A stretch of DNA of 40,195 nucleotides, taken from positions 1 to 40,195 of the forward strand of contig JAFGHL010000129.1 of assembly GCA_016930155.1 (NCBI GenBank). Reading direction: 5' to 3'. Position numbers and translations under genes: made by a program. The notes under the pieces are model-generated. The model was given only the letters and a program-made list of their open reading frames with translations. It was not told where the DNA came from and ran no database searches. Numbering within the stretch: the first letter of the stretch is position 1; the number at the start of each line of letters is the position of its first letter. Source of the stretch: Dehalococcoidia bacterium. Its GTDB lineage: Bacteria > Chloroflexota > Dehalococcoidia > GIF9 > UBA5629. Shown piece after piece: positions 1-40,195 of the stretch.

Positions 1-1454
1 CCGGACTTTGAGCCCGTCAGTTTACCCTGATCGACAGCAACAACACCGTCGACGATAACGTAGGGGATGCCGCGTGAGGGTATTCCCGGCTCAAGATAGC
101 TGGACCCGTTCATAATCGTCTTCGGGTCAAAAAGGGTGAGGTCCGCATCGCAACCGACCTGCACACGTCCTTTCTTTTTCAGTCCCAGCCACACTGCGGC
201 GTTGGTTGAACATTTGGAGACGCCTGTTATAAGGTCGCATACTCCCATTTCGCGTACCCAGTGGCCCAGGAAATATGCAAATGCCCCTGCCCCGCGCGGG
301 TGGCCGCCGTATTTGCCTGAATTCACATCCATATAGATAGCATCGTCATTCTCCACCATGGTGAACGGCGCGGAATAGTAAAGCCAGATGAATTCCGGTT
401 TGTGCAGGTGGAAAAGCAGAGTCGGTTCAGCTATCGTGCCATCCCTGACCCGGTCGCGGACCGTATAGAATTGCTCGAAGCTGGAAAACCTCTCATTGGC
501 CTTAATTATGGTCTTGCCATCGATGACCACGGTAGTTGGGCATTCAAGCTCCCGGACTTCCACGCCCATCATTTCAGCGAGGGGTTCCAGCGGCTGGTTA
601 AAGAACTCTCCACCTATGATGGCCGTACCGGCGGTAAACGGAGTCTGATCGGTTGTGACTTTGATGCCTTCATTCCGCGCGGTGACGATCAACTCAAGTG
701 CGATACCCGTGTTCCTGCGTATAACGATGCTGCCTCCCCTGTGAGAGATGGTCAGCGGTATGGTTGATTCGCGGGATATTCTTATGGCTTCCTCTACGGC
801 TTCAATATCCTTGGGTGACGGGCCGGCATGCCTGACATGCATTGAAGCGCCGCCGCCCAGCTTCTCAGCGTGTGCGGCCACTGCAGCCATCTCCTCGAAC
901 GTTGCTCCCGGCGCGTAAAAAGGACCGAAGGATATGCCGGCGCCTCCCGATCCCAGCTCCTGTGTCACAAGGTTGAGCATTTCCTTTAACTGGTCCGGTG
1001 TCGCCGCCACATTGGGATCTGCGGCCCCGGCCGCCTCGCGTATCGTGTTGTGACCGATGAATGAAGCGACATTGATGATCAGGCCTTCCTTCTCTATTGT
1101 CGTGAAGAAATCGCGGATGGGATAACGCGGCCTTTCCTTGATGCCGGCTATCTCGAAAAAAGTGCCGGATTTTCCGCAGTTTCCGGTGATCTCGGTGGTG
1201 ATGCCGTCGCGGACATGGAACTCGGCTCCCACACCGGCGCCGCAATCGTGCCCGTGTATGTTAATGAAGCCGGGCGACACTACCAGCCCTCCGGCATCGA
1301 TTACTTTTTTCCCGGCCAGCGGCTCCGCCCCGTCCGCAATCTTCAGGATAGCACCTTTGCTGACGCCTACATTGGCCCGTCCGTAGAACCTTGTCAACGG
1401 GTCCAGCACTATGCCGTTGTTTATTGCGATATCAAACGATTCCTGTCTGCTCAT
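1..1454 (-). CDS. N-acyl-D-amino-acid deacylase (D-aminoacylase family amidohydrolase), 3' truncated by window edge
   Basis: The frame is open from position 1454 down to the left edge. It reads as a metal-dependent amidohydrolase of the D-aminoacylase/N-acyl-D-glutamate deacylase group, which hydrolyses N-acylated D-amino acids. Visible marks are the PGFINIHGHD metal-binding HxH (residues about 67-69), the GITTEITGNCG segment, and the family's C-terminal stretch (GCDADLTLFDP, then a PYVIVDGVVAVDQGKLTG run). About 484 residues are present and probably only a short tail is missing. I chose ATG at 1454 rather than ATG at 1460 because the GGCGAGG ribosome site then sits 6 nt away. It follows the saccharopine-dehydrogenase-like gene by about a dozen bases, so the two are probably co-transcribed. 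The true substrate could be another N-acyl or cyclic amide. Confidence 0.85.
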   Translation of the reverse strand, partial: MSRQESFDIAINNGIVLDPLTRFYGRANVGVSKGAILKIADGAEPLAGKKVIDAGGLVVSPGFINIHGHDCGAGVGAEFHVRDGITTEITGNCGKSGTFFEIAGIKERPRYPIRDFFTTIEKEGLIINVASFIGHNTIREAAGAADPNVAATPDQLKEMLNLVTQELGSGGAGISFGPFYAPGATFEEMAAVAAHAEKLGGGASMHVRHAGPSPKDIEAVEEAIRISRESTIPLTISHRGGSIVIRRNTGIALELIVTARNEGIKVTTDQTPFTAGTAIIGGEFFNQPLEPLAEMMGVEVRELECPTTVVIDGKTIIKANERFSSFEQFYTVRDRVRDGTIAEPTLLFHLHKPEFIWLYYSAPFTMVENDDAIYMDVNSGKYGGHPRGAGAFAYFLGHWVREMGVCDLITGVSKCSTNAAVWLGLKKKGRVQVGCDADLTLFDPKTIMNGSSYLEPGIPSRGIPYVIVDGVVAVDQGKLTGSKS

Positions 1455-1466
1455 TTTCATCCTCGC

Positions 1467-2651
1467 CTATTGGAAGCTGATCTTATCTCTGGCGATGGTG
1501 ACTGTTTCCTTCACAGTGGCATCCTTGCTGAGGTTCTCAAGGAACATGGCGGCATCCAGGGCGCCTTCGGGCGCCATAACACCTGATTGACTGACCTTTC
1601 CATCCAGCAGGGATAGTGCGGCGATTACCGCTGGAAGAGCGGTGCTGTGCGCCACGTTATTCGCCATCAGGTCATAGGTAATGGTAGTCAGGCTGTCGCC
1701 TTTCTTCCCACTGACCACGATCTTAAAAGTGCCGGCGCATGCTTCATATTTACCCAGCGCATCGTCCAGCACATCCTTGAAGTAATCGGGGGCGAAGCGC
1801 GGCATGGACCTGATTATCCTGACTGCCAGCTCGCGGAACGGCATCGAGACGTTTTCGTTGACCATGAATGTGTCGTTGCTGCCGAAACCCGTGTCGATCA
1901 GCCAGCGATACAGCTCCATCATCTTGGGCGGATAAAGCGCCCCTTTAATACTGACGTTTTTCACACCCTTGATATACCTGGGCAAAGAGACCGGCTCGGG
2001 ATGTCCGGTCAGGACCACTTCCAGCTTGCCCACCGGAGGCATAAACTCGATGACCTCGGGCTGAGTGAAACCCTGTTCCTCAACCCATTTGCCGTTAACG
2101 AAAACGGGCACCTTCTCGGCTGTAATATGGAACCAGTGCATCATGGCCGCTGAGCCGGTCGGGTCGATGGCGCTCTCACCCCAGTACAACCGGATATCGT
2201 CTGTCCTGTCCATACGGCTGGCGCCCAGCTTGGCCACCAGGTTTGTTACACCGGGGCTGGCGCCCATGCCGATAATGGCGGTCACGCCGGCTTTTCTGGC
2301 GGCTTCATCCAGCTCCAGAGAGTCCTTGGTCGCATCGAAATCATCGTCTATATCGACCATGTTGACACGCGCATCGATGGCTGCCTTGATCACAGCTGCT
2401 GCATACTTGTAAAAAGGGCCGACCGTGCTGATGACCACGTCGGCGCCCTTGAGCAGTTTGACCAGCGATTCCCTGTCGTTCACATCGGCGCCGGCCGTCC
2501 TGACCTTTTTGCCCAGCTCGGCCTCGACGCGTTTCAGGCCTTTGACGCTGGCGTCGGCTACGGTGATCTCTGCATCTGTCCTTTCAAGCAGCAGTTTCAC
2601 CGCCTCGGATCCCATGGTCCCCGCACCGCCCAGTACCGTTATCTTTTTCAT
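1467..2651 (-). CDS. Saccharopine dehydrogenase family NAD(P)-binding oxidoreductase
   Basis: The 394-residue protein opens with a Rossmann fold (VLGGAGTMGSEAVKLLLER, residues about 5-23), followed by the DVNDRESL and GADVVISTVGPFYKYA segments typical of the saccharopine dehydrogenase NADP-binding domain and the GMGASPGVTNLVA stretch of its catalytic half. Family members oxidise or reduce secondary amines or related substrates (saccharopine, carboxynorspermidine), and many are uncharacterised. The start is ATG with AGGAGG about 10 nt upstream. It is the third gene after a tetR-headed run and lies directly before the D-aminoacylase, so a role in an amino-acid or N-acyl-amino-acid derivative pathway is plausible (inference). 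Lysine metabolism proper is not supported, because no other lysine genes are present. Confidence 0.85.
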   Translation of the reverse strand: MKKITVLGGAGTMGSEAVKLLLERTDAEITVADASVKGLKRVEAELGKKVRTAGADVNDRESLVKLLKGADVVISTVGPFYKYAAAVIKAAIDARVNMVDIDDDFDATKDSLELDEAARKAGVTAIIGMGASPGVTNLVAKLGASRMDRTDDIRLYWGESAIDPTGSAAMMHWFHITAEKVPVFVNGKWVEEQGFTQPEVIEFMPPVGKLEVVLTGHPEPVSLPRYIKGVKNVSIKGALYPPKMMELYRWLIDTGFGSNDTFMVNENVSMPFRELAVRIIRSMPRFAPDYFKDVLDDALGKYEACAGTFKIVVSGKKGDSLTTITYDLMANNVAHSTALPAVIAALSLLDGKVSQSGVMAPEGALDAAMFLENLSKDATVKETVTIARDKISFQ

Positions 2652-2716
2652 ACCGGATATGCCTCCTTTATCTCGATTCTAAATATGCTTATCTGCGTTT
2701 CAGCAGCCAAAGATAG

Positions 2717-3370
2717 CTATAAGTTAAGAAGTTTAACGACCCTTTCGGATTCAGCTTCCAGTGACTCGGCCCATGGTTCAAATCCTATTACTTTGATATC
2801 CAAACTCCTTTTTCTCATCTCCTCTATCAGATTTCCCATGAAGAACGATTTGCCGTCCATTAATTGGTCGAGATTCATTTTAACGGGGTCTACAGCATTC
2901 CCCGCATGTATGGCTATTGCCATTTGTTTCATGTATTCAACCATATTCACTTTTTTTGTAACCCCGCAGGTCGGGCTGTCGTTCATGCCGATCACTCCGC
3001 AGATGGTAAAACCTTCCCTCAGGTAATCCTCCATCCTGTCGACCACCTTGACAGCTTCTTTCTTACACAAGCTGTCGTACGATGAAAGCGAGGCTTTCGC
3101 TATCGGATTGAACAAAGGTAACCACCCGAACCTGACAGCATGCGTGATTATGGGTAAAAATTTATCGAATTCTTTTCTGGCAGCCCCACCCCACCCCAGG
3201 CACTCGCAACAAGGGAGCTGAACTATATTTATATCTTTTTTCAGAAAAGCCTGGATTAGTTCGCTGGAAGGGCCCCGTCTGAAAGCCACACCCGGACCTC
3301 GCGCATCCACATTTAATAGACAATGATTCAAGAAGACCATCTTTTTCAGCCTGATATCCTGATAATCCAC
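2717..3370 (-). CDS. TudS/DUF523-like [4Fe-4S] protein
   Basis: The 217-residue cytoplasmic protein carries three cysteine motifs in the order seen in the DUF523/TudS (2-thiouracil desulfurase) family: NHCLLN near residue 17, LPCCECLGWGG near 53-56 and SPTCGV near 140. In TudS, three such cysteines hold a [4Fe-4S] cluster that removes sulfur from thio-compounds. The start is GTG at 3370, with GGGAGG 6 nt upstream. It sits between the acyl-CoA ligase and the saccharopine-dehydrogenase-like gene with gaps of 46 and 65 bp, so it is probably part of the same transcript. That is an unusual partner set. The family call rests on motif spacing only, and substrate and function are unknown. Confidence 0.65.
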   Translation of the reverse strand: MDYQDIRLKKMVFLNHCLLNVDARGPGVAFRRGPSSELIQAFLKKDINIVQLPCCECLGWGGAARKEFDKFLPIITHAVRFGWLPLFNPIAKASLSSYDSLCKKEAVKVVDRMEDYLREGFTICGVIGMNDSPTCGVTKKVNMVEYMKQMAIAIHAGNAVDPVKMNLDQLMDGKSFFMGNLIEEMRKRSLDIKVIGFEPWAESLEAESERVVKLLNL

Positions 3371-3416
3371 GACAAACCTCCCTTTAACTTTTTATAACCA
3401 TTTTGCCCTGATTGAC

Positions 3417-5024
3417 TTATTTCTTTTTTTCTTTTTCGCGCTTGATTTTTACTCCCTCCTTAACTCTGTCCCACGTTTTATCCGTTACCTGTTTCAACTG
3501 CTCTTTGATAGGCCGGCCGCTGCCCCCGGTACGCGGTATACTTGCGACGAACTCTATATAACGGGGCACCATAAAATAAGCCATGCGCTCATCGCAGTAG
3601 GCCACCAGCTCCGCCGGATCGACTTGCTTACCTTCGTGACAGACTATGGCAAGTTTGACCTCCTCACCCCACACTTCCGAATAAGCGGCAACAGCGGCGC
3701 ATTCCGCAATGTCCGGATGAGATTCCACCACTTTTTCCACCTCGAGCGCCGAGATATTTTCGTCGCCGCGCCTGATCATGTCCTTTTCACGGCCGACGAA
3801 GAAAAAGTACCCGTCCTCATCCTGGTAAGCCAGGTCACCCGTGTGCCACCACAGGTTGCGAAAGGCTTCCAGTGTTTTTTCCGGCATCTTGTAGTAGCCC
3901 TCGAATATGGTGTGAGGCTGTCGCGGCCGCAACGCTATCTCCCCCACCTTTCCCCGCGGTACTTTATGGTCCATAGAGTCGAAGAGCTGCGCGTCGAAAT
4001 AGCCGCGCGGCTTGCCGAAGGAGCCGCTCCTGATGTCATCGTGTTTGGCCGCTATGGTGCAGTCCCCCTCGGTCAGCCCATAGGTATTGACCAGTTTCAC
4101 GTTGAACCTTTTCTCAAACGCCTCCTGGCTCTCCCGGGTGATGTGCGCCGTCGAGAAGGCCCTCATAGGATTGTCCGCGTCGTCCGGTTGTTCGGGCGCC
4201 ATCAGCAGGATCTTGATCACGACCTCGAACATGCCAGATATGGTGCAATTGTATTTTCTGATGTCCTGCCAAAAATCCGCCGGGCTGAAGCCGCGCGTAA
4301 GCAAAAAACCGCCGCCGTAGAGCATGGCGCCCAGCACCAGCCCAAACTGCGGCGCTTCGTGGAAAAGCGGTATGTAGCCGTAACCGATATCTCCTTTCTT
4401 TGCCCCGTTCACCGTAACATACTGGCTGGCGACGAAGAAGGCCTGGTTGTGTGTTATCAGCACGCCCTTGGAAGGTCCGGTCGTGCCGGAGGTGAACATC
4501 AGCGCCATAATGTCGTTATATCGCACTTCTACATCCGGTGGCAGGTCTTTTTCCTGCATTAGCCCGGCAAACGGCACGGCCTGTATCTTTTTAAAAGGAT
4601 TGCCTGCAAACTGCCCATCGATAATGATCGTCTTAACCTTTTTAATGCGATCTTCTACAGACTTGATCTCATCGATGAAGCTGCTGCTGATGACCAGTAT
4701 CTCGGCATCAGAGTAATTGATAAGGTATTCAAGTATGTTGCCTTTATGAAAGGGGTTGAAGGGAGCTTCGATAGCACCCAGCAGGGAAAGGCCGAACCAG
4801 GTGAAGATGAATTCAGGGCAGTTCTCCATCAGTATTGCGACGTGGCTGCCTTTTTTTACGCCCATGGCGGCAAAGCCGCTCGCAACCCGCCTGGACTGTT
4901 CCAGCACCTGGCCGTAGGTATACTGCTTGCCTTCGAACCAGAAATAAGTCGCTCGGGGATACTTCCCGGCCGCCTCTTTCAGCATGCTGCCCAGGACGCA
5001 TTTCTCGCCTGTTACAAATCTCAT
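3417..5024 (-). CDS. Acyl-CoA ligase (AMP-forming), CaiC-like, with altered C-terminal lysine motif
   Basis: The 535-residue ANL-superfamily adenylate-forming enzyme activates a carboxylic acid to an acyl-CoA through an acyl-AMP. The P-loop-like motif TSGTTGPSKG is at about 178-187, VNTYGLTEGD marks the A5 region, and WWHTGDLAYQDEDGYFFFVGR carries the A7/A8 hinge. The usual A10 motif (PxTxxGKIxK), which supplies the adenylation lysine, reads RTGGSGRPIKEQL here, with Arg504 where GK is expected. The tail is strongly lysine-rich. The start is ATG with GAGGAGG 8 nt upstream. It lies 41 bp after tetR and probably starts the TetR-controlled catabolic genes. The substrate is unknown; the relation to carnitine/crotonobetaine ligases is only approximate. 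Confidence 0.85.
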   Translation of the reverse strand: MRFVTGEKCVLGSMLKEAAGKYPRATYFWFEGKQYTYGQVLEQSRRVASGFAAMGVKKGSHVAILMENCPEFIFTWFGLSLLGAIEAPFNPFHKGNILEYLINYSDAEILVISSSFIDEIKSVEDRIKKVKTIIIDGQFAGNPFKKIQAVPFAGLMQEKDLPPDVEVRYNDIMALMFTSGTTGPSKGVLITHNQAFFVASQYVTVNGAKKGDIGYGYIPLFHEAPQFGLVLGAMLYGGGFLLTRGFSPADFWQDIRKYNCTISGMFEVVIKILLMAPEQPDDADNPMRAFSTAHITRESQEAFEKRFNVKLVNTYGLTEGDCTIAAKHDDIRSGSFGKPRGYFDAQLFDSMDHKVPRGKVGEIALRPRQPHTIFEGYYKMPEKTLEAFRNLWWHTGDLAYQDEDGYFFFVGREKDMIRRGDENISALEVEKVVESHPDIAECAAVAAYSEVWGEEVKLAIVCHEGKQVDPAELVAYCDERMAYFMVPRYIEFVASIPRTGGSGRPIKEQLKQVTDKTWDRVKEGVKIKREKEKKK

Positions 5025-5065
5025 ATCGCATGCCTCCTCAGTCTATTTCGATCGTCTCTTACCTG

Positions 5066-5668
5066 TCAGCGTCCCGATCGGGAAACCTGCGCCATGATCA
5101 AATCCATCTGCTCGCTGATATACTGTTCCAGGGTGTAGCGCTCTTTCAGCAGCCACCTGCGGAAAGCCCACATATCGCAGAGGACAACGATGTTATTGGC
5201 GGCCAGCGCAGGATCTTTGACCTTAAACTTGCCTGATTTGATACCCCTTTCGAGTATCGTCTGGAATATCTGAATTGTGCACTCTTCCTGCATCTTCAAC
5301 GCCTTGAACTGGGCGGGACTGAGGTTTTTTGCTTCCTGATACCAGAAAACCGTTAAATCCTGGTACTCTTCCACCCACTTTAAATATTCGCTCACAGCAT
5401 ATTTCAGGGCTCGTGCGGGCTCCATTTTCTCAAGCACCGCCCGGTATTTCTTACTGAAAAAATCAATGGCGTTCATGGTATATTCGTGGAAGAGGCCGAG
5501 TATACCGTTCTTGGAACCAACGTAGTGGTAGAGCGTCGCCACGTTCATGTCGAGCTCACCGGCGATATCGCGCACCGACGTATTGAGATAACCCTTCCTG
5601 ATGAACAGAGACGCAGCGCCCCGTAGTATCTGCTTTCGCCGCTCGGTTGCCAGACTTTTACGACCCAA
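5066..5668 (-). CDS. TetR/AcrR family transcriptional regulator
   Basis: The 200-residue protein has an N-terminal TetR helix-turn-helix: RRKQILRGAASLFIRKGY, then TSVRDIAGELDMNVATLYHYV at residues about 31-51. An all-helical ligand-binding domain follows. In fatty-acid and aromatic catabolism clusters such repressors usually sense an acyl-CoA. The only workable in-frame start is TTG at 5668, because an in-frame TGA lies 9 nt upstream; an ATG at 5678 is out of frame and quickly reaches a stop. The 40-bp inverted repeat at 5704-5743 lies 36 bp upstream, in the divergent spacer shared with the phosphotriesterase-family gene. Repression of its own operon and of the divergent gene is therefore likely (inference). 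Confidence 0.9.
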   Translation of the reverse strand: MGRKSLATERRKQILRGAASLFIRKGYLNTSVRDIAGELDMNVATLYHYVGSKNGILGLFHEYTMNAIDFFSKKYRAVLEKMEPARALKYAVSEYLKWVEEYQDLTVFWYQEAKNLSPAQFKALKMQEECTIQIFQTILERGIKSGKFKVKDPALAANNIVVLCDMWAFRRWLLKERYTLEQYISEQMDLIMAQVSRSGR

Positions 5669-5703
5669 TGCCTTTCATGCCCCCTCTATTTATCGATCTA
5701 ATG

Positions 5704-5743
5704 GTGTAATATATATATCAAGCGCTTGTTTTATATATTACAC
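5704..5743. promoter_or_regulatory. 40-bp inverted repeat, probable TetR operator
   Basis: The two 20-bp halves match at 18 of 20 positions when one is reverse-complemented. The outer 12 bp (GTGTAATATATA and its complement) are exact, and the centre CAAGCGCTTG is itself palindromic. The element lies between the divergent tetR and phosphotriesterase-family genes. It has no T-tract, and both flanking genes point away from it, so a terminator is unlikely. TetR-family dimers bind such symmetric sites. Binding by the adjacent TetR is inference from position. Confidence 0.7.
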
Positions 5744-5790
5744 TCAGGTGATCCCTCTGTCAACCCCCTGGTTTTAATCGTGGGCGCATA

Positions 5791-5819
5791 TTGACTTTGC
5801 CTATTCTCGATGTTATATT
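5791..5819 (+). promoter_or_regulatory. Sigma-70-like promoter of the phosphotriesterase-family gene
   Basis: TTGACT at 5791-5796 and TATATT at 5814-5819 are separated by exactly 17 bp. That is 5/6 agreement with each consensus hexamer. Transcription would begin near 5826, leaving a leader of about 45 nt before the ATG at 5872, which has AGGAGG in front. The operator-like repeat ends about 47 bp upstream of the -35 hexamer. Confidence 0.55.
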
Positions 5820-5871
5820 GCAGTACGGTCTATTTAATTCACCTGATTGAGGCAGTTGTTAGGAGGCAGGA

Positions 5872-6840
5872 ATGGTTAAGATCAATACCGTGCTCGGCAC
5901 GTTACCCGCCGACCAGATGGGACCTACTCTCATGCACGAGCATATGGTGCTGGCTTATCCGGGTTGGGAACAGGATGCTCTGGCACAGCCTATCGACCTC
6001 AAGGAGCTGGCATCTGCCTGCGCTCAGGCCCTGGGCGAGGTTAAACAGTTCGGAATTAAAACCGTAGTGGACGCCACCCCCTGCGACCTGTGGAGAAATA
6101 TCGACCTGGACAGGATGGTCGCCGAAAAGACCGGTTTAAATATAATATGCGCCACCGGCATGTACTACGAGGCCGAAGGTATGCCTGTCTACCTTAAATT
6201 CCGCAGCCAGGTGATGGATATCACCGCCGAGCTGTATGAATCCTTCATGCAGGAGTTGACGGCGGGTATAGGCAAAACCGGTGTAAGGGCGGGTGTAATC
6301 AAGGTGGCGACCGGACATGGTTGTATTACGCCCTACGAGGAGAAGGTGCTTAAGGCTGCGGCCAGAGCTCAGAAAGAGACCGGCGTGCCTATATTGACGC
6401 ATACACAGCAAGGAACCATGGGACCCGAGCAGGCAGCGCTGCTGACCGGCGAGGGTGTTAATCCAAAAAAAATAGTCATCGGGCACATGTGCGGCAACGC
6501 CAGCCTGGAGTACCAGATGTCGGTGATCGACAAAGGCGTTTATATCGGATTCGACCGCTGGGGCCTCGACTTTCTTTTCCCTGATAACCTGCGCAGGGCC
6601 ACAGTGCTCGGCCTGCTGGGACTGGGATTCGCCGACCGCATCGTGCTCTCCCAGGACTGTAATGCGCGTATTCTGGGCCGTCCTTTTGTAATGCCCGATT
6701 TCATACAGGCGCTGATAGCCGACTGGTCTTATACTCATCTTTTCAAAAACATCATCCCGCAGCTCAAGCAGGCGGGCGTGACCGACGGACAGATAGGACA
6801 GATGATGGTGGACAATCCGAAGCGGATCTTCAGCGGTTGA
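5872..6840 (+). CDS. Phosphotriesterase-family metal-dependent hydrolase
   Basis: The 322-residue TIM-barrel hydrolase belongs to the phosphotriesterase/lactonase-like group. Every expected binuclear metal ligand can be placed: His22 and His24 (LMHEHMV), the carbamylated-lysine position Lys144 (GVIKVATG), His177 (ILTHTQQG), His205 (VIGHMCG) and Asp262 (SQDC). Relatives hydrolyse organophosphates, lactones or other esters; in this context a lactone or ester of a carboxylic acid seems more likely than a phosphotriester (inference). ATG is preceded by AGGAGG. It is transcribed divergently from tetR with the palindromic operator in the spacer, and the acyl-CoA ligase gene follows after 94 bp. Opening a ring ester before CoA activation would make the pair coherent. 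Confidence 0.85.
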   Translation: MVKINTVLGTLPADQMGPTLMHEHMVLAYPGWEQDALAQPIDLKELASACAQALGEVKQFGIKTVVDATPCDLWRNIDLDRMVAEKTGLNIICATGMYYEAEGMPVYLKFRSQVMDITAELYESFMQELTAGIGKTGVRAGVIKVATGHGCITPYEEKVLKAAARAQKETGVPILTHTQQGTMGPEQAALLTGEGVNPKKIVIGHMCGNASLEYQMSVIDKGVYIGFDRWGLDFLFPDNLRRATVLGLLGLGFADRIVLSQDCNARILGRPFVMPDFIQALIADWSYTHLFKNIIPQLKQAGVTDGQIGQMMVDNPKRIFSG

Positions 6841-6849
6841 AATATTATA

Positions 6850-6875
6850 AGGGGCGGGTTTAAAAACCCGCCCCT
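6850..6875. repeat. Perfect GC-rich hairpin (12-bp arms), terminator or dispersed palindrome
   Basis: The arms AGGGGCGGGTTT and its exact complement are separated by two A residues. The stem is strong, but what follows is ACTGGCACC rather than a T-run, so it is not a classical intrinsic terminator. The sequence resembles short GGGGCGGG palindromes scattered through intergenic regions of many environmental genomes (from memory). It lies 10 bp after the phosphotriesterase-family stop and could still stabilise or end that transcript. Confidence 0.6.
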
Positions 6876-6934
6876 ACTGGCACCGTAGGAGCGTGGCATA
6901 AGCTGCGCCTGGAAAATAAAAACAGGAGGAAAAT

Positions 6935-8608
6935 ATGTCTGATCCATATTCCGCCAAACCCTGGCTCAAGCACTACGATGCGCATGTCCCCGCGAACCTT
7001 TCCTATCCGTGGATATCCTTTATCGACATGGTCCGCAGAAGTTTCCGCGAAGTGCCCGACCGGGCGGCCATGATCTACATCGACACGGTCATCACTTTCA
7101 AAGAGCTGGATGTCATGTCTAACAAATTCGCGGGTTTCCTGCTTGACAGGGGCGTTAAGCAGGGCGATGTCGTTGGATTGAACATGCCAAATATCCCGGC
7201 TTACCTCATCTGTTTCGTCGGCGCTCAAAAGGCAGGCTGCATTACAACCGGCGTCAGCCCTCTGCTGACCGAGCATGAACTGGAGCATCAGCTTAACGAT
7301 TCGGGCGCCAAAGCACTGGTGACTTTCGATGTCAATCTGCCGCGGGTCAACGCCGTATTGGCCAAAACAAAGGTGAAAACACTGGTGGTGGCCGGCGTTT
7401 TCGACTTCATGGGTCCGGTGGATTGGAATGCGCCGGCCGGCGAAGTCAAAAAACAGGACGGCATCGATGTGTTCAACCACATCGACATACTCAAGAAATA
7501 CCCGGACAAAGAGGTCAATACCTGGGTGGACCGTGATTCCGATTGCCTGATGCAATATACAGGTGGCACGACTGGACCTTCTAAAGGCGCAGTGCTCACC
7601 AACCGCAACGTATCGCACCAGATATCGCAATGGGTAACCTGGACCGAGGCCAAGATCGGGGAGGAAGTGGGGGTATCAGCTTTCCCGCTATTTCACCAGG
7701 CCGGACTGCTCTATGCATTTGTCGGCATGTCCATCGGCATGACTCAGGTGCTCATACCCAATCCCCGTGACGTGCCCTTCATGGTCAACCAGGTCAAGAA
7801 GTACAGGCCCACAGTGGTGGCCAACGTACCCACCCTTTTCATGGAGATGATGAAGAACGAGGATTTCCAGAAGATGGACCTTTCCTTCGTCAAGTTCTAC
7901 GCCAGCGGGGCCGCGCCTTTCCCGGCCGAGCTGATCAAGCAGTTCTATAGCATCGTGGGGGATAACAAGCTGATCGAGGTCTACGGCATGACGGAGACCA
8001 GCCCCCTGATAACATGCCAGCCGTATCTGGGTAAAAAGAAGGTCGGGTCGGTAGGTATGCCCCTGCCCGATACAGAGGTCAAGCTGGTTGACCCGGCCAC
8101 AGGCGAACTCGCCAAGCTGGGAGAGCCGGGCGAGTTCTGCGCCCGCGGCCCACAGATCATGAAAGGCTACCATAACAAACCCGAAGAGACGGCCAACTCC
8201 ATACGTGATGGATACATGCATACAGGTGATGTCGCGACCATGGACGAGGATGGGTTCTTCTATATTGTTGACCGTCTCAAGGACATGGTCAGCGTCAGCG
8301 GCATGAAGGTCTTCACCCGTGAGCTGGACGACATCCTGGCCCAACACCCCAACGTGGAGATGTGCGCATCGGTGGGTGTGCCTGACCCCGGCCGGGAATT
8401 CACTGAGATCGTGGCCTCAGCCATCGTGCTTAAAAAGGGGGTGGAGCCCAACGATGCGGCAAGACAGTCCATCACCGGCTTCATGCGCGAGAGGGTCGCG
8501 CCCTACAAGGTGCCCAAGCAGATCATCTTTATGGATGAGCTTCCTTTGAGCGCCGTAGGGAAGATACTTAAACGCGAGCTGAGAGAGATACTTAAGACCA
8601 AGAAATAG
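6935..8608 (+). CDS. Long-chain-type acyl-CoA synthetase (AMP-forming), FadD-like
   Basis: The 557-residue ANL ligase has YTGGTTGPSKG at 208-218 (FadD-type YTGGTTG variant), VYGMTETSPL at the A5 region, GYMHTGDVATMDEDGFFYIVD for A7/A8 and an intact A10 motif, AVGKILKREL, with Lys543. It is slightly longer than the other four ligases here and has the N-terminal extension usual for the long-chain FadD group. It converts a fatty or alicyclic acid to its CoA thioester with ATP. AGGAGG lies just before ATG. It follows the phosphotriesterase-family gene across a hairpin, so co-transcription is possible but not certain. Confidence 0.92.
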   Translation: MSDPYSAKPWLKHYDAHVPANLSYPWISFIDMVRRSFREVPDRAAMIYIDTVITFKELDVMSNKFAGFLLDRGVKQGDVVGLNMPNIPAYLICFVGAQKAGCITTGVSPLLTEHELEHQLNDSGAKALVTFDVNLPRVNAVLAKTKVKTLVVAGVFDFMGPVDWNAPAGEVKKQDGIDVFNHIDILKKYPDKEVNTWVDRDSDCLMQYTGGTTGPSKGAVLTNRNVSHQISQWVTWTEAKIGEEVGVSAFPLFHQAGLLYAFVGMSIGMTQVLIPNPRDVPFMVNQVKKYRPTVVANVPTLFMEMMKNEDFQKMDLSFVKFYASGAAPFPAELIKQFYSIVGDNKLIEVYGMTETSPLITCQPYLGKKKVGSVGMPLPDTEVKLVDPATGELAKLGEPGEFCARGPQIMKGYHNKPEETANSIRDGYMHTGDVATMDEDGFFYIVDRLKDMVSVSGMKVFTRELDDILAQHPNVEMCASVGVPDPGREFTEIVASAIVLKKGVEPNDAARQSITGFMRERVAPYKVPKQIIFMDELPLSAVGKILKRELREILKTKK

Positions 8609-8621
8609 CGGCGGGTTGCCT

Positions 8622-8656
8622 GCAGTAGGGCGAGTGCATTATACTTGCCCTGCTGC
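8622..8656 (+). terminator. Imperfect inverted repeat between the acyl-CoA synthetase and the lipoprotein gene
   Basis: GCAGTAGGGC and GCCCTGCTGC pair at 9 of 10 positions, with a further AGT/ACT pair inside and a short AT-rich loop. It lies 14 nt after the ligase stop and ends 2 nt before the next ATG, so it could end the ligase transcript or mask the lipoprotein start. There is no T-run. A -10-like TATACT (8640-8645) lies inside it. Confidence 0.25.
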
Positions 8657-8658
8657 AA

Positions 8659-9570
8659 ATGTTCCGCCGAACAATAGCTCATGTCTTTCTACCTCTGATG
8701 CTGCTGGCCGCCATAACATGCCTGGCCTGCTCCCGGCAGCCGCAGATTCAACCGGCCTCTTTCCAGGTTGTATCGCTGGGCGTCACGCCTGAACAGGTAC
8801 CAGCCGGGGAGGAGGCTACTGTAATTGCCCAGGTGACCAACCTGGGCGGCTTGCCCGGCAATTTCACAGCCGAACTCACCATGAATGGCGAACAGGTGGC
8901 CGCTAAAACCGTCACCATCCAGCCCGAAAAGATCGTTAAATTAACCTTCAACGTTTCCAGCGATGAGCCGGGGACTTACAAAATACAGCTCGACAGCGCC
9001 GGCGCAACCCTCACCGTTATCGCTGTTGAGGAGAGGGATATAGAGCTCAAGTATGATAGCGGCGTCTCTCAGGATTCCCTGTGGGCGGGCAACAACAACG
9101 GATTCCTTATCAGTTTCAGTCCTCCGGCAAAGCCTTTCGTACTGAAAAAAGTCAGCATCTGCGGCGGCATCTACGGCGTGGCCTGGGAGGGCAAAACCTT
9201 TGAGCTTTCCGTATTGGATAAATTTTATACGCCCTTCTTCAGCCAGGTGTATGCCATCGCTAAATTTCCTGTCAAAGGCGCCTTCCCTTACCGCGAACCG
9301 TCCTGGGTGGATTTCGATATACCACCAACTCCCATGGAGGACGACTTCCTCGTTTACCTGTTCACGGGGACCGGAATGCACAAGGGTATACAGGTTGGAG
9401 TGGATGACAGCTTCACTAACGAACACTCCGACCTGGCCAGCGGACGGCCACCCAACCTCTCAGTGGTTTCGATCGATACTTTCTATAACTCGACCTACTG
9501 GTACAGCGACCGCAGCAAGGTCAACTGGATGATAAGGGTAACCGGCAGCGCTTGCATGCCGGTGGAATGA
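8659..9570 (+). CDS. Lipoprotein with CARDB-like beta-sandwich domain
   Basis: The 303-residue protein begins with a basic-hydrophobic signal (FRRTIAHVFLPLMLLAAI), then CLAC, a slightly unusual lipobox that would lipidate Cys24. Residues about 35-120 (FQVVSLGVTPEQVPAGEEAT through GTYKIQLDSAGATLTVIAV) have the alternating pattern of a CARDB or related Ig-like domain found on cell surfaces. I do not recognise the C-terminal two thirds, an aspartate- and aromatic-rich domain. No Shine-Dalgarno is visible; an in-frame stop at 8626 leaves ATG 8659 as the best start. It stands alone between a ligase and convergent genes, so its function is unknown; it probably binds something outside the membrane. 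Confidence 0.75.
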   Translation: MFRRTIAHVFLPLMLLAAITCLACSRQPQIQPASFQVVSLGVTPEQVPAGEEATVIAQVTNLGGLPGNFTAELTMNGEQVAAKTVTIQPEKIVKLTFNVSSDEPGTYKIQLDSAGATLTVIAVEERDIELKYDSGVSQDSLWAGNNNGFLISFSPPAKPFVLKKVSICGGIYGVAWEGKTFELSVLDKFYTPFFSQVYAIAKFPVKGAFPYREPSWVDFDIPPTPMEDDFLVYLFTGTGMHKGIQVGVDDSFTNEHSDLASGRPPNLSVVSIDTFYNSTYWYSDRSKVNWMIRVTGSACMPVE

Positions 9571-9627
9571 GCGCCGTGGCAACAGATTGCTTCATCGTCA
9601 CCCTTCCCCCAATATTGTGATATCAAG

Positions 9628-10143
9628 CTATTGCATTTTGCCCAGCTGCTTGATTATCTCGTCCCTGTGCTCTGCGACATAAGCGGAACCCGGCTCGTTT
9701 CCACATTTCCTGCATTTAAGGTCGTAGGCCGAATTGATCGTCCCGCAGGATGGACAGGCGTAATGCTCCAGCATCTCCGCGTACCATATCTCGGGGCCAA
9801 CTTCACGTATACGGTCCAGGGAACTCCAGAGTTCGATCCTGTGTGGCATTGCGCACTGGAACTCCTTCAATTCCTGGCAGGGATAATCAGGGCAGCTTCC
9901 ACAAAAGTCCAGCCCTTTTCCCCGCGCGCATTTGTACATGGTACAGAGCTCTCGGCAGTGTAATGAACGCAGTTCCGAACGACACCCGCTGCACCTGACC
10001 TCCTCCAGCGGAAGCTTGAATCTATCAGATAGAGATCGGAGCCTCTTCGGGTCTTCCTTTGTGCCGATAAAAAGGGTGCAGGCAGGGCAAAAAAGACCGC
10101 ATACTGCGGAGGTGCTCTTATCATATTTGTCGACGTTTTTCAT
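9628..10143 (-). CDS. DUF3795 cysteine-rich protein with C-terminal zinc ribbon
   Basis: The 171-residue soluble protein matches the DUF3795 pattern near the N-terminus: CGLFCPACTLF, a later CSGCRS, then C-rich CRELCTMYKCARGKGLDFCGSCPDYPC by residue about 90. Residues about 129-148 form a separate zinc ribbon, CPSCGTINSAYDLKCRKCG. The cysteine clusters suggest bound zinc or an Fe-S centre. The function of DUF3795 is not known. The start is ATG, preceded by a weak G-run. It is convergent with the CARDB-like lipoprotein gene and precedes nothing it obviously works with; the alkylsulfatase-like gene upstream on the same strand is 57 bp away. Confidence 0.75.
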   Translation of the reverse strand: MKNVDKYDKSTSAVCGLFCPACTLFIGTKEDPKRLRSLSDRFKLPLEEVRCSGCRSELRSLHCRELCTMYKCARGKGLDFCGSCPDYPCQELKEFQCAMPHRIELWSSLDRIREVGPEIWYAEMLEHYACPSCGTINSAYDLKCRKCGNEPGSAYVAEHRDEIIKQLGKMQ

Positions 10144-10200
10144 ATCATGCCCCCCATACCGTAAATTTATTCACCTGGTATATCCCTTTCAGGGCCGGTA

Positions 10201-11976
10201 TCACGTTTGAAAACGTCCCATAAACACGATCAACGCAGGTAAATCCCCCTCCACACTGATCTTGCCCTGCGCAAAGGCGGCAGGCAGGTCAAGCATTTTT
10301 AGGGCGATCATTTTATATGTGAGTGAATCGGTGGTCAGCGTAGCCAGAGGCTGTGGCGTGCCGGGGAGAGGCTGCCCCTCTACCACCTCAGCCACGCTGT
10401 TCCGCACAGTGACCGTAAACTGCCTCCCCGTATCGGGGAATTGATAAAGAACCGATTCGTGCACGCCTGCGGCTTTTGCGGGATCCAGCCGTGGCGACAT
10501 ATTAATGAAGATAAAATCGATGGGGATGGACGCAACCGTTTCAACGGGAAGGGCAACCTGCTGTTGAACGGGAACGCCCTGCGTCAGCTCGAGCGCTGAT
10601 TCCAGCAGATAGGCACGCCCGTTGGTGTTGGCCGTATCGGCGGCAATCTGACGGTAGCCTTCAGCCAGCATCTGTTTTACTTTCTCCTGCATGGACCCGG
10701 TGGCCAGACCGCTATCATTTAGCTTGGACAATAGGTGGATTGCCCACCTGGCATCGCCATCAACCAGGGCCTTGCCCGCCTGCGTGGCGACGGCCTGCGG
10801 CCCGCCCATCATGGCGATCTCCCTGCTGGCAACCTCGGCATGTGGCAGAGGATATAGCTTATCGGCGCGCCCGTCGAACCACCCCATATTATTGGTATAG
10901 ATAGCGCGGGCGGACCAGTCCACCTGCCCGTAGCCCTCCCACAGGTAGGGAAGCCTGGCCAGCTCTGCAGGCAGCTTAACGCTTTCTGCGATTGTGTCGA
11001 TATCCTCACCGCGGTTGGCGCGGCGAACAACATCATCTCTTACATACTGGATCGCATCCCTGTAGTCGGTCAATATATCTTGGATCTTGTCCCTGCCGTG
11101 TAATATGGATGTGTGACCGGGCACGAGGTGCTCCGGCTCGAGCCGGCGCATGTCGTCGATGCTCTTGATCCATTCATCTGTTGGCCTGGGGCTGGCGCCG
11201 CGTATGGTATACAGATTGGGGAACGCCCAGTAGAAATCATCGGCCGCCAGCAGGGTTTTATCTGCAGGGATCCAAACGATGAGCTGATCATGCGTCTCCC
11301 CCGGCGCCGAATACATCTCTATTTTCACTCCACCGATATCCAGCACCTGCATTCCGGAAAAAGTATCCGTGGGCATGAGGGGTCCCAGTTCGGCCATGTC
11401 ATCAAGCACGAAAGTGCGCATGACCGGCCCGATTGCAGAACAGGGTACCTCCTCGCGCGAAATATGATATCCCATCTGGCGCATACCCCTTACCGACTCC
11501 GACCGTCCAAACAAGCCGAACTGCTTGAACCAGTGAGTGGCGAAAGAGTCGGTGGCCCATATGCGCGTGGTGTTCTCCACCCAAACGGTTGTGCCCATGG
11601 TATGGTCAACATGACTGTGTGTATAAATAATGGCCTTCACCGCTGCCTGCGGCGCCGCCTCGGAGAACGCCCGTTTTATCGCCCGGGCGGCGGTTGGATT
11701 GAGTGAGGTGTCCACTATAACATTGCCTTCCGCGGTATGTATCAGCACCGTGTTGGAAAGATCATATCCCAGTGACGCCCATACATGCTCAGACACCCTT
11801 TCAATCCTGGGGTCCCCGATCTGCTCCTGACAGTGCCGGCTAATCGTATCCAGGGCCGCAGTAGCGGTTGCCGGATCATTCTTCTCCTTCTGGCTTGTGC
11901 AGGAAAGCGCACCGGTAAAAAACATTAAAACCGCTGCTGCCAGTATAATTCGAAAAACACCCTCTTCCCTTTTCAT
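10201..11976 (-). CDS. Alkylsulfatase-like metallo-beta-lactamase-fold lipoprotein
   Basis: The 591-residue protein has a lipoprotein signal with lipobox ALSC (Cys26). A metallo-beta-lactamase domain carries THSHVDH at 119-125, and an alkylsulfatase dimerisation domain is marked by WSARAIYTNNMGWFDGRADK. An SCP2-like C-terminal domain completes the layout of SdsA/BDS1 sec- and prim-alkylsulfatases. These enzymes cleave alkyl sulfates to alcohol and sulfate, here outside the membrane. Some usual second-metal residues differ: the AEN segment is AADDFYWAFPNLY, and a VPGHTSILHG stretch resembles generic MBL hydrolases, so the substrate may not be a sulfate ester. ATG is preceded by GGAGGTGG. The downstream DUF3795 gene may be co-transcribed. 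Confidence 0.8.
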   Translation of the reverse strand: MKREEGVFRIILAAAVLMFFTGALSCTSQKEKNDPATATAALDTISRHCQEQIGDPRIERVSEHVWASLGYDLSNTVLIHTAEGNVIVDTSLNPTAARAIKRAFSEAAPQAAVKAIIYTHSHVDHTMGTTVWVENTTRIWATDSFATHWFKQFGLFGRSESVRGMRQMGYHISREEVPCSAIGPVMRTFVLDDMAELGPLMPTDTFSGMQVLDIGGVKIEMYSAPGETHDQLIVWIPADKTLLAADDFYWAFPNLYTIRGASPRPTDEWIKSIDDMRRLEPEHLVPGHTSILHGRDKIQDILTDYRDAIQYVRDDVVRRANRGEDIDTIAESVKLPAELARLPYLWEGYGQVDWSARAIYTNNMGWFDGRADKLYPLPHAEVASREIAMMGGPQAVATQAGKALVDGDARWAIHLLSKLNDSGLATGSMQEKVKQMLAEGYRQIAADTANTNGRAYLLESALELTQGVPVQQQVALPVETVASIPIDFIFINMSPRLDPAKAAGVHESVLYQFPDTGRQFTVTVRNSVAEVVEGQPLPGTPQPLATLTTDSLTYKMIALKMLDLPAAFAQGKISVEGDLPALIVFMGRFQT

Positions 11977-11997
11977 GTTCCACCTCCGATATGATAA

Positions 11998-13596
11998 TCA
12001 GTCTATCTTACGCAGCTCCGCACGCAGGACCTTGCCCAGGATATTCTTGGGCAAGGCATCAATAAACTGGACTTTGCCGGGCGTTTTAAACGAGGGCAGG
12101 TGTTTCTTGCAGTGCTCGATGATTTCGTCCTCGCTGCACTGCACACCCTCTCTCAACACGATGAACGCCTTTATCTCCTCACCGTATACCCTGTCTTTAA
12201 CGCCCACGCAGCCTGCTTCAAGCACCTTGGGATGCCTGCAGACAACCTCTTCGACTTCCCTGGGCGATACGTTTTCTCCGCCGCGGATGATTATGTCCTT
12301 CTTTCGGTCAGTGATGTAAAAGTAGCCCTCATCATCCATGTATCCGATATCGCCGGTATGCAGCCATCCGTTACTAAGTGTCTCAGCAGTCTCCTTCGGC
12401 ATATTCCAGTAACCTTTCATCACTGCCGGGCCCCTGATAACCAGTTCCCCCGTACTTCCCGGCGGCACCTCGCGATCCTCTGTGTCGAACACCCTCATGG
12501 AGTTGCATTTGAGCATATTAACGCCGACTGAACCGATCTTGGGAGGGCGTGTGGTAGGATTCCCCGCGGTCAGTGCGCCGGACTCCGTCAAACCCCAACC
12601 CTCATGTATACTGATGCCCGTCTTCTCCTTCCACTTGGCAGCGATACCTGCATCGAGAGTGGCGGCACCCGAGTTGCAGAATTTTAGAGAAGAAAGGTCG
12701 TACGCGTCGAAGTCCGGTTGGTCCAGCATATGAACGTACATGGTCGGCACCATCGCAAGATACTCGATACGCATATCCTGGATCAGTTTTAGTGCCGCCG
12801 CCGGATTCCACCACTTCATCACCACATACCTTGATCCGACCAGATTACCGAAATTCATGAAAGCTAAACCGTACGAATGAGATAGCGGCAGCACCGCCAG
12901 AAACAATATGTGCCGGTTATGTCCCGTTACTACCTGCGTGGTCTCCTTGATCGTATAAGTCTGCGGATTGAGTTCCCTGCGCAGGTTGCTCAGCGTGGTG
13001 GGGGCACACATAGCTGTAAAGTCGGCGAAGCATACCGCATTGATCCACAGCGAAAAATGCGTGTGCATCACCCCCTTGGGATTCCCCGTCGTGCCGGATG
13101 TGTAGATGAGCGCCGCCAGGTCGTCGGAATCCATCTCCTCAACCTTCAATTCACTGCTGGAGCTCTCCAACAGTTTTCTCAGAGAGAGGGTGCCCGGCTC
13201 ATCGTCCTTGTCGATCAGGATTACATTCTTGAGCCCGGGCGCGTTTTTCTGTGCCTCCCTGATCCAGGGCAGGTACTCGGAGGTCGTAACGGTCACCCCG
13301 GCGCCGCAATCCTTGTAGATGTGTGATATCTGGTCCGGCCTCAGTATGGGATTCATGGGCACGGCTATGGCGCCTATCTTATAAGTGGCATTGAAGGCAC
13401 AGCCGATCTCCGGGCAGTTCGGCAGCTGAGTGACCACGCGGTCTCCCTTCCTGATTCCGATAGATTTAAGAGCATTGCCCAGGCGGCTGGACATATCGTC
13501 CAATTGCGCGTTGGTATACCATTTCCCCTCGAAATAGCAGCACTGGTATTCCCCGAATTTCCTGATCCCTTCAACTACAAGATTAGCCAGGTTCAT
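11998..13596 (-). CDS. Acyl-CoA synthetase (AMP-forming), fatty-acyl/aryl type
   Basis: The 532-residue ANL ligase has YTSGTTGNPKG at 165-175, EGWGLTESGAL (A5), GWLHTGDIGYMDDEGYFYITD (A7/A8), KDIIIRGGENVSPREVEEVV and an intact A10 lysine (GKVLRAELRK, Lys522), so it should be fully active. ATG is preceded by AGGAGGTGATGGG. It diverges from the next acyl-CoA ligase across a 317-bp spacer, and the alkylsulfatase-like gene follows 21 bp downstream on the same strand. A sulfatase releasing an alcohol that is later oxidised to an acid for this ligase is one possible link (inference). Substrate class cannot be assigned from sequence. Confidence 0.9.
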   Translation of the reverse strand: MNLANLVVEGIRKFGEYQCCYFEGKWYTNAQLDDMSSRLGNALKSIGIRKGDRVVTQLPNCPEIGCAFNATYKIGAIAVPMNPILRPDQISHIYKDCGAGVTVTTSEYLPWIREAQKNAPGLKNVILIDKDDEPGTLSLRKLLESSSSELKVEEMDSDDLAALIYTSGTTGNPKGVMHTHFSLWINAVCFADFTAMCAPTTLSNLRRELNPQTYTIKETTQVVTGHNRHILFLAVLPLSHSYGLAFMNFGNLVGSRYVVMKWWNPAAALKLIQDMRIEYLAMVPTMYVHMLDQPDFDAYDLSSLKFCNSGAATLDAGIAAKWKEKTGISIHEGWGLTESGALTAGNPTTRPPKIGSVGVNMLKCNSMRVFDTEDREVPPGSTGELVIRGPAVMKGYWNMPKETAETLSNGWLHTGDIGYMDDEGYFYITDRKKDIIIRGGENVSPREVEEVVCRHPKVLEAGCVGVKDRVYGEEIKAFIVLREGVQCSEDEIIEHCKKHLPSFKTPGKVQFIDALPKNILGKVLRAELRKID

Positions 13597-13913
13597 CCCA
13601 TCACCTCCTGCTGATATTCAGCGCAGCTTGTCACTGCGATGCCAAAGATAAGTCCAGGCTATGCAAGACACCCCGATACAATCTGGATATAACTGACTGA
13701 CAGTCGCTTATTCTAACAGAAGCATATCAATAGTCAAGTATCTGACGAAGGGAGATGCAATGTTAACATTTAAATATGGAAATATGCTTCTTTACATTTC
13801 GACAGGCGATGATTTACCATTTCATACGGGCTCAGCCTGCCCTGTAATAATCCTCGAGGGGCTGTACCTCCATAGAACATTAACCATGTTGATCACTCAT
13901 TGAGGAGGTTAAA
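13597..13913. other. 317-bp divergent intergenic spacer
   Basis: No credible gene lies here. It must hold promoters for two divergent acyl-CoA ligase genes and has a Shine-Dalgarno at each end (complement of AGGAGG near 13605; GAGGAGG before 13914). A perfect 12-bp palindrome, AATGTTAACATT, is at 13759-13770 in an AT-rich stretch, and AACAT/ATGTT arms lie near 13876-13890. Either could be an operator. I could not pick convincing -35/-10 pairs. Confidence 0.5.
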
Positions 13914-15431
13914 ATGCATTTGCCCGGTATGCTGGAGGCCAGGGCCTCCAAGATTGGAGACAAGCCTGCCCTGATTTACAGGGACCAGCCTGTAACCTAC
14001 AGCCAGCTTCTGACCAGGGTGCAGAAGTTCGCGCATGCCCTCAAAAAGCTCGGCGTCAAACCTGATGACAAAGTCGCCATCATGCTCAACAACTGTCCCG
14101 AGTTCATCGTGACCTATTTCGCCTGTGCTTACCTGGGAGCGGTGGCCGTGCCGGTCAACATCTTTTACAGGGAGCGGGAGCTGGAATACCTGCTGCGGGA
14201 CAGCGACTCGGTCGCCCTGGTGGCGAACCCGGCCTTTGCCGAGCACTTCAGCAAAATCACAAATAAACCTCCCCTCTTCAAACACCTGATTGTAAACGGC
14301 TCCTATCGCGAAGGGCTGGAGTTCTCAAAGCTCGAGGCGGAGGCTCCGTCAACTCCTTTTAAAGCCCTGTGCAAGGAAAAGGACGTGGTGGAGATTCTCT
14401 ACACCTCGGGCACTACCGGTGAACCAAAGGGCACCATGCTGACGCACGCCAACCTCTTCTTCCATGCCGACATCATCGTCAGCTTGCTCAAACTGGGAGA
14501 CAACGACCGCGCGCTGATGGTGGTCCCGGCATTCCACGGCTTTGGTATCACCGTGATACTCTGCTCGCTGGTCACCGGCTCATCGTTCGTGCTGCTGGAT
14601 CCGTTCAATCCAGTCGAGATCTTCGAACAGATAGAGAAACACAAGGTCACCTTCCTGCCCATGGTTGTTGCCATGTATTTCATGCTGATCAACCACCCGG
14701 ACCGCAGCAAGTACGACCTCTCATCGCTACGAATCGGCATCTCAGGAGCCTCGGCCATGCCCGCACAGCTCATGAAGGATTCCTCCAGTGCGCTCAATGT
14801 CACCATCCTCGAGGCCTGGGGCCTGACCGAATGCTCGGCCTCGGCCACCATGCAACGCTCAGGCCTGGCCTATAAACAGGGCAGCGTGGGGTTAGCCTAT
14901 CCCGGCGTGAAAGTGGGAGTAATGGACGAGTCGGGCAAGCTACTGGGCGCAGGAGAAGTGGGCGAGCTGGTCATCCAGGGCCCGATTGTGATGAAAGGCT
15001 ATTATAAAAAGCCCAAAGAAACCGCCGAGACGCTGCGCGGGGGGTGGCTGCATACCGGAGACATGGGGTATTACGATAAGGACGGCTACTTCTTCATGGT
15101 CGACCGCAAGAAGGAGCTGATCAATGTCGGAGGCGAGAAGGTATTCCCGCGTGAGGTGGAGGAATTAATGTACAAGCATCCGTCGGTGGCCGATGCCGCG
15201 CTGGTGCCGCAGCGGGACGTCCGCCTGGGCGAGGTGCCCGTGGCCATCGTGGTGCCCAAGCCCGGTGCGACATTAACCGAGAAGGATATCACCGATTTTC
15301 TAAGCGATAAGCTGGCGCGCTTCAAGGTGCCGCGTCACGTCTATATACTGCAGCAGGTGCCGCGCAACCCCATGGGAAAGATACTGAAAAAAGAGCTGGT
15401 CAAGATGTTGAACGACGGCCTGATAAAGTGA
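13914..15431 (+). CDS. Long-chain-fatty-acid/aryl-CoA ligase (AMP-forming)
   Basis: The 505-residue ANL ligase has YTSGTTGEPKG at 163-173, ILEAWGLTECSASATMQ (A5), GGWLHTGDMGYYDKDGYFFMV (A7/A8) and an intact A10 motif, NPMGKILKKEL, with Lys489. It forms a CoA thioester from a free acid. GAGGAGG lies 6 nt before ATG. It is the first plus-strand gene of the catabolic core and sits 118 bp before the benzoyl-CoA-reductase-like genes, so it is a good candidate to supply their acyl-CoA substrate (inference). A promoter-like pair in the following spacer suggests the reductase genes can also be transcribed separately. Confidence 0.9.
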   Translation: MHLPGMLEARASKIGDKPALIYRDQPVTYSQLLTRVQKFAHALKKLGVKPDDKVAIMLNNCPEFIVTYFACAYLGAVAVPVNIFYRERELEYLLRDSDSVALVANPAFAEHFSKITNKPPLFKHLIVNGSYREGLEFSKLEAEAPSTPFKALCKEKDVVEILYTSGTTGEPKGTMLTHANLFFHADIIVSLLKLGDNDRALMVVPAFHGFGITVILCSLVTGSSFVLLDPFNPVEIFEQIEKHKVTFLPMVVAMYFMLINHPDRSKYDLSSLRIGISGASAMPAQLMKDSSSALNVTILEAWGLTECSASATMQRSGLAYKQGSVGLAYPGVKVGVMDESGKLLGAGEVGELVIQGPIVMKGYYKKPKETAETLRGGWLHTGDMGYYDKDGYFFMVDRKKELINVGGEKVFPREVEELMYKHPSVADAALVPQRDVRLGEVPVAIVVPKPGATLTEKDITDFLSDKLARFKVPRHVYILQQVPRNPMGKILKKELVKMLNDGLIK

Positions 15432-15455
15432 CGGATCGAACCGATGATTAAATAT

Positions 15456-15539
15456 TTTATGCATGTCTTTGCAATAAGGCCGGCGATATTCTAAGATTTA
15501 ATTCCGGCATCTACACTGTAAGCTTATTTAATGCATAAA
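15456..15539 (+). promoter_or_regulatory. Promoter region of the reductase genes, flanked by inverted TTTATGCAT boxes
   Basis: TTTATGCAT at 15456-15464 and its exact reverse complement ATGCATAAA at 15531-15539 lie 75 bp apart, about seven helical turns. Between them are TTGCAA (15469-15474) and TAAGAT (15492-15497), spaced 17 bp, each matching 4/6 of the sigma-70 hexamers. A GCCGG/CCGGC pair also lies between the boxes. A symmetric pair around a weak promoter would suit a dimeric or looping regulator such as the PadR protein downstream (inference only). Confidence 0.35.
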
Positions 15540-15549
15540 GGGGTGCAAC

Positions 15550-16911
15550 ATGAGTGAAACCGCTACTCCCGCCAAGACCGAGAAGAAAAGGGCCATTAAC
15601 CGGCTGAAGAGCATGTATCCATTGCGCAATCTCGTTCAGCAGGACTATGTCGACACGCTCCAGGCCAGCAACGAGGGCAAGCCGACCGTATGGTCCATGC
15701 TTAACTACTGGGAAGGAGACCTCCCGCTCAAGGCCATGGGACTCAATATCGTCTATCCGGAGAACTACGCCACGCTGCTGGCGGCCTCGGGCGCAGCCGA
15801 GCCATTCCTGGATGCCTCTGACTCGGACGGCTTCCCCAACCACATGTGCGGCTACGGCAGAGCCACTATCGGCTATTCTTACCGCATGATGAAGGAGAAC
15901 GGCGGCAAGATACCGCCCGATGCGCCGCTGGGCGGCATGGCCAAGCCGGCGCTGCTGCTCGGATCGGGAATCATCTGCGACGCCCGTTTCAAGTGGTTCC
16001 AGGCGCTGGCCAGGTATTTTGACGCCCCTGAATGGTGCCTCGAGATGCCCATGATGGCCACATTCGAGGGCACGGAGCCCGACCTCGAGGAGTACCAGGT
16101 TAAATTCCTGACCAGGGAGATCAGGGACTTCATTGAGTTCCTGGAAAAGCTGCTGAAAAAGAAGATGGACTGGGCCAGGCTGGAGGAACTGATCGTTTTG
16201 GCCACCCAGATACATGAAACAAACTATCAGATCAATGAGGCTCGTAAAGCCATACCCGGTCCCATGCACAGCACGGATTTCTGGAGCAGCATGCCGCCGT
16301 CGCTATTCTTTGCCGGCGATATGAAGGTATCGCTCAAGCTGTACCAGGATATGCTGGCCGAGGTGCAGGAGCGTGTTAAGAACAAAGAATCGGGCATCAA
16401 CTACCCGGAGAGGTACAGGATCATATTTGCAGAACTGCCGCCGTGGCACAGCCTGAAGTTCTTCGACCAGCTGGCAGAGAAGGGCTGGAATTTCGTTTTC
16501 GAGAGCTTCGGCTATCATAACACCAGGCCGATCGACCTGAGCAAGGTCAGTGATCCCTGCGAGAAGCTGGCACGCTTCGCGCGCAATTTCTGGTTCAATA
16601 TCTTCCCCGAGGCCAAGAAGGATGGTATCTCCAATCCCGTCGTCGAGACCTACCTCAAGATCGGCCGGGGCTTCAAAGCCGACGGCTTTTTCATGCACCC
16701 GCTCATCTCCTGCCGCGCTGCCAGCTGCAGCCTCAGGACGGTGCAGCACTTCGAGCAGGAGAAGCTGGATATACCCAGCCTGTGGGTCGAGGGCGACATC
16801 ATCGACAAGCGCGTCTTCAATCCCCAGGAGGTACTGGCCAAGGCCGAGGCCTTCGAGCAGACCATGGACCACTACAGGAAGGTACGCAAATCCAAAGGCC
16901 TGGACTGGTAA
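15550..16911 (+). CDS. 2-hydroxyacyl-CoA dehydratase / benzoyl-CoA reductase large subunit (BcrB/HgdA-like), copy 1
   Basis: The 453-residue protein belongs to the HGD-D family, whose paired subunits hold [4Fe-4S] clusters and pass one electron to an acyl-CoA thioester for dehydration or ring reduction. Candidate cluster cysteines, all shared with the second copy at 22276, are Cys100 (FPNHMCGYGR), Cys143 (GIICDARFKWFQ), Cys163 (EWCLEMP) and Cys388 (LISCRAAS). The C-terminal VEGDIIDKRVFN stretch is typical of this subunit. Its length matches BcrB/BzdO (about 440-450) better than FldB-like proteins (comparison from memory). It is followed by the partner subunit 30 bp on and by two ATPase genes. 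The real reaction, ring reduction or 2-hydroxyacyl dehydration, is not decided by sequence inspection. Confidence 0.85.
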   Translation: MSETATPAKTEKKRAINRLKSMYPLRNLVQQDYVDTLQASNEGKPTVWSMLNYWEGDLPLKAMGLNIVYPENYATLLAASGAAEPFLDASDSDGFPNHMCGYGRATIGYSYRMMKENGGKIPPDAPLGGMAKPALLLGSGIICDARFKWFQALARYFDAPEWCLEMPMMATFEGTEPDLEEYQVKFLTREIRDFIEFLEKLLKKKMDWARLEELIVLATQIHETNYQINEARKAIPGPMHSTDFWSSMPPSLFFAGDMKVSLKLYQDMLAEVQERVKNKESGINYPERYRIIFAELPPWHSLKFFDQLAEKGWNFVFESFGYHNTRPIDLSKVSDPCEKLARFARNFWFNIFPEAKKDGISNPVVETYLKIGRGFKADGFFMHPLISCRAASCSLRTVQHFEQEKLDIPSLWVEGDIIDKRVFNPQEVLAKAEAFEQTMDHYRKVRKSKGLDW

Positions 16912-16941
16912 GCGCAGAATAATAATAACAGGGAGATTGAG

Positions 16942-18114
16942 ATGGTAATAGCTACAACCAGGGGGCTTTCCAGAGCACACGAAATCTACACCGACAGGGG
17001 ACTACGCGTACGCGAACTGCGCAAGGCCGGCAAGAAGATCGTCGGCTACGTCTGCCTCTACCCGCCCGTTGAGATCATCAGCGCGCTGGGACTGGTGCCA
17101 TTCCGCGTCTTCGGCGACATGAGCGAGCCAATCACCGCCGCCGACCAGGTATCCATCACGGTGGTCTGCCCCTTCCTGCGCAGCATCATCGACCTGGGAC
17201 TTAAAGGCAAATTCAACTTCTTGGACGGAATAGTCGGGGCACATACCTGCGATATCGGCATGACCCTGATCATATCGTGGCGCGATTATGTAAAAGATGC
17301 GCCCTTCACCCACCTGATAGACGTGCCGCATACCGACCACGCGCCGGCCGTCGACTACTTCGAGGGGCAACTCAACTCCTTCAAACGCCACCTCGAGGAA
17401 TTCGCCGGTGAAAAGCTGACCGATGATAAGCTTAAAAAAGCGTGCGAGATACATAATAAACAGCGCAAGCTGGTCAGGGATCTCTACGACCTGCGTAAAT
17501 CAGACCCGCCCCTGTTGACCTCAACGGAGAATATCGAGGTGCTGATAGCTATCTCCAGTCTGCCCGTGGATGAGGGCAATGTGCTGCTGGAAGAAGTCAT
17601 CAGGGAAGTCAAGGAACGCGACATTAAGCCTGCTAAGAAAAAGGCACGCCTGCTGGTGTGGGGGCCTGTTGTCGACAACGCCTCGCTTTACGAGCTTATC
17701 GAGAGCGCCGATGCCAGCGTAGTAGTCGATGACACCTGCGTCGGCACCAGGGCCTTCTGGGCCGATGTTAAAGCTCCTTATAACCTTCACGCCCTGGCGC
17801 AGCGCTACCTGGTCGACCTCAAGTGCCCGCGCACCTACCGCGATAGCGTGCACCAGGAGCTCGAACGCAATTACGACAAGGATCTGGACAGCAGGTTCAA
17901 CTACATCAAGAAGGCCGTCACCGATTGGAAAGTCAACGGCGCAATCCTGCAGAGCGTCAAATACTGCGATACTCACGGTTACGAGGTGCCCAATCTGCGG
18001 CACTATCTCGATACACTGGGCATTCCCAGCATCTATATCGAGCACGATTACAGCCAAAGGTCGCTGGCGCCCATCAAGACCAGGGTTGAGGCATTCCTGG
18101 AGACGCTGGAATAA
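16942..18114 (+). CDS. 2-hydroxyacyl-CoA dehydratase / benzoyl-CoA reductase second subunit (BcrC/HgdB-like)
   Basis: The 390-residue HGD-D family subunit forms the catalytic heterodimer with the preceding product. The pattern VGYVCLYPPVEIISALGLVP (Cys38), VVCPFLRS (Cys76), GAHTCDIG (Cys103) and the C-terminal VKYCDTHGYEVP (Cys342), followed by LGIPSIYIEHDYSQRSLAPI, is the standard signature of BcrC/BzdN/HgdB proteins. Cysteines of this set ligate the [4Fe-4S] cluster at the active site. Its length is close to BcrC and BzdN (about 380-390, from memory). The start is ATG with GGGAG 6-7 nt upstream. The lone second copy of the other subunit (22276) has no such partner beside it, so this protein may serve both copies. 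Confidence 0.88.
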   Translation: MVIATTRGLSRAHEIYTDRGLRVRELRKAGKKIVGYVCLYPPVEIISALGLVPFRVFGDMSEPITAADQVSITVVCPFLRSIIDLGLKGKFNFLDGIVGAHTCDIGMTLIISWRDYVKDAPFTHLIDVPHTDHAPAVDYFEGQLNSFKRHLEEFAGEKLTDDKLKKACEIHNKQRKLVRDLYDLRKSDPPLLTSTENIEVLIAISSLPVDEGNVLLEEVIREVKERDIKPAKKKARLLVWGPVVDNASLYELIESADASVVVDDTCVGTRAFWADVKAPYNLHALAQRYLVDLKCPRTYRDSVHQELERNYDKDLDSRFNYIKKAVTDWKVNGAILQSVKYCDTHGYEVPNLRHYLDTLGIPSIYIEHDYSQRSLAPIKTRVEAFLETLE

Positions 18115-18123
18115 GGTAGAGCT

Positions 18124-19008
18124 GTGCCCGGCATCGATAGTCTGACCTCAAACCTTTATTTCGCCGGCATCGATATCGGCTCCACAATGTCAAAGGCAAC
18201 AATTGTGGATGCCGAAGGCAAGATGCTGGCCTATGTTGTCGGCCCCACCGGCGCCCAGCACCGCCTGCGCGCCAACAAGGTCATGGAAGATACCCTGCGC
18301 AAGGCCGGACTGCCACTCTCGGACATCGCCTATATCGTCTCCACCGGATACGGCCGCGTAAACGTTCCTTTCGCCGATAAGCAGATCACAGAGCTGACCT
18401 GCCATGCAAAAGGAGTAGCTGCGCTCTTTCCCGACGTAAAAACGGCCATCGACATCGGAGGGCAGGATGCCAAGGTGCTTAAAATCAGGAACGGCCGCCT
18501 GGTGGACTTCCTGACCAACGATAAGTGCGCCGCCGGCACGGGCAGGTTCCTGGAGGTGGCCGCTGAGACGCTTGGGCTGGACCTCAACGAGATGAGCAAC
18601 ATATCCCTTCAAACCGATACGCCGGTCAAGATCAACAGCCTCTGCACCATCTTCGCCCAGCAGGAGATTATCTCACGTCTCTCAACGGGGGACCCGCTGC
18701 CTGATATACTGGCGGGCGTCTATATCGCCATCGCCACGCGCGTGGTCAAGCTGGCCCGCCAGCTCAAGGTAGAGGCGCCCGTGGTCTTCACCGGCGGCGT
18801 GGCCAAGAACGCCGGCATGGTCAGGGCTATGGAGACCGTTCTGGGTGTGCCCGTGCTGGTACCGGAGGAGCCGCTCATCACCGGCTCGCTGGGAGCGGCC
18901 ATCCTGGCGCGCGACGAGGCCTTCAAACTGGTGCAGCGCGGCGAATACCAGGCGCACCGTGATAAGAAGCTCACCGAGGCCCGCATAGATTTCGGAGAGA
19001 AGTCCTGA
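18124..19008 (+). CDS. BadF/BcrA-type ATPase, activator subunit 1 of the reductase/dehydratase
   Basis: The 294-residue ASKHA-fold ATPase has FAGIDIGSTMSK (phosphate loop 1, residues 14-24), VSTGYGR, TAIDIGGQDAK (109-117), TNDKCAAGTGRF with Cys135 and NSLCTIFAQQE with Cys174, then the FTGGVAKN loop. In this family the two cysteines of each monomer share one bridging [4Fe-4S] cluster, and ATP hydrolysis drives the low-potential electron onto the catalytic subunits. GTG is the start, with AAGGTAGAG upstream, 9 bp after the preceding stop. A different ATPase gene follows with a TGATG overlap. Two unlike ATPase genes point to a heterodimeric activator, as in BcrAD or BzdPQ, rather than the homodimeric HgdC type. 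Confidence 0.88.
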   Translation: MPGIDSLTSNLYFAGIDIGSTMSKATIVDAEGKMLAYVVGPTGAQHRLRANKVMEDTLRKAGLPLSDIAYIVSTGYGRVNVPFADKQITELTCHAKGVAALFPDVKTAIDIGGQDAKVLKIRNGRLVDFLTNDKCAAGTGRFLEVAAETLGLDLNEMSNISLQTDTPVKINSLCTIFAQQEIISRLSTGDPLPDILAGVYIAIATRVVKLARQLKVEAPVVFTGGVAKNAGMVRAMETVLGVPVLVPEEPLITGSLGAAILARDEAFKLVQRGEYQAHRDKKLTEARIDFGEKS

Positions 19009-19787
19009 TGAGCACCTATTACCTCGGTATCGATATCGGTTCCGTCGGCGGCAAGGCCGTCATCATCGACGACAGCGGGAAAATTGTGACTTCATCAGTG
19101 GTTCCTTCAGGCACCAACTATTCCACCACTGCAGCCACGCTCAAAGAAGAAGTTTTAAGCAAGGCCGGGCTTAAACCGGCGGATATCAAAGCCAGCGTCT
19201 CCACAGGCACCGGTGGCCGCAACGCCGTGGCCGACAGCTATCACGGAGTCATCGTCTGCAACGCCCGCGGTGTCAACCTTGTCTTCCCTTCCGCCCGCAC
19301 AATAGTGGACATCGGCGGACAGGGCAGCCAGCTCATCGACATCGATGAAAACGGCCATGTCATCAACTTTAATATCTCCGAGATCTGCGCCACGGGCAGC
19401 GCCCGCCTGCTGCAGCTGGTGGCGCGCATACTGCAACTGAACATCGAGGACCTGGGTCCTCTCTCTTTAAAATCCACGCAGCCGTCCAGCTTCTCCACAT
19501 CCTGCACCGTTTTCCTGGAGACCGAGGTTATCACGCGAATAGCCCAGGGCGACAAGCCGGAGGATATCGTGGCCGGCATCCACCGCTCCATCGCCGATAA
19601 GGTCAGCGCCCTGACACGCGGCGTAAACATCCGGCCGGAGGTGGCCGTCATCGGAGGCGGCGCGCTCGATATCGGCCTCGTCCGGAGCATCGAGGACAAG
19701 CTGAAGCTCAAGGTGCTGGTGCCGCAGAACCCCCGCATCGTCGCCGCCCTGGGCGCGGCACTGATCGCCAGAGACAGCTCAATTTAA
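19008..19787 (+). CDS. BadF/BcrD-type ATPase, activator subunit 2 of the reductase/dehydratase
   Basis: The 259-residue ASKHA ATPase has YYLGIDIGSVGGKAVI at the N-terminus, VSTGTGGRN, TIVDIGGQGSQLIDI, SEICATGSARLL with Cys127 and FSTSCTVFLETEVI with Cys166. Both cluster cysteines are therefore kept although the surrounding residues differ from subunit 1 (ICATGSAR in place of KCAAGTGR). The start overlaps the previous stop (TGATG), indicating translational coupling and likely 1:1 production. This and the previous product are probably paired around one [4Fe-4S] cluster. No ferredoxin or ferredoxin-reducing oxidoreductase lies nearby, so the electron donor must be encoded elsewhere. Confidence 0.87.
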   Translation: MSTYYLGIDIGSVGGKAVIIDDSGKIVTSSVVPSGTNYSTTAATLKEEVLSKAGLKPADIKASVSTGTGGRNAVADSYHGVIVCNARGVNLVFPSARTIVDIGGQGSQLIDIDENGHVINFNISEICATGSARLLQLVARILQLNIEDLGPLSLKSTQPSSFSTSCTVFLETEVITRIAQGDKPEDIVAGIHRSIADKVSALTRGVNIRPEVAVIGGGALDIGLVRSIEDKLKLKVLVPQNPRIVAALGAALIARDSSI

Positions 19788-19859
19788 CAGTTCCGCATTC
19801 ATTGCAACGGCCGCATTCACAACTTCTCTGATACCCTGTACTCGTGATTACAATCCGGC

Positions 19860-19902
19860 TTGACATGCATTTCAAGCATATGTTATCTTATGCCCTGGCA
19901 TA
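19860..19902 (+). promoter_or_regulatory. Promoter and candidate operator of the padR gene
   Basis: TTGACA at 19860-19865 is a perfect -35 hexamer; TATCTT at 19884-19889 is the best -10 (4/6, spacer 18). Between them ACAT and ATGT arms (19863-19883) enclose ATGCAT. An exact TATGCC/GGCATA inverted repeat lies at 19889-19902, and GCATAT recurs at 19876, 19898 and 19914. PadR proteins commonly repress their own promoters through such symmetric AT-rich sites. Which element is bound cannot be decided here. Confidence 0.45.
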
Positions 19903-19977
19903 TACTGACCTGTGCATATATATACCATGGTGAATGTTCTCACTACACAAAGGTTTCTATCATAGGAGCTTTTTGAT

Positions 19978-20541
19978 ATGTCCTTAAAACACGGCCTATT
20001 GGGATTCCTCAGTTACGGTCCGAGAACAGGTTACGACCTGTCCAAGATGTTTTTCGAGCCCCTTCGTCCTTCGCTTAGCCAGATTTACCGTAAACTGACC
20101 ATTCTGGCCGAAGAAGGGCTGGTTGAATGTGAGAGAGTAGACCAAGCCAAACTACCTAATAAAAACGTTTTTACAATAACCGACAAAGGCATGGACGAGC
20201 TGAAAAAATGGCTCAAGGAGCCTCCGGAATTCGTTGTGCCCCGCGAAACCCTTTTGACAAAGTTGTGGTACGGAAGCCGCGTCAGCAAAAAAGACATGGC
20301 GAACGATATTAAAAAATACTCCAAAAATTTGAAAAACGTGGTTGAGAAATATAAGTCAATGGCTAAACCTGCCATTGAATCAGACCTGTGGGGCTCGGCG
20401 GACCCGCTGGATAAGCTTTACTGGACGCTGGTTGTGGACCGGACCCTTGCACAGTATGAAGCTTTGCTGGAGTGGACGGAGAACGCCGTAAAAATAATCT
20501 CCAATTTTGATGAATCGTCTGATAGTAAAAAGCCGCAATAA
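19978..20541 (+). CDS. PadR family transcriptional regulator
   Basis: The 187-residue protein has the PadR winged helix at residues about 3-85: LKHGLLGFLSYGPRTGYDLS, SLSQIYRKLTILAEEGLVE and FTITDKGMDELKKWL. A helical dimerisation domain (PadR C-terminal, Vir-type) follows. PadR regulators often respond to aromatic acids or other small molecules and act as repressors. AGGAG precedes ATG. It lies between the reductase gene set and the next acyl-CoA ligase (68 bp downstream), so control of one or both is likely (inference). Codon use and composition resemble its neighbours. Confidence 0.9.
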   Translation: MSLKHGLLGFLSYGPRTGYDLSKMFFEPLRPSLSQIYRKLTILAEEGLVECERVDQAKLPNKNVFTITDKGMDELKKWLKEPPEFVVPRETLLTKLWYGSRVSKKDMANDIKKYSKNLKNVVEKYKSMAKPAIESDLWGSADPLDKLYWTLVVDRTLAQYEALLEWTENAVKIISNFDESSDSKKPQ

Positions 20542-20609
20542 CAGCGGCGTCGCGAGATCCAGATCAGATTACGGTCATTAAATTCAATTAAGTCAGGAGG
20601 ATTACAAAT

Positions 20610-22169
20610 ATGAACCTTGTAGTAGGCGAACTTCTGCTCAACAGCGTCAACAAGTATCCCAAGCGCAATGCCATCGTCGGCGATGATGCCTCTTTCACAT
20701 ATGAGGAGCTCAACCGCCGCGTAAACCGCATTGCCAATAACCTACTGGCCGGCGGATTAAAGAAGGGCGACAGGCTGGCGATACTGCTGATGAACTGCTA
20801 TCAGTTCGTCGAGTTGATCATGGCCTGCGCCAAATCCGGCATCATCATGGTGCCGGTCAACTGGCGCTTCCAGGCGCCCGAGATCAAGTATGTCGTCGAC
20901 AACTCCGATGCCTGCGCCATGATAATGGGGGAAGAGTTCATTCCCACAATGGAAACAGCGGCCAATGACATTAAACAGATCCCGGCGGACAAATACTGGG
21001 TGGTGGGGAGTAAGAAGTTCCGCGATGCAGGAGGCCTTTATCAGGACCTGGTAAAAGAAGGTTCCACGGCAGAGCCTGCTGTTAAAATCGATCCCGAGGA
21101 CATTTTATGTATAGGATATACATCGGGCACAACGGGATTCCCCAAGGGTGCAGTCACCCTGCACAAAACAGGCGTGGAGACCGCCGTAGTAATGAACCTT
21201 GAGTTTGTGACCTCTTATATGGTCAACCTTATCGTCATGCCCACCTTCCATTCAAATTCCATCAACAACGTGATGGCTTCCTTTCTCAGCGGCATGACCA
21301 TCCATATATATCACCTGCGCGGATTCAACGGCGAGGAGATCCTGCAGATAATCGATAAATACAAGGTTAATATCTCCAGCATGGTGCCGACCATGTACAA
21401 CATTATCCTGGCCTTGCCCGAGGAGGTGCGCAATAAATACGACGTCTCGAGTATGACAACGCTGCTCTCCTCCTCCGCGCCGATATCGGCCAAAACCAAG
21501 AAAGAGATACTATCCTTCTTCAAAAACGGCAAGCTTTACGAGGGCTACGGCGCCACCGAGACGGGCGTGGTAACCGCTTTACGTCCCGAGGACCAGCTCA
21601 GGAAGCTGAATTCGGTAGGGCAGGCCGTTTTCGGCAAGCAGATCAAGATACTGGACCCCGACGGCAATGAGATGAAACCCGGCGAGATAGGTGAGATATA
21701 TACGCGCGGCATCAATATCTTCAAAGGGTACTTAAAAAATCCCGAGGCCACCAAGGCCGCCTTCCGCGGCGACTGGTGTGCCGTGGGTGACATGGGCTAT
21801 GTGGACGAGGAGAACTACCTGTACCTGGTTGACCGTAAAAACGACATGATCATCTCGGGCGGCGAGAACATCTACCCCACTGAAGTTGAGAATATCATCT
21901 ACGCGCACCCTTCGGTCAGGGAGGTGGCCATCGTCGGCGTGCCGGACGAGTTCTGGGGCGAGTCTGTCAAGGCGGTGGTCCTGCTGAAGGACGGTATGAG
22001 CGCGACACCGGAAGAGATCATCGAGTTCACCAAAGGAAAGATCGCCGGCTATAAACGTCCGCGCACCGTGGACTTCGTTACAGAGCTGCCCATGACTCCC
22101 ACCGGCAAGATATTGCGCCGCCTGGTTAAAGAGAAATACTGGCATGGCAAAGATACCCGCATAATCTAG
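20610..22169 (+). CDS. Acyl-CoA synthetase (AMP-forming)
   Basis: The 519-residue ANL ligase has YTSGTTGFPKG at 170-180, LYEGYGATETG (A5), WCAVGDMGYVDEENYLYLVDR (A7/A8), KNDMIISGGENIYPTEVENII and TPTGKILRRLV with the A10 Lys500 intact. It differs from the other ligases in its C-terminal tail. AGGAGG stands before ATG. It is preceded by padR and followed 106 bp on by the lone second reductase subunit. It may therefore activate a second, related substrate for that subunit (inference from order only). Confidence 0.9.
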   Translation: MNLVVGELLLNSVNKYPKRNAIVGDDASFTYEELNRRVNRIANNLLAGGLKKGDRLAILLMNCYQFVELIMACAKSGIIMVPVNWRFQAPEIKYVVDNSDACAMIMGEEFIPTMETAANDIKQIPADKYWVVGSKKFRDAGGLYQDLVKEGSTAEPAVKIDPEDILCIGYTSGTTGFPKGAVTLHKTGVETAVVMNLEFVTSYMVNLIVMPTFHSNSINNVMASFLSGMTIHIYHLRGFNGEEILQIIDKYKVNISSMVPTMYNIILALPEEVRNKYDVSSMTTLLSSSAPISAKTKKEILSFFKNGKLYEGYGATETGVVTALRPEDQLRKLNSVGQAVFGKQIKILDPDGNEMKPGEIGEIYTRGINIFKGYLKNPEATKAAFRGDWCAVGDMGYVDEENYLYLVDRKNDMIISGGENIYPTEVENIIYAHPSVREVAIVGVPDEFWGESVKAVVLLKDGMSATPEEIIEFTKGKIAGYKRPRTVDFVTELPMTPTGKILRRLVKEKYWHGKDTRII

Positions 22170-22239
22170 CAGTCGGTATCGAAGTCTCGTCTTTTATCCA
22201 ATTTATATTGGCAGCGTTCTGGGAATAGTTGCTTCCTTG

Positions 22240-22270
22240 CCGGGAGAGTTCTCTTAACCTCCGGGAGAGT
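22240..22270 (+). promoter_or_regulatory. Direct repeat CCGGGAGAGT before the second reductase subunit
   Basis: CCGGGAGAGT occurs at 22240-22249 and again at 22261-22270, a 21-bp period equal to two helical turns. The second copy also supplies GGGAG, the Shine-Dalgarno of the ATG at 22276. It could be an operator or a duplicated ribosome site. The rest of the 106-bp spacer shows nothing clear. Confidence 0.25.
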
Positions 22271-22275
22271 GTTTT

Positions 22276-23637
22276 ATGAGTGAAATAGAAACTACAGCTA
22301 AAACCGAGAAAAAAAAAGCCATAAATCGCCTGAAGAGCATGTATCCGCTGCGCAACCTCGTTCAGCAGGACTATGTCGACACGCTCCAGGCCAGCAAAGA
22401 GGGCCGACCTACAGTATGGTCCATGCTCACCATCTTCGAAGGCGACATACCTCTCAAGGCCATGGATTTAAACATCGTCTATCCTGAAAATTATGCCACA
22501 CTGCTGGCAGCATCCGGCACGGCTGAGCCGTTCCTGGATGCCTCGGACTCGGACGGTTTCCCCAATCACATGTGCGGCTACGGCAGGAGCACCATCGGTT
22601 ACTCCTGTCGCATGATGAAGGAAAATAACGGCAAGATACCCCCCGATGCTCCGTTGGGCGGCATGGCCAGACCATCCTTATTGCTCGGCTCGGGCATTTT
22701 CTGCGACGCCCGTTTCAAATGGTTCCAGGCGCTGGCCAGATACTTCGATACCCCGCAATGGTGCCTCGAGATGCCGGTGATGGGCACTGACGAAGGCACG
22801 GAGGAGGATCTCGAGGGATATCAGGTGAAGTTCCTGGTCAAAGAATTGAACGATTTCATCTCTTTCCTGGAGAAACTTTTCAAGAAAAAGATGGACTGGA
22901 ACAGGTTCGAAGAGCTGATGGAGCTGGCAATTCAGATACACGAAACCGTTTCCCAGATCAGCGAGGCCCGCAAGGCCATACCCGGCCCGATGCACAGCAC
23001 CGATTTCTGGAGCAGCATGCCGTCGTCGCTTTTCTTCGCCGGCGATATGAAGATGTCTCTTAAACTGTACCAGGACATGCTGGCTGAGGTGCAGCAGAGG
23101 ATCAAAAATAAAGAAGCAGCCATCAACTATCCCGAGAAATACCGTCTGATCTTCGCCGAACTGCCGCCCTGGCATAGCCTCAAGTTCTTCGACAGCCTGG
23201 CCGAGAAGGGCTGGAATTTCGTCTTCGAGGGTTACGGCTACCACGCTCCAAAGCCGCCGGACCTGAGCAGGGTGAGCGATCCAGTGGAGAAACTGGCGCG
23301 CCTATCCCGTAATTTCGTATTCAATATTCATCCACCCGCCAAAAAGAATGGCATCCATAATCCCATAGTGTCATGCTACCTTGATTACGCCAGGGGATAT
23401 CGCGCCGACGGCTTTTTCCTGCACCCGCTCATCTCCTGCCGCGCCGCCAGTTCCAACCTCAGGTCGATACAGGACTTTCTGCTTAAGAAGCTGGACGTCC
23501 CCACGCTGTGGGTCGAGGGCGATATCATCGACAAGCGGGTTTTCAATGCCCAGGATACACTGGCCAGGGCCGAGGCCTTCGAGCAGACCATGGACCACTA
23601 CAGGAAAGTCCGCCGATCAAAAGGTCTGGACTGGTAA
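22276..23637 (+). CDS. 2-hydroxyacyl-CoA dehydratase / benzoyl-CoA reductase large subunit (BcrB/HgdA-like), copy 2
   Basis: This protein has the same length as copy 1 (453 residues) and aligns with it without gaps. By hand I count about 87 differences, or 81% identity. Cys100, Cys143, Cys163 and Cys388 are all conserved; Cys393 of copy 1 is Ser here and the Cys in SDPCEK is Val. The differences cluster at 50-55 (LNYWEG against LTIFEG), 165-200 and 340-410, with the ends nearly identical. No second-subunit or ATPase gene accompanies it. It probably assembles with the partners encoded at 16942-19787 to give an alternative enzyme. An MFS gene follows 56 bp on. Confidence 0.85.
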   Translation: MSEIETTAKTEKKKAINRLKSMYPLRNLVQQDYVDTLQASKEGRPTVWSMLTIFEGDIPLKAMDLNIVYPENYATLLAASGTAEPFLDASDSDGFPNHMCGYGRSTIGYSCRMMKENNGKIPPDAPLGGMARPSLLLGSGIFCDARFKWFQALARYFDTPQWCLEMPVMGTDEGTEEDLEGYQVKFLVKELNDFISFLEKLFKKKMDWNRFEELMELAIQIHETVSQISEARKAIPGPMHSTDFWSSMPSSLFFAGDMKMSLKLYQDMLAEVQQRIKNKEAAINYPEKYRLIFAELPPWHSLKFFDSLAEKGWNFVFEGYGYHAPKPPDLSRVSDPVEKLARLSRNFVFNIHPPAKKNGIHNPIVSCYLDYARGYRADGFFLHPLISCRAASSNLRSIQDFLLKKLDVPTLWVEGDIIDKRVFNAQDTLARAEAFEQTMDHYRKVRRSKGLDW

Positions 23638-23693
23638 TAAGAAGAACAGTCGGCAGATAGAATGGTAACAGCCCATTATTAAGGAGGTGGTTA

Positions 23694-24989
23694 GTGTCGA
23701 CAGATACAGGCGCACCTAAAGAGTATAAGGCCGGCGCGGGAGGGAAACTATATATACTCATCACCTGCACTCTCCTCCTCATGGTTAACTTCATGGACCG
23801 GCAGGTTGTGGCTGCGGTTGTAGAGCCTATGAAACTTGCCCTGGGACTTAACGACAGTGAGATGGGTATTCTGGGTACGGTATTCCTTCTGAGCATCGCT
23901 GTCTTCTCTTTTCCTATTTCTTATCTGATAGACCGCTGGAGCAGGCGCAAGGCCGTAGGAATCATGGCGTTGCTCTGGAGCGCTTTCACAGCTGCCAACG
24001 GATTCGCCTGGAACTTCTGGAGCTTCCTGGTTCCCCGCAGCCTTGTCGGAGTGGGTGAAGCCGGCTTTGTGCCTGGCGGCTCGGCCATGATCGGCGCCGC
24101 TTACTCAAAAAAGGCGCGCGGAATAGCCATGGGCGTGTTCAATGCGGCTGTGCCGCTGGGAATAGCGCTGGGTTCGCTCGCGGGAGGCATAATAGCCAAG
24201 CAGTACGGATGGCAGGCGCCGTTCTTCATCTTCGCCATACCGGGCATCGCCCTGGGACTAATGGCATTTTTTATGAAGGATTACAAAACCGTGGACACAG
24301 ACCAGTCGCCCGGCATGAAAGTGGATTTCGGCCACTCAATAGTCGGTCTCTTCAAAATCCCCACACTGGTCTGGACCTTCATAGGATATGGCCTGGCCAA
24401 TGTTATGTCGATGTCATTCCTTTTCTGGTCGCCGGCTTTTATCGGCCGTGCCTGGGGGGTTGATGTGCAGGCTGCCAACAGCATACTTGTTCCAATCGTC
24501 CTGGCTGCCATCATCGGCTCGCCGCTGGGCGGATTCCTGGCAGATTTGTGGTTCAGGAAAAATCCCAGGGGCAGGCTTTATGTGCCGGCCATCACCATTA
24601 TACTCAGCGCCTTTTTCCTTGCGGCCGCCCTGTTTTTGCAGTTAAAAGGACCGCTGGGCATGGTACTGATCATCGTCTACGGTATTCTAAACGTGATGGC
24701 AATACCCTGCATTATGGCCATGGCGCAGGATGTCGCCCCCGTAGCACAGAAAGGCCTTGTATGGGGCGCCATGATCTTTTTCATGTACGTATTCGGCGGC
24801 GGCTGGAGCCCTTACCTGGTCGGCGCCATCTCCAACGCACTGGGACAGGATGCCCAGGCGCTCGGCACCGCGCTGATAATTGCCACCATGGGCGGCGTTC
24901 TGGGCGGCCTGTGCTATTTCATGGCCTCCAGACCATATATCGCCGATATGGATAAGGTCAAGCATGAGCAACTGCTGGCCGAGAAATGA
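23694..24989 (+). CDS. MFS transporter, spinster-like, copy 1
   Basis: The 431-residue integral membrane protein has about 12 hydrophobic segments. The MFS loop motif between TM2 and TM3 reads YLIDRWSRRKAVG, and the N-terminal MVNFMDRQVVAAVVEPMK followed by SRSLVGVGEAGF-like residues (PRSLVGVGEAGFVPGG) is typical of the spinster/aromatic-or-organic-acid branch. GTG is the start, with AAGGAGGTGG just upstream. It follows the second reductase subunit and precedes the beta-oxidation-like genes, so import of the carboxylic acid substrate or export of a product is the simplest role (inference). A close relative of equal length lies at 27748. Confidence 0.88.
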   Translation: MSTDTGAPKEYKAGAGGKLYILITCTLLLMVNFMDRQVVAAVVEPMKLALGLNDSEMGILGTVFLLSIAVFSFPISYLIDRWSRRKAVGIMALLWSAFTAANGFAWNFWSFLVPRSLVGVGEAGFVPGGSAMIGAAYSKKARGIAMGVFNAAVPLGIALGSLAGGIIAKQYGWQAPFFIFAIPGIALGLMAFFMKDYKTVDTDQSPGMKVDFGHSIVGLFKIPTLVWTFIGYGLANVMSMSFLFWSPAFIGRAWGVDVQAANSILVPIVLAAIIGSPLGGFLADLWFRKNPRGRLYVPAITIILSAFFLAAALFLQLKGPLGMVLIIVYGILNVMAIPCIMAMAQDVAPVAQKGLVWGAMIFFMYVFGGGWSPYLVGAISNALGQDAQALGTALIIATMGGVLGGLCYFMASRPYIADMDKVKHEQLLAEK

Positions 24990-25086
24990 CATTTATCGCT
25001 ATTTGTAGTTCAGAATTTGCATATCTGTTAGTCCAGACTGCCAATTCCCGTTCAGGCCAACAATATAAGCCAGAAGGAGAATGAAG

Positions 25087-25974
25087 ATGGAAAACATCCT
25101 GGTCATCGGCGCCGGCTTTATGGGCACCGGCATCGCACAGGTTGCCGCCCAGAACGGCTACCGCGTATACCTGCAGGATTCCAATGCCGGGGCTGTAGAT
25201 AAAGCCCTCGCCAATATCCGCTGGTCGACCGGCAAACTCGAGAGCAAGGGCCATCTCAAGGATCCGGCTCAAGCCGTACAGGAAAGGATCCGCGCAGCAA
25301 AAGATCTTGCCGTCGCCTCAAAGTGCAATTGGGTCATCGAAGCGGTTTATGAAGATGAAAAGCTCAAGAAAGATCTTTTCCGGGAGTTGGAAAATATCTG
25401 TCCGGCGGAGACTATACTGGCCAGCAACACATCCAGCATACGTATTACACGCCTGGCGGCAGATGCGCAGCATCCCGAGAGGATGGTGGGACTGCACTTC
25501 TTCGGCCCGGTACCTTTGATGCTGCTGGTTGAAGTGATCAAAGGTGAAAAAACATCAGCAGCGGTTTTTCAGAAAAGCGTGGATTTCATACTTTCGCTTA
25601 ATAAATATCCGGTGAAAGTCATGCAAGACATACCCGGTTTCATTATGAACCGTATCAGCGGCACGGCCTTCCGCGAAGCCCTCAACCTGGTGGAAGAGGG
25701 CATTGCTACGGTTCAGGACGTCGATACAGGTATGAAATATGGGTATGGATGGACTCTGGGGCCATTCGAAATGGCGGACTACGCGGGGCTGGATGTCTAT
25801 CAACGTGTAGGCCAGGCGTTCAAGGCTATGGGAGTTGAATCCTACGCGCCCACATCGACACTGATCGACAAGATGGTACAGGCCGGCCGCCTGGGCAAGA
25901 AGGCGGGCAAAGGGTTCTACGATTACATGCCCGATGGGGCAAAAACTCCTTTCGATACCACGCAGCTTACGTAA
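25087..25974 (+). CDS. 3-hydroxyacyl-CoA dehydrogenase
   Basis: The protein has about 295 residues, the usual length of single-domain enzymes that oxidise 3-hydroxyacyl-CoA to 3-oxoacyl-CoA with NAD+. Present are the Rossmann motif ILVIGAGFMGTGIAQVA near the N-terminus, SNTSSIRITRLA, the catalytic-His segment VGLHFFGPVPLMLLVEV, PGFIMNRI and the C-terminal GRLGKKAGKGFYDY. ATG 25087 is preferred over ATG 25081 because AGGAG is then about 7 nt away instead of 1. It sits upstream of the DUF35 and thiolase-like genes, forming a beta-oxidation-like block after the reductase and transporter genes. Confidence 0.92.
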   Translation: MENILVIGAGFMGTGIAQVAAQNGYRVYLQDSNAGAVDKALANIRWSTGKLESKGHLKDPAQAVQERIRAAKDLAVASKCNWVIEAVYEDEKLKKDLFRELENICPAETILASNTSSIRITRLAADAQHPERMVGLHFFGPVPLMLLVEVIKGEKTSAAVFQKSVDFILSLNKYPVKVMQDIPGFIMNRISGTAFREALNLVEEGIATVQDVDTGMKYGYGWTLGPFEMADYAGLDVYQRVGQAFKAMGVESYAPTSTLIDKMVQAGRLGKKAGKGFYDYMPDGAKTPFDTTQLT

Positions 25975-26010
25975 GGACCAAAGATTGGATAAGAATTAAG
26001 GAGGTCATCC

Positions 26011-26460
26011 ATGAGCGATCAAAACGCGCAAAAACAGCAGGTCCCTGCAATACAGGGCTGGTTCACCATGCCGCCCCAGGAGCCTCATATCATAGCCAGC
26101 AGATGTTCCGTCTGTCATGGCTATTTTTTTCCGCCGGCGCAGGTATGCCGTAATCCCAACTGCAAAAAAGACGGGACAATGGAATCGGTAATGCTCGGCA
26201 ACAAAGGCAAATTAGAGGCCTATTCCGTCAACTATTTTTCGCCGCCGCCGCCGTACCACGCCCCCGATCCTTTTGTTCCCTTCGGCGTAGGAATGGTCAG
26301 CCTGCCTGAAGGCATCAGCATCACCGGCCAGATTTCCTCCGGCTTCGACGAAAAAAATCTGGAGGTCGGCATGGATATGGACGTCGTGATTGAGAAGCTG
26401 TACGAGGACAGCCAGGGGAACGACGTTATGGCATGGAAGTTCAGGCCTGCTCGCAAATAG
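26011..26460 (+). CDS. Zn-ribbon/OB-fold (DUF35) protein, thiolase partner
   Basis: The 149-residue protein has an N-terminal rubredoxin-like zinc ribbon (Cys32, Cys35, Cys46, Cys51 in ASRCSVCHGYFFPPAQVCRN and NCKKDG) and a C-terminal OB fold (GKLEAYSVNYF, VGMVSLPEGISITGQI). DUF35 proteins bind beside thiolase-fold enzymes, for example in the archaeal thiolase/HMG-CoA synthase complex and in steroid side-chain aldolases such as Ltp2-ChsH2. There they help hold or pass the acyl-CoA. It is followed 41 bp on by a thiolase-like gene, consistent with an obligate pair. AAGGAGG lies 7 nt before ATG. Confidence 0.9.
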   Translation: MSDQNAQKQQVPAIQGWFTMPPQEPHIIASRCSVCHGYFFPPAQVCRNPNCKKDGTMESVMLGNKGKLEAYSVNYFSPPPPYHAPDPFVPFGVGMVSLPEGISITGQISSGFDEKNLEVGMDMDVVIEKLYEDSQGNDVMAWKFRPARK

Positions 26461-26501
26461 CGGGCAAAACAAAAATCCGCATTAAATTATGAGGTGCAAT
26501 A

Positions 26502-27698
26502 ATGAATGAAGTAGCTATTCTGGGAGTTGCCATGCATCCCTGGGGAAAAATAAAAGATAAGAGCGTTCCCGAGCTGAACCTCGAGGTAGCTCAAAAAGCC
26601 CTCAAAGACGCCGGCCTGGAGTGGAAGAACATCCAGTTTGTCGTGGCAGGCTCGGACCCCTGGAGCGGTGTCGACGGTCTGCTGGCCGGCTGCAGATTGT
26701 CGCAGAAAATAGGCAATAACGGTATACCGGTGGTAAATGTTTACAACGCCTGCGCCACCGGTGGATATGCCTTGAAGACAGCTCAGGCCTATATCAACTC
26801 CGGCTTCTGCGATTATGTGCTGGTGGTCGCGGCCAGCATTTCGCCCAGCGGATTTTTCGGTGTCACCACTGTCGGCCGTGAAGACGATCCGAACGACCTG
26901 GATTCACAGCGATTCAGGATACTGGGCCTGACCAATCCTACCGGGTTTGCTTTCATGGCCACATACAGGATGCATCATTATGGTATGACTGAAAACGACC
27001 TTGCCCTGGTGAAGGTTAAAAACAGCAAATTCGGAGCTCTTAACCCTCTGGCGCGCTTTAAAAAAGTCTTCACCGTCGAAGACGTGCTCAAATCACCAAT
27101 GGTAACTTACCCTCTGCGCTTGTATGAGCTTTGCGCAACCAGCGACGGCGCGGCCGCAATCGTGCTGAGCAGCATGAAGGCGGCTAAAAAGCATACCCGC
27201 AAGCCTGTGATATTGGCGGGCGTGGGAATATCGACTCCCAAATACCCGGATCCCCGGAGCGGAGGCTACGGCCTGGACATTGCCAGCGATTCGGGTGAAC
27301 TCGATTTTAACAATGGTATGGGTGTACGGTCGGCCTACGCTGCATACAATGAAGCGGGTATCGGCCCCGAAGATCTGGACCTGGCGGAGGTCTACGACCT
27401 CAGCTCCGCCTTCGAGCTGGGCTGGTACGAGGAGATCGGACTCTGCAAACGTGGTGATGCGGAGAAGCTGCTGCGCGAAGGCGCCACAGGAATGGGAGGC
27501 AGAATACCGGTCAATCCCAGCGGCGGCTGTGCTTCCTTCGGTGAGGCTATACCCGCCCAGGCCATGGCACAGGTCTGCGAGCTCACCTGGCAGATGAGAG
27601 GAGTGTCCGGGCCGAGACAGATCGAGGGCGCCAAAGTCGGCTGCACGGTCAATGCCGGCAAACAGGGTAATTGCTCGGCCACCGTCGTAAAAAAATAA
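26502..27698 (+). CDS. Thiolase-fold protein (lipid-transfer/SCP2-thiolase-like) lacking the GHP histidine
   Basis: The 398-residue thiolase-superfamily protein keeps the nucleophile segment VYNACATGGYAL with Cys84, but the usual GHPxGATG near the C-terminus, which supplies the catalytic His, reads GEAIPAQ at about 347-353. The last motif is VGCTVNAGKQGNCSATVV. Relatives with the NPSGG-x5-GEA-PAQ pattern are often labelled lipid-transfer protein or thiolase (from memory). Paired with a DUF35 protein, some such enzymes cleave C-C bonds by retro-aldol rather than thiolytic chemistry. It may therefore act on the product of the adjacent 3-hydroxyacyl-CoA dehydrogenase as a non-classical thiolase, or on a 3-hydroxyacyl-CoA as an aldolase. 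Confidence 0.85.
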   Translation: MNEVAILGVAMHPWGKIKDKSVPELNLEVAQKALKDAGLEWKNIQFVVAGSDPWSGVDGLLAGCRLSQKIGNNGIPVVNVYNACATGGYALKTAQAYINSGFCDYVLVVAASISPSGFFGVTTVGREDDPNDLDSQRFRILGLTNPTGFAFMATYRMHHYGMTENDLALVKVKNSKFGALNPLARFKKVFTVEDVLKSPMVTYPLRLYELCATSDGAAAIVLSSMKAAKKHTRKPVILAGVGISTPKYPDPRSGGYGLDIASDSGELDFNNGMGVRSAYAAYNEAGIGPEDLDLAEVYDLSSAFELGWYEEIGLCKRGDAEKLLREGATGMGGRIPVNPSGGCASFGEAIPAQAMAQVCELTWQMRGVSGPRQIEGAKVGCTVNAGKQGNCSATVVKK

Positions 27699-27747
27699 GT
27701 CGGCTGATTGCTGTAATATAGAGCCATAAAAATTACCGGAGGTTGTG

Positions 27748-29043
27748 ATGAAAAAAGGACAAACGGAAAATAGCGATGTCCTGGTCAAAGTCAAACCGTG
27801 GCAGGTGTGGTACACCTTAGTAGTTCTTTTCGTCCTCTATATGATGGACTACGCGCTGCGGTCCGTGATCGGACCCATGACGCCGGCCTTAAAGGCCGAC
27901 CTGGGGCTGAGCGATACCGAGGTGGGCTGGCTGATGTCTGTGGTGCTTATCGGCGTAGCGGTCTTCGCGCTGCCGCTGTCCTACCTTATCGACCGCTGGA
28001 GCCGGTCTAAAATGATCTCGCTGATGTCCGTTATCTGGAGCGTGGCCAGCCTGCTGTCCGGCTTCTGCATTAATTTCGGGCAGTTGCTGGCTACACGTAC
28101 CATAGTGGGAGTTGGCGAGGCCAGTTTCGTCTCGGGCGGCATGGCCCTTATTGCCGCTATGATCAAAAAGGCCAGGCGCGCGCTGGTTACCGGCATCTGG
28201 GTGGCCGCCATACCCTTCGGCTCGGCCTTCGGCTTCCTGGTCGGAGGATTCGTCACCAAAAGCTTCGGGTGGCAGGCGGCTTTTATGGCTGTGGCTGCGC
28301 CCGGCATCATCTTCGGCATCCTGGCCTGGTTCATGCCCGACTACAAGATAGACAAAGCGGCGCTCAATAAGGCGGGTGATGTACCCCGCAGCAACGCGCT
28401 GGGTTCGACGCTCAAGGAATTCGTAAAGATCAAGACACTGCCCATCCTCTATCTAACTATCGCGCTCGAGATGTGCTACGTTCTGGGCTACGTGCCCTGG
28501 GTGCCGGTGCTGCTGAACCGCACTATGGGCATGGACACGGTGCTGGCCAGCTCAGTCTCGGCCGGCCTGGCCCTGACGGCCATCATCGCCATGCCGCTGG
28601 GCGGCTGGGTGACGGATAAGGTCTCTCAAAATAACCCGCGCAACAAAGTGCTGGTCATCGTTGTAGTCATGCTGCTGGCCAGTATCTTCATGGCAGCGGG
28701 CACTTACTTAGCTTCTCTGCCGCTATTCGCCATCGGCGTGTTCTTTACGTCCGCCTTTGTTGCGGCCCAGCTCAACGCAGTGCAGGAGATAGTACCCGCC
28801 TATCAGCGCTCCACGGCAATGGGGCTGTATATGCTCACCGGCTACATCCTGGGCGGCATGTGGGGACCCATATTGATGGGCGCCGTTTCCGACGCTGTAA
28901 ACATTCAAACGTCGTTCCTGGTCATATCCGGCATCGGCTTCCTCAGCAGCTTCGGCTATCTGTGGTCGTCCAAATATTTCAACGCCGATTACCACCGCGC
29001 CCGTGAGGTGGACCGCGCTATGGGATTGCTGGAGACCAAGTAG
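27748..29043 (+). CDS. MFS transporter, spinster-like, copy 2
   Basis: The 431-residue MFS protein has the same length and layout as the transporter at 23694: MMDYALRSVIGPMTPALK in TM1, YLIDRWSRSKMIS in the TM2-3 loop and TIVGVGEASFVSGG in TM4. About 12 membrane segments are evident. ATG 27748 is chosen over GTG 27745 because GGAGG then has a 5-nt spacing instead of 2. It closes the catabolic core. Identity with copy 1 is clear but much lower than between the two reductase subunits, so the pair may handle different acids or opposite directions of transport. Confidence 0.88.
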   Translation: MKKGQTENSDVLVKVKPWQVWYTLVVLFVLYMMDYALRSVIGPMTPALKADLGLSDTEVGWLMSVVLIGVAVFALPLSYLIDRWSRSKMISLMSVIWSVASLLSGFCINFGQLLATRTIVGVGEASFVSGGMALIAAMIKKARRALVTGIWVAAIPFGSAFGFLVGGFVTKSFGWQAAFMAVAAPGIIFGILAWFMPDYKIDKAALNKAGDVPRSNALGSTLKEFVKIKTLPILYLTIALEMCYVLGYVPWVPVLLNRTMGMDTVLASSVSAGLALTAIIAMPLGGWVTDKVSQNNPRNKVLVIVVVMLLASIFMAAGTYLASLPLFAIGVFFTSAFVAAQLNAVQEIVPAYQRSTAMGLYMLTGYILGGMWGPILMGAVSDAVNIQTSFLVISGIGFLSSFGYLWSSKYFNADYHRAREVDRAMGLLETK

Positions 29044-29072
29044 CCGGGTAACCCTCTTCATTTAAGTCAGTT

Positions 29073-29109
29073 AGGACACACTCACTGACGTATGCTACAA
29101 TTGCGTCAG
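29073..29109 (+). promoter_or_regulatory. Promoter with overlapping inverted repeat before the substrate-binding lipoprotein
   Basis: AGGACA (29073-29078, 4/6) and TACAAT (29096-29101, 5/6) are spaced 17 bp. An exact inverted repeat CTGACG / CGTCAG at 29085-29090 and 29104-29109 brackets the -10 hexamer, a position at which a bound dimer would block RNA polymerase. The ATG follows at 29145 with GGAGG. Confidence 0.4.
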
Positions 29110-29144
29110 ACATCGCAGCATACATTAAGTGGAGGTGGCTGGCT

Positions 29145-30416
29145 ATGAATACACGTAAAATCCTGGGCGTAATTGCCATATCCCTTGTGCTGATAATTCC
29201 CTCTGCAGCTTTATCAGCCTGCGGCAATCTGTCCAGCACATTGACCGGCAAACCGGAAACGGTCGTAATCTATCATTTCGGCGACCTGAGCCAGCTTTAT
29301 GCTCCTGCGACATCCCCCAAGCTAAGCGGCTTCGCTGATTTCGCAGCCTGGTATAACCAGGAGATGCAGGGGGTGGGCGGCGTTCCCATCACTTATAAAT
29401 ATATTGATACGGGAGGCAAGCTTGATGAGGCATTGACCGCCTACCAGATTTTTAAACAGTCCAAACCGTACCCGTCGGTCATCGTGCTATATGGCACCGA
29501 GGAGTCGGTTAGGCTGCAAAGAAACTTCGCGGAGGATGGAATCCTGTGCTTTACCAGTGGAACACCGGGTATTTACCCGGTTGGCTACGAGTTAGCCACC
29601 ATACCGACCTACTCGGATTCCCTGGGCGCCTTCGTAATATGGCTGAGCGACGATTGGACTCCCCGCACCGGGCAAAAGGCAAAGCTTGCCATCCTCACCT
29701 GGGACAGCCCTTATGGTAAGGCTGTTATCAATGAAGAGGTCAGGGAGTTCATTGCTGCCAGAGAGGTTGAGCTTGTCTATGAAGACGTTTTCAAGACGGA
29801 TGTGAAGGATGTCACGCCGCAAATGCAGAAAATCAGGGAGGCGGGCGCCAACTGGGTGTACGATAATACGCTGGGACAGGGGCCCATCATCGTCAGCTCG
29901 GCTGCTGAGTCACTGAACATGCTCGAACACGAGCTCTATGGCACGGAGCCGGGCAAGGTTCATCGCGCCACCGGCCCCTGGGGCATCGATGAGGCATCCA
30001 TTATCCTGGGCGGGCCTCTTGCGGAAGGACTGGTCGGGCCTCGCAGCATGGCGTCCTGGTCCATGTCCGAGGTGGAAGGCATTGTCAAAGCCCTCACGGC
30101 ATTCGATAAGAATAACAGGCAACCTTCCGAGCGAACCATCGGCTATCTTGACGTATGGCCGATCACATACACTATAGGGCACTGCATGAACCAGGTAGTC
30201 CAAGAACAGGGCTGGAAGAAGCTTAACGGTATTACAGTGCGGGAGGAGTTTCTCAAACTTAAGGACTTTAAACCTCTGGGCATGACCGTTTACTCGTTTT
30301 CGGACAACAAGCCTGCGCCGGATCAGACCATGATCTTTAAAATCGAGCGGGGCCGGTTGCTGCCGATAACCGACTGGATCACCTGTCCCGACCTGAGGCC
30401 GAAAGCACTGCGTTGA
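29145..30416 (+). CDS. ABC-type substrate-binding lipoprotein (branched-chain amino acid/organic acid type)
   Basis: The 423-residue protein has a lipoprotein signal with lipobox ALSAC (Cys26), followed by a type I periplasmic-binding fold of the LivJ/Peripla_BP_6 kind: GVPITYKYIDTGGKLDEALTA, SVIVLYGTEESVRLQRNFAE, and a second lobe beginning AKLAILTWDSPYGKAV. Family members capture branched-chain amino acids, amides or aromatic/short organic acids outside the membrane. No permease or ATPase gene is nearby, so it must use a transporter encoded elsewhere or act as a sensor-type binding protein. It has its own promoter-like element and is followed by a radical SAM gene after 57 bp. Confidence 0.85.
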   Translation: MNTRKILGVIAISLVLIIPSAALSACGNLSSTLTGKPETVVIYHFGDLSQLYAPATSPKLSGFADFAAWYNQEMQGVGGVPITYKYIDTGGKLDEALTAYQIFKQSKPYPSVIVLYGTEESVRLQRNFAEDGILCFTSGTPGIYPVGYELATIPTYSDSLGAFVIWLSDDWTPRTGQKAKLAILTWDSPYGKAVINEEVREFIAAREVELVYEDVFKTDVKDVTPQMQKIREAGANWVYDNTLGQGPIIVSSAAESLNMLEHELYGTEPGKVHRATGPWGIDEASIILGGPLAEGLVGPRSMASWSMSEVEGIVKALTAFDKNNRQPSERTIGYLDVWPITYTIGHCMNQVVQEQGWKKLNGITVREEFLKLKDFKPLGMTVYSFSDNKPAPDQTMIFKIERGRLLPITDWITCPDLRPKALR

Positions 30417-30460
30417 AGCGCCTCCCTGTCGGAAGAGGGCAGGGCGGAGAAGGATTAGGG

Positions 30461-30466
30461 TATAAT
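30461..30466 (+). promoter_or_regulatory. -10 hexamer placed for a leaderless transcript
   Basis: A perfect TATAAT lies 7 nt before ATG 30474, and no Shine-Dalgarno precedes that ATG. Transcription would begin at or within a base of the start codon. No recognisable -35 lies 16-18 bp upstream. The same TGCCCT follows a TATACT hexamer before the lipoprotein gene at 8659, which also lacks a Shine-Dalgarno. Confidence 0.4.
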
Positions 30467-30473
30467 TTGCCCT

Positions 30474-31724
30474 ATGATCCCCTGGTTCGTCGGCGCGGTT
30501 GTACGCCAATCGGGAAAAAGCTTCCTCAGATTTACAGGTGATATCGATACCGGCCACATCGCCCGTGAAGGACATGTGCGCGGCGGCGATGTCTCTCTCT
30601 ATATCCATATCCCTTTCTGTAAAACGCTCTGCCCGTTCTGCTGCTTCAACCGCTATCTTTTCAAAGAGGATCAGGCCCGCGCTTACTTCGCAGACCTGCG
30701 TCGGGAAGTCGCTATATACGCCGGTCTGGGCTTTAAATTCAACGACTTCTACTTCGGCGGCGGCACGCCCACCGTCCTTATGGACGAGCTGGCCGGCTTC
30801 GTCGATTTCCTCAGATCGAGATTCGAGATCAGGCGTATCTCCCTTGAGACCACCCCGCGCGAGCTGACGCCGGAGACGATCGACCAGCTCAGGCAAATAG
30901 GGGTCAACCGTCTTTCCATCGGTGTGCAAAGCTTCGACAATTCGTTGCTTAAGGCCATGGGCAGGACTCTCTTCAAAGGCGAGGATTCCATCCGAAAGCT
31001 TAAGCTGGCGCAGGGAAAATTCGATACGGTCAACGTGGACCTTATGTTCAACTTCCCCACGCAGACGCCGGAGCAGTTCCGCTCCGATATTAAAATTTTC
31101 AAGGAACTCGGCAGCGACCAGGCCACATTTTATCCGCTCATGCCCTCTCCCCATAAACTGGACGCGCTGACGAAAAAGTTCCGCAAAGTGGATACCTCGC
31201 GCGAAAAGCAGTTCTACGAGATAATCCTGCAGGAGCTGCTGGGCGGTGGATATAAGGCTTCCACGGCCTGGTGTTTCTCGCGCGGCGACCTGATGATCGA
31301 CGAATATATCATCGATTACGACGACTATATCGGTGTCGGCGCCGGCTCCGTCAGCTTCCTGGGAGGTGATTTCCTGGTCAACTCCTTCTCTCTGGAGGGA
31401 TATCATAAATTGATCGCAGAGGACGGGTTGCCCATCGTTCGCACCCGCCGTCTATCGGCTACCGAGCAATACCGCTACTACATGCTGACCCGGTTCTTCG
31501 GCATGGGCCTGAACGCGCAGCAGTTCAGGCAGCGCTTCAACTCCGACATCCATGCCAGGCTATGGGCGGAACTGCTTTTCTTCAAAAGCGCAGGGGTTAT
31601 CAAAGAGGAAGACGGTATTATCTCGGTCACGCGGCGCGGCATGTACCCGGTGGGCACCATGATGAAGGAGTTCTTTGCCGCGCTCAACACGCTGCGGGAA
31701 TACTGTATCGAGGGCGGCATTTAG
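30474..31724 (+). CDS. Radical SAM protein, HemW/HemN-like
   Basis: The 416-residue radical SAM enzyme has the cluster motif HIPFCKTLCPFCCF: Cys49, Cys53 and Cys56, with a fourth Cys57. It also has YFGGGTPTVL, ISLETTPRELTPETIDQL and GVNRLSIGVQSFDNSLLKAM, all typical of the coproporphyrinogen III oxidase-like HemN/HemW group. The HemW haem-site motif HNxxYW before the GxGAG segment is replaced by MIDEYIIDYDDYIGVGAGSVS, so a plain HemW haem chaperone is doubtful. Relatives include HutW-type haem-degrading methyltransferases and other porphyrin enzymes. The following gene encodes a lipocalin-like protein 47 bp downstream. Translation is probably leaderless. Confidence 0.8.
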   Translation: MIPWFVGAVVRQSGKSFLRFTGDIDTGHIAREGHVRGGDVSLYIHIPFCKTLCPFCCFNRYLFKEDQARAYFADLRREVAIYAGLGFKFNDFYFGGGTPTVLMDELAGFVDFLRSRFEIRRISLETTPRELTPETIDQLRQIGVNRLSIGVQSFDNSLLKAMGRTLFKGEDSIRKLKLAQGKFDTVNVDLMFNFPTQTPEQFRSDIKIFKELGSDQATFYPLMPSPHKLDALTKKFRKVDTSREKQFYEIILQELLGGGYKASTAWCFSRGDLMIDEYIIDYDDYIGVGAGSVSFLGGDFLVNSFSLEGYHKLIAEDGLPIVRTRRLSATEQYRYYMLTRFFGMGLNAQQFRQRFNSDIHARLWAELLFFKSAGVIKEEDGIISVTRRGMYPVGTMMKEFFAALNTLREYCIEGGI

Positions 31725-31771
31725 TTTTGATCGGTTTTACGTTATGATTATCAGGTTCCGGGAGGTTAATG

Positions 31772-32794
31772 ATGAAGAGAACAGAGAAAGACTGGCTGGG
31801 CGCCGCCAATTGCGCTATTTACCAGCCGGGACAGCGGGAAGGCCACTACGAGAGCTATTTCCTGCGCGCAAATCATCCCGAGCGTCCGCTGGCTTTCTGG
31901 ATCAGGTACACCATCTTCAATCCCCACGGACATCCCGAAAAGGCCATCGGCGAGCTCTGGGCGGTCTACTTCAACGGTGAGACATCATCCACCACGGCCG
32001 TCAAAAAAGAGCTGCACATCGGACAGTGCTCGTTCAGCCGCTCGGGACTCGACGTAAGGATAGGAGAAGCCATTCTGCATAAAGACCGGCTCAAGGGCGG
32101 CGCCGCATCTAACAACCATGCAGTCGACTGGGACCTTAAATACAGCGGGGACAGCCGGCCCATCTTCCCACTTCCCATGAACATGTATTCGGGCAGTTTT
32201 CCCAAGGCCAAGCTCTGCGTTCCACTTCCCATGGCCCGCTTCAACGGCACGCTGGAAGTGGACGGCAACACGATCAAAATCGAGAACTGGATAGGCAGCC
32301 AGAACCACAACTGGGGCTCGAAGCATACCGACCTTTACGCCTGGGGCCAGGTAGCCGGCTTCGACAACAGCCCCGACAGCTTCCTCGAGGTGGCCACCGC
32401 CCGAGTAAAGATAGGCCTATTCTGGACACCCGCCATGACCCTTATCACGCTCAGGCACAAAGGCAGGGAATACAAGCTCAACAAGGTTATGCAAACGATC
32501 AGAGCCGAGGGGAGGTTCACCTATTTCGACTGGCATTTCGCCTCATGCGACGAGACTATTGACATCAGAGGAAGGATGCAGGCCCCCAGGGAGCTGTTCG
32601 CCGGCCTCAACTACTATAATCCGCCGGGCGGGAGCAAGCACTGCCTCAACAGCAAACTGGCCTCGTGCGAGCTCAGGATCACCTATAAAGAGGGAGAAAA
32701 TAAAGGCGTATCGGAACTGCTCTATACCGGGCATCGCGCGGCCTTCGAGATTCTCACAGACCTCAGAGACCACGGCATCACGATACAGGTTTAG
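31772..32794 (+). CDS. Lipocalin-like (AttH/CrtC-type?) protein
   Basis: The product (340 residues from ATG 31772) has no signal peptide or membrane segment. I do not recognise it with certainty. A central stretch WIGSQNHNWGSKHTDLYAWG resembles the conserved NHNWG...H...W motif of AttH/CrtC-like double-lipocalin proteins (carotenoid hydratases, cyclases), and the whole protein looks beta-rich with repeated aromatic pairs. ATG 31772 is preferred to ATG 31769 because GGAGG is then 6 nt upstream instead of 3. It lies between a HemW-like radical SAM gene and a crotonase gene, suggesting a hydrophobic or cyclic small-molecule substrate (inference). Confidence 0.6.
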   Translation: MKRTEKDWLGAANCAIYQPGQREGHYESYFLRANHPERPLAFWIRYTIFNPHGHPEKAIGELWAVYFNGETSSTTAVKKELHIGQCSFSRSGLDVRIGEAILHKDRLKGGAASNNHAVDWDLKYSGDSRPIFPLPMNMYSGSFPKAKLCVPLPMARFNGTLEVDGNTIKIENWIGSQNHNWGSKHTDLYAWGQVAGFDNSPDSFLEVATARVKIGLFWTPAMTLITLRHKGREYKLNKVMQTIRAEGRFTYFDWHFASCDETIDIRGRMQAPRELFAGLNYYNPPGGSKHCLNSKLASCELRITYKEGENKGVSELLYTGHRAAFEILTDLRDHGITIQV

Positions 32795-32813
32795 TTTTAG
32801 ACGGTCTTCAAGC

Positions 32814-32847
32814 CGGCCCGGGGCAACGGGCCGATCAAATTTTTGAT
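32814..32847 (+). terminator. Weak terminator-like hairpin after the lipocalin-like gene
   Basis: CGGCCCG (32814-32820) and CGGGCCG (32827-32833) form a 7-bp stem with a GGGCAA loop. Five Ts (32840-32844) begin 6 nt after the stem, later than in a classical terminator. An overlapping ATCAAA/TTTGAT hairpin follows (32834-32847). The crotonase Shine-Dalgarno (AAGGAGG) lies just beyond. Confidence 0.4.
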
Positions 32848-32861
32848 AAAAGGAGGACCTG

Positions 32862-33734
32862 ATGGAGTACAAGGAGCTTAAATACGAGGTGTCGGAGGGC
32901 ATCCTCACGCTGACGCTCAACAATCCGGACAAGATGAACTCGATCACGGCGTCGACCTGCAGGGAGCTGCTGGATGCATTCGACAGGGCCGATAACGACG
33001 ACGACGTGCGCGTGGTGATTGTCACCGGCGCCGGCAGGGCGTTCAGCGCAGGGGCCGCCCTGGGGGGAGGAGAGGAAGCCAAGGGCTCGTACTTCATGGA
33101 GCGTTTCATGGGCAGGGAGGATGACCAGCCGCACCGTGATGAGGGCGGCATCGTCGTGCTGCGCATATTCGATATGAAGAAGCCCATTATAGCCGCCATC
33201 AACGGGTCGGCGGTGGGATTCGGCATTACCATGACCTTCCCCATGGATGTACGCATCGCCTCGACCAACGCCAAGATGGGACTGGTCTTCTGCCGCAGGG
33301 GCATCGTCTTCGACGGCTGCGCAAGCTGGTTTCTAACACGCCTGGTAAATATGGGCGTCGCCACCGAGTGGGTCTACAGCGGCAGGGTTTTCAGCGCCAA
33401 GGAGGCTTTCGAAAAGGGGCTGGTGAGCGAGCTGCTGGAGCCGGAAGCGCTGCTGCCCCGCGCGCGAGAGATCGCCGCGAGCATAGCCAACAATTCATCA
33501 TCCATCTCCGTGTCGCTCTGCCGCCAGATGATGTGGAAGATGCTGGGCGCAGACCATCCCATGGAGGCCCATCAGGTGGAATCGAAGGCGCTCAACTGGA
33601 TCTTCGGCGTGCCCGACGCCAAGGAAGGCATCATGTCATTCCTGGAGAAGCGGCCACCCGCCTTCCCCATGAAGCCAAGCAAGGATATGCCCGCTTTCTA
33701 CCCCTGGTGGAAGGAACGGCCGTTTAAATACTAG
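32862..33734 (+). CDS. Crotonase-superfamily protein (enoyl-CoA hydratase/isomerase)
   Basis: The 290-residue protein has the crotonase oxyanion segments TGAGRAFSAGAAL and KKPIIAAINGSAVGFGITM. The two glutamates of classical enoyl-CoA hydratase are not conserved: the GGGCEL position reads GFGITM and the PE position lies in GLVFCRRG. The stretch CRRGIVFDGCASWFL aligns with the RRGIVPEA-SSWFL subgroup, in which the Glu is replaced here by Asp151. Hydratase, isomerase or another acyl-CoA lyase activity are all possible. AAGGAGG precedes ATG. It is convergent with the FHA-winged-helix gene, with one base between the stop codons, and marks the end of the metabolic part of the window. Confidence 0.85.
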   Translation: MEYKELKYEVSEGILTLTLNNPDKMNSITASTCRELLDAFDRADNDDDVRVVIVTGAGRAFSAGAALGGGEEAKGSYFMERFMGREDDQPHRDEGGIVVLRIFDMKKPIIAAINGSAVGFGITMTFPMDVRIASTNAKMGLVFCRRGIVFDGCASWFLTRLVNMGVATEWVYSGRVFSAKEAFEKGLVSELLEPEALLPRAREIAASIANNSSSISVSLCRQMMWKMLGADHPMEAHQVESKALNWIFGVPDAKEGIMSFLEKRPPAFPMKPSKDMPAFYPWWKERPFKY

Positions 33735-33735
33735 C

Positions 33736-34419
33736 TTAAACCAGCATGTAGCCGAACGCCTTGCGGCTGATGATGCGGGAGGGGTTGGAGGTATCCGGCT
33801 CTATCTTCTCCCGCAGCCGGTGCACGAGCTGGTCGAGCGTCGCATCCGAGATAGCTGCCGGGTCCAGACTATCGAACCATACGGCCTTGATTATCTCGTC
33901 GCGCAGGCAGACCACGCCGGCGTTCTCGTAAAGGTAACTCAGCAGCTCGTACTCCTTGCGGGAAAGCTTAACCGCTTTGCCGTCTACATGTACCTCTTTC
34001 TTGGCCTCATCGATTTTTAGCCAGCTCACATCGGTGGATACGGCTTTCTGCCCGGCGCCCGCTCCCCTTCCCCCCAGCAAACTGGTGCTCTCGGTCTCCT
34101 TGAAGATCAAGAGCGAGTGCGCCGGCCCCGCCGCCACACCCAGCCCTATCTTGCAGTTGTGCTTCAGGTCGTACAGCCGACCTGCAATTATCCGGTCGTC
34201 GTTGAGCACGGTGCCGTTGGTGCTGCCAAGGTCCCTGATCTGATAATGGCCTTCTTTTTCAATTATCTCGATATGCCTTCGCGATACCGCTTCGTCATTT
34301 AACTCGATATCGGGCTTATACTGGGGTGTGCGCCGGCCCACGACCGTGGCAGCCTGCCGCAGGGTAAATATTTTACCGATATCGTCAACATCGCCCTTTT
34401 TAACTATTATGAAAGCCAC
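33736..34419 (-). CDS. FHA domain-winged-helix (OmpR-type) transcriptional regulator
   Basis: The 227-residue protein joins an N-terminal FHA domain (TVVGRRTPQYKPDIELND, then VSRRHIEI and RDLGSTNGTVLN, residues about 1-105) to a C-terminal OmpR/PhoB-type winged helix (VKLSRKEYELLSYLYENAG, SDATLDQLVHRLREKIEPD, ISRKAFGYMLV, residues about 128-227). FHA domains bind phosphothreonine. No receiver domain is present, so control would come from Ser/Thr phosphorylation rather than an aspartate relay. EmbR of mycobacteria is a known FHA plus DNA-binding regulator under kinase control, but with a different domain order and a BTAD domain. GTG start, with AGGAGG 6 nt before it. It is divergent from the kinase/phosphatase genes, and tandem 11-bp repeats lie in the shared spacer. 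Confidence 0.9.
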   Translation of the reverse strand: MAFIIVKKGDVDDIGKIFTLRQAATVVGRRTPQYKPDIELNDEAVSRRHIEIIEKEGHYQIRDLGSTNGTVLNDDRIIAGRLYDLKHNCKIGLGVAAGPAHSLLIFKETESTSLLGGRGAGAGQKAVSTDVSWLKIDEAKKEVHVDGKAVKLSRKEYELLSYLYENAGVVCLRDEIIKAVWFDSLDPAAISDATLDQLVHRLREKIEPDTSNPSRIISRKAFGYMLV

Positions 34420-34497
34420 AACGGGCCTCCTGCTTTATGCGGGCCGTATTTCCTCTTGCAGTATAATATATCCGGAGCGATCATGGCAGAAAACCGA

Positions 34498-34566
34498 GAT
34501 GTCAGATTTATATTAGGTATTCGTCAGAAGGCTGTCAAGCAATAGATTTTTCCGCAGCCTTAAAAT
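34498..34566 (+). promoter_or_regulatory. Four 11-bp direct repeats and -10 hexamer before the zinc-ribbon-FHA gene
   Basis: Units at 34498, 34509, 34520 and 34531 carry the cores TCAGA, TTAGG, TCAGA and TCAAG in identical phase (34502, 34513, 34524, 34535). The last unit ends GTCAAGCA, as does the last unit of the array at 38103. A -10-like TAAAAT (34561-34566) starts 19 bp after the array, with no recognisable -35, as in activator-dependent promoters. On the minus strand TATACT (34465-34460) could serve the divergent FHA-winged-helix gene. An AAGGCTG/CAGCCTT hairpin also overlaps (34528-34561). Confidence 0.55.
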
Positions 34567-34578
34567 GATGTGATAGCA

Positions 34579-35055
34579 ATGGAAGAGGTGATCAGCATTA
34601 GCGTCGTCTGCCCGGCCTGCCAGGGATTAAATGGTGCCGGCAGCTTTTTTTGCTACAGCTGCGGACACTACCTGGCCGAAGAGCCGATACGCAGCGATAC
34701 CGTCCTGGAGGAAGCCGTAGAATCTGCAGCACAGGGCGCTGCGGCCAGGATGATCATGCCGAAAGGAGGGGAGATCGTTCTGACGGACAATCCCAGGTTC
34801 ATTCAACGCAGCGATTTCGAGGGCAAGCTATCGCAGGATGCATTGATGAGTATCTCCAGACAGCATCTGCTGGTTACACATGAGAACGGCAGTTTTTTCG
34901 TACAGGACCATGGGCGCGACGGCACCGGCAGCACCAATCACACACGGGTCAATAATGTCGATATCCATCATAAAGGCAGACAGGCCATCAAGGACGGTGA
35001 CCGCATAGAGCTGGCCCGGCAGCCGGAGGCCACGATCATTTTCAGATCAAGCTGA
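34579..35055 (+). CDS. Zinc-ribbon-FHA domain protein
   Basis: The protein (158 residues from ATG 34579) has an N-terminal zinc ribbon (CPACQGLNGAGSFFCYSCG), a short acidic/alanine linker and a C-terminal FHA domain: MIMPKGGEIVLTDN, ISRQHLLVTHENGSFFVQD and GSTNHTRVNN. It is cytoplasmic, with no signal or membrane segment. The FHA fold is closely related to that at the C-terminus of the 38212 product (shared MPxGGE, SRQH and DGDxIELA-like segments). It probably recognises a phosphothreonine made by the kinase two genes downstream. Neither ATG 34579 nor the in-frame GTG 34570 has a clear ribosome site. A 22-bp gap separates it from the PP2C gene, so it probably begins an operon. Confidence 0.85.
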   Translation: MEEVISISVVCPACQGLNGAGSFFCYSCGHYLAEEPIRSDTVLEEAVESAAQGAAARMIMPKGGEIVLTDNPRFIQRSDFEGKLSQDALMSISRQHLLVTHENGSFFVQDHGRDGTGSTNHTRVNNVDIHHKGRQAIKDGDRIELARQPEATIIFRSS

Positions 35056-35077
35056 CATGAAACTGAAGGAGTTCTGA

Positions 35078-35881
35078 TTGGACACAGGATACGGCTGGGA
35101 TACCGGCCTTGTGAGAAAACTCAACGAGGACAGTGTCTTCTGCTGCACCTTCGATCTGCGCACTAGCTCGGGCACGGTATCGGCAGGCCTGCTTGCGGTG
35201 GCGGACGGAATGGGTGGACATGACGCCGGAGAGGTGGCCAGCGACCTGGCCATCAGGATTTTTCAGGCCGAATGTATCTCAGGGTTGCTGGCCAGGCAGA
35301 CGAAGCCCGGTTTGCCGCTGCTGGCCTCCGCCTTCAGTCAGGCTAACAACGCCGTCCTTGAGGCTGCAGCGGAGAGGTCTCTGCAGGGCATGGGCACCAC
35401 TCTCACCGCAGCGCTTATCGCCGGCCAGGACATGTACGTTGCCCATATAGGGGATTCCCGCTGTTACATTATCAACACCAGGGAGACTTTACAGGTCACA
35501 ACGGACCACTCGGTGGTACAGGAGATGGTAGATAAAGGGCATATTTCCGCGGAGGAAGCCCTGGCACATCCGCGCCGCAACGAGATAACGCGCGTGCTCG
35601 GATACAGCGCCGACAGCGGGCCGGACCTGATACAAATCAAGCTTTACGCCGGCGATAACATACTGCTGTGCTCGGACGGCCTGTGCGGTGTGCTTCCTTC
35701 TGATAAAATCAAAGAAACGGCGCTTGGCTCGCAGAGTCCCGCACAGGCCTGCGCGGACCTGATCTCTCAGGTCAATCTGGCCGGCGGCCCCGACAATATA
35801 TCGGTTATTATAGCCAGGCCCGGCGGCCTCCCTTCCTGGCAGGCGGTGGTATCGGCAAAGACGGGGGTGAAAACAGCTTGA
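35078..35881 (+). CDS. PP2C-type Ser/Thr protein phosphatase
   Basis: The 267-residue protein carries the full bacterial PP2C motif series: TGLVRKLNEDSVF, VADGMGGHDAGEVAS, GMGTTLTAAL, AHIGDSRCYII, TTDHSVVQEM, LCSDGLCGVL and GGPDNISVIIA. The aspartates that bind Mn/Mg are all present, so it should be active. It would reverse phosphorylation by the kinase encoded next, as PstP/PrpC-type enzymes do. The start is TTG, with AAGGAG 6 nt upstream; no ATG is nearby. Its stop overlaps the kinase ATG (TGATG), so phosphatase and kinase are translationally coupled. Confidence 0.93.
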   Translation: MDTGYGWDTGLVRKLNEDSVFCCTFDLRTSSGTVSAGLLAVADGMGGHDAGEVASDLAIRIFQAECISGLLARQTKPGLPLLASAFSQANNAVLEAAAERSLQGMGTTLTAALIAGQDMYVAHIGDSRCYIINTRETLQVTTDHSVVQEMVDKGHISAEEALAHPRRNEITRVLGYSADSGPDLIQIKLYAGDNILLCSDGLCGVLPSDKIKETALGSQSPAQACADLISQVNLAGGPDNISVIIARPGGLPSWQAVVSAKTGVKTA

Positions 35882-36897
35882 TGGACGATCCGACCATCTT
35901 CGTCATAGCCTTCGCCCTGCTCTTCACCAGCATACCGGTCACAGTGGCCATTATTCAGGCGGTCCAGCGGCACAGGGCAAACGCCTCAGCCCGGCGCCAG
36001 GGCAGGCCGCAGCAACAGCAGGCCCAACCGGAAAGCAAGCATCGCATCAACAGCCGCTACGAGCTTAAAGCGCCGGCCTTCAAACAGGGAGGCATGGCCA
36101 ACATCTGGCTGGCCAGAGACCGCACCAGCGGCAGGAAATGCATCATCAAGACACCCCGCCGGGGCACCACCATGGATAATGTATATCTGGACAAGCTGCG
36201 TCAGGAAGCCGCTTTCCTGAAAAGGCTACAGCATCCCAACATAGTCACCTACCTGGATGATTTCTATTACAAAGGGGAATTCCACCTGGTACTGGAGCTG
36301 GTAACGGGCGAAACTATCATGTCGTCCTCTCCCAGGACGTCGGCCGGTGAGCAGAAGCTCCTGACCTGGGCAGGACAGGCGCTGGACGCCCTGTCCTATA
36401 TCCACGCCGCGGGTATTGTGCACAGGGACGTCAATCCTAAAAATATCATGCTGAGCGGAGACGGCGGCATCAAGCTGATCGACTTTGGCACGGCAAAAAG
36501 CCTGGAGAGCATGAAGAGGGACACGGTCAAAACAGATCCCTTCACGCAGATAGCCAACAAGGGTTTCGACATTCCTGAATTGTTCATAGGAGGCGAGAGC
36601 GACCAGCGCTGCGACCTTTGCGGTCTGGCACAGACCTGTATATACCTGCTCACACTCAGACAACCCAACGACCTGTGTCTCGAGCTGATCCGCACCAACT
36701 GGCCGCGGAGCTATAGCGAGGCCGGCAAGGTGGCGGACAACATGATCTCGGCAGGCATCTCCGAGAGGACATCGCGGTGCCTGGCGCAGGCCATCATGTT
36801 TTCACCGGGCAGCAGATTTGCCAGCGCCACGGCCATGCGGGCGGCGCTGCTGTCTGCAAACGAGTGCGAGGTGAAAGAAGTGGGGGTTTCTAAATGA
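35881..36897 (+). CDS. Membrane-anchored Ser/Thr protein kinase
   Basis: The 338-residue protein has one N-terminal membrane segment (IFVIAFALLFTSIPVTVAII), a glutamine-rich linker, then a Hanks-type kinase domain. Visible are the glycine loop KQGGMANIWLA, invariant Lys90 (CIIKTP), HRDVNPKN with Asp183 and Asn188, DFGTAK with Asp201, and a reduced APE motif (FDIPEL). The TM lies at the N-terminus with almost nothing outside, so unlike PknB-type kinases it has no extracellular sensor such as PASTA repeats. Sensing may come from the two separate TM-FHA proteins that follow. Start and stop overlap both neighbours (1 nt and 4 nt), indicating a single operon. Confidence 0.92.
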   Translation: MDDPTIFVIAFALLFTSIPVTVAIIQAVQRHRANASARRQGRPQQQQAQPESKHRINSRYELKAPAFKQGGMANIWLARDRTSGRKCIIKTPRRGTTMDNVYLDKLRQEAAFLKRLQHPNIVTYLDDFYYKGEFHLVLELVTGETIMSSSPRTSAGEQKLLTWAGQALDALSYIHAAGIVHRDVNPKNIMLSGDGGIKLIDFGTAKSLESMKRDTVKTDPFTQIANKGFDIPELFIGGESDQRCDLCGLAQTCIYLLTLRQPNDLCLELIRTNWPRSYSEAGKVADNMISAGISERTSRCLAQAIMFSPGSRFASATAMRAALLSANECEVKEVGVSK

Positions 36898-38042
36898 GAC
36901 GACCTATGTCAGCACTGCTATTTGCGCTGGCTGTTATGCTCGTTTGCCTGAGCGCAGTGGCCCTCACACACGTATGCGCATATGCCATGGGCGCGCCGAC
37001 CGATAACTTCACCATACCTGATCCCATGGATGATGCCCAGCATAATGAGATCAAGCCGCCCGTTATTTTCATTCTGCGCAGCACTACTGCGCTGCCTTTA
37101 GACGCATCGCCTGAGCTGGCCGCAACCATACAGGGTACATCCCCCAAAGGGAGCGCCAGCATCACGGGCGACGAGCAATGGTACCTCGATGTCGATATCA
37201 ACATGCCGGGCTGGCTCTATATATATGAATATTATCCGGCGGCCGGCGACGACCAGGGCAGATGGATTGCCTATAAATGGCAACTAACCGAGCAGGGCCA
37301 GTGGAGGCTCGGCCCATTCCGGCCGGGTGAGGATGAGCCGGAGGGTCAGCATATATACAGGCTCTTCTTTTACGGAAACGGACAGTGGGCCGCAGACAGC
37401 GGCAAGGAGCAGAGAAGTAGCCTTGTCTACTGGAACTACATCAAAGACCAGGTGGAGCCGGACCAGCCGGCCCAGCCGGCCCAGCCAACCCAGCCAACCC
37501 AGCCGGACGCACCATCAACGCCCGAGCCGCCCGCCACACAGGATAACAGCCTGCTAAAATTCATAACCAATCCCTTTTTCCTTCTGATTGCTCCTTCAGC
37601 CATAGTCATTATTGTGCTGCTGGGGCTGTACGCGCGCCGCCGCCTGCGCCAACAGAGTCTCCCCGGCAATACCGCTCAGCAGCCGCTGGTGGAATTGCTC
37701 GAACAGCCGGGTACACCGCCGAAATCACCGGTGCACGGCGCCCCCATGGCTATACTGGAATTACCCAACGGACTGAAAATTCGGCTGAGCGAAGAAAGCG
37801 AGATTATCGGACGCGCCCAGGTCGCCAGGTCGCTGGGACTGGATGAGCTGGGGATGATATCAAAGCAGCACTTTAAAATCAGCTTTGCGGACGGCAAGTC
37901 CTTCATTGAAGACATGGGCAGCGCCAACGGCACTACCGTCAACGGCGCTGATATTCGTGACGCCGGCCCTGTGGAATTGAAAGACGAGGACGTTATCGAG
38001 ATGGCCGGCACGACCAGCCTGAAGTTTCGATCCAGCCATTAG
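36894..38042 (+). CDS. Signal peptide, aromatic-rich outer domain, TM and cytoplasmic FHA protein (1)
   Basis: The 382-residue protein has a signal peptide (probable cleavage after AYA, residue 31) and an outer domain at about 90-185 with repeated aromatics (PGWLYIYEYYPA, GRWIAYKW, QWRLGPF). A Gln-Pro-Ala/Thr linker at about 191-205, a membrane helix at about 225-246 followed by the basic ARRRLRQQ, and a cytoplasmic FHA domain at about 285-382 (IIGRAQVARSLG, ISKQHFKISF, DMGSANGTTVNG) follow. I cannot name the outer domain. ATGA overlap with the kinase couples the two. The likely job is to sense something outside and dock on phosphothreonine inside. Confidence 0.85.
   Translation: MRRPMSALLFALAVMLVCLSAVALTHVCAYAMGAPTDNFTIPDPMDDAQHNEIKPPVIFILRSTTALPLDASPELAATIQGTSPKGSASITGDEQWYLDVDINMPGWLYIYEYYPAAGDDQGRWIAYKWQLTEQGQWRLGPFRPGEDEPEGQHIYRLFFYGNGQWAADSGKEQRSSLVYWNYIKDQVEPDQPAQPAQPTQPTQPDAPSTPEPPATQDNSLLKFITNPFFLLIAPSAIVIIVLLGLYARRRLRQQSLPGNTAQQPLVELLEQPGTPPKSPVHGAPMAILELPNGLKIRLSEESEIIGRAQVARSLGLDELGMISKQHFKISFADGKSFIEDMGSANGTTVNGADIRDAGPVELKDEDVIEMAGTTSLKFRSSH
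37464..37508 (+). repeat. Five tandem 9-bp repeats encoding the QPA/QPT linker
   Basis: Units CAGCCGGCC, CAGCCGGCC, CAGCCAACC, CAGCCAACC and CAGCCGGAC run head to tail in frame. They encode QPA-QPA-QPT-QPT-QPD, the linker between the outer domain and the membrane helix of the TM-FHA protein. Such repeats can change copy number by slippage, which would alter linker length without shifting the frame. Confidence 0.85.
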
Positions 38043-38102
38043 CCTCCTTATTCTTGAATGAGGGCCATGCCCGGCGTCCGGTTCAATCCTGTGATTCCCC
38101 TT

Positions 38103-38179
38103 TTTATCAGGTGTTTATCAGGAACCTGTCAGGTCAGGGTCAAGCAGAGGGTTGAATGTACACTTATACTTAATATAGA
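38103..38179 (+). promoter_or_regulatory. Four 11-bp direct repeats and promoter before the second TM-FHA gene
   Basis: Units begin at 38103, 38114, 38125 and 38136, with cores TCAGG, TCAGG, TCAGG and TCAAG exactly 11 bp apart (38107, 38118, 38129, 38140). The first two units share TTTATCAGG. TATACT at 38165-38170 starts 18 bp after the last unit, nearly the spacing seen before 34579. Alternatively TTGAAT (38152) and TATAGA (38174) form a 16-bp-spaced pair. Tandem 11-bp spacing is what PhoB/OmpR-type winged helices bind. Confidence 0.6.
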
Positions 38180-38211
38180 TACACCGACCACCCGGGAGAT
38201 GCATTACATAT

Positions 38212-39759
38212 ATGAAAAAAATCATCATACCGCTGCTGATCGCATGCATGATCGTATCAGCCGCGGCTGTAGTATTTTCGCCGGCGCAGGCGCAGCCATC
38301 GCCGCCGGTCAATCCTGATGAAAGCTGGCAACCGCCGGACGAGGGCGGTGACATGGTCGAGCCGCCGGTTGGTGTTGACACTTACAACCAGACCTGGCCC
38401 AGCCTTCAGATGACTGTCCCATCGCCACCGCCGGCGGGAGCAGCGGGGTCCATCGTAAACGCCTACCTGGTAACCAGCTACGGGCAAACGCTTTACAACC
38501 TTTATCGCAACGACCTGTGTTACCTGGTCGTTTCATTCAACGGCCCGGGGTATTTCTACCTGTGGGAATATTATCCGGCGGGGAGCACACCATACGGACA
38601 CTGGCTGTGTTACCGGTGGTACAGGCCTTATGCCGGCGTATGGCGCATCGGGCCGTTCAGCGCCGAGTCCTGGGATCCCGATGGACTCTACGTCTGGAAG
38701 ATGTGGTACAACTCCAGCTTCTCCTGGTCGGAGCGTACTCTAAGCTTTAATTACACACGCGGCAGCATTTCACCTTACAGCGGGCCGTTGCCCAGGCCCA
38801 TCTATCAGCCCGTGATCAATTCCTTCAGCGCAAATGCATCGTCGATAGATGTGGGACAAACCGTCACACTGACCTGGACCACGAGCAACGCCGGCAGCGT
38901 TACCATATCGCCCGGGATCGGCACGGTGGGAACATCCGGGTCGACGACCGTCACACCCGGCGCAACCACCACTTACACGCTATCGGCTATGGGCAGTTCC
39001 GGAAGCACGGTGACGTCTTCCGCCACCATTAACGTTATACCAAGGGTATCGCCTACGTTGAGTGTGCAGCAACCAACCATACAATCCGGGCGGTCCACTA
39101 CGCTTTCATGGAACGCCCCTGCCGCTCTGCAGGTATATATCGACGGGTTGGGGAATTTCGATGCCGTGGGCACAACGACAGTTGCGCCTAATCAAACGAC
39201 CACGTATAACCTCACCTCCACTTATATCGACGGTACGACGCAGACGGCAGCCGTTACCGTCACCGTCGAGCAACCCTTCTACCTTCTTTACGGCCTCATG
39301 GCGCTGCTGGCCATAGCCGCCATAATAATAGTCGTTATGATGGTCAAGAGGCCAAAGAGGCCGCAGCCTGCGCGCGCATCGGCCACAAGCGCAGATACCG
39401 CTACATCCACCGCAGCTACCTCGACGGCGGGTACCTCGCCTGCGTCGACTGCGATCACGGATGCCCCTCCCGCCAAGCTCATCATGCCGGACGGCGGCGA
39501 GATGCTGCTTGCCGGCAATGTCAGGGCGCTTGGCCGCCAGGACTTTGAAAAGCTGCTGCCGGCGGACAGGGCATCGTTCATCTCAAGACAGCACATCAAC
39601 ATATGGTACGAGGATGGGAAATACTATATCGAGGATCCCGGCAGCACAAACGGCACCAAGCTCAACGGCGAGGAGATCCGCGACAGCGGCAGGCAGGCCC
39701 TTGTGGAAGGAGACGTCATTGAGCTGGCCGATAAATTGAGTATCACCTTTAAAATATAG
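38212..39759 (+). CDS. Signal peptide, aromatic-rich outer domain, two Ig-like domains, TM and cytoplasmic FHA protein (2)
   Basis: The 515-residue protein has a signal peptide (cleavage probably after AQA, residue 27) and the same aromatic outer domain as the previous product at about 85-185 (PGYFYLWEYYPA, GHWLCYRW, VWRIGPF). Two related Ig-like domains follow at about 200-350, each with a GQTVTLTW/GRSTTLSW strand and a TTTYTL/TTTYNL strand. The membrane helix at about 356-378 and basic stop KRPKRPQP lead to a Ser/Thr/Ala-rich linker and a C-terminal FHA domain (ALGRQDFEKLL, ISRQHINIWY, DPGSTNGTKLNG). It has its own promoter region, so it can be made apart from the kinase operon. The Ig-like domains may extend the sensor through the envelope. 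Confidence 0.85.
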   Translation: MKKIIIPLLIACMIVSAAAVVFSPAQAQPSPPVNPDESWQPPDEGGDMVEPPVGVDTYNQTWPSLQMTVPSPPPAGAAGSIVNAYLVTSYGQTLYNLYRNDLCYLVVSFNGPGYFYLWEYYPAGSTPYGHWLCYRWYRPYAGVWRIGPFSAESWDPDGLYVWKMWYNSSFSWSERTLSFNYTRGSISPYSGPLPRPIYQPVINSFSANASSIDVGQTVTLTWTTSNAGSVTISPGIGTVGTSGSTTVTPGATTTYTLSAMGSSGSTVTSSATINVIPRVSPTLSVQQPTIQSGRSTTLSWNAPAALQVYIDGLGNFDAVGTTTVAPNQTTTYNLTSTYIDGTTQTAAVTVTVEQPFYLLYGLMALLAIAAIIIVVMMVKRPKRPQPARASATSADTATSTAATSTAGTSPASTAITDAPPAKLIMPDGGEMLLAGNVRALGRQDFEKLLPADRASFISRQHINIWYEDGKYYIEDPGSTNGTKLNGEEIRDSGRQALVEGDVIELADKLSITFKI

Positions 39760-39788
39760 CAACCGGAGTAATCAAAGAGGAGGTTAAA

Positions 39789-40195
39789 ATGATTGCTAAA
39801 AAAATTGTTCAGTTCATGGCGGCAGGGCTTCTTGTCTGCTCTGTCTTGATGCTGCCGCTGATACCTGCGTCTGCCGATGACGCACCGGCGACTTCAGAGA
39901 CTACCGTAGTCACAGAGACAACGACCACTGATATCGTGGGGGATACCATGGTCGCAACCGATTCCGAGCCGGTCGTCCCACCGCAAGATTCCGTAATTGA
40001 AGATACTGCTATTACCACTTCAGACCAAGGGTCTGAGGCGCTTCAGCCGCCCATTCTAGTTGCCCAGGCCGAACTGTCCGCGGATGATGCGCTCCCACCT
40101 CCCCCTCTACCACCCACATCACCTATTACAATCCAGGTTCATCCACCTATATCTGTGCCTTCAACGAGCTCTCTACCTCCCCCTCCCCCTCCCCC
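39789..40195 (+). CDS. Secreted Thr/Pro-rich protein, 3' truncated by window edge
   Basis: The frame is open from ATG 39789 (GAGGAGG 6 nt upstream) to the right edge, giving 135 residues. A signal peptide is clear (IVQFMAAGLLVCSVLMLPLIPASA), followed by a Thr/Glu-rich acidic stretch (SETTVVTETTTTD) and then proline runs (LPPPPLPPTSP, PPPPPP at the edge). No domain can be recognised before the window ends. It begins 29 bp after the second TM-FHA gene, probably in the same transcript, so it may be a further outer component of the same system or a third receptor whose TM and FHA lie beyond the window. Confidence 0.75.
   Translation, partial: MIAKKIVQFMAAGLLVCSVLMLPLIPASADDAPATSETTVVTETTTTDIVGDTMVATDSEPVVPPQDSVIEDTAITTSDQGSEALQPPILVAQAELSADDALPPPPLPPTSPITIQVHPPISVPSTSSLPPPPPP

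Follow-up and report, generated by a model that had tools for sequence, protein, structure and literature searches.

A conserved kinase, phosphatase and FHA-protein island in Chloroflexota proposed to form a phosphothreonine signalling regulon

We propose that seven adjacent genes at positions 33736 to 40195 of a Dehalococcoidia contig form a self-contained phosphothreonine signalling regulon, a reading to which, proposed wiring included, we give a probability of about 0.6. The window analyzed was the entire contig, C48, of 40,195 nucleotides. In the proposed circuit an N-terminally anchored kinase and a PP2C phosphatase would set the phosphothreonine level at the inner face of the membrane, and a regulator with an FHA domain and a winged helix (wHTH) would read that level. 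The regulator is predicted to bind an operator of four half-sites abutting the -35 region and to activate its own operon, the unit encoding receptors 2 and 3, unlinked genes for transmembrane (TM) FHA proteins, and a gene for a small lipoprotein.

Gene Content and Conservation of the Island

All seven open reading frames listed in an earlier note on this DNA were found. The FHA-wHTH gene is divergent from an operon encoding a zinc-ribbon-FHA protein, a PP2C phosphatase, a TM kinase and three TM-FHA proteins, named receptors 1, 2 and 3 (R1, R2 and R3). This order was found in 17 genomes, in some of which pieces of the island lie beyond contig ends, so the arrangement is not unique to this contig. 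The host group is one family of uncultured Chloroflexota. As the order recurs in many genomes of the family, with protein identity of 57–95%, its recurrence is beyond chance.

FHA domains were encoded by all genomes with a kinase orthologue (16/16) and by 4/44 of the remaining relatives, as raw counts over 60 relatives that ignore kinship. FHA proteins therefore track the kinase, and the opposite outcome named in the earlier note, FHA proteins mostly without kinase and phosphatase genes, did not occur. One of the four FHA-bearing genomes lacking a kinase orthologue, G017, has its island cut by a contig end. Nor was the Arg/Ser/Asn phosphothreonine-binding set lost: alignment showed it to be conserved across six FHA families, the exception being the R1 FHA, which is without the Asn in one subclade.

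Kinase, Phosphatase and Zinc-Ribbon Protein

The kinase gene (35878–36897, forward strand; Pfam Pkinase 3.2e-30) encodes a Hanks-type protein of 339 amino acids with a single TM near the N-terminus and a kinase domain that runs to the C-terminus, leaving no extracytoplasmic sensor domain. This bears out the description of a TM kinase with no outer domain. FHA-wHTH homologues elsewhere adjoin kinases with outer domains: at 13/20 distant Chloroflexota loci fetched, the FHA-wHTH gene lay near an ordinary receptor kinase, which indicates that the kinase of the island family lacks its outer domain. The catalytic residues K91, H182-R183-D184 (HRD) and D202-F203-G204 (DFG) are invariant. PADLOC matches of the kinase were set aside as generic kinase similarity.

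The phosphatase (35078–35881, forward strand; Pfam PP2C 1.9e-14) is of the Stp1/IreP type. Each of the two genes is the sole match in its own genome to its Pfam family (PF00069 for the kinase, PF13672 for the phosphatase), and it is because their catalytic motifs are intact that we assign them the roles proposed above. The start/stop overlaps said to couple phosphatase, kinase and R1 are correct, with 4 bp shared by PP2C and kinase and 4 bp by kinase and R1. The operon opens with a soluble zinc-ribbon-FHA protein, a putative adaptor (34570–35055, forward strand), with four invariant Cys residues, R76/S92/N119, a Pfam FHA match of 1.2e-9 and a weak zinc-ribbon match. The ATG at 34579 is its likelier start. 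A Pfam search of the island proteins found no PASTA repeats, and among the same proteins there were no secretion-system components, type VI (T6SS) structural families included, in agreement with the earlier note.

The FHA-Winged-Helix Regulator and Its Proposed Operator

The regulator (33736–34419, reverse strand) consists of an N-terminal FHA domain and a C-terminal OmpR/PhoB-type winged helix, as seen in Pfam matches (FHA 1.2e-15; Trans_reg_C 2.2e-18), alignment and fold comparison (Z 16–18 for the FHA; Z about 16 for the wHTH, to YycF/VicR effector domains). By Pfam, its N-terminus has no receiver domain with a phospho-Asp, the FHA standing there instead. Pfam also found no BTA domain, and with the FHA at the N-terminus the order wHTH-BTA-FHA is absent. 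The linker after the FHA carries a Thr in 74/77 Chloroflexota FHA-wHTH proteins and a Ser in none; in the window protein it is Thr112, a predicted phospho-acceptor. Judged from this conservation, the linker Thr is probably a phospho-switch. The FHA and T112 would together do the work of the receiver domain in a PhoB-type response regulator: once phosphorylated, T112 would dock on the FHA of its own chain or of a partner and so alter DNA binding.

The operator has four TGTCAG half-sites with an 11-bp period, ending near the -35 region. Operator 1 lies in the divergent promoter (34500–34540, forward strand; model E 3.7e-9) and reads TGTCAG / TATTAG / CGTCAG / TGTCAAGC at that period. The predicted -10 of the operon promoter (TAAAAT, 34561–34566, forward strand) is 27 bp past the start of the last half-site, and in most relatives this distance is 26 bp. 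Operator 2 (38105–38145, forward strand; model E 3.5e-8) precedes R2 and reads TATCAG / TATCAG / TGTCAG / GTCAAGC, again at an 11-bp period, and the predicted -10 of the R2 promoter (TATACT, 38165–38170, forward strand) follows the start of the last half-site by 26 bp. A 42-bp block at operator 1 is near-invariant in 16 genomes, even though the regulators share about 60% identity, and the same 11-bp repeat array was found upstream of R2 at 16/16 loci examined. In every site class the -10 falls at 26 bp (mean match 4.21/6; next offset 2.45).

The reverse complement of operator 1 contains TTGACA-N17-TAATAT, directed towards the regulator gene. Despite this, we rejected a reading of the conserved block as a sigma-70 promoter only, because the same half-sites recur at unrelated promoters, where they keep a constant distance to another -10, one that lies on the opposite strand. 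Upstream of 19 distant FHA-wHTH genes, no 11-bp repeats stood clearly above shuffles.

An operator model trained solely on the two island site classes gave 16 further sites at E<=0.003, and 15 of these 16 lay upstream of either a small lipoprotein family or unlinked TM-FHA genes. The lipoprotein family is restricted to island genomes (12/60 genomes); no operator match was obtained for two of its genes, one in G005 and one at C125 of G027. The operator and its targets are thus established by comparative genomics, from which we infer binding and activation by the regulator. The conserved operator and regulon now give good support to the suggestion, made in the earlier note, that regulatory output passes through the FHA-wHTH protein.

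TM-FHA Proteins as Receptors or Outputs

R1 (36894–38042, forward strand; Pfam FHA about 1e-12) has a signal peptide, an outer domain, a TM and a cytoplasmic FHA. R2 (38212–39759, forward strand; Pfam FHA about 1e-12) has a signal peptide, three predicted beta-sandwich outer domains, a TM, a Thr-rich linker and a cytoplasmic FHA. The last open reading frame (39789–40195, forward strand), with a signal peptide and a Pro-rich sequence, leaves the contig within a poly-Pro run. A single open reading frame in G001:C95 (L201) aligns first with this start (76%) and further on with the FHA protein encoded at the end of contig C77 (75%); since one frame spans both pieces, the window holds the beginning of R3, a third TM-FHA protein whose remainder is on C77. 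The kinase, PP2C and FHA genes of the seven-gene inventory stand, and its secreted Pro-rich protein is a truncated R3.

A T[SPA][VI]-like stretch precedes the FHA domains of R2 and R3. A suspected DUF4384 in the outer domain of R1 and R2 was dropped, there being no Pfam match. Because the TM-FHA proteins combine an outer region with an inner FHA, they may be recruited through the latter to the phosphorylated kinase or to one another. We modestly favor a role as split receptors under positive feedback, relaying signals from outside to the kinase.

They may instead be surface outputs controlled by phosphorylation, since they are themselves regulon targets, with a separate operator for R2, and an FHA-TM-trypsin protein occurs in a related cluster. 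Under this alternative the kinase would respond to conditions inside the cell or the membrane, with the regulator inducing TM-FHA proteins and lipoprotein as surface or adhesive products; an active kinase would cause these to cluster by way of their FHA domains. The list of operator targets (R2, R3-like and unlinked TM-FHA genes, and the lipoprotein) fits such a scheme, as does the FHA-TM-trypsin protein of the sister cluster, which has the layout of an effector. The outer regions, which are Ig-like, Pro-rich or Tyr/Pro-rich, also fit: their structural neighbors include adhesion and biofilm-scaffold proteins, although these are common folds, and the outer part of R2 matched only common Ig-like folds (Foldseek, VIA). 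However, R1 lies in the kinase operon and is translationally coupled to the kinase, as expected of a partner, and homologous regulators elsewhere pair with outer-domain kinases, which leaves an outer sensor missing here and makes the TM-FHA proteins its obvious substitutes. We regard the output scheme as a real but lesser possibility.

Proposed Assignment of the Operator to the Island Regulator

Strong operator matches were found in 17/17 genomes with the island and in 0/12 without it (two matches at E about 0.07), and a reversed-pattern control gave 0 matches. This distribution bears on a rival view, in which the operator is that of an ordinary two-component regulator, for instance a PhoB-like one, the island is one of its targets and the FHA-wHTH protein binds elsewhere. 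The same genomes do encode other OmpR-family wHTH regulators, and TGTCAG is close to CTGTCAT, the core of the E. coli pho box (PMC4415409). Yet one of the 12 operator-less relatives shares its genus with an island genome, and the targets found are the divergent operon of the regulator itself, FHA proteins and one lipoprotein family, with no phosphate gene among them; we consider the rival view unlikely. The loss of the R1 FHA Asn in one subclade might point to a kinase cluster that is degenerate or house-keeping, with FHA proteins as generic scaffolds and no dedicated transcriptional output, but this reading is very improbable given the conserved operator and regulon and the catalytic and phosphothreonine-binding residues, which are invariant in the island families other than R1.

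Comparison with Known Systems

One close parallel is PknH-EmbR, which likewise joins a Hanks kinase to an FHA-bearing OmpR-type transcription factor with an Arg/Ser/Asn site. PknH has an extracytoplasmic sensor domain, whereas the island kinase has none and the outer domains are on the TM-FHA proteins. EmbR is wHTH-BTA-FHA and the island regulator FHA-linker-wHTH, with no BTA. In Mycobacterium tuberculosis the EmbR FHA is required for interaction with the kinase (PMC4601284).

PhoB-type operators consist of 11-bp direct repeats (PMC4415409), and the operator of M. tuberculosis PhoP has 7-bp repeats with a 4-bp spacer (PMC4832192). The island system shares with the PhoB/OmpR family a C-terminal winged helix and, if the regulator binds as we propose, 11-bp tandem direct repeats by the -10/-35 elements, but an FHA and a conserved linker Thr replace the receiver domain and its phospho-Asp.

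Sensor and Ser/Thr kinase are also separate proteins in the actinobacterial GlnH-GlnX-PknG-OdhI/GarA cascade, in which the FHA protein OdhI/GarA has a phosphorylatable ETTS stretch and docks on the autophosphorylated kinase (PMC9769921, PMC8546545). Comparable candidate sites here are the conserved Thr by the FHA in the regulator linker and the T[SPA][VI]-like stretch of R2 and R3. This cascade differs from the island in that no FHA is described for GlnX, OdhI acts as a metabolic inhibitor, and the final target is an enzyme rather than DNA. The T6SS PpkA/PppA/Fha set likewise brings kinase, PP2C and FHA proteins together; the island differs in its dedicated DNA regulator and regulon and in having no T6SS structural component among its proteins. 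Unlike PrkC/PknB, its kinase has no extracellular PASTA repeats. The FHA of Bdellovibrio DgcB, an FHA-GGDEF protein, is complexed with the phosphorylated N-terminal peptide of that same protein (PDB 6hc1), but the output there is a GGDEF enzyme and that of the island regulator a DNA-binding domain.

Most matches in a search for named relatives covered the FHA or the wHTH alone; two were close, both of them Chloroflexi MAGs (VGOF01000088.1 and JAPLHJ010000132.1). No description of the FHA-wHTH/kinase architecture in Chloroflexota was found in the literature consulted, which included few subscription papers. Tentatively, and at somewhat less than even odds, we suggest that Chloroflexota have a phosphothreonine equivalent of two-component systems, in which an FHA and an almost universal linker Thr take over from receiver and Asp in a PhoB-type regulator, and that in the island family receptor, kinase and regulator are three separate proteins connected by FHA-phosphothreonine contacts, in a circuit that boosts its own receptors.

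Significance

To our knowledge, a dedicated output has been identified for few bacterial Ser/Thr kinases. For the island, a pathway leading from kinase to DNA could be proposed from sequence alone, together with a defined operator, a short list of targets and a candidate phosphosite. The island further suggests a way in which separate membrane and kinase proteins can take the place of a single-chain receptor kinase. Since the FHA-wHTH family with its conserved Thr extends far across Chloroflexota, the switch could be general there.

Integrity and conservation of the island

The window is one complete contig (C48, 40,195 bp) of a 2.62 Mb draft genome, and the seven ORFs of the phospho-signalling island (33736-40195) were confirmed on its sequence. 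Pfam searches identified an FHA+Trans_reg_C gene, the FHA-winged-helix regulator, on the minus strand and, on the plus strand, genes for a zinc-ribbon-FHA protein, a PP2C phosphatase, a kinase and two signal-peptide/TM/FHA proteins (R1 and R2), followed by an incomplete ORF. The kinase and phosphatase were the sole matches in this genome to PF00069 and PF13672, respectively. There were six FHA matches: four lie in the window, and C77 and C104 each carry one more at a contig end, both genes encoding TM-FHA proteins with Pro-rich starts. The incomplete ORF, which the earlier note took for a secreted Pro-rich protein, is instead the start of a third TM-FHA protein (R3), interrupted where the assembly breaks within a poly-Pro run, because a single ORF in a relative (G001) spans the start of this gene and then the C77 protein, and the C77 gene's neighbors resemble those of R3 in complete relatives (by size and position, with the Trypsin_2/redoxin neighbor checked by Pfam).

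Beside the R3 gene on C77, positions 4118-5764 encode a secreted Trypsin_2, FN3-like and redoxin protein, adjoined by an enoyl-CoA hydratase gene; same-position genes for it occur in relatives' loci L074, L081 and L083. A radical SAM (HemN_C) gene (window 30474-31724), found near the FHA-winged-helix gene in several relatives, lies two genes further from it here.

Kinase orthologues, with invariant catalytic residues in the alignment, were found in 15 of 59 other relatives (57-95% identity), all of the same family. The predicted conservation of gene order was borne out: wherever both genes share one contig, the FHA-winged-helix gene diverges from the kinase operon at a similar distance. FHA proteins also accompany the kinase, as FHA domains were present in 20/60 relatives, namely all 16 genomes with the island kinase (own genome counted) and 4 of the 44 others, one of which is G017, where the contig stops before the kinase. 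Searched against 393 genomes of the class, an R2 profile gave full-length matches limited to the family. The phosphothreonine-binding Arg/Ser/Asn set was retained on alignment in the regulator, zinc-ribbon-FHA, R2, R3 and R4 families; the R1 Asn is lost in one subclade (GSAGG) but kept in the window's R1, and a distant regulator paralogue (L079) lacks the Arg.

A tandem operator and its regulon

The stretch between regulator and operon contains roughly 42 bp that hardly vary across 16 genomes (TTGTCAGATTTATATTAGGTATTCGTCAGATAGCTGTCAAGC), with GTCA at offsets 0, 22 and 33, all in the same 11-bp phase. A search with the pattern located the array at other places, and the reversed-pattern control gave 0 matches in any genome searched. 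Upstream of R2, four half-sites with an 11-bp period were present in 16/16 loci inspected (≤2 mismatches in 16 core bases), including window 38105-38145. A profile trained on these two site classes (divergent promoter and R2 upstream) matched strongly in 17/17 island genomes, and 12 island-free relatives yielded nothing below E 0.07; these counts ignore phylogeny. There were 16 further matches at E≤0.003, 15 of them upstream of unlinked TM-FHA genes or a lipoprotein family, both outside the training set. These lipoproteins are small, Tyr/Pro-rich and coiled-coil, and are confined to island genomes (12/60). At C87 4928-9307 (L291) the regulon lipoprotein is adjoined by two zinc-ribbon and TM proteins that contain extended arrays of the Ig-like repeat type also seen in R2-R4.

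In every site class the -10 position fell mostly 26 bp past the first base of the last half-site; average agreement with TATAAT was 4.21/6 there and 2.45 at the next best offset, with three lipoprotein sites not extracted by the script counted as zero. At window 34560-34590 the predicted operon -10 and the zinc-ribbon-FHA start lie so near each other that the transcript may be nearly leaderless. PhoB/OmpR-type winged helices characteristically recognize tandem 11-bp repeats (PMC4415409, PMC4832192), and the C-terminal domain of the regulator adopts this fold. In the simplest interpretation, the FHA-winged-helix protein would bind the operator, as we infer, and activate from there.

Relation to ordinary receptor kinases

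Homologues of the FHA-winged-helix protein are widespread in Chloroflexota. Of 20 loci fetched, 13 had a kinase gene nearby, mostly adjacent; this figure is only indicative, because the loci were top-ranking matches and include close relatives of one another. Kinases at the 13 loci mostly place an outer part at the C-terminus, behind an internal TM, and in one such pair within the family the kinase carries a PD40 beta-propeller. In the kinase tree the island kinases formed one clade (support 99/99), with two other N-terminally anchored kinases without an outer domain as sisters and family members with outer domains on the next branches. This order, with the kinases bearing outer domains at homologous loci, supports, without proving, that the island kinase's outer domain was lost or relocated.

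A second phospho-signalling cluster (L087, G026:C5 5389-14705) encodes a PP2C, an N-terminally anchored kinase, FHA and FHA-TM-trypsin proteins and an FHA-winged-helix protein (about 45% identity). FHA-winged-helix genes directly adjoin Hanks kinases at L214 (G022:C40 6974-18458) and L215 (G009:C8 6192-9347), and one of these two clusters has an additional PP2C and an FHA-kinase fusion.

A candidate threonine switch

FHA domains bind phosphothreonine. The predicted regulator structure comprises an FHA domain, a disordered linker (110-128) and the winged helix, with T112 immediately past the last FHA strand in an acidic context (FKESEST, FxDPEAT). This position is Thr in 74/77 FHA-winged-helix proteins and Ser in none; in the other three a Thr stands nearby, where the alignment is uncertain. 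In GarA/OdhI, an ETTS stretch that can be phosphorylated flanks the FHA domain (PMC8546545). T112 is a probable phospho-switch. The conserved T[SPA][VI]-like stretch ahead of the R2 and R3 FHA domains would be weaker evidence of a switch, because their linkers are Thr-rich.

Proposed mechanism

Comparison of sequences established the gene set, its integrity, the regulon and the operator. The kinase would phosphorylate T112 as well as sites on itself or on the TM-FHA proteins, PP2C would reverse this, and FHA docking would gather the proteins at the membrane and switch the regulator. The gene set described in the earlier note stands; its interpretation, a separate outer sensor docked to the kinase through FHA domains, is partly supported and is extended here. 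The TM-FHA proteins may feed signals in, slightly the likelier reading, given that the kinase lacks an outer domain and R1 is coupled to it; they may instead be the surface output, to which their genes' membership of the regulon and the FHA-TM-trypsin protein of the sister cluster point. In function the system would resemble PknH-EmbR, and its operator is PhoB-like. By Pfam and predicted structure, however, it lacks defining features of both types, and we therefore file it as a variant distinct from both.
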